From contig NZ_JACIHE010000001.1 of assembly GCF_014198245.1 (NCBI RefSeq), positions 62,001-126,000 on the forward strand: DNA of 64,000 nucleotides, written 5' to 3'. Position numbers and translations under genes: made by a program. A model generated the notes under the pieces. That model did no database searches and was not told the origin of the DNA. It worked only from the letters and a program-made list of their open reading frames with translations. The stretch's first letter is position 1. Each line of letters opens with the position of its first letter. This document shows, piece by piece, positions 1 to 64,000 of the stretch. This stretch comes from Bradyrhizobium sp. cir1. Its GTDB lineage: Bacteria > Pseudomonadota > Alphaproteobacteria > Rhizobiales > Xanthobacteraceae.

Positions 1-425
1 GTTCGATCCTGCTCGAAAGCGCCATCGCCCTCGGCATCTTCGCGCTCGTTGCCGGCTGGCGTTTCACGCCGCCGCCGCGGACCATTGTTCCCGAGACGCC
101 GCTGGCGATCCACATCCACACCGACAAGGCGATGTTCCAAGTGCTGGTCTCGCCGGGGAAGCCCGGCGTCGACGACTTCGTGCTCCAGCTCATGACCGGC
201 GAGGGGGCGCCGCTTGGGGCGAAGGAGGTGACGTTGACCCTGAGCCTGCCGGAGCGCGGCATCGAGCCGATGGCGCGGGCCGCCGCACTCGGGCCGGACG
301 GCTACTGGCATGTGCGCCGGGTCGAGCTGCCATTCGCCGGCCGCTGGCATGTGCGGATCGATGCGCTGGTGACCGATTTCGAGCAGATCACGCTGGAAGA
401 CGATCTTGAGGTGGCGGCGCCGTAA
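1..425 (+). CDS. CopD-like copper resistance protein, C-terminal part (5' end outside window)
   Basis: An open frame enters from the left edge (first full codon at base 3) and ends at 425. The first residues form a membrane helix (ILLESAIALGIFALVAGW) followed by a proline-rich linker. About 100 residues of predicted beta structure follow, ending in WHVRIDALVTDFEQITLEDD. This resembles the periplasmic YtkA/FixH-like domain found at the end of CopC/CopD (YcnJ-type) copper proteins. In that family the membrane part is thought to move or handle copper. The N-terminal CopC/CopD portion is not in the window, so the assignment rests on the tail alone. proS follows 153 bp downstream on the same strand. 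Confidence 0.6.
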   Translation, partial: SILLESAIALGIFALVAGWRFTPPPRTIVPETPLAIHIHTDKAMFQVLVSPGKPGVDDFVLQLMTGEGAPLGAKEVTLTLSLPERGIEPMARAAALGPDGYWHVRRVELPFAGRWHVRIDALVTDFEQITLEDDLEVAAP

Positions 426-578
426 AGGCGTCCCGCTGCGGCTCAAGCTGAATCTGAAGGCAACGGAAAAATGACAAGGAATTCCGCTGCGTTAGCGGCT
501 TTTCCTGATTCCCGGTCTTGTGTTTTCGCTCCCAATCCGGTTTCACTGCAACCCCTCACTGATTCCCAGAGTGTTGCC

Positions 579-1898
579 ATGCGGTTGTCGCGGTTCTTTC
601 TGCCCATCCTGAAGGAAAATCCGAAAGAGGCGGAGATCGTCTCGCATCGGCTGATGCTGCGCGCCGGCATGATCCGGCAGGAGGCCGCCGGCATCTATGC
701 CTGGCTGCCGCTCGGCTTCCGCGTGCTGAAGAAGATCGAGCAGATCGTGCGTGAGGAGCAGGACCGTTCCGGCGCCATCGAGGTGCTGATGCCGACGCTT
801 CAGCTCGCCGACCTCTGGCGCGAGAGCGGCCGCTACGACGCCTACGGTCCGGAGATGCTGCGTATCGCCGACCGCCACAAGCGCGAGCTGCTGTACGGGC
901 CGACCAACGAGGAGATGATCACCGAGATCTTCCGCGCCTATGTGAAGTCCTACAAGAACCTGCCGCTGAATCTCTATCATATCCAATGGAAATTCCGCGA
1001 CGAGCAGCGTCCGCGTTTCGGCGTGATGCGCGGCCGCGAGTTCCTGATGAAGGACGCCTATTCGTTCGACCTCAACGAGGCGGCGGCGCGCGTTGCCTAC
1101 AACAAGATGTTCGTCGCCTATCTGCGCACCTTCGCGCGGATGGGGCTGAAAGCGATTCCGATGCGCGCCGAGACCGGCCCGATCGGCGGCGATCTCAGCC
1201 ACGAGTTCATCGTGCTCGCCGAGACCGGCGAATCCGGCGTGTTTATCAATCGCGACGTGCTGGACCTGCCGGTGCCCGGTGAAGACGTCGACTATGACAG
1301 CGACCTGACGCCGATCATCAAGCAGTGGACCTCGGTCTATGCCGCGACGGAAGACGTTCACGATGCGGCCCGGTTCGAGCAGGAAGTGCCGGCGGACAAG
1401 CGGGTCAACACCCGCGGCATCGAGGTCGGCCAGATCTTCTATTTCGGCACCAAATATTCCGAGCCCATGAAGGCGCTGGTGGCGGGCCCTGATGGTGTCG
1501 ACGTGCCGATCCATGGCGGCTCCTACGGCGTCGGCGTCTCGCGCCTGTTAGGCGCCATCATCGAGGCCTGCCATGACGATGCCGGCATCAAATGGCCCGA
1601 GGCCGTCGCCCCGTTCCGCGCGGTGGTGCTCAACCTCAAGCAGGGCGATGCCGCGGTCGATGCGGCCTGCGAGAAGCTCTATGCCGAGCTCCAGGCAAAG
1701 GGCGTCGACGTGCTCTACGACGACACCGACCAGCGCGCCGGCGCCAAATTCGCTGCCGCCGACCTGATCGGCATCCCCTGGCAGATCATGATCGGGCCGA
1801 AGGGGCTCGCCGACGGCAAGGTCGAGATCAAGCGGCGCAGCGACGGCTCCCGCGAGACGATGTCGCCTGCGGACGCGGTCGCAAGACTTGTGGGCTGA
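579..1898 (+). CDS. proS: Prolyl-tRNA synthetase
   Basis: Class II aminoacyl-tRNA synthetase that charges tRNA-Pro in the cytosol. At 439 residues it is the short alphaproteobacterial form without the editing insertion. Visible class II features are the motif 2 region ([20 protein letters not shown]), the TNEEM loop and the motif 3 region ([17 protein letters not shown]), followed by an anticodon-binding domain ([19 protein letters not shown]...). The frame stays open up to an ATG at 471. The ATG at 579 is preferred because the family starts with [13 protein letters not shown] and the extra 36 residues are low-complexity with no family match. The lol genes follow 90 bp downstream, a common alphaproteobacterial arrangement. 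Confidence 0.95.
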
Positions 1899-1988
1899 TA
1901 AGCCTGGTCGGCTGAATATTGTTCATCGCCCGATATCGCGGCCGCCAATCCGGCCACAATTGACCCCGAATCATGGGATTATCGAGCG

Positions 1989-3269
1989 ATGGACGAGACC
2001 ATGACTGAAACCGTGCAAACCGCGCCTTTTGCGCCATTCGAGTGGATGCTGTCGGCGCGCTACCTGCGGGCGCGCCGCAAGGAGGGATTCATCTCGGTCA
2101 TCGCCGGGTTCTCGTTCCTCGGCATCATGCTGGGCGTGGCGACGCTGATTATCGTCATGGCCGTCATGAACGGCTTCCGCAAGGAACTGCTCGACAAGAT
2201 CCTGGGGCTGAACGGCCACATCCTGGTGCAGCCGCTGGAATCGCCGCTGACGGACTGGAAGGACGTTGCCGACCGCCTCAGCCAGGTGAAAGGTATCCGG
2301 CTCGCCGCGCCCGTGGTGGACGGCCAGGCGCTGGCGTCCTCGCCGTGGAACGCCTCGGGCGTCCTGGTGCGCGGCATCCGCTCCGATGATCTCAACAACC
2401 TCACCTCGATCGCCAAGAACATCAAGCAGGGCTCGCTCGAGGGTTTTGACGAGGGGCAGGGGGTCGCGATCGGCCGGCGCCTTGCCGACCAGCTGTCGCT
2501 GCATGCCGGCGACAGCATCACGCTGGTGGCGCCCAAGGGCGCAGTCACGCCCATGGGCACGACGCCGCGTATCAAGCCGTACAAGATCGTCGCCGTGTTC
2601 GAGATCGGCATGTCCGAATACGATCTCGGCTTCGTGTTCATGCCGCTCGCGGAGGCGCAGGCCTATTTCAACCGCAGCAACGACGTCACCTCGATCGAGG
2701 TGTTCACCACCAATCCCGACCAGATCGTCGCCTTCCGCCAGGCCGTGACGGAAGCGGCGGGACGGCCGGTGTTCCTGGTCGACTGGCGGCAGCGCAATTC
2801 GACCTTCTTCAACGCGCTCCAGGTCGAGCGCAATGTGATGTTCCTGATCCTGACCATGATCGTGCTGGTCGCAGCCCTCAACATCGTCTCCGGCCTCATC
2901 ATGCTGGTGAAGGACAAGGGCAGCGACATCGCGATCCTGCGCACCATGGGCGCCTCGCAGGGCTCGATCATGCGCATCTTCCTGATCACGGGCGCCTCGA
3001 TCGGCGTGGTCGGCACGCTGGTCGGGTTCGTCGTCGGCCTCGTGATCTGTCTCAACATCGAGTCCATCAGGCAATTCCTGTCCTGGCTGACCAGCACCGA
3101 GCTGTTCTCGCCAGAGCTCTACTTCCTGTCGAAGCTGCCCGCCGAGATCGATATCGGCGAGACCACGGCGGTCGTCATCATGGCGCTGACGCTGTCGTTC
3201 CTGGCGACGCTGTACCCGTCCTGGCGCGCCGCGCGCCTCGATCCCGTCGAAGCGCTCCGGTACGAGTGA
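1989..3269 (+). CDS. lolC: Lipoprotein-releasing ABC transporter permease (LolC/LolE family)
   Basis: Inner-membrane permease of the Lol system, which releases outer-membrane lipoproteins to the periplasmic carrier. It has 426 residues with the standard layout: an N-terminal helix ([29 protein letters not shown]), a large periplasmic domain (about residues 55-270) and three C-terminal helices ending in [18 protein letters not shown], the FtsX/MacB signature. An alternative in-frame ATG lies at 2001. Only one permease gene is present, as is usual in alphaproteobacteria where one LolC/E-type protein may form a homodimer. The ATPase gene lolD starts 7 bp downstream, so the two are certainly one operon. 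Confidence 0.92.
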
Positions 3270-3276
3270 GGGGCTG

Positions 3277-3978
3277 ATGGAGCAGCAGGGGGCGGAAGAC
3301 GTACCGGTCATTTATCTCCACGAGATAAAGCGGCAGTACTTGCAGGGCGAGGTGCCGCTGACGATTTTGGACGGCGCCAAGCTCGCGCTGTGGGCGGGAC
3401 AGTCGGTCGCGCTGGTGGCGCCGTCAGGCTCGGGCAAGTCGACGCTGCTGCACATTGCCGGGCTGCTCGAAGCGCCGGACTCCGGCGAGGTCTATGTCAA
3501 CGGCGCGCCGACCTCGCAGTTGCCCGACATCGAGCGCACCCAGCTGCGCCGCACCGATATCGGCTTCGTCTACCAGTCGCACCGGCTGCTGCCGGAGTTC
3601 TCGGCGCTCGAGAACGTGATGATGCCGCAGATGATCCGCGGCCTGAAGAAGTCCGAGAGCGTCAAGCGCGCCAAGGAGATCCTCGGTTATCTCGGCCTCG
3701 GCGACCGCATCACCCATCGTCCCGCGGAGCTGTCGGGCGGCGAGCAGCAGCGCGTCGCCATCGCGCGCGCGGTGGCCAATGCGCCGCGCGTGCTGTTCGC
3801 GGACGAGCCGACCGGCAACCTCGATCCGCACACGGCCGATCACGTCTTCCAGGCCCTGATGCAGCTGGTCAAGGCAACCAAGGTTTCCATGCTGATCGCG
3901 ACCCACAACATGGAGCTCGCCGGCCGCATGGACCGGCGCGTCTCGCTGTCGGACGGCCAGGTGATCGAGCTCGAATAA
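3277..3978 (+). CDS. lolD: Lipoprotein-releasing ABC transporter ATP-binding protein
   Basis: ATPase of the Lol lipoprotein exporter, working on the cytoplasmic face with the permease encoded 7 bp upstream. All ABC motifs are visible: Walker A (APSGSGKST), Q-loop ([10 protein letters not shown]), signature LSGGEQQR, Walker B with D-loop ([12 protein letters not shown]) and the switch histidine (IATHN). Length 233 residues is normal for LolD. The first residue of the P-loop is Ala instead of the usual Gly, which is tolerated in this family. A 128 bp gap then separates it from the convergent dehydrogenase, so the operon probably ends here. No clear rho-independent terminator is seen in the gap. 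Confidence 0.95.
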
Positions 3979-4106
3979 AACTGCGAAAACAACCCCATGC
4001 ACAGTAGCCTGCGATTGCCGGCTACGCGCGGGGGTGATGTCTCCCAGCCATTTGACCTGCCGGGCAAATCCGCCGCGACGGCGCACCGCCGCGGCGGGCG
4101 GGCCAG

Positions 4107-5186
4107 TTACGGCCTGATGACCGTCAATTTGAATGGCCCGCCATTGGCCGCGGCATGCGCCACCGCCTCATTGGCATGATCGAGGTCGAAGGCCGTCGTC
4201 TCGTATTCCTCCAGTCGCAAAAGCCCTGAGCGCACCAGCGCGATCAGGCGGGCCGCTGCATCCGGCGGATACATCCAGACGCCGTGGATGCTGATGCAGT
4301 TGCGCATGATCCAGGGGTAGGGCAACTCAAGTCCTGCGCCGCCGGCCATGCCGACGCCGCCCATCAGTACGACGCGGCCATAGGCGCGCACCGTCAGGAC
4401 CGCCGAGCGCACGACAGTCGGGCTCACCGAGGGCGGCATGATGTCGAACACGCAGTCGATCGGGCCCGGCGCGGCGCGCTTCATGGCTTCGCGGTCATCG
4501 TCCTCGTTACCGGTGAGCTTGACCGGCTTCACGCGGGCACCGAAACGGCGGACGAGGTCGGCGAGGATTTTTTCGTTGCGGCCCGGCGTCACCACGCAGG
4601 CTGCGCCCATCGCCAGCGCAACGGACACTGCCGCGCTGCCGAAGTTGCCAGTGGCCCCGCTGACCAGCACGGTCTCGCCTGGCTGAAGGTTCGCCGCGAG
4701 GAACCCGCCATAGGGCACCAGCAGCGTACCCAGCGCGCACCATTGCGTCGCTTCCTCTGATGTGATCGTGCCGAGGCGTTTGACGTTCTCCGTCGGCACG
4801 CGCATCTGCTCGGCAAACGAGCCGTGACGAAAATGCTGTTGCAGGCGCATGCCGCCGGGACCGGCGGCGGTGAGGCCTTGCAGGGCGATATCGGGCGCCA
4901 CGGCGTCGTCGCGCGAGCGCACCGTCGGGTCGCAGAACACCCAGTCGCCGATCGCAAGCTTGGTCGCGTCCGGGCCGATCGCGCGGACCCGGCCGATGCC
5001 GCCCGGGCCTGGGATGATCGGAAGATCGAGCGCGTAGTTGCGTTCCCCGCTGAAGACCTCGTTCATATAGGACAGCACGCGCGTGGCGACGACGTCGATG
5101 ACGACCTCGCCGGTGCCGAGCACCGGGTCGGGGGCAGTCTCGATCGCCAGCGGCGAGCCGAAGGATTTGAGCACGGCAGCTTTCAT
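4107..5186 (-). CDS. Medium-chain dehydrogenase/quinone oxidoreductase-like protein (zinc-independent)
   Basis: NAD(P)H-dependent oxidoreductase of the MDR superfamily, about 359 residues. The N-terminal GroES-like fold (MKAAVLKSFGSPLAIE...) is followed by a Rossmann domain with the motif VSGATGNFGSAAVSVA. The catalytic-zinc cysteine of alcohol dehydrogenases is absent (ATRVLSYMNEV at that place) and the GHE motif is replaced by GPGGIG. It is therefore more like a quinone oxidoreductase or reductase than a zinc alcohol dehydrogenase. The substrate cannot be told. The start is taken at the ATG at 5186; a GTG three codons upstream is also possible. It is divergent from a truncated XRE-regulator copy and shares its promoter box (5244-5269). 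Confidence 0.8.
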   Translation of the reverse strand: MKAAVLKSFGSPLAIETAPDPVLGTGEVVIDVVATRVLSYMNEVFSGERNYALDLPIIPGPGGIGRVRAIGPDATKLAIGDWVFCDPTVRSRDDAVAPDIALQGLTAAGPGGMRLQQHFRHGSFAEQMRVPTENVKRLGTITSEEATQWCALGTLLVPYGGFLAANLQPGETVLVSGATGNFGSAAVSVALAMGAACVVTPGRNEKILADLVRRFGARVKPVKLTGNEDDDREAMKRAAPGPIDCVFDIMPPSVSPTVVRSAVLTVRAYGRVVLMGGVGMAGGAGLELPYPWIMRNCISIHGVWMYPPDAAARLIALVRSGLLRLEEYETTAFDLDHANEAVAHAAANGGPFKLTVIRP

Positions 5187-5346
5187 GATGTTCACCTCAA
5201 AATGGGATGAGGCAAATGTGCGCCGTCTCGGACGGGTCAGAAAGGCCTGGTATTATCCTAGTATTATCCAGACCCTCCATCGCCGGGGGCGATACCATGG
5301 CCGCCCCGCGCCGCGTCGAATTCGGCGATTTCCCCAGGTCCCGCCG
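5071..5346. repeat. Junction duplication, copy A (dehydrogenase 5' end + XRE regulator 5' end)
   Basis: This stretch is clearly related, with scattered substitutions and small indels, to 7051-7321. Both copies run from the dehydrogenase N-terminal codons, across the divergent promoter, into the first 17 codons of the XRE regulator, and similarity stops abruptly after the shared aggtcccgccg (5336-5346; 7311-7321). In copy A the dehydrogenase is intact and the regulator is truncated; in copy B it is the reverse. The segment between the copies (5347-7050) carries the epoxide hydrolase. Confidence 0.85.
5244..5269. promoter_or_regulatory. Candidate operator/promoter box, copy A
   Basis: A 22-bp block (5244-5265) is identical to 7224-7245 although flanking sequence has drifted, so it is under constraint. 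In copy A it holds a perfect direct repeat GTATTATCC-TA-GTATTATCC (5250-5269). It lies about 60 bp upstream of the dehydrogenase start and about 30 bp upstream of the stump of the XRE regulator. It could be the XRE regulator's binding site, a promoter -10 element, or both. Confidence 0.55.
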
Positions 5347-5404
5347 AGTTCGACCGGCGCCAGCACAGCGCCAACCGGTTCTCCTACTCAACGCAGCGAC
5401 TTGA
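5297..5404 (+). pseudogene. Truncated copy of the XRE-family regulator (first 17 codons)
   Basis: The reading frame begins M-A-A-P-R-R-V-E-F-G-D-F-P-R-S-R-R, matching the intact regulator at 7272 (M-A-D-P-R-R-V-E-F-G-D-F-L-R-S-R-R). It then diverges completely at 5347 and stops at 5404, inside the 3' end of the convergent epoxide hydrolase gene. No helix-turn-helix remains, so it cannot bind DNA as a regulator. It is the broken end of the duplicated junction. Confidence 0.8.
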
Positions 5405-6698
5405 ATGCCGCCCGCATCTCCGCGGCGAAGAGCTGTGGCTGCTCCCATGCTGCGAAATGGCCGCCCTTGTCGACCTCGTTGAAGTAATGCAGCGTCGGAT
5501 AGGCGCGCTGCGTCCACGTCTTCGGCGCGCGATAGATCTCGGCGGGGAACACTGTTACCGCGACTGGGACCTTGATCTCCGTGGTCCTCTGCGCGGCGGA
5601 GCTGAAGTTGTTGTTGTTGTTTTCCCAGTAGAAGCGGCTCGCCGACGCGCCGGAGTCGGTCAGCCAGTACAGCGAGATGGCGTCGAGGATTTCGTCCTTC
5701 GTGAGCACGCGCTCGGGCTCGCCGTTGCTGTCCGTCCACTCGGCGATTTTCTCGTACATGAATGCAGCAAGCGTCGCAGGCGAGTCGCAAAGCCCGTAGC
5801 CGATCGTCTGTGGGCGCGTCACCATCATCGCCCCGTAGGCCGCACTTCGAGCAAAGAACTTGCTCAAGGTCTCGAACGCCACGCGTTCTGGCTCCGGAAG
5901 GCCGACAGGCGGCGCGTCGCCGGCGTTAATTCCCTTGACGTATTCGGCAGGTACGGTGGGCGGCATATTGACGTGGATACCTAATAGGCCGGCGGGCTGC
6001 TGACGCGCAAGCGCGTCGGAGATGACCGAGCCGTGGTCACCGCCCTGTGAGACATATCGGGTGTATCCGAGCCGCTTCATGAGCACGTCCCAGGCGCGAG
6101 CCACACGCTCAGGGCCCCATCCGAGTTCGCGCGGTTTCGCCGAAAAGCCGTAGCCGGGAATCGAAGGGATGACGACGTGAAAGGCATCGTCCGCGTGCGC
6201 GCCGTGCGCCACCGGGTCGGTCAGCGGCCCGATGGTCTTGATCATTTCGAGGATCGAGCCCGGCCAGCCGTGCGTGATAACGATGGGCAGCGCGCCGGGG
6301 TGGCGCGAGCGGACATGAATGAAATGGATGTCGAGACCATCGATCTGCGTGATGAACTGCGGCAGTTGGTTCAGTCGCTTCTCGATCTTGCGCCAGTCGT
6401 AAGAATTGGCCCAGTAGTCGCAAAGTGCTTGCAGCCGCGCGAGCTGCACGCCCTGTGATGTGTCGGGCACCGTCTCGCGATCGGGCCAACGCGTTGCGCC
6501 GATACGCCGGCGCAAGTCGTCGAGGGCCGAGTCTGGGATGTTGATCGTGAACTCACGGATGCGGGTGTCGCCTGCGGCGCTTTCAGCGACTTGTGCGGAT
6601 GACGCACTTGCCGCGAACGGAAAGCTGAGACCCATAGTACCGATCAGCGACGTCGCAATGAAGCTTCGCCGACCGATTCCAGTGTTCGTGACAGACAT
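5388..6698 (-). CDS. Epoxide hydrolase family alpha/beta-hydrolase with Tat-type signal
   Basis: Soluble epoxide hydrolase-type enzyme of 436 residues that opens epoxides to diols through an alkyl-enzyme ester. The N-terminus has a twin-arginine signal (GRRSFIATSLIGTMGLSFPFAASA), so export to the periplasm is predicted. The EHN lid domain (about 45-155, REFTINIPDSALDDLRRRI...TRWPD) precedes the hydrolase core. The core has the oxyanion motif HGWPGS (143-148), the nucleophile Asp221 in GGDHGS and the catalytic His414 in KGGHFAAWEQP. All expected residues are present, so it should be active; the substrate is unknown. It lies in the 1.7 kb segment between two direct copies of the dehydrogenase/regulator junction, suggesting it was inserted there. 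Confidence 0.88.
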   Translation of the reverse strand: MSVTNTGIGRRSFIATSLIGTMGLSFPFAASASSAQVAESAAGDTRIREFTINIPDSALDDLRRRIGATRWPDRETVPDTSQGVQLARLQALCDYWANSYDWRKIEKRLNQLPQFITQIDGLDIHFIHVRSRHPGALPIVITHGWPGSILEMIKTIGPLTDPVAHGAHADDAFHVVIPSIPGYGFSAKPRELGWGPERVARAWDVLMKRLGYTRYVSQGGDHGSVISDALARQQPAGLLGIHVNMPPTVPAEYVKGINAGDAPPVGLPEPERVAFETLSKFFARSAAYGAMMVTRPQTIGYGLCDSPATLAAFMYEKIAEWTDSNGEPERVLTKDEILDAISLYWLTDSGASASRFYWENNNNNFSSAAQRTTEIKVPVAVTVFPAEIYRAPKTWTQRAYPTLHYFNEVDKGGHFAAWEQPQLFAAEMRAAFKSLR

Positions 6699-7050
6699 AA
6701 ATCATTCTCCAGTTCTCTCGTCTCCCTTGGAGAGAGCGAGGGGGAGACAGCACCGCACCCATGTGCCGCAATGTCGTGCAACGACGATTTGAGACATCCG
6801 AGATAAGGCCGTGCAGTTCATCTGCCCTCGTTCTTTGCAGGGTCACATTGGATCGCTCGGATCACCGGTCGCGGGCAGCCCGGTCGCGAGAAGCGCGCCG
6901 GTGCACGAGGGCCTGCGAACCGAGACCGCTGTACAGGGATCGAAAGACGCGCGCTTTCGATATCGCACGTCTTTCTGTCTATTCCACGAAGGATGCCTGG
7001 CGTTGCCTGCGTTGTCGTTGCTTGAATTGCGAGCCGGTTGCGCACGGCCA
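6699..7050. other. Non-coding stretch upstream of the epoxide hydrolase
   Basis: About 350 bp with no convincing gene on either strand; open frames here lack family features and ribosome-binding sites. It must contain the epoxide hydrolase promoter. A small inverted repeat, CGAAAG-N7-CTTTCG, lies near 6940-6962. Its right edge abuts the start of junction copy B. Confidence 0.5.
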
Positions 7051-7166
7051 GACAGTACGCGCGCGGCGCGACGTCGACGATGGCCTCGCCGGTGTCGAGC
7101 ACCGGTTCGGTGGCCATTCTCGATCAGCAGCGGCGAAGCCGGGGATTCGAGCATGGCAGCTGTCGT
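7051..7166 (-). pseudogene. 5' stump of a second copy of the medium-chain dehydrogenase
   Basis: Minus-strand translation is recognisably the N-terminus of the dehydrogenase at 4107-5186 (compare EPVLDTGEAIVDV with DPVLGTGEVVIDV). The start codon has changed from ATG to ACG, a frameshift separates the first ~20 residues from the rest, and homology ends near 7051. It is a dead remnant and part of junction copy B. Confidence 0.75.
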
Positions 7167-7223
7167 GACGTGCACCTCAAGGTGTGGTGAAGCGAAGATG
7201 CGCCGCTCTTGAAGGATCAGGAG

Positions 7224-7249
7224 GGCCTGGTATTATCCTAGTATTTGGA
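7224..7249. promoter_or_regulatory. Candidate operator/promoter box, copy B
   Basis: Contains the same 22 bp as 5244-5265. The second half of the direct repeat has degenerated (GTATTATCC-TA-GTATTTGGA). It lies 27 bp upstream of the XRE regulator ATG at 7272, so it probably sets regulator expression, perhaps through autoregulation. Confidence 0.5.
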
Positions 7250-7271
7250 CTCTCCATCGAGGACACTGATC

Positions 7272-8045
7272 ATGGCTGACCCACGCCGCGTCGAATTCGG
7301 CGACTTCCTCAGGTCCCGCCGTGAAAAGCTGTCACCGAAGACCGTTGGCCTTCCGGCAGGCCGCCGGCGCCGCACCGCAGGGCTCCGCCGCGAGGAGGTC
7401 GCCCATCTCGCCGGCATCGGCGTCGACTGGTACATCCGCCTCGAGCAGGGCCGCACCGTCAGCCCTTCGGTCACGACGATCGACGCGCTGGCCCGCGCGC
7501 TGCGCCTCTCGAAGACCGAGCACGCGCATCTCAAGGCGCTGGCGCGCGATGGCGCCAGGGGCGCCTTCGTGCGGGAGACCGTGCCGGCGCCGATCCAGCG
7601 GATGATCCAGAGCCTGACGCAGCCGGCCTACATCACTGGGCGGCGCTGGGACGTGCTGGCCTGGAACGAGGCGGCCGAGGTGGTCTTCGGGTTCGGGCAG
7701 TTGCCCGAGCAGGATCGCAACACGCTGCTGCTGGTGTTGACCAACAAGCAGACGCGAAAATTCTACGGCGCGAGCTGGACCGATGTGGCCAGGAGCATGG
7801 TCGCGATGTTCCGCGCCACCCACGACGTCTGGGCCGGCGATCCCGCCTTCACCGAGCTGCTCACGCGGCTGCGTCAGGGCAGTCCGGAATTCGTCAAATG
7901 GTGGGAGGCGCATGATATCCGCAGCACCTCGTCGGGCCTCAAGACCATGAACCATCCGACCAAAGGCCTGCTCCGGTTCGAGCACACGAGCTTCCAGGCC
8001 AACGACGATCCCGCGCTGAAGCTCGTGATCTACACGCCGGTGTGA
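7272..8045 (+). CDS. XRE-family transcriptional regulator with MmyB-like ligand-binding domain
   Basis: A DNA-binding regulator of 257 residues. An N-terminal Cro/C1-type helix-turn-helix (about 33-85, TAGLRREEVAHLAGIGVDWYIRLEQGR) is followed by a PAS-like ligand-binding domain of the MmyB type (QPAYITGRRWDVLAWNEAAEVVFG...). Such regulators usually sit divergent from an oxidoreductase gene and control it. Here the partner next door is only a stump, while the intact dehydrogenase lies 2 kb away under an identical promoter box. The start at 7272 is chosen because the ATG follows the gap expected from copy A (ATG at 5297) and begins the conserved MADPRRVEFGDFLR. The ligand is unknown. Confidence 0.88.
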   Translation: MADPRRVEFGDFLRSRREKLSPKTVGLPAGRRRRTAGLRREEVAHLAGIGVDWYIRLEQGRTVSPSVTTIDALARALRLSKTEHAHLKALARDGARGAFVRETVPAPIQRMIQSLTQPAYITGRRWDVLAWNEAAEVVFGFGQLPEQDRNTLLLVLTNKQTRKFYGASWTDVARSMVAMFRATHDVWAGDPAFTELLTRLRQGSPEFVKWWEAHDIRSTSSGLKTMNHPTKGLLRFEHTSFQANDDPALKLVIYTPV

Positions 8046-8098
8046 GGCGTGAAGACACGGAGGTCCACCGCCGGCTTTCAGCGGCGCCCGGGGCTGCA

Positions 8099-8347
8099 TC
8101 AATGCTTCAGCGTCTCGACCTCGAAAGTGAACCTGACCTGCATCACGGGGCCGCCGGCGTCGCGGACCTCGATCGCCATGTGGCGCGTGCCATTCACGGG
8201 AGCGGACGAGCAGGCCTCGTCTCGCGCCATATCGGCCAATGACTTGGCGGCCTCGACCTGGGCTGCTCGAAGGCCGGAAAGCTCGAGACCTTCCTCGTCG
8301 AGGGCCAGCTCATCGTCGTCCCGAAGATCGAAATAGTAACGTGGCAT
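8099..8347 (-). CDS. Small DUF6894-type protein
   Basis: An 82-residue cytosolic protein starting MPRYYFDLRDDDELALDEEGLELSGLRAAQVEAAKSLADMARD. It matches the compact DUF6894 pattern that is abundant in Bradyrhizobium and relatives: a YYFD strand, an acidic stretch, then an alpha-helical AA..A...L segment and a C-terminal strand pair. Its function is unknown in all cases I know of. It is convergent with the XRE regulator (53 bp between the stops) and has no obvious operon partner. Confidence 0.75.
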   Translation of the reverse strand: MPRYYFDLRDDDELALDEEGLELSGLRAAQVEAAKSLADMARDEACSSAPVNGTRHMAIEVRDAGGPVMQVRFTFEVETLKH

Positions 8348-8700
8348 CCTCAGATCTCCAATGCCAGTCGCTCACCAGCGCTTTCGCGCCACGTCTCTTC
8401 ACGTTGCGCGTTATTGGCCTTTCTCTGCCGCTTCGCAGCGAGCTGCCAGCAGGCGTCGTGGGCGAGCGGATCGAGCGCGGCATCGTTCCGCCTGGAGGCG
8501 TCACGACTCGCATCGGTCCCATCGCGCGAAGCTCCCGCGATGCGTCCTCTTTAACATAAGCTAATGCCGGCACACTCGTTCCTCCCGGAACCAACGCAAG
8601 AGCTGTGCGAATTTCGATCCGACAGGTTCGGTCAGTGTTGCTGTCTGAAGCATCGGCGGACGTCTTGAGCCGTCGCATTGAAGGCTTCGGCCGGGATCGT
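8348..8700. other. Intergenic stretch without a recognisable gene
   Basis: About 350 bp. Frames open on both strands lack family motifs and good ribosome-binding sites. A short inverted repeat (GTTCC-TCC-GGAAC) lies near 8579-8591. Nothing else could be supported. Confidence 0.5.
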
Positions 8701-9450
8701 TCACTTCACCTGATAGCGCCGAAGATAGCCGGGCGGAAACATCGCCGCATTCTTGAGCGCGTCGAGATCACCGATCGTCAAGGTGCGATCCTTCAGGATG
8801 ATCAGGCCGGTCGCCCGCAGCTCCTGGAGCGTGCGGTTGAGATGAACCACCGACAGGCCGGTGGCGTCGGCCAGATCGGTCTGGGTCACCGGAAGCGCGC
8901 AGGAGTTGCCGTCGACCAGTCCCACGGGTCGAAGCCGTTCGAAGATTTCACAGAACAGATGGGCCACGCGCTCGAAGGCCGCGCGCCGGCCGAGGTTGAC
9001 GATCCATTCGCGCTGGATCGCGCTGTTCAGCGCCGTCTCGCACATGAAAGCTTCGGCCAGCGTGCGGTGGGCCGCCATCAGCTGTTCGAAGCGCGCGCGC
9101 TTGATCTCGGCGTAGGCAACCGGCGTCACCGTCGTAATCGAATGATCCATGGTAGACAGGAGATAAGCGTGGGCGTCGCAGGTCTCGCCCGGCAGGATGA
9201 AGTTGACGATCTGACGACGCCCGTCCTCCAGCGTCTTGTGGCGGTACAGCCAGCCCGAGAGCACGAGGCGGACGCTGTCGACGGGATCGCCTTCGGCGAT
9301 CAGGTCCTCGCCAGGCCCGGCACGCAGCAGACCTTCGAGAATGGCATGTTCCAGCGCAGCGGCGTCCTCTTCGGACAGCGGGCGCAAGGCGTTGAAGCGG
9401 CGGAGGACCGCCTGCGCTATACCGCCATCGGTCCCGTGAGAGCGCATCAT
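8701..9450 (-). CDS. Crp/Fnr-family transcriptional regulator
   Basis: About 249 residues: an N-terminal cyclic-nucleotide-binding-like beta-roll (LRAGPGEDLIAEGDPVDSVRLVLSGWLYRHKTLEDGRRQIVNFILPGE, about 40-90), a dimerisation helix, and a C-terminal winged helix (LPVTQTDLADATGLSVVHLNRTLQELRATGLI). No FNR-type cysteine cluster is present, so it does not look like an iron-sulfur oxygen sensor. The first ATG (9450) forms an ATGATG with the stop codon of the upstream sensor kinase gene (TGA at 9449-9447), preceded by a GGAGG, so translation is very likely coupled to the kinase. That coupling implies the regulator acts in the same pathway. Confidence 0.85.
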   Translation of the reverse strand: MMRSHGTDGGIAQAVLRRFNALRPLSEEDAAALEHAILEGLLRAGPGEDLIAEGDPVDSVRLVLSGWLYRHKTLEDGRRQIVNFILPGETCDAHAYLLSTMDHSITTVTPVAYAEIKRARFEQLMAAHRTLAEAFMCETALNSAIQREWIVNLGRRAAFERVAHLFCEIFERLRPVGLVDGNSCALPVTQTDLADATGLSVVHLNRTLQELRATGLIILKDRTLTIGDLDALKNAAMFPPGYLRRYQVK

Positions 9451-12400
9451 CCCTCCATCGACGGCGTATGGAAGGTGCGCCTGGCCAGGGGGATCGCGAT
9501 CAAGCACATGAGGCCGGACGCGTTGAACGACATGGTCGTCTGCCCCTTCAACTCGAACGCAAGGGTGCGCTCCAGAAGCTCGGTGCCAAACCCCTTGCGC
9601 GGCGGCGGTGTCACCGCCGGACCGCCGCGCTCACGCCATTCGAACAGCAGTTGCGGGGGCTCGACGGCCCCGTCGATGCGCCACGAGATATCGAGCCGAC
9701 CGCCGGGCTGGCTCAACGCGCCGTATTTGAGCGCATTGGTCGCAAGCTCGTGGATTGCGAGCGCAAACGTCTCTGCGGCCTTCGGCTGGAAGCGGACCGC
9801 GGGCCCGGACGCGCGCACCTGCTCGCCCTCATGGGCATTATAGGCCAGTAGTTCCTCGATCACCAGATATTCGAGATCGACGCCGCCCTCCGGATCGCGG
9901 GTCACAAGCGCCTGGGTGCGCGCGAAGGCATTGAGACGCCCGTCGAGATGGGCGGCATATTCCTCGACCGTAGAGCTCGTCTCCGCGGAGCGGCGCGCGA
10001 TCGACCGCACCACGCCCAGCGTATTGCGGACGCGGTGCTGAAGCTCGGCGAGGAGAAGGCGCTGCCGCTCCTCTGCGCGGGTGACCGCGGTGACGTCGAT
10101 GAAGGTGATCACGACGCCGGCGATGAAATTGTCGATGCTGCGATACGGCAGGATGCGAACGATGTAGCGCGTGCCGCTGTCGGGTGCGGTCAGTTCGCGT
10201 TCGGCGCTGGCAAGCGTGCGCAGCACGCGGCGCACGTCGTCGTAGAGCTCCTCGATCGGAATGCGCGCCTTGATGTGGGCGATCGGGCGGCCAACGTCGG
10301 TCTCGACCAGATGCAGGATGTGCGTGATCGCTGGGGTGAAGTTCATGACGCGGAGATCGTTGTCGAGGAAGACGGTTGCGATCTGCGTGCTTTCGAGGAA
10401 GTTCTTGAGGTCGCTGGTTGCGCGGGTCAGTTCCTGAACCCGGTGCGCCAGCTCGCCATTGACGGTCGTCAGCTCCTCGTTGACAGATTGCAGCTCCTCG
10501 CGGGAGGTCTCCAGCTCCTCGTTGGCGGATTGCAGCTCTTCATTGAGCGATTGGTACTCTTCGTTCGAGGACTTCAGCTCTTCGTTGGTGCTTTCGAGCT
10601 CCTCGATCGTCGCCTGGAGACGTTCGCGGGTCGCGCGCAATTCGCCTTCGAGCCGCTCGACATGTTCGGTCCGCACCAGCGCACCGGGGTTGTTCTCAGG
10701 AGCATCTGCGCCCTGCGCCGGGCCGTCCTTGAACAGGACGATGAAATTGCGATGGCCGCCGGCGCCATCCTGGATCGGCTCCACCGTGATATCGACGGGA
10801 ACGCGATGGCCGTTGACGCCGAGCTGGACGTGCTCGGCTTGGGCGGACTCGTTGGTTTCCGATGCACGGGAGAGGGCGGTGCGCAGCTCCAGCCTGAGAT
10901 CGCGATGCACCAGCTGGAGCAGATCGAGCGAGGCGGCGCCGGCCGTCGGCTCGATATAGCGTCCGGTGCGCCCGGAGAAATGCAGGATCTGGAAATTGTC
11001 GTCGGTGATCACGTAGGCGGGCGCATAGCGCTCAGCGATGCGCTGGGCGCGGCGCTCGAGGCCCACGTCCGGCCCGAACGAGCGGACCGGCGGCACCTCG
11101 ACCGGCGCGCGCCCGGCCGCGGTCGAGATTGGAAATTCCGGCGGCAGCCGCGTGCCGGTATCGAGCTTCCTAAAGATGCGGGCCCGGCGATCGACCGGTG
11201 CAAACAGCTTGGGGTGCCGCGTCACGTTCTCGGAATTGCCGAGGAACAGGAAGCGCTCGGGCAGCAAAGCGAAATGGAACAGCGGGATCACCCGGTTCTG
11301 AAGCTCGGCGTTGAGATAGATCAGCAGGTTGCGGCAGGAGACGAGATCGAGCTTGGAGAACGGGGCATCCTTGATCACGTTGTGCTGGGAGAAGATGCAC
11401 ATCTCCCGCAATTCCTTCACCACGCAATAGGTGTCGCCCTCGCGCACGAACCAGCGCGCCAGGCGCTCGGGAGACATGTCCTGCTCGATATTGATGCGGT
11501 AGCGCCCGACGCGGGCGGTCGCGAGCGCCCGGCCGTCGATGTCGGTCGCGAAGATCTGCACCTGCGGAGAGGAATCGAGCGTAGCCATGTGCTCGCGCAG
11601 CAGGATGCCGATCGAATAGGCTTCCTCGCCGGTGGCGCAGCCCAGCACCCAGACGCGAACCTGCTGGCCGCTTCCCTTGCCCTCGAAGATCTTTGGGATG
11701 ATCTGGGTTTCGAGCACCTCGAACTCGCGCTTGTCGCGGAAGAACTCGGTGACGCCGATCAGGAGGTCATTGAAGAGATGATGGGCCTCGTCCTTGTCGT
11801 TGCGCAGGAAGTCGACATAGGAGGTGATCTCCTCGAGCTGCACGACCTGCATGCGCCGCTGCACGCGGCGCAGGAAGGTGTTCTGCTTGTAGCCGTGGAA
11901 ATCGTTGCCGGTCTTGTTGCGCAGGATGTCGGCGATGCGCGACAGCGAGGTCGCCGCCGCAGCCAGGACCTCGTCGAAGCCCTGCTTCTCCTCGAGCCGC
12001 CGCAGATGGCGGGCATAAACCTGGATGTGCTCCGGGATGTCCTCGGGCGGCAGGACGTAATCAGCGATCGCCGCCGGTCTGTTGCTGTCGACCAGATGGT
12101 CGGACTCCTCGCTGGCGAGCTTCTCGGCAATTGCAAGCCCGCCATGGTCCTTTAGCGTGGCGGCGCCGAGCGTGCCGTCGCCGCCGGTCCCGCTCAAGAG
12201 AACGCCGATGGACTGCTCGGCGCGCTCTTCGGCGAGCGACACCAGGAAACTGTCGATGGTGGCCCGCTCTCCCGGCCCCTGTTCGGCCTTGCGCACCGCA
12301 AAACGCCCGTCCTGGATCGTGGTGATCATGGCCGCCGGGCTGTGATAGATCGTGCCCCCTTGCACCGCCATCGCATCGCGGATATCGGCGAAACGCGCGC

Positions 12401-12614
12401 CGTCGGCACGCTGGACGATGCTGCGCAACCGTGCCTCGTCGAGCGCCTCGGCGTTCTGAAGGACGAGGACGATCGCCTGGTCTTCACCCAATGCCAGCTT
12501 GGCGAAAAATCGCTCGATACTGTCGATCGCGGCGGCCGATGCCCCCACGCCGATGATCAAAGGGGCCTTGGCCTGAGGTTCCGCGTCCCCCGGTGCCTTG
12601 CCGACTTCGTCCAT
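9447..12614 (-). CDS. CheB-CheR-PAS-HWE hybrid sensor kinase with degenerate CheB active site
   Basis: A large multi-domain signalling protein, about 1055 residues and apparently cytosolic (no membrane helix). Order: CheB methylesterase-like (about 15-190), CheR methyltransferase with the SAM motif [14 protein letters not shown] (about 210-480), PAS (about 515-620), a heptad coiled coil of repeated NEEL/SNEE units (about 645-715), PAS (about 720-835) and a HWE histidine kinase with phospho-acceptor ELQHRVRN, N-box [11 protein letters not shown] and the WRE motif. The CheB domain keeps the Ser (GASAAA) and Asp (SGTGGDG) but the catalytic His is Asn (VLQNA instead of the usual VVQHL), so esterase activity is doubtful. 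The start is the ATG at 12614; ten residues upstream also read open. Partners are probably the coupled Crp regulator and the nearby receiver. Confidence 0.88.
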
Positions 12615-12732
12615 GATTGCCGCTACTCTCGCTGCCCGGACCAACGGATTCCGGTCTCTGCAAATAGCAGAAATCGACGCGATCCTAACAGCTAAAAGCG
12701 GAAAACGTTCGCCTTGGCCGAGCCTAGATTCC

Positions 12733-12744
12733 GGGGGGGGGGGG
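12733..12744. repeat. 12-G homopolymer upstream of the CheB-CheR-kinase gene
   Basis: Twelve consecutive G on the + strand (C on the coding strand of the kinase), about 120 bp upstream of the kinase start and inside the 162-bp gap after the coiled-coil gene. Long G/C runs mutate in length by slipped-strand replication and can alter promoter spacing. It could also be an assembly-sensitive site. Confidence 0.8.
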
Positions 12745-12776
12745 CCTCTGCATGGCCGCGCGGACCATCGCCCGGA

Positions 12777-13055
12777 CTAGGTGATCGGCGGCACAAGATC
12801 GACCTCCTGTTGGAGATAATTCACCCTCTGAATGATGAGGGTGCGGTGCCGTTCCCATTCCACCAGGGTCTGCTTTAGCAGGTCCACCAGCCGTTCCGCC
12901 TGCCCGGAATCGTAACCGCCGGCCTGCAGATCGCGGACCCGGTCTTCCTGCTTGTGGATCCGCCGCCAGCCTTCCTCGATATCGAGGTCAGCCTTCGCCA
13001 GAAGGCGCTGCTCATTGAGGAGCTGCTGCTCGCGCTCGGCAAGCGAAACGGCCAT
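12777..13055 (-). CDS. Small coiled-coil protein of unknown function
   Basis: About 92 residues, almost wholly helical and charged (SLAEREQQLLNEQRLLAKADLDIEEGWRRIHKQEDRVRDLQ...LLKQTLVEWERHRTLIIQRVNYLQQEV), with heptad spacing that suggests a coiled coil. I do not recognise a family. It sits between the stand-alone CheB gene (21 bp upstream) and the CheB-CheR-HWE kinase gene on the same strand, so it is probably co-transcribed and may be a structural or adaptor part of that signalling module. The start is the ATG at 13055; a GTG at 13067 is also possible. Confidence 0.7.
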   Translation of the reverse strand: MAVSLAEREQQLLNEQRLLAKADLDIEEGWRRIHKQEDRVRDLQAGGYDSGQAERLVDLLKQTLVEWERHRTLIIQRVNYLQQEVDLVPPIT

Positions 13056-13075
13056 GGCGACGCTCACCTCTCTCG

Positions 13076-14071
13076 CTAACGGTTCGGAAGATCAAGCGAT
13101 TGTAGCACGACGCGCCTGATCATGTCGGCATATTCGCGATATTCGGCGGCGCGCAGCGCGTACATCTCGGCGATTGCGGGTCTGCCGTTGCGACGGCCGT
13201 CCGCGGCCATGCGTTGCACCAGTTCGGCCCGCTCGTCGATGATCCTGAGCGCGACACGGAGCGCCTCGTCGACTTGCCCTTCCTGCTCCTTGGCGAGGGC
13301 ATCAGCGGTGTAGGCGTGGCCGACCTGACAGCGAAACCGCATCGGATGAGCCTCTTTCACGTCGGAAAGGACGCCGCCGCAGGCGGGGCAGGTCAGCGCC
13401 GCCGGATCGGCAATGTCGGCCAGGATTGCGGAGCCGATCCTTTCGCCCGCGGCGATTTCCACCTCCAGGCGGATATCCGGAGCGATCGGAAGCGCGGCCC
13501 CCGGCGCTTCCCGGGCAAGCTCGGAAAGGACGTCGCCGAGCCGCGCAGCGGGAACGCAGAGGTCGGCGGTGGCCGCCTCCAGCGCGCGCTGCGGCATCTC
13601 CGCCGCGATCGCCTCCAACGGATCCTGCACGATCGTCATTCCGCCGCAGCGCTTGATCGCGTTGAGGCCGGCAGCCCCGTCCGAAAGCAATCCGCTCAGC
13701 ACCACCCCGATCACGCGCGGGCCGTGATGCAGGGCCGCCGAGCGGAACAGTGCGTCGATCGCGGGCCGCACCATGTTCTCGCGCGGGCCGCGCCCGAGGC
13801 GAATATGATCGCCTGACAACAGCAAGTGATGGTCGGGGGCGCCGAGATAGACATGGCCGCGCTCGAACTTCATGCCGTCTGTGGCCTGATGCACCGGCAG
13901 CCTGCCCGCGCCGGCGGCGACGGTGGACAGGATGCCGATGCCCTGCGCAGGAAGGTGAAGGACGATAAAGACGGCTGCTGGAACATCCGGATGCAGATCT
14001 GCCAGGATCTGTTTCAGCGGCGCCGTGGCTCCGGAGGAACCGCCGATGACAATGATGTCGCGGTTGCTCAT
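13076..14071 (-). CDS. Stand-alone CheB-type protein-glutamate methylesterase
   Basis: A protein of 331 residues with a CheB catalytic domain but no receiver domain. The triad is visible: Ser in IGGSSGAT, His in FIVLHLPAQ and Asp in LSGLLSDGA. The C-terminal third carries a CPACGG...CQVGHAYT segment, a likely zinc-ribbon-like element, followed by a helical tail. The family removes methyl groups from glutamates of chemoreceptors. No che receptors or cheA are nearby, so the substrate here is open; the neighbouring CheR-containing kinase suggests a methylation-based non-flagellar sensor. Divergent from the receiver gene at 14155 across 83 bp. Confidence 0.85.
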   Translation of the reverse strand: MSNRDIIVIGGSSGATAPLKQILADLHPDVPAAVFIVLHLPAQGIGILSTVAAGAGRLPVHQATDGMKFERGHVYLGAPDHHLLLSGDHIRLGRGPRENMVRPAIDALFRSAALHHGPRVIGVVLSGLLSDGAAGLNAIKRCGGMTIVQDPLEAIAAEMPQRALEAATADLCVPAARLGDVLSELAREAPGAALPIAPDIRLEVEIAAGERIGSAILADIADPAALTCPACGGVLSDVKEAHPMRFRCQVGHAYTADALAKEQEGQVDEALRVALRIIDERAELVQRMAADGRRNGRPAIAEMYALRAAEYREYADMIRRVVLQSLDLPNR

Positions 14072-14154
14072 GGAACCCGCCATTCAATGCTTCGTTTGCA
14101 CCAAGACGGCCTTGAGGCCTATGTTCCTATCCATCGCCGGGTGCTGGAGGAAAC

Positions 14155-14559
14155 ATGGCACTATCGCCAACGTTGTCGCGCAGGAATGCCCCGTTGTCGG
14201 GATGTCGCATCCTCGTGGTCGAGGACGAGTATTTCCTGGCCGATGACATCAGCCGTGCGCTGCGGTCGGCGGGCGCGGAAGTTGCCGGTCCGGTCGGCGA
14301 GCTCGACGATGCGCTCCCGATCATCAACGACGGCGGCATTCTCGACGGCGCAGTGCTCGACGTGAACATTCGCAGCGAGATGGTTTTCCCGGTTGCGCAG
14401 GAGCTCAGGGCGCGCCAGGTGCCGTTCGTGTTCACGACCGGCTACGAGAAGGTCAGCATTGCTCCACAATTTCGTGATGTGGTGCTGTGGGAAAAGCCGA
14501 TCGACATCGCAGCGATGGTCCGCGGCCTGACCGGGTTGATCGAGAAGCCCAAGACGTGA
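14155..14559 (+). CDS. Single-domain response regulator (FAT GUY-like)
   Basis: A 134-residue receiver domain with no output domain. Acidic pocket E23/D24, phospho-acceptor D69 (AVLDVN) and the switch lysine K114 (LWEKP) are present. The segment PFVFTTGYE around residues 90-98 closely resembles the PFxFATGY motif of the FAT GUY family of alphaproteobacterial single-domain regulators. That family is known to work with HWE/HisKA_2 kinases, including those of the general stress response. Being divergent from the CheB/HWE-kinase cluster, it is the natural phosphorylation partner of that kinase, though this is inference. Confidence 0.87.
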   Translation: MALSPTLSRRNAPLSGCRILVVEDEYFLADDISRALRSAGAEVAGPVGELDDALPIINDGGILDGAVLDVNIRSEMVFPVAQELRARQVPFVFTTGYEKVSIAPQFRDVVLWEKPIDIAAMVRGLTGLIEKPKT

Positions 14560-14611
14560 GGCGCAGCGTCGCGCCATTGCGCAGCCCGTTCATGATCCAA
14601 GTGAGGTTCGA

Positions 14612-14782
14612 ATGATCTACACCGCCCGCACAGGCGATGCACAGCTCCTGTCCTTTTCGCGCGAACTGGTTCGCGATGCCCTCAAGATACTGCGCAATAG
14701 CGAGCACATCGCAAGAGCGCAGCGCGTCCGGGATGAACTGGCTGCGGTTGCGCCGGCTCGCGGGGAGGGCGATCCGGCCTGA
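14612..14782 (+). CDS. Small hypothetical protein (56 aa)
   Basis: A short frame, M-I-Y-T-A-R-T-G-D-A-Q-L-L-S-F-S-R-E-L-V..., with a GTGAGG sequence about 7 bp before the ATG and a helical, charged composition. It follows the response regulator by 52 bp on the same strand. I do not recognise the family. Codon use matches neighbouring genes, with G/C-rich third positions, which supports coding. Only comparison with relatives would confirm it. Confidence 0.45.
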   Translation: MIYTARTGDAQLLSFSRELVRDALKILRNSEHIARAQRVRDELAAVAPARGEGDPA

Positions 14783-14833
14783 AGCGCGATGAGATCGGGA
14801 TGAAGCGTCAGCGCGCTTTAGGTTGTTGTTTAC

Positions 14834-14899
14834 GCATGATCTCTCCGGAAAACCGCTTCGCACTTTGCGCTAACGCGGCCCTTCGGGTCCGGATCATGC
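14834..14899. repeat. Palindromic intergenic repeat element
   Basis: Arms GCATGATC (14834-14841) and GATCATGC (14892-14899), both next to CCGGA/TCCGG, bracket a stretch including ccgcttcgcactttgcgc. This layout is typical of the short mosaic repeats scattered between genes of Bradyrhizobium and other rhizobia. No gene lies here. Confidence 0.5.
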
Positions 14900-14900
14900 T

Positions 14901-15035
14901 TTAGAGCAGGCGGCTCCAGGTCAGCCACGCAGTCACGGCAAGGCAGAGGGCGATCCCGAGATAGGGCAAGGCTTGCGACAAGCCCTGCGAGATGGCCTGG
15001 CGCAACGAGCCATCCGTCAAGCCACCATCATCCAT
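14901..15035 (-). CDS. Tiny membrane protein (44 aa)
   Basis: The frame reads M-D-D-G-G-L-T-D-G-S-L-R-Q-A-I-S-Q-G-L-S and then a single hydrophobic helix (ALPYLGIALCLAVTAWLTW). The start lies inside the end of the preceding tiny ORF (15017-15112) in another frame, a 19-bp overlap, which suggests coupled translation. Function unknown. One membrane segment is predicted, with the N-terminus probably polar outside the bilayer. Confidence 0.5.
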   Translation of the reverse strand: MDDGGLTDGSLRQAISQGLSQALPYLGIALCLAVTAWLTWSRLL

Positions 15036-15112
15036 ATGATCGCTCCCAGCATCACCAGGAAACCCAGCATCGCGGTCGCGATGAAAACCCGTTCGACGCG
15101 ATCCATCGTCAT
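15017..15112 (-). CDS. Tiny membrane protein (31 aa), first of an overlapping pair
   Basis: Reads M-T-M-D-R-V-E-R-V-F-I-A-T-A-M-L-G-F-L-V and continues hydrophobic (MLGAIIWMMVA). A GAGGG Shine-Dalgarno lies 7 nt before the ATG. It is nearly all one membrane helix. It overlaps the start of the 44-residue ORF downstream. Both are below usual annotation cut-offs. Function unknown; a small membrane-stress or regulatory peptide pair is possible but unproven. Confidence 0.5.
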   Translation of the reverse strand: MTMDRVERVFIATAMLGFLVMLGAIIWMMVA

Positions 15113-15197
15113 CGTAGTGCCCTCATCCCGGACGCGATTTTGACGTTTCGCCGCGCGGCGCGCATTAGGCTATGTGAATCGCCAGCGGGATTCCGGA

Positions 15198-16082
15198 TCA
15201 ACGTTCCCGGGAGCTCGGCGCCATGCCGCTTGAACGCTCCAGCTTCATTTGCGTCATGGCGACGCCGGATAGTGCGAGCAGCCCGCCGACGATCAGTTTC
15301 GGCGTCACCTGCTCGCCGAGGAAGATCACGCTCGACATCAAGGCGAACACAGGAAGCAGCAGGCCGAAAGGAGCGACGCGGCCCATGGAGCAACGGGCGA
15401 TCAGCCAGAACCAAAGGCCAAACCCCACAATTCCGCCGATGAAGATGGTGTAGGCGAGCGCCAGCCAGCCACGTCCGTCCGCCGTGCCGAGGCTCGTCGC
15501 CTGACCGTATTCAAGCAGTAGCGACATCAGCATCACCTGTGGCACGGTGAGCAGCGACGACCATCCCATCAACATCAGGGGATCGAAGGGGCCGTAGCGT
15601 TTCGTCAGGACGTTGGACACGGCGAATGCGAAGGCGGCCCCGACCACCAGCAGCAGCGGAAGCGGTTTTGCCGACAGGCCGGGCCCCGCTGCGAGCACGA
15701 TCACGCCGAGGAATGCGAGCGCCACGCCGGCAGAGCTGGCGAGCGACGGCCGCTCCGCGAGCAGCGGCCAGGCCAGCAGGACGGTGAAGGGCGGGGCGAG
15801 CTGATAGGCAACGGCCGACATGCTTCCCGAGCCGAGCCCAAGGCCGACATAGAACAACCCGAAGTTCAGCCCACCGAGGAAAATCGAAATGGCTGCGACA
15901 GGGCCGAGCTGCTGGCGCGTGGGTCTTTTGACGAACGGAACGAGCAGCAGCGCGATCGCCAGGAAGCGCAGGGCGAGGAAGAAGAGGGGCGGAAATTCCG
16001 TGACGCCGACCTTGATGACCACGAACTGATAGCCCCAGAGCAGGGAGACGGCCACCGCGCAGATGATCTGGATCGCGGACAT
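15198..16082 (-). CDS. EamA/DMT-family transporter
   Basis: An inner-membrane protein of 294 residues with ten predicted helices arranged as two EamA repeats (first from about residue 8, SLLWGYQFVVIKVG; second from about 150, FAFAVSNVLTKRYGPFDPLMLMGWSSL). DMT transporters commonly export amino acids, metabolites or drugs; the substrate here cannot be told. It lies 70 bp downstream of a TetR regulator on the same strand. The gap contains a palindrome (16099-16112) that matches the core of the regulator's own operator, so the transporter is very likely repressed by that TetR protein and induced by its ligand. Confidence 0.87.
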   Translation of the reverse strand: MSAIQIICAVAVSLLWGYQFVVIKVGVTEFPPLFFLALRFLAIALLLVPFVKRPTRQQLGPVAAISIFLGGLNFGLFYVGLGLGSGSMSAVAYQLAPPFTVLLAWPLLAERPSLASSAGVALAFLGVIVLAAGPGLSAKPLPLLLVVGAAFAFAVSNVLTKRYGPFDPLMLMGWSSLLTVPQVMLMSLLLEYGQATSLGTADGRGWLALAYTIFIGGIVGFGLWFWLIARCSMGRVAPFGLLLPVFALMSSVIFLGEQVTPKLIVGGLLALSGVAMTQMKLERSSGMAPSSRER

Positions 16083-16098
16083 TGCATTGTTCCTTTCA

Positions 16099-16112
16099 AG
16101 ACCGATCGGTCT
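16099..16112. promoter_or_regulatory. TetR operator candidate in front of the EamA transporter
   Basis: Perfect 14-bp palindrome AGACCGATCGGTCT located 16 bp upstream of the transporter ATG. It shares AGACC-N-AT-N-GGTCT with the palindrome in front of the tetR gene (16772-16799). Confidence 0.6.
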
Positions 16113-16152
16113 AAATATCGACGCGCCAATGCCGGAGGGCGTCTGCGAATGG

Positions 16153-16767
16153 TTACCTCACGAAGCGGTCGAGCAGGGCGTCAGCGGTAGCTTGCGATGC
16201 GGCCCGTGCCGGCGCCGTCTTGCTGACCACGCGCAGCCCTTCGACGAAACAGACGAGAATGCGGGCGGCGCTTGCAGGCTCGACGCCGTCGGCCAGCCTG
16301 CCTGCCGTCTTGGCACGGGACAATGCATCCACCAGCCTCGTCTCCATCGTCTTGAAGAAACCCGCGGCGCGTCGCGCGACCTCGGCGTCCTGCCCGGCCA
16401 GTTCCATGGCCGTGGCCACAAGCAGGCAGCCGCGGCGTCCATGGGGGCCGCTGGTGCGGTCGACATAGCCGGCAAGGAAAGCCCGCAAGCCATCGACCGG
16501 ATCCCTGTCCGTGGCGAGTTCGACGTCCATCCGTGTGATGGCTTCGGCGATGTAGCGGTCGAGCGCGAGCAGGAACAGCGTGTGCTTGTCGCCGAACGCG
16601 GCGTAGAGGCTGCCGCGCGACAGTTTGGTCGCGCGAAGAAGGTCCGGCAGCGCGGTGGCGTGATAGCCGCGCGACCAGAACACATCCATCGCGCATGCGA
16701 CGGCCGCGTCCATGTCGAAACTGCGCGGTCGGCCGCGGGGCGATTGCATCGGGGTCTGGCGGGCCAT
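16153..16767 (-). CDS. TetR-family transcriptional repressor
   Basis: A 204-residue repressor. The N-terminal helix-turn-helix is GRPRSFDMDAAVACAMDVFWSRGYHATALPDLLRATKLSRGSLYAAFGDKHTLFLLALDRY, the class with a C-terminal domain like TetR_C_6/AcuR-type regulators (WRRG..., GCLLVATAMELAGQD). The ATG at 16767 is chosen over one at 16803 because the latter would put the start codon inside the operator palindrome. The palindrome ends 5 bp before the chosen start, so autorepression is expected. A second, related palindrome precedes the EamA transporter gene downstream. The inducer is unknown but is probably a transporter substrate. Confidence 0.88.
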   Translation of the reverse strand: MARQTPMQSPRGRPRSFDMDAAVACAMDVFWSRGYHATALPDLLRATKLSRGSLYAAFGDKHTLFLLALDRYIAEAITRMDVELATDRDPVDGLRAFLAGYVDRTSGPHGRRGCLLVATAMELAGQDAEVARRAAGFFKTMETRLVDALSRAKTAGRLADGVEPASAARILVCFVEGLRVVSKTAPARAASQATADALLDRFVR

Positions 16768-16771
16768 CGTG

Positions 16772-16799
16772 GATATATAGACCAATTGGTCTATATATC
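16772..16799. promoter_or_regulatory. Perfect 28-bp palindrome: TetR autoregulatory operator
   Basis: Each half is GATATATAGACCAA read inward to the centre at 16785/16786; the second half is its exact reverse complement. It sits immediately upstream of the tetR start codon and its AT-rich ends could form the -10 region. The core matches the 14-bp palindrome before the adjacent transporter. Confidence 0.75.
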
Positions 16800-16824
16800 G
16801 CAAGTGGACATTTCGGCCCCGCGC

Positions 16825-17128
16825 TTACGGCACTGCGGCAGCCGGAGCGGGTACGCTGACGTTCGGCACCGTGGCCGACCAGGGGCTGATCGGGTTGAGC
16901 GCCGACAAGGCGGCGAGGAAGCGGCGAATGCGCGGCGCGGCATCGCCATCGATCTCACCCTCGATGGCGATCCAGCGGTCGCAGCCCGGCCCGCACGCAT
17001 CAGGCGCCCCTTGGCGAGATAGATCGTCAGCGTGGACGCAAATCCGGCTTTCTCGGACGGTATTTCCGCGCGCAATGCGCCGGGAAGCGAGAGCGCGGCG
17101 ACGACGAGCAGGATACGGGCTAGCATGA
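16825..17128 (-). pseudogene. Frameshifted, truncated fragment of a COG3904-like periplasmic protein
   Basis: The minus strand begins with a clear signal peptide (MLARILLVVAALSLPGALRAE) followed by IPSEKAGFASTLTIYLAKG. The frame must then shift by one base in a GGGG run to continue as APDACGPGCDRWIAIEGEIDGDAAPRIRRFLAAL, which resembles rhizobial secreted proteins of the COG3904 (ClpP-like periplasmic) type. After that it stops at 16825, far short of a full-length family member as I recall it (~200-250 residues). Both the shift and the truncation suggest decay, although the shift itself could be a homopolymer sequencing error. Confidence 0.55.
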
Positions 17129-17248
17129 AATGATCGACTATGCGGTGCAAACCGATGTCGACGCTATACGACGCTTGGCACTTTCACAACTTGCGGTGGC
17201 ACGCCGATTGACGCTTTATTTCGAAGCTTCGCCTGGGCCGTGGTGACG

Positions 17249-18553
17249 TCATGCCACGGAATCCTCGTGAACCGCCGAACGGCTTCGGAGATCCGGAGCC
17301 AGCGACGGCGCGAGCGGAGCAGCGTCGCCTCGCGCGGTGAGTCCGACCGGAGCAGGTCCGGCATCGCGCCGCGCGACGGCCCAGATCAGCAAACCGAGAA
17401 GCGCGAGTGCAGCGCCGACGGGACCGGTCGAGGTCCAGCCTAGCCCTTCGCGGATCGCAAGGCCGCCGAGGAAGGGGCCGAGCGCGTTGGCGGTGTTGAA
17501 CGCCGAATGGTTCAGCGCGGCCGCGAGCGCCTGCGCGTCACCTGCGACGTCCATCAGCCGCGTTTGCAGGATGGCGCCGAGCGAAACGCTGGTGCCGATG
17601 GCGAAAACGTCGGCCGCCAGTAGCCAGGGATTGTGGGCGGCAAGCGGAAACACCAGCAGCGCGACGGCTGCAAACAGCAGGATGATGCCCGCCGTCGGCA
17701 TCAGGGCGCGGTCGGCAAAGCGTGGCACGAACAGATTGCCGAGCGTAGCGCCGATACCGAATACGGCGAGGAAGAACGGAATGGCCGCGGGGCTGACCCT
17801 GGTGACCTCGATCAGCGTCGTCGCAAGATAGGTGTAGACGGCAAACATGCCGCCAAAGCCGATGGCGCCGATTGCCAGCGTGATCCAGACGCGGCCGCTT
17901 CTGAGAGCGCCGAGCTCGCGCAACGGATCGGACCTGCCGGCCCGGTCGCGCGGCGCGAACAGGCCGCACAGCAGCACGGTGAGCAGCGCCAGCGCCGACA
18001 CGAGACCAAAGCTCGCGCGCCAGCCGACCGCCTGACCGATCAGATTGGCCAGCGGCACGCCGATGATGGTGGCGCAGGTCAGGCCAAGCATCACCTGGCC
18101 GATCGCCTGCGAGCGGCGCTGTTGCGGAACCAGCGAAGCCGCGACCAGCGCGGCGATACCGAAATAGGCGCCGTGCGGCAGCCCCGAGAGGAAGCGCGCC
18201 GCGATCATCCAGCCGAAGTCGGGTGCGAGCGCGGTGAGCGCGTTGCCGAACGCGAACACGGCCATCAGGACGAGCAGCTGCGTGCGCCGGGCGAAGCGGG
18301 CACCCAGCACCGCGATCAGCGGCGCGCCCAGCACGACTCCGAGCGCGTAAGCACTGATCGCGTGCCCTGCGGTCGGCTCGTCGACGTGGAGGTCGGCGGC
18401 GAAAAACGGCAGCAGGCTCATCGATGCGAATTCGGTGGTCCCGATCGCAAAGCCGCCCATCGCGAGCGAGACGAGGACGATAGCGAGGTGAGGGGGAGTG
18501 GCGGCCGCGGTTGAATTGGCGCGGGGCGAGGTCGCGTGAGGCGAGATCGTCAT
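17249..18553 (-). CDS. MFS efflux transporter (AraJ/YdhP-like)
   Basis: Inner-membrane drug/sugar:proton antiporter-type carrier, about 434 residues with twelve predicted helices. The first helix (AIVLVSLAMGGFAIGTTEFASMSLLPFFAADL) and the ARFLSGLPHGAYFGIAALVAASLVP segment are characteristic of the AraJ/YdhP/Bcr-type MFS group. A hydrophilic C-terminal tail (about 30 residues) follows the last helix. The ATG at 18553 is preferred because it has an AGGA sequence 6 nt upstream; the frame is open to 18604. The gene is alone, with no regulator adjacent. Substrate unknown. Confidence 0.87.
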   Translation of the reverse strand: MTISPHATSPRANSTAAATPPHLAIVLVSLAMGGFAIGTTEFASMSLLPFFAADLHVDEPTAGHAISAYALGVVLGAPLIAVLGARFARRTQLLVLMAVFAFGNALTALAPDFGWMIAARFLSGLPHGAYFGIAALVAASLVPQQRRSQAIGQVMLGLTCATIIGVPLANLIGQAVGWRASFGLVSALALLTVLLCGLFAPRDRAGRSDPLRELGALRSGRVWITLAIGAIGFGGMFAVYTYLATTLIEVTRVSPAAIPFFLAVFGIGATLGNLFVPRFADRALMPTAGIILLFAAVALLVFPLAAHNPWLLAADVFAIGTSVSLGAILQTRLMDVAGDAQALAAALNHSAFNTANALGPFLGGLAIREGLGWTSTGPVGAALALLGLLIWAVARRDAGPAPVGLTARGDAAPLAPSLAPDLRSRSAVHEDSVA

Positions 18554-18734
18554 GAGTCCTGCATTGCTGGCGTCAACGGGAACCAGCCCAGCGAACGTCG
18601 CCATCCCTGCAAGATTTCTCTGTCGTACTTAAACCCGGATCAGTCTGCGTCAACACTTCAGGCTCAGCGCAGGGCGGGCCGCATATCAGCGTCCCGATTT
18701 GCGTGTGCCGACTGCTAGCCAGGCGCTGCGCATC

Positions 18735-19037
18735 TCACCGCGATAGGCCGTAGCCCGGCGCAAGCGTGCGCGGACGATTCTGATACGCGTAGGGATCGTC
18801 ACTCTGTCCGCCGAAATAGGGATTGGCGATGCAGGTCAGCGCGCGGCCCGATGCGCTTGCCTGACACTGCGCGTAGGTGTCGAACCTGCAATTGCTCAGT
18901 CCCGGCCATTCATCACCCGTAAGGCAGAACGCGTGATGCGTACCAAATGCGCGCGCGGGCGTGCTTGCGCTGAGCGCAAATGTGGCGATTGCGAGCGAAA
19001 ATGTGGCGGCAATGGGGAAAGCAATTCGTGCTCGCAT
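18735..19037 (-). CDS. DUF3551-type small secreted protein
   Basis: A 100-residue protein with a signal peptide (MRARIAFPIAATFSLAIATFALSASTPARA). The mature part carries the pattern FCLTGDEWPGLSNCRFDTYAQCQASASGRALTCIANPYF, i.e. the spaced cysteines and TYAQC...G....C motif of DUF3551, a family expanded in Bradyrhizobium. It is exported, probably to the periplasm, with two likely disulfides. No function is established. The start is chosen at the ATG that begins the signal peptide; an upstream ATG would add 34 polar residues. Confidence 0.8.
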   Translation of the reverse strand: MRARIAFPIAATFSLAIATFALSASTPARAFGTHHAFCLTGDEWPGLSNCRFDTYAQCQASASGRALTCIANPYFGGQSDDPYAYQNRPRTLAPGYGLSR

Positions 19038-19290
19038 TCGTAATCTCCAATCACACAATTGTGCGCGCGACGATGTTACGCGCGCATGCAGTTTATCTCG
19101 TCTCGTCGACATTGGAACTGCTGAAAACTCTTGTTTCAAAGGGTTTCCAGCGCGCTCTGATAAATCTTCATTAATGAAGCGCGGGCCTTTGGCGTGAACT
19201 GTTGCGTCGAGGTTACAGCAATTCCGTCGATCACTGTTATGACGACACCACGGCCAGGGGGCCTAACGACGAAACTGGAACGGGATTGAA

Positions 19291-20010
19291 ATGAAGAAGA
19301 ATTTGTTGCTTGCCGCTGTGAGCCTCGTCGCGCTCAGCGCAGCTGCACCGGCGCTGGCTGCCGACCTCGCGGCGCGTCCGTACACCAAGGCACCCGCGAT
19401 GGTCGCCACGATCTACGACTGGAGCGGCTTCTACATCGGCATCAACGGCGGCGGTGGTTCGTCGCACGCGACCTGGGACTTCGTCGGCGTTGGTCGCGAG
19501 GGTTCGCACGATGCGACCGGCGGCACGGTCGGTGGCCAGATCGGCTATCGCTGGCAGTCGGGCCAGTGGGTGTTCGGCGTGGAAGGCCAGGGCAACTGGG
19601 CCGACTTCTCCGGCGACAATCTGAGCGCGCTGTTCGCCACTCGTAATCGCACGAAGATGGACGCGTTCGGCCTGATCACCGGCCAGGTCGGTTATGCCTG
19701 GAACAACGTCCTCGTGTACGTGAAGGGCGGTGCGGCTGTGGTCAGCGACAAGTACGAGATCTATGGCCTCGGCGGCGGGCTGCTCGCGTCGACCAGCGAC
19801 ACCCGTTGGGGTGGCACGGTTGGTGCCGGCCTCGAGTACGGCTTCGCGCCGAACTGGTCGGTTGGCGTCGAGTACAACCACATCTTCCTGTCGGACAAGG
19901 ATGTCACCTTTGCCGGCTTCGCTGGCACCGAGCGCATCCGTCAGGACGTCGACATGGGCCTCGTCCGCCTGAACTACAAGTTCGGCGGCCCGATCCTCGG
20001 CCGTTACTGA
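19291..20010 (+). CDS. Outer-membrane beta-barrel protein (Omp25/OmpA-like porin family)
   Basis: 239 residues with a standard signal peptide (MKKNLLLAAVSLVALSAAAPALA, cleavage before ADLAARPY) and an eight-strand barrel pattern: YDWSGFYIGINGGGG near the N-terminus, repeated alternating aromatic strands, and a final strand VRLNYKFGGPILGRY ending near an aromatic residue. This is the abundant Omp25/RopB-type surface protein class of Rhizobiales. It acts in the outer membrane; the role is structural or surface contact rather than a known transport. The gene is single, ends with a strong terminator (20041-20070) and is likely highly expressed. Confidence 0.9.
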   Translation: MKKNLLLAAVSLVALSAAAPALAADLAARPYTKAPAMVATIYDWSGFYIGINGGGGSSHATWDFVGVGREGSHDATGGTVGGQIGYRWQSGQWVFGVEGQGNWADFSGDNLSALFATRNRTKMDAFGLITGQVGYAWNNVLVYVKGGAAVVSDKYEIYGLGGGLLASTSDTRWGGTVGAGLEYGFAPNWSVGVEYNHIFLSDKDVTFAGFAGTERIRQDVDMGLVRLNYKFGGPILGRY

Positions 20011-20040
20011 TACCGATCGCTCTTTTGAGCGGCTATCGAA

Positions 20041-20070
20041 AGCCCCGGCCATCGGCCGGGGCTTTTTTTT
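20041..20070 (+). terminator. Rho-independent terminator of the outer-membrane protein gene
   Basis: Perfect 10-bp stem AGCCCCGGCC / GGCCGGGGCT with a 3-nt loop (ATC), followed by eight T. It isolates the small LexA-box gene and dnaE from the upstream gene. Confidence 0.93.
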
Positions 20071-20151
20071 ATTGCGTGAATTCAGCGAGTTAACCATCGC
20101 GTTGCGAGATTACGAGCCAGGCTTGACTCCCGTGAACGAAATGAGAACAAT

Positions 20152-20166
20152 GTTCTTCATACGTTC
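20152..20166 (+). promoter_or_regulatory. LexA (SOS) box upstream of the small ORF next to dnaE
   Basis: GTTC-TTCATAC-GTTC, an exact match to the alphaproteobacterial LexA direct-repeat box GTTC-N7-GTTC. It ends 18 bp before the ATG at 20185, overlapping the expected transcription start. A CTTGAC (20122-20127) fits a -35 element. Confidence 0.65.
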
Positions 20167-20184
20167 TAGCAAGGGAGCGAGACC

Positions 20185-20283
20185 ATGTTCAGGATTTTCG
20201 TGGAAGAGGCGGCTGCACTGGCGTCCATCACGCTGTTCGTCGGGATGATCGCGATCTGGGCCCAGGTCATACCGCAGCTCTAG
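20185..20283 (+). CDS. 32-aa membrane protein under LexA box, SidA-like candidate
   Basis: The ORF reads M-F-R-I-F-V-E-E-A-A-A-L-A-S-I-T-L-F-V-G and continues MIAIWAQVIPQL: a short amphipathic start then one hydrophobic helix with a terminal Trp. A GGGAG ribosome-binding site lies about 8 nt before the ATG. A perfect LexA box sits directly upstream and dnaE follows. Caulobacter SidA is a 29-residue, LexA-controlled inner-membrane peptide that blocks division by binding FtsW. Size, topology and control fit, so an SOS division inhibitor is a reasonable hypothesis; I have not aligned the sequences. Alternatives are a TisB-like membrane toxin or an unrelated peptide. Confidence 0.65.
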   Translation: MFRIFVEEAAALASITLFVGMIAIWAQVIPQL

Positions 20284-20496
20284 ACCTGCGGTTTTGTAAA
20301 CCGGTGCTGCTCTTCACCGGTGCCCCCTTGGGGAAAAGCGGGACGACGCGGCGAAGCGGCCGCTCCGGCGTGGACTCTGGCGGCGCGAGACCCCACCATT
20401 GTGAAGCGAGTCGGCAAGAGAGGCGGATGGCGGGTGCATGATCCCCTCGGAGCCGGCGACCGCTCCATCTCATCTGCAAGAGGCCGTCACGCGACC

Positions 20497-23400
20497 ATGC
20501 CGAGCGCCGGATTTGTCCACCTTCACGTTCACTCGGCCTATTCGCTGCTCAAGGGCTCGATCAAGATCGCCAAGCTCGCCGAGCTTGCAAAGAAAGATCA
20601 TCAGCCGGCCCTTGCGCTGACCGACACCGACAATCTGTTCGGGGCGCTGGAGTTCTCCGACAAGATGGCGGGCTCCGGGATCCAGCCGATCGTCGGCTGC
20701 GAGCTCGCGATCGACTTCGCAGACCAGGATCCCAATGCACGCAACTCCATTGGCCCGTCGCGCGTCGTTCTGCTGGCGGCGCAGGAGCGCGGTTATCGCA
20801 GTCTGATGCGGCTCAATTCGCGGGCGTTCCTGGAAACGCCCGACAGCCACGCCCCGTTCATCAAGTTCGATTGGCTCGAAGGCGAGACCGAGGGTCTGAT
20901 CGCGCTCACGGGCGGCCCCGACGGGCCGATCTCGCTGGCGCTTGCCGGCGGCCACGCCGATCTCGCGGCCGCGCGCTGCGAACGTCTGGCCGGCCTGTTC
21001 GGCGATCGGCTCTATATCGAATTGCAGCGCCACAACACCGACAAGGAACGGCGCGTCGAAAGCGGCTTGATCGACATTGCCTATGCGAAGGGCCTGCCGC
21101 TGGTTGCGACCAACGAGCCGTATTTCGCGTCGACCGACGACTACGAAGCGCATGACGCGCTGCTGTGCATCGCCGGCGGCCGGCTGATCGCCGAGACCGA
21201 TCGCGTGCAGCTCACGCCCGATCATCGCTTCAAGACCCGCGCCGAGATGGCGGTGCTGTTCGCCGACATTCCGGAGGCGCTGGCCTCCACGGTCGAGATC
21301 GCCGAGCGCTGCTCGTTTCGTCCGATGACGCGCAAGCCGATCCTGCCGTTCTTCACCGTCGGCGCCGCGGCGAGCTCGGACGCCGCCGCGGTCGAGGCGG
21401 CCGAACTGAAGCGGCAGGCGGAGGAGGGGCTCGCCAACCGCCTGCGCGTGCACGGCCTGTCGCAAGGCACGACGGAAGAGGCCTACAACAAGCGTCTGGC
21501 GTTCGAGCTCGACGTCATCATGCGCATGAAGTACGCGGGCTACTTCCTGATCGTCTCCGACTTCATCAAATGGGCGAAGTCGCAAGGGATTCCGGTCGGG
21601 CCGGGCCGCGGCTCCGGCGCAGGCTCGCTGGTCGCCTGGGCGCTGACCATCACCGACCTCGATCCGATCAAGTTCGGCCTGCTGTTCGAGCGCTTCCTCA
21701 ATCCCGAACGCGTCTCGATGCCGGACTTCGACATCGACTTCTGCCAGGACCGCCGCGGCGAGGTGATCCAGTACGTCCAGCAGCGCTACGGCCGCGACCA
21801 GGTCGCCCAGATCATCACCTTCGGTACGCTGCAGGCGCGCGGTGTGCTGCGCGACGTCGGCCGCGTGCTGCAGATGCCCTATGGCCAGGTCGACAAGCTC
21901 ACGAAGCTCGTGCCGCAGAATCCGGCGGCGCCGGTGACGCTGGCTGCCGCGATCGAGAGCGAGCCGAAGCTCCAGGCGTTCCGCGACGAGGACCCGGTGG
22001 TGGCGCGCGCCTTCGACATCGCGCAGCGCCTCGAAGGCCTGACCCGCCACGCCTCGACCCACGCGGCCGGCATCGTGATCGGCGATCGGCCTTTGAGCGA
22101 ACTGGTGCCGATGTACCGCGATCCGAAGTCGGATATGCCGGTGACCCAGTTCAACATGAAATGGGTCGAGCCGGCGGGCCTCGTGAAGTTCGACTTCCTC
22201 GGTCTGAAGACGCTGACCGTGCTCGATGTCGCCTGCAAGCTGCTCAAGCCGCGCGACATCCACATCAATCTCGCCACGCTGCCGATCGACGATGCCGAGA
22301 GCTACCAGATGCTGGCGCGCGGCGAGGTGGTCGGCGTGTTCCAGGTTGAAAGCCAGGGCATGCGGCGGGCGCTGGTCGACATGCGCCCGGACCGTTTCGA
22401 GGACATCATCGCGCTGGTCGCGCTCTATCGCCCGGGCCCGATGGCGAACATCCCGACCTATTGCGCGCGCAAGCACGGCGACGAGGAGCCGGAATATCTG
22501 CATCCCGTGCTGGAGCCGATCCTGAAGGAAACCTTCGGCGTCATCATCTACCAGGAACAGGTGATGCAGATCGCGCAGGTGATGTCGGGCTATTCGCTCG
22601 GCGACGCCGACCTCTTGCGCCGCGCCATGGGCAAGAAGATCCGCGCCGAGATGGACAAGCAGCGCGACATCTTCGTCGCCGGCGCGGTCAAAAACGGCGT
22701 GCCGAAGGGGCAGGCCGAGACCATCTTCGAGCTGCTCGCCAAGTTCGCCGACTACGGCTTCAACAAGAGCCACGCGGCGGCCTATGCGCTGGTGTCCTAC
22801 CACACCGCCTACATGAAGGCGCATTATCCGGTGGAGTTCATCGCAGCGTCCATGACGCTCGATCTCAACAACACCGACAAGCTCTCCGAATTCCGCTCCG
22901 AGGCGCAGCGCCTCGGCATCAAGGTCGAGCCGCCGAACATCAACCGCTCCGGCGCGACCTTCGAGGTCGGCGAGAAGACGATCTACTATGCGCTCGCAGC
23001 GCTGAAGGGCGTCGGCATCCAGGCGATCGAGCAGATCATCGAGGAGCGCACGAAGAACGGTCTTTTCACCTCGCTCGCCGACTTCGCCGCGCGGGTCAAT
23101 CCGCGCGCGATCAACAAGCGCATCATCGAAAGTCTGGCCGCCGCCGGCGCCTTCGATACGCTGGAGCCGAACCGGGCGCGGGTCTTCGCCGGTGCGGACG
23201 CGATCCTCGCCGCTTGCCAGCGCGCGCACGAAGCCGCGACCATCGGCCAGAACGACATGTTCGGAAGCTCGGCCGACGCGCCGACCATCATGCTGCCGCA
23301 GATCGAGGCGTGGCTGCCGGCCGAGCGGCTGCGCCGCGAATACGACGCGATCGGCTTCTTCCTGTCGGGACATCCGCTCGATGATTACGCCACTGTGCTG

Positions 23401-24000
23401 AAGCGGCTGCGCGTGCAGAGCTGGGCCGAGTTCTCGCGCGCGGTGAAGACCGGCGCCACCGCCGGCAAGGTCGCGGCGACCGTTGTGTCGCGCATGGAGC
23501 GGCGCACCAAGACCGGCAACAAGATGGGCATCATGGGCCTGTCGGACCCGACCGGGCATTTCGAGGCGGTGCTGTTCTCCGAAGGCCTCGCGCAATATCG
23601 CGACGTGCTGGAGCCGGGCGCCGCGGTGCTGCTCCAGCTCGGTGCCGAGCTCCAGGGCGAGGACGTGCGCGCGCGCGTGCTGCATGCCGAGCCGCTCGAC
23701 GACGCTGCGGCCAAGACGCAGAAGGGCCTGCGCATCTTCCTGCGCGACACCAAGCCGCTCGACTCGATCGCCAAGCGTCTCGCCGGACCCGAGATCGCGG
23801 CCTCGAACGGCGCCGCGCCGAAGGTCGGCAGTCCCGGCATCGCGCCGCGCTCCAATGGCGACGGCGAGGTCTCGCTGGTGTTGATGCTCGACCTCGAGAC
23901 CGAGGTGGAGATGAAGCTGCCCGGCCGGTTCAAGGTCTCGCCGCAGATCGCCGGCGCGATCAAGGCGGTCGCGGGCGTGGTGGACGTGCAGCAGCTGTAG
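20497..24000 (+). CDS. dnaE: DNA polymerase III subunit alpha
   Basis: Catalytic subunit of the replicative polymerase, 1167 residues, normal for DnaE1. N-terminal PHP domain starts FVHLHVHSAYSLLKGSIK; the polymerase core includes GPGRGSGAGSLVAWAL and the metal-binding PDFDIDF (palm). Further on are HASTHAAGIVIGD, VALYRPGPM, the beta-clamp-binding region (QNDMFG) and the OB-fold. The frame is open from 20320, but the ATG at 20497 starts the family-typical MPSAGFVHLHVHSAYS. It lies 213 bp after the LexA-box small ORF; a stem (CCGGTG...CACCGG, 20301-20320) lacks a T run, so read-through from the SOS promoter into dnaE is possible. Confidence 0.96.
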   Translation: MPSAGFVHLHVHSAYSLLKGSIKIAKLAELAKKDHQPALALTDTDNLFGALEFSDKMAGSGIQPIVGCELAIDFADQDPNARNSIGPSRVVLLAAQERGYRSLMRLNSRAFLETPDSHAPFIKFDWLEGETEGLIALTGGPDGPISLALAGGHADLAAARCERLAGLFGDRLYIELQRHNTDKERRVESGLIDIAYAKGLPLVATNEPYFASTDDYEAHDALLCIAGGRLIAETDRVQLTPDHRFKTRAEMAVLFADIPEALASTVEIAERCSFRPMTRKPILPFFTVGAAASSDAAAVEAAELKRQAEEGLANRLRVHGLSQGTTEEAYNKRLAFELDVIMRMKYAGYFLIVSDFIKWAKSQGIPVGPGRGSGAGSLVAWALTITDLDPIKFGLLFERFLNPERVSMPDFDIDFCQDRRGEVIQYVQQRYGRDQVAQIITFGTLQARGVLRDVGRVLQMPYGQVDKLTKLVPQNPAAPVTLAAAIESEPKLQAFRDEDPVVARAFDIAQRLEGLTRHASTHAAGIVIGDRPLSELVPMYRDPKSDMPVTQFNMKWVEPAGLVKFDFLGLKTLTVLDVACKLLKPRDIHINLATLPIDDAESYQMLARGEVVGVFQVESQGMRRALVDMRPDRFEDIIALVALYRPGPMANIPTYCARKHGDEEPEYLHPVLEPILKETFGVIIYQEQVMQIAQVMSGYSLGDADLLRRAMGKKIRAEMDKQRDIFVAGAVKNGVPKGQAETIFELLAKFADYGFNKSHAAAYALVSYHTAYMKAHYPVEFIAASMTLDLNNTDKLSEFRSEAQRLGIKVEPPNINRSGATFEVGEKTIYYALAALKGVGIQAIEQIIEERTKNGLFTSLADFAARVNPRAINKRIIESLAAAGAFDTLEPNRARVFAGADAILAACQRAHEAATIGQNDMFGSSADAPTIMLPQIEAWLPAERLRREYDAIGFFLSGHPLDDYATVLKRLRVQSWAEFSRAVKTGATAGKVAATVVSRMERRTKTGNKMGIMGLSDPTGHFEAVLFSEGLAQYRDVLEPGAAVLLQLGAELQGEDVRARVLHAEPLDDAAAKTQKGLRIFLRDTKPLDSIAKRLAGPEIAASNGAAPKVGSPGIAPRSNGDGEVSLVLMLDLETEVEMKLPGRFKVSPQIAGAIKAVAGVVDVQQL

Positions 24001-24163
24001 CTGCCATACGCGCGTTGCGACGGGCCGTCATTCGACAAGTGTCATAATGGATCGGTTGCAACCTTGCGCTGATTCTGCTCGCGGAGTTGCAGGCTGTCGA
24101 GTAAGATGCACGGAACGATAGCCGCTCCATTAACGAGGGCGGCGCGATGGGCAGGAGCAATGC

Positions 24164-24680
24164 ATGTGCGAGAATTGCGCCAATGGTCGTGGCGTCCACA
24201 TTGGCCCTTCGCGGAGATCGTTTGTCCACGTCACCGTCTCTGCGATCGGCCTGGCTTTCGCCGGAAAAGCTTTCGCGAAAGAGACCAAGCCGCCGCCCAA
24301 GCCGCAGAACGTGCTGTCGCCCGACGCTTCGTTGAAGCGGCTGATGGAGGGGAATGCGCGCTACGTTGACGGTGTGTCGCGGCGTCACGATTTCAAGCAT
24401 GAGCGCGAGGCTGACGCTGAAGGCGATCAAGGACGACAAGCCGCCGCCGGGACACATCCCTTCGCTGGTCGATGCGATCGCGCCCGCTGCAAAGGCTGCA
24501 ATGCAGCAGGGTGGTAACGTGCTCGACAAGGCGATCCGGCAGAACGTTGTCGACAACGTCGCCAAGCTGAAATCGGCCGCGCCGATCCTCAATGCAGCTG
24601 CCGAGCAGGGCAAGATCAAGGTCGTCGGCGGCATCTACCGGCTCACGACCGGGACGGTCGATCTGATTGCGCAGGGCTGA
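24164..24680 (+). pseudogene. Carbonic anhydrase (beta-class, exported type) with zinc site deleted
   Basis: The first part reads MCENCANGRGVHIGPSRRSFVHVTVSAIGLAFAGKAFA, a Tat-like signal, then SPDASLKRLMEGNARYVDGVSRRHDFKHER, the N-terminus of beta-carbonic anhydrases. In another frame the C-terminal part follows (LKAIKDDKPPPGHIPSLVDAIAPAAKA...GGIYRLTTGTVDLI). The middle, which would carry the CxD and HxxC zinc ligands, is missing and the two parts are out of frame near 24400. An out-of-frame deletion of several hundred bases is the simplest explanation. The product cannot be an active enzyme. Confidence 0.75.
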
Positions 24681-24874
24681 GCGAACTGGCCGCTCCTGCC
24701 GTCTTATGGTCGTGAGGCTTACGCGGAACTGACGCAACAGGGCTGTGGTCGGCAGGCGCCATGTCACCGCCTCAATCCAAGCCTTTCGTGACCACGCCTT
24801 TCGTTCAACTGCCATTCAGCTGGCCGCGCGCCTGATGCGCGGCGGCACCTCAACAACAGAAGCGGGCACAAGCC

Positions 24875-27541
24875 ATGCGTGGGACGCTCAAAGTCTTCAT
24901 CTGCCTTCTCCTGCCGATCGTGGTCCTTGCCGCGGGCGCGCCGCAGCGGGCGCGTGCGCAGCAGCAGGAAAAGCGCATCGCGCTCGTGGTCGGCAACGCC
25001 GCCTATGCCAAGTCGCCGCTGGCGACGACCGCGAACGATGCCGGCCTGATCGCGCAGACGCTGCAGGCGGCGGGCTTTGACGTCGTCGGCGCCCGCGATC
25101 TCGACGGCGACACGCTGCGCAAGAGTTTTCGCGACTTCGTCCAGAAGGCGCAGGCGTCGGGACCCGGCACCGTCGCGATGGTCTATCTGGCCGGCTATGG
25201 CGTGCAGCTCGCCGGCGAGAATTATTTCATCCCGGTCGATTCCAACATCACCCGCGACACCGACATTCCGACCGAGGCCTTGCGCATCAGCGATTATGCA
25301 CGCCAGCTTGCGGCCATTCCGCTCAAGGCCAACATCGTCGTGCTCGATGCAGCCCGCGCGCAGCCTTTCATCGAGGGCGGGCAGCCGATCGCGAGCGGGC
25401 TGGCGCTGGTCGAGCCCGATCCGAACATGCTGATCGCGTTCAATGCCGCGCCCGGCACGGTGGCGCCCGAGGAGCCGGGACCCTATGGCATCTACGCGCA
25501 GTCGCTGGCGGAGATGATCCGCACCGGCGGGTTGTCGTTGGCTGACGTGTTCGACCGCGTCCGCCTGCGTGTCAACGAGGCCAGCAAGGGCGCGCAGGTG
25601 CCCTGGAACGAGCAGAAGATATCGGCGCCATTCTCCTTCTTCGAGCGCGGGCCCGATGCGCCGCCGCCGGAGACGGCACCGGACCAGGTCGCCGCGATCC
25701 GCAGCAAGCCGATCCGCGATCTCGGTGCGCAGGATGCTTATGCTGCCGCGCTCTCGCGCGACACGCTGCCGGCCTATGAGGAGTTTCTCGCGGCCTATCC
25801 GAACGATCCGATGTCCAAGCGCGTGATGGTGATCGTCGCGGCGCGCCGCGAGGCGATCACCTGGCGGCGGACCTATCGTGCCGACACGCCGGACGCTTAC
25901 TGGTCCTATCTGCGCCGCTATCCGCGCGGGCCTCATGCCGGCGACGCACGGCGCAGGCTTGCGATCCTGACCGCGCCGCTCGAGCCGCCGCCGAGCTTTG
26001 CCATGCTGGATTACGACGTGCCGCCACCGCCGCCGGAGGAGGTGGTCTATGTCGATCGCCCGGTGCTGTATTTCAGCGACCCCGATTTCGGCTTCGCGCC
26101 GCCGCCGCCGCCGCCGGTCTACTATCTGCCGCCGCCGCCGCCGGATTTCGTCGTGCTGCCGCCGCCGCTGCCCGTGGTCGGCCTGTTCGTGCTGCCGCAG
26201 CCCGTGTTCGTGCCGATCCCGGCGTTCTACAGCCCGCCGGTCTATGTCGCGCCGCCGCCGAACAACATCATCTACCAGAACATCCATAACACCACGGTCA
26301 TCAACACCGTGATCAACCAGGCGCCGGCACCGGCGCCTGCTGCCGGAGCCGGCGCAGGACCGGCCAATCTGGCGCCGGCGGTTGCCGGCCGCGCCAACCC
26401 GGTGGCGCCTGCCGTGCCGCAGGCGGTGATGCAGCGCGCCGCCCTGATCCAGCAGGGCAAGGCGCCGTTGCCGCCGAGCGCGACGATCCAGCCGACCGCA
26501 AAGCCGGGGACACCAGCGGCGACGCCGGCGAATGTTGCGCCGACCGCAGCGCCGTCGCCGTCGGTCGCACCGCAAGCCAAGCTGCCCCAGGCCAACACGC
26601 TGCCGGTTCCCGGGGCCCATGGCGGTCCGCCGGCGCCGCCGGCCGGGGCAGGGCCCCTGCCGGGCGGCAGGCCCGCGCCGACCGCAGTTGCGCCCGGAGG
26701 GACGCCGCCAGCTCATCCGGGGGCGCCGACGGCTGCAGCGCCTGGCACAACGCTGCCCGGCCATCCCGGTGCGCCCAATGCGGCCGTTACGGCTGCGCCC
26801 ACCACGGCAAGCCCGACTGCTGCCCCCGGCCAGCCGCCAAAGCCGCCGGTGGCACAGACCCCGGCCGGGGCCGGGCCCCTGCCGGGTGGCAAGCCCGCGC
26901 CGACTGCAGTTGCGCCCGGAGGGACGCCGCCAGCTCATCCGGGGGCGCCGACGGCTGGTGCCCCCGGCACAAAGCTGCCTGGCCATCCCGGTGCACCCAA
27001 TGCGGCCGCTACGGCTGCGCCCACCACGACAAGCCCGACTGTTGCGCCGGGCCAGCCGCCAAAGCCGCCGGTGGCACAGACGCCGGCCGGGGTAGGGCCT
27101 GCCGATCGCGCCAAGTCCGCAACCCGCGAGTCGCCCGGCACGCCTCCGGCTGCGGTCGGACGGCCGGTTGCGCCACCGCCCTCGGCTGCGCATGAGCCGA
27201 TCAGGCCGCAGAATCGGCCATCAGCCGTTCCACCGCAGGCGGCGAGACCTGTTGCACCGCCGCCGCAGCCTCAGGCCGTGGCGCGGCCCACCCCGCCGCC
27301 TCCGCCGCGCATATCCGCGCCGCCACCACGGGTGGCTGCGCCTCCGCCGCCGCGGCCCGCTCCGCCGCCGGTCGCTGCGGCCCGTCCAGCGCCGCCACCG
27401 CCTCCTGTTGCGCGGCCGGCTCCCCCGCCGCCGCCGCCCCGGGTGGCCGTGGCCCCGCCGCGTCCGGCGGCACCTCCGCCACGCCCGGCGGCCCCGCCGC
27501 CCGCCGCAAAGAAGTGCCCGCCCAATCAGCCGAAGTGCTAG
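24875..27541 (+). CDS. Caspase-like (peptidase C14) protein lacking catalytic residues, with proline-rich repeat tail
   Basis: 888 residues. A signal peptide (MRGTLKVFICLLLPIVVLAAGAPQRARA) is followed by a caspase-fold domain (about 33-245; RIALVVGNAAYAKSPLATTANDA). The catalytic dyad is lost: the usual GHG histidine is Tyr108 (LAGYGV) and the usual LDAC cysteine is Ala160 (LDAARAQPF). It should therefore be a non-proteolytic pseudo-caspase, probably periplasmic. Residues 250-360 form a helical linker; from about 375 the chain is proline-rich with PPPP runs. It includes two 74-residue repeats (about 589-736) and ends KKCPPNQPKC with two cysteines. Such tails could span or bind the cell wall. 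Function unknown. Confidence 0.8.
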   Translation: MRGTLKVFICLLLPIVVLAAGAPQRARAQQQEKRIALVVGNAAYAKSPLATTANDAGLIAQTLQAAGFDVVGARDLDGDTLRKSFRDFVQKAQASGPGTVAMVYLAGYGVQLAGENYFIPVDSNITRDTDIPTEALRISDYARQLAAIPLKANIVVLDAARAQPFIEGGQPIASGLALVEPDPNMLIAFNAAPGTVAPEEPGPYGIYAQSLAEMIRTGGLSLADVFDRVRLRVNEASKGAQVPWNEQKISAPFSFFERGPDAPPPETAPDQVAAIRSKPIRDLGAQDAYAAALSRDTLPAYEEFLAAYPNDPMSKRVMVIVAARREAITWRRTYRADTPDAYWSYLRRYPRGPHAGDARRRLAILTAPLEPPPSFAMLDYDVPPPPPEEVVYVDRPVLYFSDPDFGFAPPPPPPVYYLPPPPPDFVVLPPPLPVVGLFVLPQPVFVPIPAFYSPPVYVAPPPNNIIYQNIHNTTVINTVINQAPAPAPAAGAGAGPANLAPAVAGRANPVAPAVPQAVMQRAALIQQGKAPLPPSATIQPTAKPGTPAATPANVAPTAAPSPSVAPQAKLPQANTLPVPGAHGGPPAPPAGAGPLPGGRPAPTAVAPGGTPPAHPGAPTAAAPGTTLPGHPGAPNAAVTAAPTTASPTAAPGQPPKPPVAQTPAGAGPLPGGKPAPTAVAPGGTPPAHPGAPTAGAPGTKLPGHPGAPNAAATAAPTTTSPTVAPGQPPKPPVAQTPAGVGPADRAKSATRESPGTPPAAVGRPVAPPPSAAHEPIRPQNRPSAVPPQAARPVAPPPQPQAVARPTPPPPPRISAPPPRVAAPPPPRPAPPPVAAARPAPPPPPVARPAPPPPPPRVAVAPPRPAAPPPRPAAPPPAAKKCPPNQPKC
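26641..27084 (+). repeat. Two tandem 222-bp repeats inside the pseudo-caspase gene
   Basis: Copies 26641-26862 and 26863-27084 each encode a 74-residue unit (starting AGAGPLPGG, containing TPPAHPGAP and LPGHPGAPN, ending KPPVAQTP). They differ at a handful of positions, indicating fairly recent duplication, and a third unit starts and decays after 27085. The period is a multiple of three, so copy-number changes keep the frame. Confidence 0.85.
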
Positions 27542-27611
27542 ATGGTAGGGCGGTATTGACGGAATAGCGGCCTCTCGCGGGCGGAAACCGCCCCCGAAAG
27601 GCCCTTATTTC

Positions 27612-27639
27612 CTTGCTTCTGGCCGAAATTGCGCTATAG
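27612..27639 (+). promoter_or_regulatory. Candidate promoter of the rpsB operon
   Basis: CTTGCT (27612-27617), 16 bp, CTATAG (27634-27639): close to the alphaproteobacterial housekeeping consensus CTTGAC-N16/17-CTATAT. It leaves a leader of about 105 nt before the rpsB ATG. Confidence 0.55.
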
Positions 27640-27753
27640 AGCGCGCCATCTCACACGGAAGCATGGCTCACAAGGCCGTCCGGTGGCAGCCGGGGCGACA
27701 GCGCTCCGATTTGCTCACACGCTTCCGGAGGAACCAACCGGAGAATTAGAACG

Positions 27754-28749
27754 ATGGCACTACCCGATTTCACTATGCGTCAGCTGCTCGAAGCTGGCGT
27801 GCACTTTGGTCACCAGTCTCACCGCTGGAATCCGAAAATGGCACCGTTCATCTTCGGTGCTCGCAACAACATCCACATCGTCGACCTCGCGCAGACCGTG
27901 CCGATGCTGCACACCGCCTTGCAGGCGGTCAGCGACACCGTCGCCAAGGGCGGCCGCATCCTGTTCGTCGGCACCAAGCGGCAGGCGCAGGACGGCGTCG
28001 CCGACGCTGCCAAGCGCTGCGCGCAGTATTTCGTGAATTCGCGCTGGCTCGGCGGCACGCTGACCAACTGGAAGACGATCTCGGCCTCGATCAAGCGCCT
28101 GCGCCATCTCGATGACGTGCTCTCCGGCGGCGATGCCAGCTCCTACACCAAGAAGGAGCGCCTGACGCTTCAGCGCGAGCGCGACAAGCTCGACCGCTCG
28201 CTCGGCGGCATCAAGGACATGGGCGGTCTGCCCGACCTGATCTTCGTGATCGACACCAACAAGGAAGACATCGCGATCCAGGAGGCCCAGCGCCTCAACA
28301 TCCCGGTCGCCGCGATCGTCGACACCAATTCGGATCCCAAGGGCATCACCTATGTGGTCCCGGGCAATGACGACGCCGGCCGTGCGATCGCGCTCTATTG
28401 CGACCTGATCGCGCGTGCGGCGATCGACGGAATCTCGCGCGCCCAGGGCGATTCGGGCATCGACATCGGCGCCTCGGTTCGTCCGGCCGCCGAAGAGCTG
28501 CCGGTTTCGTCGGCGAGCGGCTTCCAAGGCCTTGCCGGTCCGCGCGGCACCGCCGACGATCTCAAGAAGCTCCCGGGCGTGTCGGGCGCAATCGAGAAGA
28601 AGTTCAACGACCTCGGCATCTTCCACTACTGGCAGCTCGCCGAGCTCGACCACGACACCGCGCACAAGATCGGCGAAGAAGTCGGTCTGCCGAGCCGCGC
28701 AGATGCCTGGGTGGCCAAGGCCAAGGCGCTGACCGCGGAAGCGGAATAG
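27754..28749 (+). CDS. rpsB: 30S ribosomal protein S2 with C-terminal extension
   Basis: Ribosomal small-subunit protein S2, needed for S1 attachment. The core matches the family ([69 protein letters not shown]). At 331 residues it is about 85 longer than E. coli S2. The extra C-terminus ([62 protein letters not shown]) looks like a helix-hairpin-helix-type domain, known in Rhizobiales S2. First gene of the conserved run to lpxB; likely transcribed from the promoter at 27612. tsf follows after a hairpin. Confidence 0.97.
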
Positions 28750-28767
28750 TCAAAAAGAGCGATGGGT

Positions 28768-28788
28768 TGGCCGGATAGGATCCGGCCA
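28768..28788 (+). other. Hairpin between rpsB and tsf
   Basis: Perfect 9-bp stem TGGCCGGAT / ATCCGGCCA with a 3-nt loop and no T run. It may act as a partial attenuator or RNA-stability element setting the S2:EF-Ts ratio. Confidence 0.6.
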
Positions 28789-28882
28789 CCATTTCAGTTG
28801 ACGCGAATCCCTGAGATGGACCGCGGCGGGGCGATTTGATGCCACGCCGCGGCAAACCGGCAGGCACAAAGGATTTTCAACG

Positions 28883-29806
28883 ATGGCAACGATCACAGCT
28901 GCGATGGTCAAGGACCTGCGCGAGTCGACCGGCGCGGGCATGATGGACTGTAAGGCCGCGCTCACCGAAAACGACGGCAACATGGAAGCGGCGCAGGACT
29001 GGCTGCGCAAGAAGGGCCTGTCGAAGGCCGCCAAGAAGTCGGGCCGCGTCGCGGCCGAGGGCCTGATCGGCGCGCTCACCAAGGACACCAAGGGCGTCGT
29101 GGTCGAGGTCAACTCCGAGACCGACTTCGTCGCGCGCAACGGCCAGTTCCAGGGCCTCGTCAAGATGATTGCCCAGGTCGCCTTCGACGTCGGCGCTGAC
29201 GTCGAGAAGATCAAGGCCGCCAAGGTCGGCGACGTCACGATCGAGGCCGCCATCAATGACGCGATCGCCACCATCGGCGAGAACATGACGCTGCGCCGCG
29301 CCGCTTCGCTCGAAGTGAAGCAGGGCGTGGTGTCGCACTATGTCCACGGCGCGGTCATCGACGGCGCCGGCAAGATGGGCGTGATCGTTGCGCTGGAATC
29401 GCCGGGCAAGGCCGACGAGCTCGCCGCCCTCGGCCGCCAGATCGCGATGCATGTCGCCGCCACCAACCCGCTGGCGCTCGATCCGTCCGGCCTCGATCCG
29501 GCCGTGGTCAAGCGCGAGAAGGACGTGCTCGCCGACAAGTACCGTCAGCAGGGCAAGCCCGAGAACGTGATCGAGAAGATCGTCGAGTCCGGCCTGAAGA
29601 CCTACTACAAGGAAGTCTGCCTGCTCGAGCAGGCCTTCATCCACGACACCGGCAAGTCGGTGGCGCAGGCGGTGAAGGAAGCTGAGGGCAAGGTCGGCGG
29701 CGCAGTGAAGATCGCCGGCTTTGTGCGCTATGCTCTCGGTGAGGGAATCGAGAAGCAGGAAAGCGACTTCGCAGCCGAGGTCGCGGCGGCCAGCGGCAAG
29801 AAGTAA
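28883..29806 (+). CDS. tsf: Elongation factor Ts
   Basis: Guanine-nucleotide exchange factor for EF-Tu in the cytosol. 307 residues, usual for the family. The N-terminal UBA-like domain ([41 protein letters not shown]) and the exchange core with TDFVARN are clear. The internal and C-terminal dimerisation segments ([31 protein letters not shown]) are intact. Second gene of the rpsB operon, 133 bp after rpsB. Confidence 0.97.
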
Positions 29807-29807
29807 G

Positions 29808-29829
29808 CGCCGGAACGTTCCTTCCGGCG
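29808..29829 (+). other. Hairpin between tsf and pyrH
   Basis: Perfect 8-bp stem CGCCGGAA / TTCCGGCG with a 6-nt loop, starting 2 bp after the tsf stop and closely followed by a second GC-rich stem (GCCGC...GCGGC, 29832-29846). No T run; partial terminator or processing signal. Confidence 0.55.
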
Positions 29830-29866
29830 TGCCGCCGGAAGCGGCGCCCGGACAAGGAAAGTGCTC

Positions 29867-30583
29867 ATGACTGATCCGGTCTATCGTCGCGTCGTGATCA
29901 AGCTGTCCGGCGAATATCTCGCGGGACAGCAGGGGTTTGGCATCGATCAGCCGACCGTCGACCGGGTTGCGGACGACCTGATCGCCGCCCGAAAGCTCGG
30001 CACCGAGGTGGCGGTCGTGATCGGCGGCGGCAACATGGTTCGCGGCGTCGAGGTGTCCGCCCGGGGGGTCTCGCGCACCACCGGCGACACCATGGGCATG
30101 CTCGCCACCATGATGAACTGCCTCGCGCTGGAAGCGGCGATCGAGCGCAAGGGCACGCCGGCACGCACGCTGTCGGCCTTCGTCATGCCCGAGATTTCCG
30201 AGTTGTTCACCCGCACTGCGGCGCACAAATACCTCGCCGAAGGGCGGATCGTGCTGCTCGGCGGCGGAACCGGCAATCCGTACTTCACCACCGATACGAC
30301 CGCGGTGCTGCGCGCCGCCGAGATCGGCGCGGAGGCGGTGCTAAAGGCGACCAATGTCGATGGCGTCTACTCGGCCGACCCGAAGAAGGATCCGACGGCC
30401 ACGCGGTTCGACCGGCTGACGCATTCGCAGGCGATCGCAGGCGGCTACAAGGTGATGGATGCGACCGCCTTCGCGCTTGCCCGCGAGACATCCCTGCCTA
30501 TCATCGTGTTCTCGATCGCGGAGCCGGGCTCGATCGGTGCGATTCTGCGTGGCGTCGGCCACGGAACCATCGTCGCCGGCTGA
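29867..30583 (+). CDS. pyrH: Uridylate (UMP) kinase
   Basis: Phosphorylates UMP to UDP in pyrimidine synthesis; a cytosolic hexamer of the amino-acid-kinase fold, usually regulated by GTP and UTP. 238 residues. Family motifs: [63 protein letters not shown] and the C-terminal [16 protein letters not shown]. The ATG at 29867 is preferred over a GTG at 29861 because the AAGGAAA ribosome-binding site sits 7 nt before the ATG but only 1 nt before the GTG. It lies between tsf and frr, the common bacterial order. Confidence 0.96.
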
Positions 30584-30651
30584 CGGCTCAGCTGCCGCGC
30601 CCTCAAGGGAAGGGCGCGGTGAGGTCGCCGGGATTTTGAAGGAGAAACGTG

Positions 30652-31215
30652 ATGCCCACGGGTAATTTCGACCTCAACGAAGTGAAGCGCCGCATGCAGG
30701 GCGCCGTCGCCTCGCTCAAGCACGAGCTTGGCGGCCTGCGCACGGGGCGCGCCTCGGCCTCGATGCTCGATCCCGTGCAGGTCGACGCTTACGGCAGTCA
30801 CATGCCGCTCAATCAGCTCGCCACCGTCAGCGTGCCCGAGCCGCGCCTGATCTCGGTGCAGGTCTGGGACAAGTCGATGGTCAAGGCGGTGGAGAAGGCG
30901 ATCGTCGATTCCAATCTCGGCCTGTCGCCCGCGACCGAAGGCCAGGTGCTGCGCCTGCGCATCCCCGAGCTCAACGAGGAGCGGCGCAAGGAGTTGGTGA
31001 AGGTCGCGCACAAATACGCCGAAGCCGCCAAGGTCGCCGCGCGCCACGTCCGCCGCGACGGCCTCGACGTCCTCAAGAAGCTCGAGAAGAATCACGAGAT
31101 ATCGGAGGACGACCAGAAGCGTCACGCCGACGAGGTGCAGAAGGCGACCGACGGCACCATCGCCGAGATCGACCAGCTGCTGGCCGCCAAGGAAAAAGAA
31201 ATCCTCACCGTTTAA
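30652..31215 (+). CDS. frr: Ribosome recycling factor
   Basis: Releases ribosomes from mRNA after termination, together with EF-G. 187 residues with the three-helix bundle and hinge typical of [55 protein letters not shown], then [27 protein letters not shown]. The ATG at 30652 is preferred over the GTG at 30649; AAGGAG lies 7 nt before the ATG. uppS follows 12 bp downstream. Confidence 0.97.
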
Positions 31216-31227
31216 GGCATCGCCTTC

Positions 31228-31986
31228 ATGTCCAACGCCGCCGCGCCCGCAACGGAAGGACCCGACCGGTCCGAGGCGCCCGCGCATGTTGCCATCATCA
31301 TGGATGGCAACGGGCGTTGGGCGGCCGCGCGCGGCTTGCCGCGTGCGGAGGGGCATCGCCGCGGCGTCGAGGCCCTGCGCCGCGTGGTGCGCGCCTCGCA
31401 CGAGCTCGGCATCCGCTATCTCACCATCTTCTCCTTCTCATCGGAGAACTGGTCGCGTCCGGCGAGCGAGATCGGCGATCTCTTCGGTTTGCTTCGCCGC
31501 TTCATCCGCAACGATCTGGCGAGCCTGCATCGCGATGGCGTCAAGGTCCGCATCATCGGCGAGCGGGACGGGCTCGAAAGCGATATCTGCTCGCTGCTCA
31601 ACGAGGCCGAGGAATTGACGCGCGACAACACGCGTCTCACGCTCGTCGTCGCCTTCAACTACGGCTCACGGCAGGAGATCGCGAAGGCGGCGCAGAAGCT
31701 GGCGCGCGAGGTTGCCGAAGGCAAGCGCGATCCTGCCACGATCGACGCCGAGACGCTCGGCGCGCATCTCGATGCGCCCGACATTCCCGATCCCGATCTC
31801 ATCATCCGCACCAGCGGCGAGCAGCGCCTCTCGAACTTCCTGATGTGGCAGGCCGCCTATAGCGAGCTCGTGTTCGTGCCGATTCACTGGCCCGATTTCG
31901 ACAAGGCGGCGCTGGAAGGCGCGATTGCCGAATTTGCCAGGCGCGAGCGCCGTTTCGGCGGCCTGGTCGCGAAAAACGCCTCGTGA
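31228..31986 (+). CDS. uppS: Undecaprenyl (isoprenyl) diphosphate synthase
   Basis: Cis-prenyltransferase that builds the C55 lipid carrier for peptidoglycan and polysaccharides. 252 residues. The catalytic Asp lies in [17 protein letters not shown], and the [11 protein letters not shown] and C-terminal [23 protein letters not shown] motifs are complete. The stop overlaps the GTG start of cdsA by 4 bp, giving translational coupling of carrier-lipid and phospholipid synthesis. Confidence 0.96.
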
Positions 31987-32825
31987 GCGAACCCGACGCC
32001 GCATCGGCAGGCGCCAAGCCTGCCCCGAGCAATCTGGTGATGCGGGTCCTCGCAGCGCTGGTGCTGGCGCCGTTGGCCATTGCGATTGCTTATGCCGGCG
32101 GCTGGCTGTGGGCGCTTCTCGTCACCCTGGTCTCGATCGGGCTGTTCGCGGAATGGCTGATGGTGGTGGGCGCGGGATCGGCCGCGCTGACCGGGGCCGG
32201 GACGGTCGTGATCGCCATGATGGGGGCCGCCGTCGCTTTTGGCGCGCTCAAGACCGCCGTCATCACCGGCCTCATCGGCGGTGCGATCGTGACGCTGATC
32301 GCGCGAGCCAAGTTCTTATGGGCAGCCACCGGCTTCGCCTATGCATCGGCGGCGCTGCTGGCCTCGATCCTGGTGCGGAAGGATCTCGTCAACGGCTTCG
32401 CCGCGCTGATGTTCGTGCTGCTGGTGGTGTGGGCGACCGATATCGGCGGCTATTTCGCCGGCCGCGGCATTGGCGGACCGAAGCTGTGGCCGCGGGTGAG
32501 CCCGAAAAAGACCTGGGCCGGAGCCCTCGGCGGCTTTGCCGCCAGCCTTGCGGTCGCCGCCGGCTTTGCGGCTTGCGGGGTCGGGAAGGCGGTCCCGCTG
32601 CTGCTCGTCAGTGCCGTGCTCTCGGTGGTGTCGCAGCTGGGCGACCTGTTCGAGTCCGCGGTGAAGCGGCGGTTCGGCGTCAAGGATTCCAGTCACTTAA
32701 TTCCTGGCCATGGCGGGCTTATGGACCGCCTGGACGGCTTTGTTGCCGCCATCCTGGCGGCCTGGTTTATCGGCTTTCTCCGTCATGGTGTGCATAGCGC
32801 CGGAAGCGGTCTTATGGTTTGGTGA
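31983..32825 (+). CDS. cdsA: Phosphatidate cytidylyltransferase
   Basis: Makes CDP-diacylglycerol for phospholipid synthesis in the inner membrane. 280 residues, about eight membrane helices. The family signature is at the C-terminus ([25 protein letters not shown]) with the preceding [13 protein letters not shown]. It begins with a GTG that overlaps the uppS stop (GTGA), so it is translated by coupling. dxr starts 4 bp after its stop. Confidence 0.94.
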
Positions 32826-32829
32826 GGAT

Positions 32830-34053
32830 ATGAGCGCCGTTCCCTTGCGTAATAACAGGCTTGCTGCGTCCGACATTCGCAGCGTCACAGTCCTCGGTGC
32901 CACCGGCTCGATCGGCGACAGCACGATGGATCTGCTGCGCGCCTCGCCCGAGCGCTACCGCGTCGAGGCCTTGACGGCGAACGGCAATGTCGAAGCGCTG
33001 GCCAAGCTCGCGAAGGAATTCAACGCACGCTTCGTGGCGATTGCGGACAGCTCGAAGCTCGGCGAGCTCAAGGCTCTACTTGCGGGAACGAGCACCGAGT
33101 GCGGCGCCGGTGAAAGCGCGGTGATCGAGGCCGGCGCGCGTCCCGCGGATTGGGTGATGGCAGCCGTCAGCGGCGCTGCCGGGCTGAAGCCGGCTCTCGC
33201 CGCGGTCGATCGCGGCGCGCATGTCGCGCTCGCCAACAAGGAATGCCTCGTCTGTGCCGGCGATTTCTTCATGCAGCGAGCGGCGAAAGCAGGCGCCTGC
33301 ATCCTGCCGGCCGATTCCGAGCACAATGCGCTGTTCCAGGCGCTCGCCTCGGGCAATCGCGACGAGCTCGTGCGCGTCATCATCACGGCGTCGGGCGGCC
33401 CGTTCCGGACCTGGAAGCCGGCCGACATCGAGCAGGCGACGCTCGAACAGGCGCTGAAGCATCCGAACTGGAGCATGGGCCAGAAGATCACGATCGATTC
33501 CGCCTCGATGATGAACAAGGGGCTCGAGGTGATCGAGGCGTCCTATCTGTTCGCGCTCTCGCCCGACGAGATCGACGTGCTCGTGCATCCGCAGTCGATC
33601 ATCCACGGCATGGTCGAGTTCTCCGACCGCTCAGTGATGGCGCAGCTCGGCGCGCCCGACATGCGCACGCCGATCGCCCACTGCCTCGGCTGGCCCGACC
33701 GCATCAAGGGCCCGGCGGCCAGGCTGGACCTCGCCAAGATCGGCCAGCTCACCTTCGAGGCGCCGGACTTCGAGCGGTTCCCGGGACTACGGCTGGCCTA
33801 CGAGTCGCTCCGGACCGGGAAGGGGGCCACGACGGTCTACAATGCCGCCAACGAGGTCGCGGTCGCCGCCTTCATCGCCGGCAAGATCCGCTTCGGCGCG
33901 ATCGCGCGGCTGGTCGAGGCGACCCTTGATGACTGGATCCGCGGAGGCAACCAGGCGCCCCTGACGTCCGCCGATGATGCAATCTCTGTTGACCATGTTG
34001 CTCGAAATAGAGCCGCCGCCCTATTGCCTCAAATTGCCTTAAAGGCATCCTAG
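32830..34053 (+). CDS. dxr: 1-deoxy-D-xylulose-5-phosphate reductoisomerase
   Basis: Second step of the MEP isoprenoid pathway: DXP to MEP with NADPH. 407 residues. The NADPH motif [16 protein letters not shown], the metal/substrate segments [20 protein letters not shown] and the NPNWSMG-like [27 protein letters not shown] are intact. The ATG at 32830 is used because it precedes the Rossmann motif at the usual distance; the frame is open further upstream through cdsA. It provides IPP precursors for UppS, encoded two genes upstream. Confidence 0.96.
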
Positions 34054-34098
34054 TTGGTTCGGGGCCAGGGCCTTTGCGGCGCTGGGTGAGGAAAATCG

Positions 34099-35250
34099 AT
34101 GATCGACTTTTTTGTTCATAGTTTCAATACATTGAGCCATGGGCTCCTCGGCTACGCGGTTCCCTTCCTGTTCGTCCTGACCATCGTCGTGTTCTTCCAC
34201 GAACTCGGCCATTTCCTGGTCGCGCGCTGGGCGGGCGTTCGGGTGTTGACCTTTTCACTCGGCTTCGGACCCGAGCTGATCGGATTCAACGACCGGCACG
34301 GCACCCGCTGGAAGATCTCGGCGATCCCGCTCGGCGGCTACGTCAAGTTCTTCGGCGATGAGAGCGAGGCCTCGACCCCCTCGGCCGAGACGCTTGCGGC
34401 CATGACGGCCGAGGAGCGCGCCGGCAGTTTCCACTTCAAGAAGGTCGGCCCGCGTGCGGCCATCGTCGCGGCCGGACCGATTGCCAATTTCATTCTGGGC
34501 GCGCTGATCTTCGCCGGCATGGCCCTGTACTATGGCAAGCCGAGCACGATCGCGCGCGTCGACGGCGTCGTCGCCGATGGCGCGGCGGCCGCGGCCGGTT
34601 TCAAGATCGGGGACGTCGTCGTTCAGATCGACGGCAAGCCGATCGAGAGCTTTGCCGATATGCAGCGAATCGTTGCGATGAACGCCGGTTCGGCGCTTGC
34701 GTTCCAGGTGAAGCGTGACGGCGCCATCGTGTCGCTGTCGGCGACCCCGGCGCTGCTCGAGCGTAAGGATCCGTTCGGGAACAGCCACCGTGTCGGCGTG
34801 CTCGGCGTCGAGCACAAGTCGCAGGCCGGCGAGGCCTCGACCGCACCCGTCGGTGTCGGTGAGGCGTTCAAGATCGGCGTGGAGCAGGTCTGGTTCATCA
34901 TCACCAGCACCTTCAAGTTCCTGGGCTCGCTGTTTGTCGGACACGGCAACCCGAACGAGGTCAGCGGCGTCCTTGGCATCGCGAAGATGTCGGGGCAGGC
35001 GGCCAGTGCCGGGTTCCAGTTCGTGATCAACCTCTGCGCAGTGCTGTCGGTGTCGATCGGTTTGTTGAACCTGTTCCCGATCCCGCTGCTCGATGGCGGT
35101 CACCTTATGTTCTATGCAGCCGAAGTGGTTCGCGGCCGGCCCTTGTCCGAGCGGACACAGGAGATGGGGTTCCGAATCGGGCTGGGTTTGGTGCTGATGT
35201 TGATGGTGTTTGCGACCTACAACGACATCCTGCGGATGGCAGCTTCCTGA
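34099..35250 (+). CDS. rseP: RIP metalloprotease RseP (site-2 protease)
   Basis: Intramembrane zinc protease, 383 residues, which cuts anti-sigma factors and signal-peptide remnants in the inner membrane. HELGH (34-38) lies in the first helix; a PDZ domain follows (DGVVADGAAAAAGFKIGDVVVQIDGKPI), and the second metal motif NLFPIPLLDGGH is near the C-terminus. Encoded directly upstream of bamA, as in most proteobacteria, linking envelope stress to outer-membrane assembly. Confidence 0.95.
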   Translation: MIDFFVHSFNTLSHGLLGYAVPFLFVLTIVVFFHELGHFLVARWAGVRVLTFSLGFGPELIGFNDRHGTRWKISAIPLGGYVKFFGDESEASTPSAETLAAMTAEERAGSFHFKKVGPRAAIVAAGPIANFILGALIFAGMALYYGKPSTIARVDGVVADGAAAAAGFKIGDVVVQIDGKPIESFADMQRIVAMNAGSALAFQVKRDGAIVSLSATPALLERKDPFGNSHRVGVLGVEHKSQAGEASTAPVGVGEAFKIGVEQVWFIITSTFKFLGSLFVGHGNPNEVSGVLGIAKMSGQAASAGFQFVINLCAVLSVSIGLLNLFPIPLLDGGHLMFYAAEVVRGRPLSERTQEMGFRIGLGLVLMLMVFATYNDILRMAAS

Positions 35251-35424
35251 TAGGGGCTTTTTTGTGGCGTTGCTGTTCAGCAACGTCCCGGAATGAAATT
35301 GAAATTACGACGCTTTCGGCCGTTTGCGGCGTCGGCGAAATTGGCTACAAGCGGCCAGAACTTGGGGAATCTCCAGACCGGCGTTGGGGTGGGTCTGGCA
35401 CGGAATGATAAGGGCGCGTTGCGC

Positions 35425-37959
35425 ATGAAGTTTGGACTGCGACTCCGGGGGGGCTTGCTCGCAACCCTGATCATGTTCGGCGCGCCGGTGGTTGCCCCGG
35501 TCGGGGCTGTTTTTGTGTCTTCGTCTGCGCTTGCTCAGACCGTCCAGTCGATTTCCGTCGAAGGAAATCGCCGCGTCGAGGTGGAGACGATCCGCTCCTA
35601 TTTCAAGCCGGGTCCGGGCGGCCGCCTGGACCAGGGCGCCATCGATGACGGCCTCAAGGCGCTGATCGAGACCGGCCTGTTCCAGGACGTCCGGATCAAT
35701 CGCGGCCCCGGCGGCCAGATCGTCGTCTCCGTGGTGGAAAACCCGGTGATCGGGCGCATCGCCTTCGAGGGCAACAAGAAGATCAAGGACGAGCAGCTCA
35801 CTGCCGAGGTCCAGTCCAAGGCGCGCGGAACCTTCTCCCGCGCCATGGTGCAGTCCGACACGCTGCGAATCGCTGAGATCTACCGCCGCTCCGGCCGCTA
35901 CGACGTGCGCGTCACGCCCGAAGTCATCGAGCAGCCGAACAACCGCGTCGATCTCATCTTCACGATCGTGGAAGGCTCCAAGACCGGCGTGAAGTCGATC
36001 GAGTTCGTGGGTAACGTCGCGTTCTCGTCCTACCGCCTGCGGGACGTCATCAAGACGCGCGAATCGAACCTTCTCAGCTTCCTTGCCAGCGGCGACATCT
36101 ACGATCCTGATCGTGTCGAGGCCGACCGCGACCTGCTGCGCCGCTTCTATCTCAAGAACGGTTTCGCCGACGTTCAGGTCGTGGCCGCACTCACCGAATA
36201 CGATCCGGAGAAGAAGGGCTTCAACGTCACCTTCAAGATCGAGGAAGGCTCGCAGTATCGCGTCGGCGCGGTCGACTTCCGCTCCAGCATTCCGAACTTC
36301 GATCCGTCTTCGATGCGCGGCTATTCGCGCGTCGGTGTCGGCTCGCTCTACAACGTCGAATCGGTCGAGAAGTCGGTCGAGGAGATGCAGATCGAAGCCT
36401 CGCGCCGCGGCTATGCCTTCGCCGTGGTCCGTCCCGGCGGCGACCGCAATTTCGAGGCGCACACGGTGTCCGTCGTGTTCAACATCGACGAGGGCCCGCG
36501 CACCTATATCGAGCGCATCAACCTGCGCGGCAATAGCCGCACGCGTGACTACGTCATCCGCCGCGAGTTCGACATCTCCGAGGGCGATGCCTACAACCGC
36601 GCCCTGGTCGACCGGGCCGAGCGGCGCCTGAAGAACCTCGACTATTTCAAGAGCGTCAAGATCACGACGGAGCCCGGCTCGTCGAGCGACCGCGTCATCC
36701 TGATCGTCGACATGGAAGAGAAATCGACCGGCGACTTCTCGATCTCGGGCGGTTACTCCACGACCGACGGCGCGCTGGCCGAAGTCTCGGTCTCCGAGCG
36801 CAACCTGCTCGGCCGCGGCCTGTTCGCCAAGGCGTCGGTGACCTACGGCCAGTACGCGCGCGGCTATTCGCTGTCGTTCGTCGAGCCGTATCTGCTCGAC
36901 TATCGCGTCGCGCTCGGCCTCGACCTCTATCAGCGCCAGCAGCTGTCCAACAGCTACATCTCCTACGGCACCAAGACGCTCGGCTTCTCGCCCCGTCTCG
37001 GCTTCTCCTTGCGTGAAGATCTGGCGCTGCAGCTGCGCTACTCGATCTATCAGCAGGAAATCACGCTGCCGTACTATCTGGCGAACTGTAACAACAATCT
37101 GGGCACGTCGGCGTTCAATCCGAGCCCTGCGTTTGCCAATGCGAACGGTATCAGCCTAGCCTCGACCAACGGCCTCGGCTGTTACAGCGACGGCGAAGCC
37201 TCGCTGCCGGTGCGCAAGGAGCTTGCCAACGGCAAGACCCTGACCTCGGCGCTCGGCTACACGCTGACCTACAACACGCTGGACAACAACAAGAACCCGA
37301 CCGACGGTCTGCTCGTCGACTTCCGCCAGGATTTCGCCGGCGTCGGCGGCGATGTCTCCTACCTGAAGTCGGTGATCGACGCGAAGTACTACACTCCGCT
37401 GGTGTCCGACATCGTCGGCCTCGTGCACGTGCAGAGCGGCATGCTGAACAAGATCGGCAGCAATGATCTGCGCATGCTCGATCACTTCCAGATGGGCCCG
37501 AACCTCGTCCGCGGCTTCGCCCCGAACGGCATCGGCCCGCGCGACATCAACCCCTACGACACGCAGGACGCGCTCGGCGGCACCAAGTACTGGGGCGCTT
37601 CGCTCGAATTGCAGATGCCGTTCTGGTTCCTGCCCAAGGAAGTGGGTCTGAAGGGCGCGGTCTATGCCGACGCCGGTGGCCTCTACGACTACAAGGGGCC
37701 GACGACATGGTCCGTTACCAACGAAATGACCACGCCGTCCAACTCGGGCTGTACTGCGTCGACCGTCAATCCGGCGACCCCCGGAACCTGTACCGGCCTG
37801 ATCTATGACGACAGCAAGGTGATCCGCTCGTCAGTGGGCGTCGGCTTGATCTGGCAGTCGCCGTTCGGTCCGCTGCGCTTCGACTACGCCGTGCCGCTCA
37901 GCAAGGGCAAGTACGACCGTACCCAGGAGTTCCGGTTCGGCGGCGGCACCACCTTCTAA
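35425..37959 (+). CDS. bamA: Outer membrane protein assembly factor BamA
   Basis: Core of the BAM complex, inserting beta-barrels into the outer membrane. 844 residues: a signal peptide (ending SSSALAQ), five POTRA domains (about 45-440, first VQSISVEGNRRVEVETIRSYF) and a C-terminal barrel ending RFGGGTTF. The lid/loop motif GVGLIWQSPFGPLRFDYAVPL with the VRGF-type element (LVRGFAPNGIGPRD) is present. The ATG at 35425 is chosen because it begins the signal peptide; the frame is open to 35293. A cysteine-containing insertion around GCTASTVNPATPGTCTG lies in an extracellular loop. Confidence 0.95.
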   Translation: MKFGLRLRGGLLATLIMFGAPVVAPVGAVFVSSSALAQTVQSISVEGNRRVEVETIRSYFKPGPGGRLDQGAIDDGLKALIETGLFQDVRINRGPGGQIVVSVVENPVIGRIAFEGNKKIKDEQLTAEVQSKARGTFSRAMVQSDTLRIAEIYRRSGRYDVRVTPEVIEQPNNRVDLIFTIVEGSKTGVKSIEFVGNVAFSSYRLRDVIKTRESNLLSFLASGDIYDPDRVEADRDLLRRFYLKNGFADVQVVAALTEYDPEKKGFNVTFKIEEGSQYRVGAVDFRSSIPNFDPSSMRGYSRVGVGSLYNVESVEKSVEEMQIEASRRGYAFAVVRPGGDRNFEAHTVSVVFNIDEGPRTYIERINLRGNSRTRDYVIRREFDISEGDAYNRALVDRAERRLKNLDYFKSVKITTEPGSSSDRVILIVDMEEKSTGDFSISGGYSTTDGALAEVSVSERNLLGRGLFAKASVTYGQYARGYSLSFVEPYLLDYRVALGLDLYQRQQLSNSYISYGTKTLGFSPRLGFSLREDLALQLRYSIYQQEITLPYYLANCNNNLGTSAFNPSPAFANANGISLASTNGLGCYSDGEASLPVRKELANGKTLTSALGYTLTYNTLDNNKNPTDGLLVDFRQDFAGVGGDVSYLKSVIDAKYYTPLVSDIVGLVHVQSGMLNKIGSNDLRMLDHFQMGPNLVRGFAPNGIGPRDINPYDTQDALGGTKYWGASLELQMPFWFLPKEVGLKGAVYADAGGLYDYKGPTTWSVTNEMTTPSNSGCTASTVNPATPGTCTGLIYDDSKVIRSSVGVGLIWQSPFGPLRFDYAVPLSKGKYDRTQEFRFGGGTTF

Positions 37960-37980
37960 TTCGAACAGCACGTCATGATC

Positions 37981-38007
37981 CGGTCCCTCAGTTTTCCTGG
38001 GGGACCG
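37981..38007 (+). terminator. Hairpin after bamA, weak terminator candidate
   Basis: CGGTCCC / GGGACCG stem with a 13-nt loop, 22 bp after the bamA stop. There is no T run on the + strand, so termination would be partial; lpxD follows. Confidence 0.4.
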
Positions 38008-38095
38008 ATCTCCAAAAAGATCGTGCTCAATCCATGAGATAAGGCATGATGCGGCCTGACCGCTTCATGCCGAAGCCGGACCGCGACGGGGTGGA

Positions 38096-39163
38096 ATGGC
38101 GCAGCCGACCTTCTTCACAAAGCCGCCTGCCACAGCGCTGGCCGACATTGCCACGCTGACCAAGGCGCAACTGGTCGATCCTGAGAGGGGCGGCCACGTC
38201 ATCACGGGCCTGGCTTCGCTCGACGAAGCCGGCCCGATGCATCTGGCATTCTTCGACAACCTCAAATATGCCGATCAGCTCAGGGCAACCAAAGCGGGGG
38301 CCTGCCTGGTCAGTCCGCGCTTCGAGGCCGAGGTCCCCGCGCATGTGGCCGTGCTGCGCGTGGCGCAGCCGTTCCGCGCCTTCGTCAGGATCGCGCGGGA
38401 ATGGCACGGCGATGCGCTGAGGCCGCAATCCTGGGTCGGCAATGACCGCATCGCGCCGTCGGCTATCATCGACGCCACGGCCCGGCTCGAGGACGGCGTG
38501 ATCGTCGATCCCCTGGCCGTCATCGGTGCGGATGTCGAGATCGGCAGCGGCACGGTGGTCGGCGTCGGCGCGGTGATCGGTCCTGGCGTCAAGATCGGCC
38601 GGGACTGCAATGTCGGCGCCCGCACCGCGATCCAGTGCGCCCTGATCGGCAACAACGTCCTGATCCATCCGGGCTGCTCGATCGGCCAGGACGGCTACGG
38701 TTTCATCTTCTTCGGCCCCGAGGGCCATCTGAAGGTGCCGCAGACCGGGCGCGTGCTGATCCAGAACGACGTCGAGGTCGGCGCCAATACCACGATCGAC
38801 CGCGGGTCTTTGCGGGATACGGTGATCGGTGAGGGCACCAAAATCGACAATCAGGTCCAGATCGGCCACAATGTCACGATCGGGCGACACTGCCTGCTGG
38901 CGGCCCAGATCGGCCTCGCGGGCAGCCTGACCATCGGCGACAACGTCGCGCTCGGAGCGAAGGTGGGCATCAACAATCACCTCAAGATCGGCGATGGCGC
39001 CCAGGTCACGGCGATGAGCGGGGTCAAGGACGACATCCCGCCGAACGGTCGCTGGGGTGGCTTCTTTGCCAAGCCGACCAAGCAGTGGTTCAAGGAAATT
39101 ATCGCGGTGGAGCGCCTGGTACGCGACAGCAAGGCCGATCCGAAGGACGAGGGACGGGAATGA
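38096..39163 (+). CDS. lpxD: UDP-3-O-acylglucosamine N-acyltransferase
   Basis: Third step of lipid A synthesis: N-acylation of UDP-3-O-acyl-glucosamine. 355 residues. An N-terminal uridine-binding domain (about 1-100) is followed by a left-handed beta-helix of hexapeptide repeats ([32 protein letters not shown]...) and a C-terminal helix. The catalytic His is in the [17 protein letters not shown] segment. Its TGA overlaps the fabZ ATG (ATGA), so the two are coupled. Confidence 0.95.
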
Positions 39164-39621
39164 CGGAGGAATCGCCTATCAAGTTCGAGCTGGTGGACAT
39201 CAACGCGATCCTCCAGACGCTGCCGCACCGCTTTCCGATGTTGCTGATCGACCGCGTGATCAACATCCGCGCCGATTACAGCGGCATCGGTATCAAGAAC
39301 GTCACCTTCAACGAGCCGGCCTTCCAGGGGCATTTCCCCGAGCGCCCGGTCTATCCCGGCGTCATGATGATCGAGGCGATGGCGCAGACGGCGGGCGTGA
39401 TCGGCATCAAATCGGTCGAGGGCACCGAGAAGCCGCGTGCGGTGTATTTCCTCACCATCGACAAGTGCAAGTTCCGCAAGCCCGTGCTGCCCGGCGATAC
39501 CATCGAGTATCACATGCGCTCGCTCGGCCGCCGCAAGACGATGTGGTGGTTTCACGGCGATGCCAAGGTCAATGGCCAGGTGGTTGCGGAGGCCGACGTC
39601 GGCGCCATGCTGACGGACTGA
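39160..39621 (+). CDS. fabZ: 3-hydroxyacyl-ACP dehydratase FabZ
   Basis: Dehydrates 3-hydroxyacyl-ACP in fatty-acid elongation, competing with lipid A synthesis for the same acyl-ACP. 153 residues, hot-dog fold. The catalytic His23 lies in [12 protein letters not shown] and the Glu72 in [12 protein letters not shown]. The start is the ATG overlapping the lpxD stop. The frame is open upstream within lpxD, but the family begins near here. It is followed by a converging gene on the other strand, only 22 bp away. Confidence 0.96.
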
Positions 39622-39643
39622 GGGAGCAGCTGCGCGAGGAGAT

Positions 39644-39967
39644 TCAGGCGTGGCAGTCGTAGCGGCTGCCGGCCATCTCGCGTCTGATATTCCTGTTGAA
39701 GAACTGCCCCATCGACGGTGCGCCGAGGAGGCGCTCGACCGTGTCGGCCGCCACGCCGCAATAGCGGTCATAGGCGCCGCCCGCCGCGACGACGAGATCC
39801 TGCCGCGTGCGATCGTAGCAGACCCGCTGGAGCACTGTGCTGCGGGTGATGTCGCGGCACTCGAAGGTCCCGAGATCGACAAGATGGCGCTCGCCGGTCT
39901 CGACCGTTTCGGAGACGATCGGCGCAGCCGCGAGCTGCGCGAGCAGAAGTGCCAGGGCCCTGACCAT
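39644..39967 (-). CDS. KTSC-domain small secreted protein, antisense within the lipid A run
   Basis: 107 residues. A signal-like N-terminus (MVRALALLLAQLAAAPIVSETV) precedes a KTSC-type domain: CRDITRSTVLQRVCYDRTRQDLVVAAGGAYDRYCGVAADTVERLLGAPSMGQFFNRNIR and a final RYDC. KTSC domains are of uncertain function (nucleic-acid or metal links have been proposed for relatives). The ATG at 39967 is chosen because it starts the hydrophobic segment. The gene lies head-on to fabZ and divergent from lpxA, cutting an otherwise collinear lipid A cluster, so lpxA must be read from its own promoter or by transcription across this gene. Confidence 0.75.
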   Translation of the reverse strand: MVRALALLLAQLAAAPIVSETVETGERHLVDLGTFECRDITRSTVLQRVCYDRTRQDLVVAAGGAYDRYCGVAADTVERLLGAPSMGQFFNRNIRREMAGSRYDCHA

Positions 39968-40126
39968 GATAACTTCAAGCTCCACATGAACACGTTGAAG
40001 GGCCGGGACGGCGGCCTCATCCAGCACTTGAAACACGGCGAGATGATACGTCACTGGACAGATCGGGCATAGTCGCGCTAACCAGCGGAAAACCTAGCGA
40101 CTTCAACACATAAGCAGACCTTTTTG

Positions 40127-40918
40127 ATGAGTAAGATTGATCCCACCGCACGGGTCGCGGACGGCGCCGTGATCGGCGACGGCACCGAGATCGGGCCCTT
40201 TTGCATCATCGGCCCGAACGTCGTGATCGGCGCGAACTGCAAGCTGATCGGGCAGGTCACGATCATCGGCCACACCTCGGTCGGCGACGGATGCGTGATC
40301 TCGCCATTCGCAGTGCTCGGCGGTGCGCCCCAGGATCTCAGCTACAAGGGCGAGCCGACCCGGCTCGAGATCGGCTCGGGCTGCACCGTCCGGGAAGGTG
40401 CGACGATGAACGTCGGCACCATCAAGGGCGGCGGCCTGACGCGCGTCGGCAACGGTGGCTACTTCATGAACAATAGCCATGTCGGCCATGACTGTATGGT
40501 CGGCGACAATGTGATCTTCGCGACCTCGGCGACGCTTGGCGGTCATTGCGAGATCGGTGACGCCGTCTATATCGGTGGCCTGTCCGCGGTGCATCAGTTC
40601 ACGCGCATCGGCCCGTATGTGATGGTCGGCGGCGTCTGCGGCGTGCGCGACGACGTCATCCCGTATGGGCTCGTCAATGGCCAATATGCGGTGCTGGAGA
40701 GCCTCAACCTGATCGGCATGAAGCGCCGCAAGTTCACCAAGCAGCGGCTCGCGACGGTGCGCGGCTTCTACCAGAAGCTCTTCCACGGGCCCGGCACGTT
40801 CGCCGAGCGGCTCGAGGCGGCGCGGCCGCTCGCGGGGGAAGATCCGGCGATCGCCGAAATCCTCGACTTCATCGGCAAGGGCAAGCGCCCGCTCTGTCTT
40901 CCCGCCATCGCGAAGTGA
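40127..40918 (+). CDS. lpxA: UDP-N-acetylglucosamine acyltransferase
   Basis: First step of lipid A synthesis: acylation of UDP-GlcNAc at the 3-position. 263 residues, a trimer of left-handed beta-helices. Hexapeptide repeats start at IDPTARVADGAVIGDGTEIGPFCIIGPNVVIGANCKLIG; the catalytic His is in NNSHVGHDCMVGDNVIFA; the C-terminal helical domain follows. The ATG at 40127 is preferred over the TTG at 40124. No strong Shine-Dalgarno is seen. The region before it (39968-40126) must hold a promoter if the operon is split by the antisense KTSC gene. Confidence 0.95.
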   Translation: MSKIDPTARVADGAVIGDGTEIGPFCIIGPNVVIGANCKLIGQVTIIGHTSVGDGCVISPFAVLGGAPQDLSYKGEPTRLEIGSGCTVREGATMNVGTIKGGGLTRVGNGGYFMNNSHVGHDCMVGDNVIFATSATLGGHCEIGDAVYIGGLSAVHQFTRIGPYVMVGGVCGVRDDVIPYGLVNGQYAVLESLNLIGMKRRKFTKQRLATVRGFYQKLFHGPGTFAERLEAARPLAGEDPAIAEILDFIGKGKRPLCLPAIAK

Positions 40919-40925
40919 CGCTGGG

Positions 40926-41795
40926 ATGGCCGCGGACATGACATCGGCGGCTTCGGAGATTTCATCGCCGGTCGGCGTGGTCGCCGGCGGCGGTGCGATG
41001 CCGTTCGCGGTCGCCGAGTCGCTTGCCGCGCGCGGCATCACACCGGTGCTGTTTCCGCTGCGCGGCGCCTGCGATCCGGCGCGGGTAGAGAAATTCCGCC
41101 ACCGCTGGATCTCAGTCGGCCAGCTCGGCCGCGCCATGCGGCTGTTCCGCGAGGAGGGCTGCCGCGACCTGATCTTCATCGGCACCCTGGTGCGGCCTTC
41201 GCTGTCCGAGATCCGGTTCGACTTCAAGACACTGCGCCTGCTCGGCAACGTCATCCGCGCCTTTCGCGGTGGCGACGATCATCTGCTGTCGGGTGTCGGC
41301 CGCATCCTCGAGCAGGACGGCTTTCGCATGGTCGGCATCAAGGACGTCGCGCCTGATTTGCTGATGCCCGAGGGCTGCATCAGCCGCGCATGGCCGAATG
41401 ACAATGCAAAGGCCGACATCGAGCGCGGGCGCGCGGTACTGACGGCACTCGGCCCGTTCGACATCGGCCAGGCTGCCGTCGTGATCGACGGCCATGTGGT
41501 GGCGGTCGAGGACATCGAGGGCACCGACGCGCTGCTCGCGCGCGTGGCGCGCCTGCGCGAGGAGGGGCGCATCCGTGCCGCCTCCGGCCGCGGCGTGCTG
41601 GTGAAGGCACCGAAGAGCGGCCAGGATCTGCGCTTCGACCTGCCGACGATCGGCCCGCGCACCATCGAGGGTGTCGTGAAGGCCGGCCTTGGCGGCATCG
41701 CCGTCATCGCCGGCAACACGATCGCCGCAGAGCCGCAGGCGATGATCGCGCTTGCGGACGCCAAATATCTCTTCATCATCGGCCTGCCCAAATGA
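40926..41795 (+). CDS. lpxI: UDP-2,3-diacylglucosamine diphosphatase LpxI
   Basis: Hydrolyses UDP-2,3-diacylglucosamine to lipid X; the alphaproteobacterial replacement for LpxH. 289 residues, starting with a few polar residues then VGVVAGGGAMPFAVAESLAARGITPVLFPLRG, the LpxI signature. Further conserved blocks are MRLFREEGCRDLIFIGTLVRPS, LLSGVGRILEQDGFRMVGI and the C-terminal RFDLPTIGPRTIEGVVKAGLGGIAV. The stop overlaps the lpxB start by 4 bp. Confidence 0.93.
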   Translation: MAADMTSAASEISSPVGVVAGGGAMPFAVAESLAARGITPVLFPLRGACDPARVEKFRHRWISVGQLGRAMRLFREEGCRDLIFIGTLVRPSLSEIRFDFKTLRLLGNVIRAFRGGDDHLLSGVGRILEQDGFRMVGIKDVAPDLLMPEGCISRAWPNDNAKADIERGRAVLTALGPFDIGQAAVVIDGHVVAVEDIEGTDALLARVARLREEGRIRAASGRGVLVKAPKSGQDLRFDLPTIGPRTIEGVVKAGLGGIAVIAGNTIAAEPQAMIALADAKYLFIIGLPK

Positions 41796-42970
41796 TGCAG
41801 GCTCGCGATCCCAAGCGGAAGATCTTCCTGATCGCGACGGAGGAATCCGGCGACCGGCTCGGCTCGGCCCTGATGAAGGTGCTGCGCCAGCGTCTCGGCG
41901 ACGGCGTGCAATTCGTCGGCGTCGGCGGCCGCACCATGGTGCGCGAGGGGCTGGAGACGCTGTTTCCGATCGAGGAGCTGTCGATCGTCGGTTTCGCCGC
42001 GGTGGCGCAGCAATTGCCGAAGATCCTGCGGCTGATCCGCCAGACCGTCGACGCCGTGACCGAGTCCGCGCCGGACGCGCTCGTCATCATCGACAGTCCG
42101 GACTTTACCCATCGCGTCGCCCGCCGCGTGCGTGCGCGCAATCCTGCGATCCCGGTCGTCGATTACGTTTCGCCGCAACTCTGGGCCTGGCGGCCGGGAC
42201 GGGCGCGAACCATGCTCGGCTATGTCGATCACGTGCTCGGCCTGTTGCCGTTCGAGCCGGAGGAATACCGCAAGCTCGGCGGTCCGCCCTGCAGCTATGT
42301 CGGCCATCCCCTGATCGAGCAATTGTTCTCGCTGCGGCCGAATGTGGAGGAGCAGAAGCGCCGCAACAGTGAGCCGCCGGTGCTGCTGGTGCTGCCCGGC
42401 AGCCGCCGCAGTGAGATCCGGCATCATCTCGAGGTGTTTGGCGCGGCGCTCGGCCGGTTGCAGGGGCAGGGACGCGCCTTCGAGTTGATGCTGCCGACCA
42501 TGCCGCATCTCGAAGCCACCGTGCGCGAAGGCATTGCGAGCTGGCCGGTCAAGCCGCAGATCGTGATCGGCGAGGCAGAGAAACGCGCCGCCTTCCGCAT
42601 CGCGCATGCCGCGCTGGCGAAGTCCGGCACGGTGACGCTCGAGCTCGCGCTATCAGGCATTCCGATGGTGACGGCTTATCGTGTCGGCGCGATCGAGGCT
42701 TTCATCCTACGCCGTGCGATCCGCGTCTCCTCGGTGATCCTCGCCAACCTCGTGATCGGCGAGGATGTCATTCCGGAGTATTTGCAGGAGGACTGCACGC
42801 CGGAGAAGCTCGCGCCGGCGCTGTCCGAGGTGCTGACCGACACGCCGCTGCGCCGGCGGCAGGTCGAAGCCTTCGCCCGGCTCGATCAGATCATGTCGAC
42901 AGGCAACAAGTCGCCAAGCGTGCTCGCCGCCGACGTCGTGCTGGCGACGATGCGGAAGGCGCGGCGATAA
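41792..42970 (+). CDS. lpxB: Lipid-A-disaccharide synthase
   Basis: Glycosyltransferase joining UDP-2,3-diacylglucosamine and lipid X into the lipid A disaccharide. 392 residues, inner membrane-associated. Family blocks are ATEESGDRLGSALM, SIVGFAAVAQQLPKILRLIR, IIDSPDFTHRVARRVR, VSPQLWAWRPGRARTM and LPGSRRSEI. It starts with ATGA overlapping lpxI. Last gene of the lipid A run; it converges on gltA across a palindromic repeat and a terminator. Confidence 0.95.
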   Translation: MMQARDPKRKIFLIATEESGDRLGSALMKVLRQRLGDGVQFVGVGGRTMVREGLETLFPIEELSIVGFAAVAQQLPKILRLIRQTVDAVTESAPDALVIIDSPDFTHRVARRVRARNPAIPVVDYVSPQLWAWRPGRARTMLGYVDHVLGLLPFEPEEYRKLGGPPCSYVGHPLIEQLFSLRPNVEEQKRRNSEPPVLLVLPGSRRSEIRHHLEVFGAALGRLQGQGRAFELMLPTMPHLEATVREGIASWPVKPQIVIGEAEKRAAFRIAHAALAKSGTVTLELALSGIPMVTAYRVGAIEAFILRRAIRVSSVILANLVIGEDVIPEYLQEDCTPEKLAPALSEVLTDTPLRRRQVEAFARLDQIMSTGNKSPSVLAADVVLATMRKARR

Positions 42971-42982
42971 GCGACGGTCTTG

Positions 42983-43056
42983 TAGGGTTGGCAAAGGGAA
43001 GCGGGCCCACCATTTCGTTTTCGGTCCGGTAGGCACGCTTCGCTCTGCCCACCCTA
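42983..43056. repeat. Inverted intergenic repeat of the Bradyrhizobium type
   Basis: Arms TAGGGTTGGCAAAGGGAAGC and the near-complement around GCACGCTTCGCTCTGCCCACCCTA surround GGGCCCACC...GGTCCGGT. Similar GGGTGGGCAAAG...GTGCCCACC elements recur between Bradyrhizobium genes as I recall. Here it lies between convergent lpxB and gltA and may help end lpxB transcription. Confidence 0.55.
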
Positions 43057-43067
43057 TGGGATGGCGC

Positions 43068-43100
43068 AAACAAAAACGGCGCGATCGTGAGATGGCGCCG
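43068..43100 (-). terminator. Rho-independent terminator of gltA
   Basis: On the minus strand CGGCGC, 12-nt loop, GCGCCG followed by TTTTTGTTT, beginning 26 bp after the gltA stop. Confidence 0.75.
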
Positions 43101-43126
43101 CTTGAGTGGCCCGTGATGGCCGGTTC

Positions 43127-44431
<1,305 letters not shown>

Positions 44432-44577
44432 CAGAGGTCCCCGATGTATGGTGAAACGGGCCGGACCCGGAAGGCCCCGATGAGATGGCGGGGCATGCCG
44501 GATGTTCCAGAAGGTACGGGGGAGATGGGTATATTATTGCTGTGTGCGCTGCAAGATCACCCGCACGCATGGCCTAC

Positions 44578-46005
44578 TTACGTCGTAGATTGATCCTTGA
44601 GGCGCCCCAGGCTTTCTTGGCGTCCCAGCACGTCCAAAACCTCAAATATACCAGGCGACGTGGTCCGTCCGGTCAGCGCCGCCCGCAAGGGTTGCGCAAC
44701 CGCGCCGAGCTTGAGACTATTTTCCTCAGCAAAAGCGCGCAGCGCGGCCTCCGTGGTGGCGCCGCTCCACGTCTCGACTTTCTCCAGCGCGGAATGAAGC
44801 TGGCCGATCAGCTTGCGGTTCTCAGGCGTCAGCAGCGCCTGCGCCTTGGGATCGAGCTGCAGCGGCCGGTCGGCGAAGATGAAATAGGCGCCGTCGATCA
44901 GCTCGATCAGCGTCTTGGCGCGCTCCTTCAGGGCCGGCATGGCCTTGAGAAGCTGCGCCCGCGTGGTGTCGTTTAACTTCGCCTTAATCTCGTCGCGGCT
45001 GGGCACGATATGATCGAGCACGTCCTCGAACATCCTCACGAGTGATTGATCGTCGGCGTGACGGATGTAATGGCCGTTGAGGTTTTCCAGCTTGGCGAAG
45101 TCGAAGCGGGCGGCGGCCCGGCCGACGCTGGCGAGGTCGAACGCTTCGATCATCTCCTCGGTCGAGAAGATTTCCTGGTCGCCGTGGCTCCAGCCGAGGC
45201 GAACGAGATAGTTGCGGAGCGCGGCCGGGAGGTATCCCATGGCGCGGTAGGCATCGACGCCAAGCGCGCCGTGCCGCTTCGACAGCTTCGAGCCGTCCGG
45301 GCCGTGGATGAGGGGGATGTGGGACATGCTCGGCAGCGCCCAGCCCATCGCGTCGTAGATCTGCTTCTGGCGGGCGGCGTTGATCAGATGGTCGTCGCCG
45401 CGGATGACGTGGGTGACGCCCATATCGTGGTCGTCCACGACCACCGCGAGCATGTAAGTCGGATTGCCATCGCCGCGCAAAAGCACGAGGTCGTCGAGGT
45501 TCTCGTTCTGCCAGACCACGCGGCCCTGGACCTGGTCCTCGATCACCGTCTCGCCGGTCTGCGGCGCGCGCAGGCGGATGGTCGGCTTGACGTCGCCCGG
45601 AGCCGTGGCCGGGTCGCGGTCGCGCCACATTCCGTCATAGAGGCGGGTGCGGCCCTCTGCGCGCGCCTTCTCGCGCATCGCGGCGAGCTCCTCGGCCGTG
45701 GCGTAGCAGCGATAGGCCTTGCCGTCGGCGAGCAGCTGCTCGGCGACCTCGCGGTGACGGGCAGCCCGGCTGAACTGGTAGATGACCTCGCCGTCCCAGC
45801 CGAGCTCGAGCCATTTCAATCCGTCGAGGATGGCGCCGATCGCCGCCTCCGTCGAGCGCTCCCGGTCGGTGTCCTCGATCCGGAGCAGCATCTTGCCGCC
45901 ATGCTTCTTGGCGTAGAGCCAGTTGAACAGCGCCGTGCGGGCGCCCCCGATATGGAGGAAGCCGGTCGGAGAGGGGGCAAAGCGGGTGACGACGGAATCG
46001 GTCAT
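44578..46005 (-). CDS. gltX: Glutamyl-tRNA synthetase
   Basis: Class I synthetase that charges tRNA-Glu (475 residues). HIGH motif: [27 protein letters not shown] motif as SKLSKRHGA; also [13 protein letters not shown] and the C-terminal anticodon-binding helical domain. Divergent from glnS across 156 bp. In alphaproteobacteria lacking GlnS, GltX also charges tRNA-Gln; here a dedicated GlnS is present, so this enzyme is probably discriminating. Confidence 0.96.
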
Positions 46006-46161
46006 TCTTGGCAGGGCCTATGCATTGGAGGCGGTGGTGTATAGCAGGACCGGAGCATAACTAAAGCCCGACGGCGGACGGCTTGAGGCCGTACTTAAGC
46101 CCTTGGCGCGGCCACGCGAATTTGGCAGAAGGACCGCTGATTTCCCTACAGGATTTTCGTA

Positions 46162-47838
<1,677 letters not shown>

Positions 47839-47843
47839 GGCAA

Positions 47844-48230
47844 ATGAGCAGCGAAGCCGACGCCATCGTTTCCGCCATCATCGCGAAATGGTGCGCCGGC
47901 TTCGCAAAGCTCGATGCAGCGGCGCTGTCGTCGCTGTATGCGAAGAACGCGTTCTTCCTCGGCTCCAACCCGAAACTCTATCGGGGCAGGGGCGGGGTGG
48001 CGGACTATTTCAATGGCCTGCCGCGATGGCGCCAGCCGAGCGTCGGCTTCTCCGAGGTGGCTGCGGCTCAGGTCGTGCCCGATGTGATTAACATGGCCGC
48101 GATCGCATCATTCGACCTCGACGAAGAGGCCGTGCCGCTCTCGGTCAAGCTCACCTGGGTGATCGTGCGCGAAGACGGCGACTGGAAGATCGCGAGCCAC
48201 CACGTGTCGTCCAGGGCTGCCCTGATCTAG
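47844..48230 (+). CDS. SnoaL-like/SgcJ-type small protein
   Basis: 128 residues of the cone-shaped NTF2/SnoaL fold: AIVSAIIAKWCAGFAKLDAAALSSLYAKNAFFLGSNPKLYRGRGGVADYFNGLPRW...VKLTWVIVREDGDWKIASHHVS. Proteins of this type include small isomerases, hydratases or binding domains; the substrate cannot be told. The start is 5 bp after the glnS stop, so it is co-transcribed with glnS, though a functional link is not evident. Confidence 0.75.
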   Translation: MSSEADAIVSAIIAKWCAGFAKLDAAALSSLYAKNAFFLGSNPKLYRGRGGVADYFNGLPRWRQPSVGFSEVAAAQVVPDVINMAAIASFDLDEEAVPLSVKLTWVIVREDGDWKIASHHVSSRAALI

Positions 48231-48270
48231 CGCCGGAGGCGTACTTCATCGCAACCGCTTCATCCGGTCG

Positions 48271-48756
48271 CTACAGCTTGTAGCCGATCTTCCTCAGGAG
48301 GTCCTTCCGCCACGCAATGTCGGCGTCGGTCTCGATACCCAGCGGTGAGGCGCCATCCACTACGCCGAGCACGCCACGGCCGAGCTCCGTTTGCGCGACG
48401 ATCACCTGCGTCGGGTTGGCCGTCGCGCAGTAGATGCGGCAGACCTCCGGCACCGAGCGCACGGCAGCCAGGACGTTGACCGGAAAGAAGCCGTCGCCCA
48501 GGAAGATCAGAAAAGTGTGGCCGGCGCCGATGGCCAATGCGTTGTTGCGGGCGTGAGTGAGGGCCGCTTCGTCATTGCCCGACCAGCGCACCAGCCGCTT
48601 GCCGGAGGCCTCGCAGAAGGCCAGCCCGAAGCGGATGCCCGGAACCGTGCCAACGAGCGCCTCGTGGAGGTCTTCCACGGTCTTGATGAAATGCGACTGA
48701 CCGAAGATGAAGTTGGCCGCGTCCGGCTTGACGATGGGTACGACGGTGAGTTCCAT
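48271..48756 (-). CDS. Adenosine-specific kinase family protein (COG1839/PF04008 type)
   Basis: 161 residues, with the highly conserved family sequence: VPIVKPDAANFIFGQSHFIKTVEDLHEAL, VPGIRFGLAFCEASGKRLVR, ALAIGAGHTFLIFLGDGFFPVNVLAAVRSVPEVCRIYCATANPTQVIVAQTELGRGVLGVVDG and the end RKDLLRKIGYKL. As I know it the family is mainly archaeal and in scattered bacteria, named from an adenosine-binding archaeal structure; its reaction is not well established. The ATG at 48756 has a GGAGGAGCG ribosome-binding site. It is the last gene of a three-gene minus-strand operon with a TrpF-like and an RNase Z-like protein, so a nucleotide-related role is plausible. Confidence 0.88.
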   Translation of the reverse strand: MELTVVPIVKPDAANFIFGQSHFIKTVEDLHEALVGTVPGIRFGLAFCEASGKRLVRWSGNDEAALTHARNNALAIGAGHTFLIFLGDGFFPVNVLAAVRSVPEVCRIYCATANPTQVIVAQTELGRGVLGVVDGASPLGIETDADIAWRKDLLRKIGYKL

Positions 48757-48793
48757 GGTCGCGCTCCTCCAGGGGAGAGCTACACGATGCATG

Positions 48794-49474
48794 TTAGGCC
48801 GACGGAAAGCGATTGTCAGCCGCTGCCCGAGCCGCTTCGTGGAACCGGCGGACTCGCTCCAGGTCCTTGGCATGCGAACCGTCCTGATCCGTCTTCGTCT
48901 TGGAGTCGACGCCGGCTGGACGGACAGTTCGGATCGCTCCTGCGACGTTGTCCGGTCCGAGTCCGCCTGCGAGGACGACCGGAACACCGACGACCTCGAC
49001 GATGCGGCGACTGATATTCCAATCATGCGTCACGCCGAGCGCACCGATCTGCTTGTCCGTGGACCGATAGCTGTCGAGCAGCAGAAAGTCTGCAATGCCA
49101 ACGTAGCTCTGGGCAATCGCGACGCTTTCCTCGGAGAACACCGGTATGCTTCTCATCACGACGATCCCGGGCAACATGCGTTTGAGCGAAACAACATCTT
49201 GCGGGGAAAGCAGTTCGGCGCTGGCTCCCAAATGGACGATCGCGGGGTTGAGCTCGCGCGCCCGCGACGCAATCAAGGAGAGATCGCGGGTCAGAAACAG
49301 TGCCGAGAATTTCGATGGCGGTACAATTGCCGCGCCGATCTTGGAAGCCGCCGAGATCGGCAGTTCGCGCGGAAATTGGCCGTCTCCGACGAGCACGCCG
49401 ATATGGTCGACACCAATGGCCGAAAGTGCTGACGCCTCTTCGGGGGTGGAGATTTCATAAATCTGGGTCAACAT
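48794..49474 (-). CDS. TrpF-like TIM-barrel protein lacking the catalytic cysteine
   Basis: 226 residues. It aligns with phosphoribosylanthranilate isomerase: MLTQIYEISTPEEASALSAIGVDHIGVLV (compare KICGIT...), DFLLLDS with the general acid Asp134, GVTHDWNISRRI, and VVLAGGLGPDNVAGAIRTVRPAGVD for phosphate binding. The catalytic Cys of the KICG motif is replaced (QIYE, Tyr6). As there is no trp cluster nearby, it probably does another sugar-phosphate isomerisation, not tryptophan synthesis. It lies 21 bp after the RNase Z-like gene and 37 bp before the adenosine-kinase-family gene. Confidence 0.78.
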   Translation of the reverse strand: MLTQIYEISTPEEASALSAIGVDHIGVLVGDGQFPRELPISAASKIGAAIVPPSKFSALFLTRDLSLIASRARELNPAIVHLGASAELLSPQDVVSLKRMLPGIVVMRSIPVFSEESVAIAQSYVGIADFLLLDSYRSTDKQIGALGVTHDWNISRRIVEVVGVPVVLAGGLGPDNVAGAIRTVRPAGVDSKTKTDQDGSHAKDLERVRRFHEAARAAADNRFPSA

Positions 49475-49495
49475 CGCGCGTAACCTCTCCGAGTC

Positions 49496-50500
49496 TCAGG
49501 CGCAAGATGCCCCGAACGCCGCCATCACCTCGGCCAGCATCCGCTCCTGCTCTCCCGCATAGCGCGGAGAGAAGTGAAAGGGCTCGACGCGGCGGACATT
49601 GGCTTCCCGCGCGATTTCTCCGGCAGCCGTGGTGGTAAGATGAGCCCGGTCCCGCGCCAACGCGGCGTCCGCGTCCGCAAACGCCGCCTCGATGAAGAGG
49701 ATGTCCGCATTCTGAATCAGCGCCACGATGGCGGCACGATTGGCCGGCGTGTCGGCAACGTCGGTCACATAGGCGATTTTCTGCCCGGCAGTGACCGTCA
49801 CGATGTCGCGCAGGCTTGCGAGTGGCACGAGTCGATCCGACTTGGCCGCTTCTTCGATACGGATCAAATGATCGTCGGCGCGACGCTCGACGACGGCCTT
49901 CTTCAGCGAGAGCAACCAGGGACCGACGGGTAGCCCGCGCTCCGACAGCCTGTTCTTCCAAACGTTGACATGGGCCGCTTCCTGCAGTGCAAAGCCGAGG
50001 CAGGGCGTGCCATGCTCAAGTATCGCGGCTGACACGCGATGGGTCGGTTCTTTGCAGAGTACGCCCGCAATGGTCTTGCGAGAGACGGATGGCTCTGCCG
50101 CGAAGCCCTTCCTCAGCCGGAACCGCGTTGTGGAGATGGAATTTTCCGCTCCAAGTTCGCTGACATCGAAAACAAGATCGCAGGGATAGTTTTCGACCAG
50201 GTTCCAGCGATAGGCCCGAAGCTTGTGGAAGACGTGCTCGGCAAAGCCGGGCGGACCGAACAGCTGCACCGATTTCTCGTGCCCGACGAGCAAACGCAGC
50301 AGATGGTCGAAGCCAACGAAATGATCGATATGCGCATGCGAGACAAAGACCTGGTCGACGCGTCGGATCTTCCGTGGCGCCAGGGAGGCAATCTCTCCAA
50401 TATCGAACAGCAGACTTCGCTTCTCGAACAGCGTTTCGACATAGACCGTCGGATCGCCGTAGCGACCGTTGACCAGGCTCGGATGGAAAAGCGGTCGCAT
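49496..50500 (-). CDS. RNase Z-like metallo-beta-lactamase-fold hydrolase
   Basis: 334 residues, cytosolic. Metal-binding HAHIDH (55-60, in VFVSHAHIDHFVGFDHLLRLL), then the LEHGTPCLGFAL, AYVTDVADT and EPFHFSPRYAGE segments supply the remaining ligands. It resembles tRNase Z/arylsulfatase-like hydrolases in the loop GPPGFAEHVFHKLRAYRWNL, but the flexible tRNA-binding arm is not evident, so a nucleotide- or phosphodiester-hydrolysing role is only likely. First gene of the three-gene operon; the YbhB gene diverges upstream with a 116-bp gap. Confidence 0.85.
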   Translation of the reverse strand: MRPLFHPSLVNGRYGDPTVYVETLFEKRSLLFDIGEIASLAPRKIRRVDQVFVSHAHIDHFVGFDHLLRLLVGHEKSVQLFGPPGFAEHVFHKLRAYRWNLVENYPCDLVFDVSELGAENSISTTRFRLRKGFAAEPSVSRKTIAGVLCKEPTHRVSAAILEHGTPCLGFALQEAAHVNVWKNRLSERGLPVGPWLLSLKKAVVERRADDHLIRIEEAAKSDRLVPLASLRDIVTVTAGQKIAYVTDVADTPANRAAIVALIQNADILFIEAAFADADAALARDRAHLTTTAAGEIAREANVRRVEPFHFSPRYAGEQERMLAEVMAAFGASCA

Positions 50501-50616
50501 GACGAGCTATTCTGCTGCAACAGTCCCAATGCGTCTCCCCTCATCTTAGGGGACGGATGGATTCCGCACCAGGCAGGACCGAGCTAGAATACATCATTCG
50601 GATCGAGGAGAGAGCC

Positions 50617-51066
50617 ATGAAACTCGTTTCAAGCGCCTTCGCCGATGGTGCCGCAATTCCGCGACGGTTTACCTGTGATGGCGAAAATCTTTCGCCACCT
50701 CTGCAATGGAGCGACGCGCCGGAGGGGGCGCGGAGTCTTGTCCTGCTCTGCGACGATCCCGATGCGCCTGCCGGCAAATGGCATCATTGGGCAGTCTACA
50801 ACATTCCGCCGGCGGTCACGGAATTTGCGATCAACGCCGCGCAGAACGCCAGAATGAAGCAAGCCGTCAACGATTTTCGGAAGGTGGGCTATGGCGGCCC
50901 GTGTCCACCGCATGGCCATGGGCCTCATCATTATCACTTCCGACTGCTTGCCCTCTCGATTGAGAGCCTGCCGGCAAAGGCCAATGCATCCTGCGGCGAC
51001 ATCGAGCGAGAGGCGCGCAAACACGTGATCGCGGAAGCGACCCTCGTCGGTTGGTATGAGAGGTAG
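50617..51066 (+). CDS. YbhB/YbcL (Raf-kinase-inhibitor-like, PEBP) protein
   Basis: 149 residues of the phosphatidylethanolamine-binding fold: IPRRFTCDGENLSPPLQWSDAPEGARSLVLLCDDPDAPAGKWHHWAVYNIPP, then YGGPCPPHGHGPHHYHFRLLAL. The anion-binding DPDAP and PPHG..HHY motifs are intact. Its cellular ligand is unknown. The start is the ATG at 50617 with GAGGAGAG upstream; an earlier frame adds 20 residues without family support. Divergent from the RNase Z-like operon and convergent with the glutamine synthetase gene. Confidence 0.9.
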   Translation: MKLVSSAFADGAAIPRRFTCDGENLSPPLQWSDAPEGARSLVLLCDDPDAPAGKWHHWAVYNIPPAVTEFAINAAQNARMKQAVNDFRKVGYGGPCPPHGHGPHHYHFRLLALSIESLPAKANASCGDIEREARKHVIAEATLVGWYER

Positions 51067-51079
51067 GCGAAAGAATGCC

Positions 51080-52510
51080 CTAGATGTCGTAGTAGAGATG
51101 GAACTCGTAAGGATGCGGTCGCAGCCGGATCGGGTCGACCTCCTTCTTGCGCTTGTAGTCGAGCCAGGTTTCGATCACGTCGGCGGTGAAGACATCCCCG
51201 CGTAGCATGAATGCGTGATCGCGCTCGAGCGCGTCGAGCGCCTGGTCCAGCGATCCCGGCGTGGACTTCACCTCCTTCGCCTCCGCAGTCGGGAGGTCGT
51301 AGAGATTCTTGTCGATCGGGCTGCCAGGGTCGATCCGCATTTCGATACCGTCGAGGCCGGCCATCAGCATTGCAGCGAAGGCCAGGTAGGGATTACAGGA
51401 CGGATCGGGTGAACGAAACTCGACACGCTTTGCGCGCGGATTCGGCGAATACATCGGAATCCGGCAGCAGGCGGAGCGATTGCGCTGGGAGTAGACGAGG
51501 TTGATCGGAGCTTCATAACCCGGCACCAGGCGCCGGTAGGAGTTCGTGGTGGGGGCGCAGAGCCCGCACAACGCCCAGGCGTGGCTCAAAAGCCCGCCGA
51601 TATAGTAGCGCGCGAGCTGGCTCAGCTCGGCGTAGTCGCCCTTGTCGTAGAACAAATTCGTCTCGCCCTTCCAGAGCGACTGGTGAACGTGCATGCCCGA
51701 AGCGTTGTCCTCGAACAGCGGCTTCGGCATGAATGTCGCGGTCTTGCCATGCTGATGTGCGGTGTTCTTGACCACGTATTTGTAGATCATCAGATTGTCG
51801 GCCATGCGGGTCAGCGTGGTGAAGCGCATGTCGATCTCGTTCTGGCCGCCGGTCGCGACCTCATGGTGATGGGCCTCGATCTGGATCCCCAGAGATTCCA
51901 TCGTCAGCACCATTTCGGTGCGTAGCGCCTGCATGCTGTCGGTTGGAGGAACGGGAAAGTACCCCTCTTTCGGGCGCGGCTTGTGGCCGAGATTCGGTCC
52001 TTCATCCGTGCCGGTGTTCCAGCTGCCTTCGCTGGAGTCGATTGCGTGCATGGCGAAGTTGATGCCCTGTCCGTAGCGGACTTCGTCGAAGACGAAGAAC
52101 TCGGCCTCCGGGCCGAAATAGCTCGTATCGGCACGCCCGGTACCCTTAAGGTAGGTCTCGGCCTTCTGGGCGATGTAGCGGGGGTCCCGGCTATAGGATT
52201 GGCCGGTCACGGGGTCGCGGATGTTGCAGATGAGAACCAGGGTCTTGGCCGGACTATAGGGGTCGAAGAAGGCCGTCGTCGGATCCGGGACGACGAGCAT
52301 GTCGCTTTCCTGGATCTCCTGGAAGCCGCGGATCGATGAGCCATCGAATCCAATGCCCTCATTGAGTGCATCGGCATTCACCGCGCTCGGCGGCACGGAA
52401 AAATGTTGCCACGTCCCCGGCAGGTCGGTGAACCGCAAATCGATCATCTGGACTTTCTCGTCCGTAATCGCCTTCACGAGGTCTTCGGTTGTCGTACATT
52501 TCGCAACCAT
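51080..52510 (-). CDS. glnA: Type I glutamine synthetase (no glnB partner nearby)
   Basis: ATP-dependent condensation of ammonia and glutamate. 476 residues, dodecamer type. Visible: [89 protein letters not shown], and [13 protein letters not shown] with the adenylylation Tyr404. This fits GSI-beta regulated by adenylylation. Rhizobia usually carry glnB-glnA together; glnB is not next to this copy, so it may be a second paralogue. Neighbours are stress-type and unknown genes. Confidence 0.9.
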
Positions 52511-52636
52511 GGCTTCGCTCCCAGGTCAGCGTCCCGAGATCGCGTAGCCGTTCGGCCGCAACCTAGCGGCTCGCGACGGACTGTGGTCCACGTTCGGCGT
52601 TGTCGCCGCAGTCAGGCAAGCTTTGCGCGCCGGCAG

Positions 52637-52819
52637 TCAGCTTTGGTGCGGCCCGCGCATCAGCTTCATCGCATCTTCGATGTGCCGCCAGGTTTTTGCC
52701 AATTCGAGCTCGCCCTTCTGCTCGAGGTCGATGGCGTTTTGAGCGGCTTCCGCAATGGCCTTGGGGCCATGGGCTTCCAGCAACTGCCGCGCATAGTCGT
52801 GGATTTCCATTTCTCGCAT
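52637..52819 (-). CDS. Small helical hypothetical protein (60 aa)
   Basis: Sequence runs from MREMEIHDYARQLLEAHG through a helix (AIAEAAQNAIDLEQKGELELAKTWRHIEDAMKLM). A GGGAGATG ribosome-binding site precedes the ATG at 52819. It is a compact, charged helical hairpin with no family I recognise, though similar short MEIHDYAR... proteins are common in Bradyrhizobium. Divergent from the SPW gene and 126 bp downstream in map order of the glutamine synthetase start. Confidence 0.7.
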   Translation of the reverse strand: MREMEIHDYARQLLEAHGPKAIAEAAQNAIDLEQKGELELAKTWRHIEDAMKLMRGPHQS

Positions 52820-53064
52820 GGCGTCATCTCCCTCTGCTCCGGGCGCGAACTTCCGCGGCACCGGGAACGGTCGACATTGACACCTGTCTAGCGGCGACAG
52901 TCTGCATCCGGGTGCGCCGCACTCGCAAGGGCCCTCTCCGGGCATGGGCGGCTGGCCTTGGACGCCGGCTCCCGGACCGGCCCTCGCGGCAACACAACGC
53001 AGGCCGGACGGATGGTTCATCGTCGGTGCGCCCCCATATGAATACCAGAAGGGAGGTGAGCATC

Positions 53065-53427
53065 ATGCGCATCCAACATTGGCAAGACGCTGCCAGCCTG
53101 TTGGTGGGCGTATGGCTGGTCCTGTCATCCTTTGTCCTCGGCTTGTCCGGGGCGGCGGTCTGGATCACCATCGCGCTCGGGCTCGGTGTCATGCTGTTTG
53201 CCGTAGAGGCCTTTGTCATCCCGTCCTACCTGGAAGAGTGGGGCGAAATGCTGCTGGGCCTGGCGCTTGTGCTGGTGCCTTGGACCATTGGCTATGACCA
53301 GGCAGCAGCCACGGCGAGCAGCGTATTGTCGGGCCTGCTGGTGATCTTGTTTGGTGGCTGGGAGCTGACGACCGATCGTGACTTCAGCGCCTGGTGGCAC
53401 GATCGCTGGCATCACCCGGCCGGCTGA
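53065..53427 (+). CDS. SPW-repeat membrane protein
   Basis: 120 residues with four predicted membrane helices in two SPW-type repeats (HWQDAASLLVGVWLVLSSFVLGLS and EWGEMLLGLALVLVPWTIGY). The family is of unknown function; it is often upregulated with stress genes. The ATG at 53065 has GGGAGG 8 nt upstream. A frame upstream at 53038 is less likely. It ends convergent to the MHS transporter gene. Confidence 0.85.
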   Translation: MRIQHWQDAASLLVGVWLVLSSFVLGLSGAAVWITIALGLGVMLFAVEAFVIPSYLEEWGEMLLGLALVLVPWTIGYDQAAATASSVLSGLLVILFGGWELTTDRDFSAWWHDRWHHPAG

Positions 53428-53539
53428 CAAGAGCAATCGGTCAAACTCTCCGCCGACCGCTATTGGCTGGCGGCCGGAGGCGCACGCGAGGACAACGCCT
53501 GGGCGTGACGGGGTTCGAATGATCTCGTCGCGCTGATGG

Positions 53540-53583
53540 CTTGGTGCAGGCCTTGCGGATCCTACACCAAGACCTGCACCAAG
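53540..53583. repeat. Inverted repeat with tandem 12-mer, between convergent genes
   Basis: Perfect 11-bp arms CTTGGTGCAGG (53540-53550) and CCTGCACCAAG (53573-53583), loop 22 nt. The 12-mer CACCAAGACCTG is repeated twice in tandem (53565-53588). It lies between convergent SPW and MHS genes; it might act as a bidirectional terminator but has no T run. Confidence 0.6.
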
Positions 53584-53603
53584 ACCTGCACAAGGCTATT
53601 CCG

Positions 53604-54932
53604 TCACGATGCGGTTCGGGGCTCGATCGGCTGCCAGATGCTGATCTTGCGCGTCTCCGGCATCAGGAACAGCGCGAGCAGGAAGCATACCGCGGGGACC
53701 GCGATCGGGTAGATCAACGCGTAGCCGATGCTGCCGGTCGCCGCGAATGCCGCCGACGTAATGAACGGCACCAATCCACCACCCCAGCCATTGCCAATGT
53801 GGTACGGCACCGATACCGACGTGTACCTGATCCTGCCCGGAAAGAATTCCGCCAGGAACGCACCGACCGGCCCGTAGACCATTCCAACGTAGCAAACGAG
53901 GATGAAGATGATGAAGATCGCGGTCGGATAGTTGATGTTGCCGGGCTGCGTGACCGCTCCCAGCCACAGATACAGCGGATAGTAGGTGATCGCGGCGAGC
54001 AGCATGCCGCCCAGGATTACCGGCTTGCGGCCGATCTGATCCGACAGCCAGCCGAAGAAAATCAGGCTCGGTGTCGCAATCAGCAGCGCGGCTCCCACGA
54101 TGTAAGCGGAGTTCAGCGGGTCCACCTTCGAGACCTGCTGAAGGAAGTACAGCGCCCAGAACTGACCGCTGTACCAGACCACGCCCTGTCCGATCAGGAC
54201 CACGATTGCGATCCCGATGAATTTGACGTTCGAACTGAGGAAGGCCTCCTTCCACGGATTCGCCGTCATCTGGCCGCGGGCCCTGATTTCCTGGAAGATC
54301 GGCGTCTCCTGGAGCTGGAGCCGAATGTAGATTGCGATGGCCACAAGCAGGAAGGACACCAGGAACGGAATGCGCCACGCCCATTCGTCGAACGCCTGAT
54401 TGCCGGACCAGGTCCGTGTCAGGATGATCACGGCCAGGGACACGACGATGCCGAGAGTGGGAGAGGTCTGCAGCCAGCCGGTGTAGTAGCCGCGCTTGTC
54501 ATCCGGAACATGCTCTGCGACATAGGTGATGGCGCCGCCATATTCGCCGCCCAAACACAGACCCTGAATCATGCGCAGACCGAACAAAAGGAACGCCGCC
54601 GTCAGACCGATGGACTGGTAGGTCGGGATCAATCCGATTGCTCCCGTACCCAGTCCCATTCCGCTCAGCGTGATGAGGAACGTATATTTTCGCCCGACCC
54701 GGTCGCCCATCCATCCAAAGAGGAAAGCTCCCAACGGACGGATCAGGAATCCTGCAGTGAACAGCGCGATCGTGCTGAGGAGGGCTGCAACCGGGTGGGA
54801 CTGTTCGAAGAACTTGACCGACAGAACTGCGGCCAGGCTGCCAAAGATATAGAAATCATACCATTCGATGACGTTTCCCACCGACGCAGCAACAATCACG
54901 CGGCGAAAATCGCTTGGTACTTGAATTGCCAT
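53604..54932 (-). CDS. MFS transporter, metabolite:H+ symporter (MHS) family
   Basis: 442 residues, twelve helices. The signature FRRVIVAASVGNVIEWYDFYIFGSLAAVLSVKFF and GDRVGRKYTFLITLSGMGLGTGAIGLIPTY, plus RMIQGLCLGGEYGGAITYVAEHVP, are classic MHS (ProP/ShiA/KgtP type) elements. Substrates in the family are organic acids, betaine or shikimate; which one applies here cannot be told. No regulator or catabolic gene is adjacent. Inner membrane. Confidence 0.9.
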   Translation of the reverse strand: MAIQVPSDFRRVIVAASVGNVIEWYDFYIFGSLAAVLSVKFFEQSHPVAALLSTIALFTAGFLIRPLGAFLFGWMGDRVGRKYTFLITLSGMGLGTGAIGLIPTYQSIGLTAAFLLFGLRMIQGLCLGGEYGGAITYVAEHVPDDKRGYYTGWLQTSPTLGIVVSLAVIILTRTWSGNQAFDEWAWRIPFLVSFLLVAIAIYIRLQLQETPIFQEIRARGQMTANPWKEAFLSSNVKFIGIAIVVLIGQGVVWYSGQFWALYFLQQVSKVDPLNSAYIVGAALLIATPSLIFFGWLSDQIGRKPVILGGMLLAAITYYPLYLWLGAVTQPGNINYPTAIFIIFILVCYVGMVYGPVGAFLAEFFPGRIRYTSVSVPYHIGNGWGGGLVPFITSAAFAATGSIGYALIYPIAVPAVCFLLALFLMPETRKISIWQPIEPRTAS

Positions 54933-55316
54933 GTGCTGCTCCTGTCAAATTCGAGCGCTAATCTTGGCGCTTGTCAGCGCCCTTCGCTCGCGCAGTACGC
55001 TTGGTGCGTGACGCCACAGGCGAGATTTGCGAGTTGCGTCCGCAACGCCAAATCTCAGGGAGGCTTGAGCCACCTGAGAAAGAGCTCCAGCGGTCGTTTC
55101 GGTACCGCGAGCTATCACAACCTGCCCGTCTGCCGGGGAGGCGGAGAACCAGTGTAGTCCCGCCGGGGCTGGCGTCTTATGAGACTTTCGGCTCAATCGA
55201 CCGAACCGGGGCTGCCCCGTCCTGAGATGGAACAGTCGCCCATCGCATCCGGCGGTTTTGTCACGAACGAACAGAAAGGCCTCTCAGGCGTTGTGTGGGC
55301 CAACGAGGATCCCACC
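54933..55316. other. Intergenic stretch without a supported gene
   Basis: About 380 bp between the divergent MHS transporter and the DUF2171 gene. Open frames on both strands show no family features. It must hold both promoters. No repeat or RNA element was recognised. Confidence 0.5.
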
Positions 55317-55550
55317 ATGCAGAACATCGCAGAGCATATGGAAGTCATCGGCGCCGACGGCGTCCATGTCGGCACAGTCGATCGCGTCGAGGGCAACCGC
55401 ATCAAGCTGACTAGAAAGGACAGCGGCGAGGGCAGCCACAAGGGCCACCATCACTTCATCGACAAGGGCCTCGTCGCCGATGTCGAAGGCAACAAGGTCC
55501 GCCTGTCGGCCAAGGCGGCTGTCGCCGTGACGATGGAAGAGGAAAAGTAG
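55317..55550 (+). CDS. DUF2171 protein
   Basis: 77 residues. The pattern MQNIAEHMEVIGADGVHVGTVDRVEGNRIKLTRKDSGEGSHKGHHHFIDKGLVADVEGNKVRLSAKAA matches DUF2171, a PRC-barrel-like small protein widespread in Rhizobiales and often near stress genes. Function unknown; the fold suggests a small beta-barrel binding module. The ATG at 55317 is chosen by family start and the GAGG sequence upstream. Confidence 0.85.
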   Translation: MQNIAEHMEVIGADGVHVGTVDRVEGNRIKLTRKDSGEGSHKGHHHFIDKGLVADVEGNKVRLSAKAAVAVTMEEEK

Positions 55551-55647
55551 GGTGCACCCTCTTCGTTCCTGATCTGTACCGCTATTCGGTCGCCTGCACG
55601 TTCCGGTAGCCTCTGCGCCTGTCGCGTATCTTAGGGGTTGCCAGGGA

Positions 55648-57930
55648 ATGGCGGAGCCGGGCCGGCCGCAGCGTGTCTCGCAAGGGATCGCAGGAACCTG
55701 GCCGGCGGGCCGCAGCGCGTCGGCCGGCGGCTTTGCACCGGCGGGCTTTGGCGCCTGGTCCGCGCTCGTCGAGACGCTGCGCCAATGGGCGAGCGCCGAG
55801 GTTGGCGCTGGCCGGCTGTTGCCGTGGGTACCTGTCGCTTTCGGCAGCGGCATTGCGCTCTACTTTGCGGCCGATCACGAGCCGGTGCTGTGGGTGGCCG
55901 CCGCGACGGCCATGGCGCTGATGCTCGGCGCCGTCCTGTTGCGGCGGAGCCGGCTGTTTGCCCCCGCGATCATGATCGCGGCGGTCGCGGCAGGCTTTGC
56001 CATTGCGACCTGGAAGACGGCGCGCATTGCGCACACCGTCTTGGCGAAACCGCTCTATTCGGTGTCGCTGTCGGGCTTCGTCGAGACCCGCGACATCCGC
56101 GAGCGCACCGATCGCTTCGTGCTGCGCGTCACCGCGATGGAGGCGCAGCGCAGCGACGTCACGCTCGAGCGCGTGCGCCTGTCGGTGCGCAAGGGGACCG
56201 CGCCCGAGGTCGGCAGCTTCGTGCAGCTCAAGGCGCGGCTGATGCCGCCGATCTCGCCGGTGCGCCCCGGCAGCTATGATTTCTCGCGCGACATGTTCTT
56301 CCAGGGCATCGGTGCCTCCGGCTTCGTGATGGGCGCGATCACCGCCGCAGCGCCGCCGGATGCCGGCGGCTTGCGGCTGCGCTACGCCGCCTTCATGCAG
56401 GGCCTGCGCGATGCGATCGACGCGCGCATCCGCGCAACGCTCGAAGGCGACAACCGCGCGATCGCGACCGCGCTCCTGACCGGCCGGCGCGATGCGATCA
56501 CTGCGCCCGTCAATGACGCGATGTTCGTCTCGGGGCTCGGCCACGTGCTTTCGATCTCGGGCTATCACATGGCTGTCGTCGCCGGCGTCGTGTTCTTCGC
56601 GGTGCGCGCGTTGCTGGCCTTGATCCCGGGACTGGCGGTTGGCTTCCCCATCAAGAAATGGTCGGCGGCCGCGGCGCTGGTTGCCGCCGCGTTCTACCTG
56701 CTGCTCTCGGGCGCGGAGGTCGCGACGCAACGCTCGTTCTTCATGACCGCGGTGGTGCTGATCGCCGTCATGGTCGATCGCCGCGCCATCACCTTCCGCA
56801 CGCTGGCCGTGGCCGCGCTGATCGTGCTCGCGGTCGCGCCGGAGGCGCTGGTGCATCCGAGCTTCCAGATGTCGTTTGCGGCAACGCTCGGGCTGGTGGC
56901 GCTGGTGCAGATCGGCATGCCGAACCTGTTTGCTTCGCCTGACCATTCCGCGACCGCGCGCATCGCGCTGTGGGGCGGCCGCGAGATTGCCATGCTGTTC
57001 CTGGCCTCGCTGATCGCGGGGCTTGCGACCACGCCCTATGCCGCCTTCCACTTCCATCGCGTCACGCCGTACGGCGTGCTGGCCAATCTCGGCGCGATGC
57101 CGGTGGTCTCGGCGCTGGTGATGCCAGCCGGATTGCTCGGCCTGCTCGCTGCTCCCTTCGGGCTCGATGGCGTGTTCTGGTGGCTGATGGGGATCGGAAT
57201 CGACTGGATGGTCGCGGTGTCGCGCTGGGTGGCGGCACTGCCGGGCGCGGTCGGGCGTCTCCCGGCGTTCGGCATCGCGCCGCTGATCGCGGCCAGCCTC
57301 GGCATCATTGTCATGGGCCTGTTGCGCACGCCGTTGCGCTGGTCAGGCGGGTTGGTGCTGCTGGCTGCGATCCTCTGGGGCCTGTCGGTGCGGCCGCCGG
57401 ATATCCTGATCGCCGGGGACGGCCAGAGCGTTGCAGTGCGGGGCAGGGACGGGCGCCTCCACATGATCCGGGTGGGCAAGGACAGCTTTCTGCTGAAGGA
57501 GTGGCTGGCTGCCGATGCCGATCCGCGCGATGCGGGCAGTGCCGCGCTGGCCGACGGCGTGTCGTGCGACGAGGCCGGCTGCGTGACGCCGCTCGCCGAC
57601 GGGCGCCTGGTCGCGCTGGCGTTGCGGATCGATGCGCTGGCGGACGATTGCAGCCGCGCCGCGCTGGTGGTGACGGCCCGGCCCGCTGCGCCGGATTGCG
57701 CGGCGATGGTGGTGGACCGGCAACGCCTCGCCGCGCAGGGCGCGCTCGCGCTGGCGCGGCAGGGCGACGGCTTTGCGGTGCAGGCGGTGAAGGCAAGAGG
57801 TGCTGACCGCCCGTGGGCACCGGCAACCGCTGGCGAGGGCGATTTCGGCGCGAGCCTTGCGCCACCGTCGGCAGCTCCCCGCAACCGGGATGCGACGCCG
57901 TCCGAGGCGGACATGCAGGCTGAGGATTGA
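55648..57930 (+). CDS. comEC: ComEC/Rec2-type competence membrane protein
   Basis: Inner-membrane channel-type protein related to the DNA-uptake protein ComEC, 760 residues. An N-terminal DUF4131 region with two or three helices (about 50-230) is followed by the Competence domain (about 270-560; LLTGRRDAITAPVNDAMFVSGLGHVLSISGYHMAVVAGVVFFAVRALL, LLSGAEVATQRSFFMTAVVLIAVMVDRRAITFRTLAVAAL). The C-terminal ~200 residues resemble the metallo-beta-lactamase part in length but have no HxHxDH. It has no DprA or pilus genes nearby. Convergent with the GAF gene. Confidence 0.87.
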   Translation: MAEPGRPQRVSQGIAGTWPAGRSASAGGFAPAGFGAWSALVETLRQWASAEVGAGRLLPWVPVAFGSGIALYFAADHEPVLWVAAATAMALMLGAVLLRRSRLFAPAIMIAAVAAGFAIATWKTARIAHTVLAKPLYSVSLSGFVETRDIRERTDRFVLRVTAMEAQRSDVTLERVRLSVRKGTAPEVGSFVQLKARLMPPISPVRPGSYDFSRDMFFQGIGASGFVMGAITAAAPPDAGGLRLRYAAFMQGLRDAIDARIRATLEGDNRAIATALLTGRRDAITAPVNDAMFVSGLGHVLSISGYHMAVVAGVVFFAVRALLALIPGLAVGFPIKKWSAAAALVAAAFYLLLSGAEVATQRSFFMTAVVLIAVMVDRRAITFRTLAVAALIVLAVAPEALVHPSFQMSFAATLGLVALVQIGMPNLFASPDHSATARIALWGGREIAMLFLASLIAGLATTPYAAFHFHRVTPYGVLANLGAMPVVSALVMPAGLLGLLAAPFGLDGVFWWLMGIGIDWMVAVSRWVAALPGAVGRLPAFGIAPLIAASLGIIVMGLLRTPLRWSGGLVLLAAILWGLSVRPPDILIAGDGQSVAVRGRDGRLHMIRVGKDSFLLKEWLAADADPRDAGSAALADGVSCDEAGCVTPLADGRLVALALRIDALADDCSRAALVVTARPAAPDCAAMVVDRQRLAAQGALALARQGDGFAVQAVKARGADRPWAPATAGEGDFGASLAPPSAAPRNRDATPSEADMQAED

Positions 57931-57939
57931 GCGGACGAG

Positions 57940-58881
57940 CTACAGGTACCAGGCCAGCACGGCGTCGAGCCCGGCCTTCCCGATCACCGGCAAGGCCACC
58001 ATCTGGCTCAGCCCGGACGCGCGCGCTTCAGTGGCCGCGATCGAATTGTCATGCGCCAGGTCATCGTTGAGGGCGGGCATCCCGGTGGCCCAGGCGCCGC
58101 CGATGCTGCCGTCGCTCCTTCCGATGGATTTGTCCGCATAGAGCGCGGCAAGATCGGTCTGGGCGCTGCAATCCCCGGCGCGGAAGACCAGCGCAGAACG
58201 GGCCTCGTTCGGCACCCAGATCTCGAAGCGCCGTGCAATCGGCGTCGCCTGCGCGGAGAGGAAGGTCAGCACCCAGGTCTGGTCGGTGCCGGTCCGGTAG
58301 GGCACGCCGACGCCGAGGTTGATCCCGACCTCGGCGGCGTCTTCCCAGCGCAGAAAGCTCTTGGCGTTGTGCAGATCCTTGATGATCAGCGGCAGGCCGG
58401 CTTTCCAGGTGCGTCCGGGCAGGCCGAAGCCGCGCGGAAACCTGGTGTGGCGCGAGTTGAACTCGAACATCTCGGCGGTGCCATAGTAACCGTCGACCAG
58501 TCCCATCTCGTGGGAGGTATCGGGATCGTTCTGCCAGAGCTCGATGGCGCCGACATGCGCTTCGTCGTCGCCGCAGAACAGCACCATCACGGCGTGCAGG
58601 AATTCGCCGGCAAATACTGGCACTGCCACGCCGCAGGTCAGGCCCGCCGCGAGCGCCTGGTCGGTCCGCTTGAAATAGGAGTTGGCGAATTTGGTGAGGA
58701 TCACCGGGTGCCCAGCAGCCCAGGCCTTGCCCGGAAGGCCCTCGTCGTAGCCGAAGCGCAGCTCTTCACTTGCGGCCTTGAACGCGGACAGCCCTTCGCC
58801 GTAGAGGCCGCCGCCGAACTCCAGCCGCATACGCGTCCGGTCGGGCACCCAGAGTTCAACGACGCGAATGAAGGTCTTCAT
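57940..58881 (-). CDS. GAF-domain-type protein (two sensory repeats)
   Basis: 313 residues and no output domain. Two GAF-like units can be seen: EELRFGYDEGLPGKAWAAGHPVILTKFANSYFKRTDQALAAGLTCGVAVPVFAGEFLHAVMVLFC and RFPRGFGLPGRTWKAGLPLIIKDLHNAKSFLRWEDAAEVGINLGVGVPYRTGTDQTWVLTFLS. A third partial unit (SIGRSDGSIGGAWATGMPALNDDLAHDNSIAATEARASGLSQMVALPVI) ends the chain. It probably binds a small ligand; the partner is unknown. The ATG at 58881 is chosen; the frame continues 22 residues upstream. Confidence 0.75.
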   Translation of the reverse strand: MKTFIRVVELWVPDRTRMRLEFGGGLYGEGLSAFKAASEELRFGYDEGLPGKAWAAGHPVILTKFANSYFKRTDQALAAGLTCGVAVPVFAGEFLHAVMVLFCGDDEAHVGAIELWQNDPDTSHEMGLVDGYYGTAEMFEFNSRHTRFPRGFGLPGRTWKAGLPLIIKDLHNAKSFLRWEDAAEVGINLGVGVPYRTGTDQTWVLTFLSAQATPIARRFEIWVPNEARSALVFRAGDCSAQTDLAALYADKSIGRSDGSIGGAWATGMPALNDDLAHDNSIAATEARASGLSQMVALPVIGKAGLDAVLAWYL

Positions 58882-59107
58882 CGAACGTGCCCGCTGCCTC
58901 AAGCCTTTTGGCAGCATCGGCCATTTGCCTGCAGAACGGACGTTCAAAATTCAGGCAGGGCCGCGCAAACTTCGTGCGACGGAGAACTGCTGCGGGTGAT
59001 CCGGCAAAGGTATTTTCGAAGATAACAAACCGCACCATCTCGCCGGCCACGGCCGGCGATGGCGATTTCATTCCTGGCCCCGACCCGTGAGCCGGGGTGC
59101 AGCTACG

Positions 59108-59539
59108 TCAGCCGATCGGCAGGCGTGTGATCGTCGGCCTGTCGGCGGTGATCTGCGGCTTGTGCTCGCGCTCACCAAGTGGCTGGGTCACCGGCAATTG
59201 CAGCACGGTTGCGCGCTGGCCTTCGACGAGCTGCGTCACCAGCACGTATTTGCCGTCGGGGAATTCGATCGCATCGTGATGGCGGTCCGGAATGTGCGGA
59301 TCGATCTTGCCGAACTTGCCGACGCGCGAGTTGATGGTGCGCGTCCAGATCCAGCGATTGTCGTAACGGACGTTGTCGGCGAAAGCGAGCTCCGTTCCCG
59401 GCAGCAGGCATACCGCAACGGACATGTCGGCTTCGGAGGCGAAGCCGCGCGTCGAGGTGCCGCGGAATGTTGTCGTGACGATCGTCTCGCCGACTTCGGC
59501 GGGACGCGTCGCGACGGCGTGCAGGCTGTAGTCACACAT
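59108..59539 (-). CDS. Conserved hypothetical protein (143 aa)
   Basis: Starts MCDYSLHAVATRPAEVGETIVTTTF, continues TRGFASEADMSVAVCLLPGTELAFADNVRYDNRWIWTRTINSRVGKFGKIDPHIPDRHHDAIEFPDGKYVLVTQLVEGQRATVLQLPV. No signal or membrane helix. Resembles hypothetical proteins in Bradyrhizobium; the fold seems beta-rich with a conserved MCDYSLHxxxTRPA start. No function can be given. Gene stands alone, start set by the family-like MCDYSL. Confidence 0.75.
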   Translation of the reverse strand: MCDYSLHAVATRPAEVGETIVTTTFRGTSTRGFASEADMSVAVCLLPGTELAFADNVRYDNRWIWTRTINSRVGKFGKIDPHIPDRHHDAIEFPDGKYVLVTQLVEGQRATVLQLPVTQPLGEREHKPQITADRPTITRLPIG

Positions 59540-59733
59540 CGGGGTGCTCCTCATTCGAAGATAGCAACCCACGCCTCTTTTCGAGGCGCAGGCCTCTATC
59601 AGAGTGGAAGCATACAACGGTCTGCTTGGTTGTGGGCAAATCTGCGGCTTGGGTCCGCAGCTCGCCATCACAATATCTTTTTCAGATGCACGAGGAACAA
59701 AGTCCGCTTCCGTGCATTCGGCATGCTTCTCCG

Positions 59734-59907
59734 TCAGTGGCCAGCAGGTGCCGACCAGCCCGAATACGGCCAGGTGGGTTGCGACGGCTGTGCAATGGCG
59801 TCGTGTGCATTGCGGAATTGCTCGCTCGTCGTCGCCGGCGTCGTCTTGCGGACATGATGCGGCCGTGCGGCGACGGCCTGTGACACTGACGTTGCGATCA
59901 GCGCCAT
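59734..59907 (-). CDS. Small exported protein with a probable frameshift at its start
   Basis: The frame from the ATG at 59907 reads MALIATSVSQAVAARPHHVRKTTPATTSEQFRNAHDAIAQPSQPTWPYSGWSAPAGH. Eleven codons upstream in the same frame the sequence extends the hydrophobic stretch (QIVLSTVT). A strongly ribosome-bound ATG (GAGGAG, 6 nt before 59936) is one base out of that frame and would stop after five codons. Restoring one base near 59930 would give a complete signal peptide starting M-R-Q-I-V-L-S-T-V-T. It resembles short secreted ...EQFRNA...SAPAGH proteins of Bradyrhizobium. So it is either a recent frameshift or an assembly error. Confidence 0.5.
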   Translation of the reverse strand: MALIATSVSQAVAARPHHVRKTTPATTSEQFRNAHDAIAQPSQPTWPYSGWSAPAGH

Positions 59908-60057
59908 CGTGACGGTGCTCAGGACGATCTGCGCATGATTATCTCCTCGGTTTCTCAAAGGCCCGCAAAGCGATGAGCGCCTTGCGCGGCGTGCCGAGGA
60001 TCTAGAGCGGGAGAGGTGGCCGGATAATCTGTGCAGAACCAGAAAGACTATCCAGCC

Positions 60058-60079
60058 GGAGCGGACAATTGTCCGCTCC
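60058..60079. repeat. Perfect 22-bp palindrome downstream of lexA
   Basis: Half-site GGAGCGGACAA followed by its exact complement. It lies 30 bp after the lexA stop and about 120 bp upstream of the small exported protein's ATG on the same strand. No T run, so it is either a weak terminator or an operator. Confidence 0.65.
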
Positions 60080-60108
60080 AACGGGGGTTGAACGATCGCG
60101 AGGTCGGC

Positions 60109-60810
60109 TCAGTACTTCCGGTACAGGCCGATCAGCTTGCCCTGAATCTTCACCCGGTTGGGCGGCAGGATGCGGACCTCATAGGCGGCGTTGGCGGGCT
60201 CGAGCGCGATCGAGGCGCCGCGGCGGCGGAAGCGCTTCAGCGTCGCTTCCTCGTCGTCGATCAGCGCCACCACGATGTCGCCGGTGTCGGCGCTCTCGTT
60301 GCGCTGGATCAGCGCCATGTCGCCGTCGAGGATGCCGGCCTCCACCATCGAATCGCCGCGCACCTCGAGCGCGTAGTGCTCGCCGGCGCCGAGCATGTCA
60401 GGCGGGACGCTGATGGTGTGGCTGCGGGTCTGCAGCGCCTCGATCGGCGTGCCGGCCGCGATACGGCCCATGACAGGTACGGCGACGGGACGCTCGCCCT
60501 CGTCGGCGGACGGGCTGGAAGTCGTGCGCACCTTGCCGAGATTGCCCTCGATGACGCTCGGCGTGAAGCCGCGGCGGCTGCCGGCAGCCGCCTGGAGCTC
60601 GGGCAGCTTGATGACTTCGATCGCGCGGGCGCGGTTGGGCAGGCGCCGGATGAAGCCGCGCTCCTCGAGCGCGGTGATCAGGCGGTGGATGCCCGATTTC
60701 GAGCGCAGGTCGAGCGCGTCCTTCATCTCGTCGAAGGAGGGCGGCACGCCGCTTTCCTTCAGACGCTCGCTGATGAATCGCAGAAGCTCGTATTGTTTGC
60801 GCGTTAACAT
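60109..60810 (-). CDS. lexA: SOS repressor LexA
   Basis: Represses DNA-damage genes and self-cleaves when RecA is activated. 233 residues. N-terminal winged helix ([55 protein letters not shown]); C-terminal peptidase with the cleavage site Ala119-Gly120 (RIAAGTP), nucleophile Ser154 (GDSM) and base Lys192 (EATLKRF). The ATG at 60810 is preferred to the TTG at 60819. A LexA box at 60910 lies between likely -35 and -10 elements, giving autorepression. Confidence 0.96.
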
Positions 60811-60909
60811 CTCGACCAAATCCCCCGGTTGATGTCGTTCGATTCCGAGACGTTCACTTCAGCGGCGAGCCGCTAGATGCTCGAAACAAATCATGAACGG
60901 ACACTATAT

Positions 60910-60924
60910 GTTCGATATGTGTTC
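60910..60924 (-). promoter_or_regulatory. LexA box in the lexA promoter
   Basis: GTTC-GATATGT-GTTC on the plus strand (GAAC-N7-GAAC toward lexA), the alphaproteobacterial LexA consensus. It lies 100 bp upstream of the start codon, between TTGCGG and TATAGT elements on the minus strand. Confidence 0.8.
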
Positions 60925-60985
60925 CGCAACTGCTTAATTTACCGTGAACGCGACAAACTTCGCGGAACACGTGTGGTGGCAGCGC

Positions 60986-62197
60986 TCAGACGGGCAGGAG
61001 CAGCACCTCGCAAGGCGTGCCGGCTGCGGCCTTGGGTGCGAACGGCGGGCGCACGAGAAGTACCTGTGCCGCAGCGAGATTCGCAAGCAGTGACGAATCC
61101 TGATGATTGACCGGCAGGGCGATCAGCGTGCCGTCGTCGCGCCGCTCCAGGCGCGCGCGAAGATAATCTTCGCGCTGGTCGTTGGCATTGAGGTCGCGGC
61201 CGAGCAGGGCGCGCTCGCGGCGATGGTGAATCGCCTGTTGGCCCGACAACGCGCGAATCAGCGGCACCATAAACAGGAAGCCGCACACATAGGATGACAC
61301 GGGATTGCCGGGCAGGCCGATCACGCGCATCGCCCCTAACCGCCCGTGCATCATCGGCTTGCCCGGCCGCATCGCGATCTTCCAGAACGTCATCGCGATC
61401 CCCTCGGCCTTGAGCGCCTGCTGGACCAGATCGTGGTCGCCGACCGAGGCGCCGCCGGTCGTGATCAGGATGTCGGCGCCGCTCTCGCGGGCCCGGCGTA
61501 TCCCGGCGGTGGTGGCTTCCAGCGTATCGGCGGCAATGCCGAGGTCGACGGTATCGGCGCCCTCCTGGCGCGCGAGCGCGTGCAGGGCATAGCCGTTGGA
61601 ATAGACGATCTGGCCGGGGCCGGGCGCTGCCCCCGGCATCACCAGCTCGTCGCCGGTGGCGAGGATCGCGACCTTCGGACGGCGCTGGACGGGCAGGTGC
61701 GGGTGATTCATCCCGGCAGCGAGCGCCAGGTCGCGGTCGGTGAGCCGGGCTCCTTTCCGCAGCAGCACGTCGCCCTCGGCAAAATCGACCCCGGCGCGCC
61801 GGATGTGCCGTCCGGGAATCGCTGCTTCCTTGATCGTGATGCGCTTGCCGTCCGCGACCGTATCCTCCTGGATCACGACCGCGTCCGCGCCGGCGGGAAC
61901 GACGCCGCCGGTGAAGATCCGGACCGCTTCGCCGGCGCCGACCGACCCGGCAAACGGCCGCCCGGCCGCGACCTCGCCGATGACCGTCAGCTGGGAATCG
62001 ATCGTCGCCGCATCGGCCGCGCGCACGGCATAGCCGTCCATCGCCGACATCGCCTCCGGCGGCTGCGTCCGCCGCGCCGCGACGTCGCGGGCGAGCACGC
62101 GGTGGAAAGCTGCGTTGAGGGAGACCGTCTCCTCAGGCAGCGGCTCCGCGCCGGCAAGCACAGCGGCAAGCGCGTCAGAAACCGGCATCAAGGCCAC
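60986..62197 (-). CDS. moeA: Molybdopterin molybdotransferase
   Basis: Inserts molybdate into adenylated molybdopterin. 403 residues. Family blocks: PPEAMSAMDGYAVRAAD, IFTGGVVPAGADAVVIQED, ILATGDELVMPGAAPGPGQIVYSNGYALHAL, LITTGGASVGDHDLVQQAL, MRPGKPMMHGRLGAMRVIGLPGNPVSSYVC. The C-terminal beta-barrel is complete. It lies just upstream of lexA on the same strand (175 bp gap). moaB/mobA are not in the window. Confidence 0.95.
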   Translation of the reverse strand: MALMPVSDALAAVLAGAEPLPEETVSLNAAFHRVLARDVAARRTQPPEAMSAMDGYAVRAADAATIDSQLTVIGEVAAGRPFAGSVGAGEAVRIFTGGVVPAGADAVVIQEDTVADGKRITIKEAAIPGRHIRRAGVDFAEGDVLLRKGARLTDRDLALAAGMNHPHLPVQRRPKVAILATGDELVMPGAAPGPGQIVYSNGYALHALARQEGADTVDLGIAADTLEATTAGIRRARESGADILITTGGASVGDHDLVQQALKAEGIAMTFWKIAMRPGKPMMHGRLGAMRVIGLPGNPVSSYVCGFLFMVPLIRALSGQQAIHHRRERALLGRDLNANDQREDYLRARLERRDDGTLIALPVNHQDSSLLANLAAAQVLLVRPPFAPKAAAGTPCEVLLLPV

Positions 62198-62331
62198 GGG
62201 TGAAAACTCCTGCTGAGCACGTTCGGCAAATCGGCGGCGAGAGTTCTAGCCGAGTGCAGGCGCAGAGGCAAAACAGTGTGGATGCAGGATGATTCAGCCT
62301 GCGCCGTCAGCTCCGTCATGAAAGATAGACG

Positions 62332-62424
62332 TCAAATCCTCCGCGGCATGATCCGGAAGGCGAGACAGACCGGTACGAGGACGGCCATGGCAAGCACGAG
62401 AAGAACGAGCGCCACGGCCAGCAT
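62332..62424 (-). CDS. Tiny membrane protein (30 aa), coupled to the ORF upstream
   Basis: Starts M-L-A-V-A-L-V-L-L-V-L-A-M-A-V-L-V-P-V-C and ends RIMPRRI: a single hydrophobic helix and a basic tail. An AGGAG 7 nt before the ATG is inside the end of the upstream 93-residue frame, whose stop is only 3 bp before this start. Below usual annotation limits. Unknown function. Confidence 0.5.
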   Translation of the reverse strand: MLAVALVLLVLAMAVLVPVCLAFRIMPRRI

Positions 62425-62427
62425 GGG

Positions 62428-62709
62428 TCAACTCCTGGCCGGGTCGTCCGGACTGACGTCCGGCGCTTTGGGGCCCTGGTCCTTGTCGGGCAGCGGGTCG
62501 GCCTGAGATTTCAGGTCGGCGGCCTTGCTGATCAGCTTGGCGGATAGGTCGGAATCCGAGGTGGTTCTGGCGAACTCGAGCAGGAGAGAGGCTTGCTTGG
62601 TGAGGTAGGATTTGCCCAGCACGTCGATCCGTCCAGTGTAGAAGTCCCCAACGGACTCAAGAGTCCGGAAGGACGGATTCCGTTCCCGGAACTCTGTACA
62701 AAAATGCAC
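62428..62709 (-). CDS. Small hypothetical protein (~93 aa)
   Basis: The core LGKSYLTKQASLLLEFARTTSDSDLSAKLISKAADLKSQADPLPDKDQGPKAPD looks like short Rhizobiales proteins with a SYLxKQAxLLLxxARxTSDxxLAAKL pattern, whose function is not known. The start is uncertain: GTG at 62709 with a weak signal, or GTG near 62617. The sequence is helical and charged. Confidence 0.6.
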   Translation of the reverse strand: MHFCTEFRERNPSFRTLESVGDFYTGRIDVLGKSYLTKQASLLLEFARTTSDSDLSAKLISKAADLKSQADPLPDKDQGPKAPDVSPDDPARS

Positions 62710-62778
62710 AAAGTGCTTTGGTTCCTCCTTTTTTGGCAGACGAGTTCCCGGAACCGCTCCTGCCGGGAGATGGATCCG

Positions 62779-63411
62779 TCAAATCCCGAGCTTTTTCAGC
62801 GCATCGCCGACGTCACGGGGCGAGGTCACATGCACCGCGGTCAATCCGCGCGCCCGTGCCCCTTCGATGTTCTCTGCGAGATCGTCGAAGAACACGATGC
62901 GGCTCGCCGGCACGCCCATGGCCGCCACGACATGGTCGAAGGCCTCCGCGTCCGGTTTGCGCAGGCCGATGCGGGACGACAGATAGAGCTCGCGGAAATG
63001 GCCGAGCAAGCCGGCATATTCCTTCGAGAAATGGTCGACATGCGGCCGGTTGGTGTTGGAGAAGGCGTAGAGCGGCATCTGCTTGGCCGCACGCGGCAAC
63101 AGGTCGGCGATGTCAGGCATCTCGCCGGCGAAGATTGCGTTCCAGCCTTCCAGGAACTGCGCGTCGGAAATGGCGATCCCGAGTGAGTTGCGCAGCGAGG
63201 CGAAATAATCCTCGTCGCTGATCTTGCCGACCTCGTGCAGCCGGTAGGCTTCGCTGTCGCGCACATAGCGCGCGACGATGGCTTCGGGCTTGCAGCCGGC
63301 ATGTCCCGCCCAGCAGGCGATCGCCCTGGAGAAATCGATGTCGAGCACCACGCGCCCGAGATCGAACAGAAGCGCATCTGCGCTGCCGGGAGAGAGCGGG
63401 GTCACCTGCAT
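62779..63411 (-). CDS. HAD-superfamily phosphatase (YihX-like)
   Basis: 210 residues. Nucleophile Asp17 in ALLFDLGRVVLDIDF; LSNT-like motif (AFSNTNRPH), the lysine in GLRKPDAEAFDHV and the acidic VFFDDLAENIEGARARG. This is the pattern of E. coli YihX, a glucose-1-phosphate phosphatase-like HAD-IA enzyme. The second Asp of the usual DxD is Gly (DLG), as in YihX. Substrate is probably a sugar phosphate. Confidence 0.87.
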   Translation of the reverse strand: MQVTPLSPGSADALLFDLGRVVLDIDFSRAIACWAGHAGCKPEAIVARYVRDSEAYRLHEVGKISDEDYFASLRNSLGIAISDAQFLEGWNAIFAGEMPDIADLLPRAAKQMPLYAFSNTNRPHVDHFSKEYAGLLGHFRELYLSSRIGLRKPDAEAFDHVVAAMGVPASRIVFFDDLAENIEGARARGLTAVHVTSPRDVGDALKKLGI

Positions 63412-63419
63412 CCTTTCAC

Positions 63420-64000
63420 TCAGTATCGATAGGGATCGTGGTCGAACAGCGGGAACGCGCTAAACACGCTCGGCGCGTTGGTCGCGATGGCCGGGTGCAG
63501 GCAGGACTTGCCGACCTCGGCGAACGAGGTGGCGCCCAGAAGGCCGAGACAGCGCAGCACCTCGTCTTCCAGCAGCTCCAGCATCCGCGTCACGCCGGCT
63601 TCGCCGGCCGCCGCCAGGGCCCAGCATTGCAGCCGGCCGATGCCGATGAGGTCGGCGCCGGCCGCAATCGCCTTGACGATGTCGGTGCCGCGGCAGAAGC
63701 CGCCATCGACCATGATCTTGGCGCGGCCTTTCACGGCGTCGACGATTTCAGGCAGCACATGCATGGCACCGCGCCCGTGATCGAGCTGGCGGCCGCCATG
63801 GTTGGAGACATAGATCCACTCGACGCCGTGATCGAGCGCGATCAACGCGTCCTCGGCGGTGGCGATGCCCTTCAGGATCAGAGGGATCTTGAACTTATCC
63901 TTGATCATCTTCACGGTCCGCCACTCCAGTCCCTTCTGGTAGTCGCCGCCGGTGGCGCGCAGGCGGCTCTCGCGAACATAGCGCTTGGCGATGTCACGTT
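63420..64000 (-). CDS. FMN-dependent alpha-hydroxy-acid dehydrogenase (LldD/glycolate oxidase family), C-terminal part
   Basis: The gene runs off the right edge, so its N-terminus is missing. The remaining 193 residues hold the TIM-barrel end: IPLILKGIATAEDALIALDHGVEWIYVSNHGGRQLDHGRGAMHVLPEIVDAVKGRAKIMVDGGFCRGTDIVKAIAAGADLIGIGRL. SNHGGRQLD has the catalytic His/Arg pair and DGGFCRGTD the FMN phosphate loop. The family oxidises lactate, glycolate, mandelate or similar; which one cannot be told. Nine bp before the YihX-like gene in the same operon. Confidence 0.9.
   Translation of the reverse strand, partial: RDIAKRYVRESRLRATGGDYQKGLEWRTVKMIKDKFKIPLILKGIATAEDALIALDHGVEWIYVSNHGGRQLDHGRGAMHVLPEIVDAVKGRAKIMVDGGFCRGTDIVKAIAAGADLIGIGRLQCWALAAAGEAGVTRMLELLEDEVLRCLGLLGATSFAEVGKSCLHPAIATNAPSVFSAFPLFDHDPYRY

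Follow-up and report, generated by a model that had tools for sequence, protein, structure and literature searches.

SulA, an SOS-induced inhibitor of cell division, is soluble, and YneA of Bacillus, SosA of Staphylococcus and ChiZ of Mycobacterium, which are SOS- or damage-induced small membrane division inhibitors, are larger than the peptide described here and have different LexA operators. SulA differs further in that it inhibits FtsZ polymerisation, whereas DidA of Caulobacter, a damage-induced small membrane division inhibitor, has 71 residues, is SOS-independent and acts on FtsN (PMC4211646, in its available part). Others have predicted that YneA, SosA and ChiZ contact FtsW (PMC13396833, excerpted text). 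The closest described system is SidA of Caulobacter crescentus/vibrioides, a LexA-regulated division inhibitor; according to the same available part of PMC4211646 it has 29 residues, lies in the inner membrane and interacts with FtsW. In the portions of the literature that our search could reach, we found neither a SidA relative outside Caulobacter nor the present peptide, although the original SidA study may discuss homologues, and in those portions we found no account of the means by which Hyphomicrobiales stop dividing when their DNA is damaged. Here we describe an unannotated gene with an SOS box and a lineage-specific promoter in a Bradyrhizobium genome which, judged by its sequence, is probably a distant orthologue of sidA.

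Results

A conserved peptide gene upstream of dnaE

The window, that is, the whole 64-kb stretch of DNA analysed, contains the following features around the peptide gene:

19291-20010, upstream of the peptide locus: outer-membrane beta-barrel gene (PF13505)
20038-20066, + strand: intrinsic-terminator-like hairpin between the beta-barrel gene and the peptide locus
20090-20097, + strand: TTAACCAT, identical to the published CtrA half-site
20123-20129, + strand: TTGACTC, containing the -35-like hexamer and a GANTC site (20125-20129)
20134-20148, - strand: first LexA box GTTCTCATTTCGTTC, exact, 3 nt from the box at 20152-20166 and conserved with this partner
20146-20151, + strand: -10-like hexamer AACAAT, overlapping the end of the first LexA box plus the 3 nt that separate the two
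20152-20166, + strand: second LexA box GTTCTTCATACGTTC, exact, 18 nt before ATG 20185
20171-20177, + strand: ribosome-binding site AAGGGAG, 7 nt 5' of ATG 20185
20185-20283, + strand: gene for a SidA-like 32-residue single-helix membrane peptide, currently unannotated (evidence: conservation, pN/pS, similarity to Caulobacteraceae 29-residue ORFs)
20284-20496, + strand: leader of 213 nt from the peptide gene to dnaE, with GANTC sites at 20373-20377 and 20408-20412
20497-24000, + strand: dnaE, replicative DNA polymerase III alpha subunit (NF004226 equivalog; PF07733, PF17657)

A first-pass annotation of this DNA had proposed a 32-codon ORF with a good ribosome-binding site beside dnaE, preceded at 18 bp by a GTTC-N7-GTTC LexA box, and all of these elements are present as described. 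It had overlooked a second exact box on the opposite strand. Its strong terminator isolating the gene from upstream proved correct in so far as the hairpin has a 13-pair stem followed by a T run; with one such hairpin found and 2.3 expected by shuffling, the structure is statistically not unusual. The likely start codon of dnaE, judged by how its N terminus matches those of other dnaE genes, is ATG 20497, which lies 213 nt past the stop codon of the peptide gene.

ORF 20185-20283 is a real gene, and its product is MFRIFVEEAAALASITLFVGMIAIWAQVIPQL (32 aa). The peptide was found at E<=1e-10 in 145 of the 146 genomes sampled from the genus, the sole exception being an 81%-complete assembly (E 0.044). 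Within the family, a limit of E<=1 takes in 192 of 248 genomes, from 37 of 47 genera. We compared 78 loci, 74 of them distinct after removal of four duplicates, and the length of the peptide is 32-33 residues in every one (78/78). The ratio pN/pS, calculated for 67 distinct coding sequences relative to the window's own gene, is 0.14 in frame, whereas the two remaining forward frames give 1.9 and 4.9; the earlier claim that the ORF is coding thus holds. The 32-33-residue peptides have a single hydrophobic core, in which the helix is assigned from hydropathy only. Neither Pfam nor NCBIfam has a model that matches the peptide, and homologues were not found at E<=1 in the phage collection searched.

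Similarity to the Caulobacteraceae peptides

The first annotator had placed sidA next to dnaE in Caulobacter as well. To locate Caulobacteraceae genomes we used a MipZ chain from the Protein Data Bank, which we take to be that of Caulobacter. This chain matched two genomes at 100%, compared with 45-49% in 19 genomes screened earlier, and in the former a LexA box and a 29-residue ORF lie upstream of dnaE. A scan with DnaE from one of them gave 28 named loci, of which two belong to unrelated bacteria and two are incomplete. The ORF is present in all of the remaining 24 (Caulobacter, Phenylobacterium and Caulobacteraceae/Caulobacterales assemblies), with 29 residues throughout but 30 in L334, and an exact box accompanies it in 16 of the 24. 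Among these 16 are two loci of C. vibrioides itself, L317 and L323, where the 29-residue ORF stands behind the exact LexA box directly upstream of dnaE, which bears out that placement. Since length, box and place agree, we infer that the Caulobacter ORF is sidA. A motif search recovered the ORF in 51 of 57 Caulobacteraceae loci, which is not an unbiased rate because the motif was derived from the same family; 45 of these ORFs have exactly 29 residues and 34 of the 51 have an exact box within 200 nt. Six loci were missed by the motif: L313 and L314 carry a 29-residue ORF behind a box all the same, L293 is missed yet scores 48.5 bits, no ORF was seen in L315, and the sequence of L322 and L340 is incomplete.

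Aligned with the SidA-type ORF, the 32-residue product is 31% identical to its 29-residue counterpart, and the two share the motif (E/D)-x-x-A-L-x-S-x3-F-x2-M. An alignment of 13 rows shows M1 and F18 unchanged throughout and A11, L12 and M21 nearly so; W25 is invariant in the 20 peptides of the profile used for the wider searches, but Caulobacteraceae do not share it. With a profile built from 42 Caulobacteraceae peptides the window peptide obtains 16.6 bits (z 10), and none of 3000 shuffles that preserve composition reaches this score. For three further members of the window family the values were 15.8 and 11.7 bits (0/3000 each) and, for the divergent L077, 5.3 bits (47/3000). Against the same profile the best natural hydrophobic 32-mer outside dnaE-linked ORFs reached 8.9 bits (4608 segments, 3977 scored). 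Comparison of profiles with hhalign linked the window family to the Caulobacteraceae peptides with probability 78 and E 1.8e-5, and the other Rhizobiales peptides to them with probability 96 and E 3.5e-9.

The reverse test is weak. The Xanthobacteraceae profile gave 8.5 bits with the C. vibrioides-type ORF (28/3000 shuffles) and 3.7 bits with the Caulobacteraceae ORF L266 (144/3000). Of 4301 natural segments scored, 158 reach 8.5 bits, and against them the reverse direction is not significant; this control is biased upward, since 28 of its loci had been fetched as chance matches of a closely similar profile. Neither the Xanthobacteraceae profile nor that of the other Rhizobiales separates the family from unrelated natural hydrophobic segments, and therefore only the Caulobacteraceae profile serves as evidence when set against the natural-segment control. 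Homology to SidA rests jointly on the profile score, the intermediates, the position, the operator and the length.

Distribution in the order and the class

For searches of the order and class we used the profile with 20 peptide rows. At order level and E<=0.1, matches were obtained in 57 of 297 genomes, of which some are chance matches. Among 41 of the loci matched in this search, dnaE was present in 37, and a hydrophobic ORF of 27-36 residues precedes it in all 37. An exact box was found in 31 of these 37 loci, a count that does not cover L116. In one family (f215), with six loci encoding 27 residues, the exact box is absent from five, which show a degenerate GAAC-N7-ATAC instead, and in the sixth it lies 153 nt away.

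Across the class the profile matched 120 of 385 genomes at E<=1, with nothing better than E 0.0058 outside the genus. We examined 28 of the class-search loci (L079-L106) as possible relatives and rejected them, as none has dnaE beside it. Because the profile fails at greater distances, the survey was re-anchored on dnaE, which was found in 278 of 289 class genomes. Upstream regions were examined at 108 loci and 106 were usable, L166 and L270 being dropped for too little upstream sequence; these 106 are mostly the loci nearest in dnaE and were not sampled at random from the 278 genomes. Of the 106, 32 have an exact box and 24 the complete arrangement, in which a box, a ribosome-binding-like site and a hydrophobic ORF 24-50 codons long precede dnaE. 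Forty dinucleotide-shuffled sets contained on average 1.2 boxes (maximum 4), and the complete arrangement occurred in none of them (0/40). The 24 complete loci are spread over 12 family codes. Among 20 such distant ORFs scored, only four surpassed every one of 1000 shuffles when the Caulobacteraceae profile was used, and eight with that of the other Rhizobiales, so that for the remainder only the arrangement is shown. L266, with two boxes and a 29-residue ORF, was scored as "box only" since its helix misses the hydropathy cut-off.

The putative LexA operator

The two boxes form an inverted pair, GAAC-N7-GAAC-N3-GTTC-N7-GTTC, which spans the -10 element of a sigma-70-like promoter (TTGACT-17-AACAAT, 9/12 match). 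The whole double box is kept in 70 of the 74 distinct loci and the -35 sequence TTGAC in 73, although such counts are not independent events because the loci share descent. Conservation of ORF and box in close relatives, on which the first reading depended, is thus seen for both. The numbers of boxes are near chance: the window contains four exact boxes compared with 1.54 expected (10 of 100 shuffles reach four), and the genome contains 142, fewer than the 227 matches of a reversed control pattern. The evidence for LexA boxes therefore rests on their conservation and not on their number. Twenty of the 142 were inspected, chosen mostly for AT-rich spacers, and three of these precede recA, ssb and an imuA-like gene, the product of the last scoring below the NCBIfam cut-off. 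These three positions identify GTTC-N7-GTTC as the SOS box of this genome. In Caulobacter, about 97% of SOS promoters have one box (PMC12700426, excerpted text), in contrast to the inverted double box found here. The doubling of the operator suggests that repression is tight, which a division inhibitor would require.

The promoter and the dnaE leader

Unlike sidA, the peptide gene has a CtrA half-site and a GANTC site in its promoter. The half-site is published as TTAACCAT with the core TTAACCA (available parts of PMC3692519 and PMC11527210). TTAACCA occurs within 150 nt upstream in 58 of the 74 distinct loci, compared with one occurrence in the whole 64-kb window and two in 198 kb of the remaining sequence of those loci. 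In the 54 loci with both elements (20 of the 74 lack one and were dropped), its distance to the -35 element is 26-28 nt in 34 loci, 36-38 nt in 17 and 47 nt in three, values that lie one helical turn apart. In 62 of these 74 loci, which are of Xanthobacteraceae type, the -35 element reads TTGANTC. The common ancestry of the loci raises the counts of both the CtrA half-site and GANTC. Few loci of other groups have TTAACC within 200 nt (2 of 27 from other Rhizobiales, 2 of 20 from elsewhere in the class and 1 of 51 from Caulobacteraceae), and GANTC within 120 nt, unremarkable there, was found in 9 of 27, 5 of 20 and 10 of 51 loci of these groups, for which no expectation was computed. We hypothesise from these patterns that CtrA or CcrM may regulate the peptide promoter.

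The leader of 213 nt compares with about 35 nt in Caulobacter. In 62 of the 74 loci (in the other 12 the dnaE start was not recognised) it contains on average 1.92 GANTC sites per spacer, compared with 0.62 in mononucleotide shuffles. Words that recur in related leaders are GGGGA(A/T)AA (53/62 spacers), CACCAT (56/62) and GAGTCGG (57/62). The two GANTC sites in the window's leader together with recurring words suggest a separate dnaE promoter, putatively under cell-cycle control. Read-through from the peptide gene into dnaE is possible as well.

Discussion

The first-pass annotation regarded the ORF as the counterpart of SidA, and position, LexA boxes, size and profile similarity to the 29-residue Caulobacteraceae ORFs support this reading. 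Window peptide and SidA have in common a LexA box, one hydrophobic helix, some 30 residues and, if the Caulobacter ORF is sidA, the place directly upstream of dnaE. We consider it quite likely that the ORF is a distant sidA orthologue whose product would, most likely, arrest division via FtsW after DNA damage. Two LexA dimers on the inverted boxes would keep the promoter shut. After DNA damage, RecA would trigger the self-cleavage of LexA and the 32-residue peptide would be made, which may insert into the inner membrane as one helix with its short charged N-terminus inside. By analogy with SidA, it could then block the activity of the FtsW septal-wall synthase complex up to the recovery of LexA.

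Changes of FtsW at A31, F145 and A246 relieve the action of SidA in Caulobacter, according to the available part of PMC4211646, and this numbering fits the FtsW of the Caulobacter genome that we used, which, like the 100% match of MipZ, supports the identity of that genome. The FtsW of the Bradyrhizobium genome carries A, F and A at these positions. Among eight aligned FtsW sequences, the residues corresponding to F145 and A246 are the same in all eight and A31 in seven. Because they are conserved in most genomes compared, these residues indicate compatibility and are not specific evidence. Genes of the FtsW/RodA family number one each in five Hyphomicrobiales genomes tested (G000, G980, G963, G932 and G880), and two above the cut-off in each of five other genomes.

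TisB is an SOS membrane toxin, and a peptide of the TisB/DinQ kind would depolarise the membrane and slow growth with no action on FtsW. The size, the single hydrophobic helix and the SOS control of the window peptide would fit such a toxin, and DinQ of E. coli is described as an SOS single-helix toxic peptide (PMC3567139, excerpted text). However, the peptide gene adjoins dnaE in the loci compared, it is present in 145 of 146 genus genomes, and its product is similar to the 29-residue family of Caulobacteraceae, which makes a toxin improbable.

Slightly lower still do we rate a translated leader peptide that solely tunes the expression of dnaE, with LexA mainly regulating the latter. dnaE lies directly downstream and is listed as SOS-regulated in Caulobacter (PMC3323433, available part), both of which would fit such a leader peptide; against it stand selection at the amino-acid level and a membrane-helix motif that is kept between families while the leader varies between 159 and 295 nt (62 spacers measured). 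In addition, the leader shows no exceptional RNA fold over its first 62 nt (z -1.07). That the ORF is incidental and the LexA boxes belong simply to dnaE, which is only 213 nt away and before which single boxes might arise by chance, is hardly credible in view of an in-frame pN/pS of 0.14, where the other forward frames give 1.9 and 4.9, and of a length of 32-33 residues in 78 of 78 loci.

As a distant SidA orthologue, the peptide may be part of a larger picture, to which we give somewhat less than even credence: SidA could be an ancient dnaE-linked division checkpoint of much of the Alphaproteobacteria, the LexA box of which has been assigned to dnaE. The promoter in the Bradyrhizobium lineage would join SOS through the double LexA operator, CtrA through TTAACCAT at helically phased distances and CcrM methylation through the GANTC in the -35 element, and would thereby gate the post-damage arrest by cell-cycle state. 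The reported LexA control of dnaE in Caulobacter would then invite a fresh reading. A conserved, unannotated and genetically tractable peptide with a predicted target provides Hyphomicrobiales with a candidate for the arrest of division upon damage that can be tested at once, and the diverged inhibitors could serve as a natural alignment for mapping the contact surface on FtsW.

Duplication of the operator recurs at the SidA-like peptide gene. In seven of the eight loci L111-L118, a second box lies 31 nt from the first in opposite orientation, and three Caulobacteraceae loci (L266, L286 and L288) have two boxes in tandem, 18 nt apart. Elsewhere in the Bradyrhizobium genome, an exact LexA box is found 35 nt before an ORF of 260 aa (L344, G000:C1:238806-241406). 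Its product has RecF/RecN/ABC-type ATPase matches, weak and below the cut-offs, and the ORF may represent a further SOS candidate.
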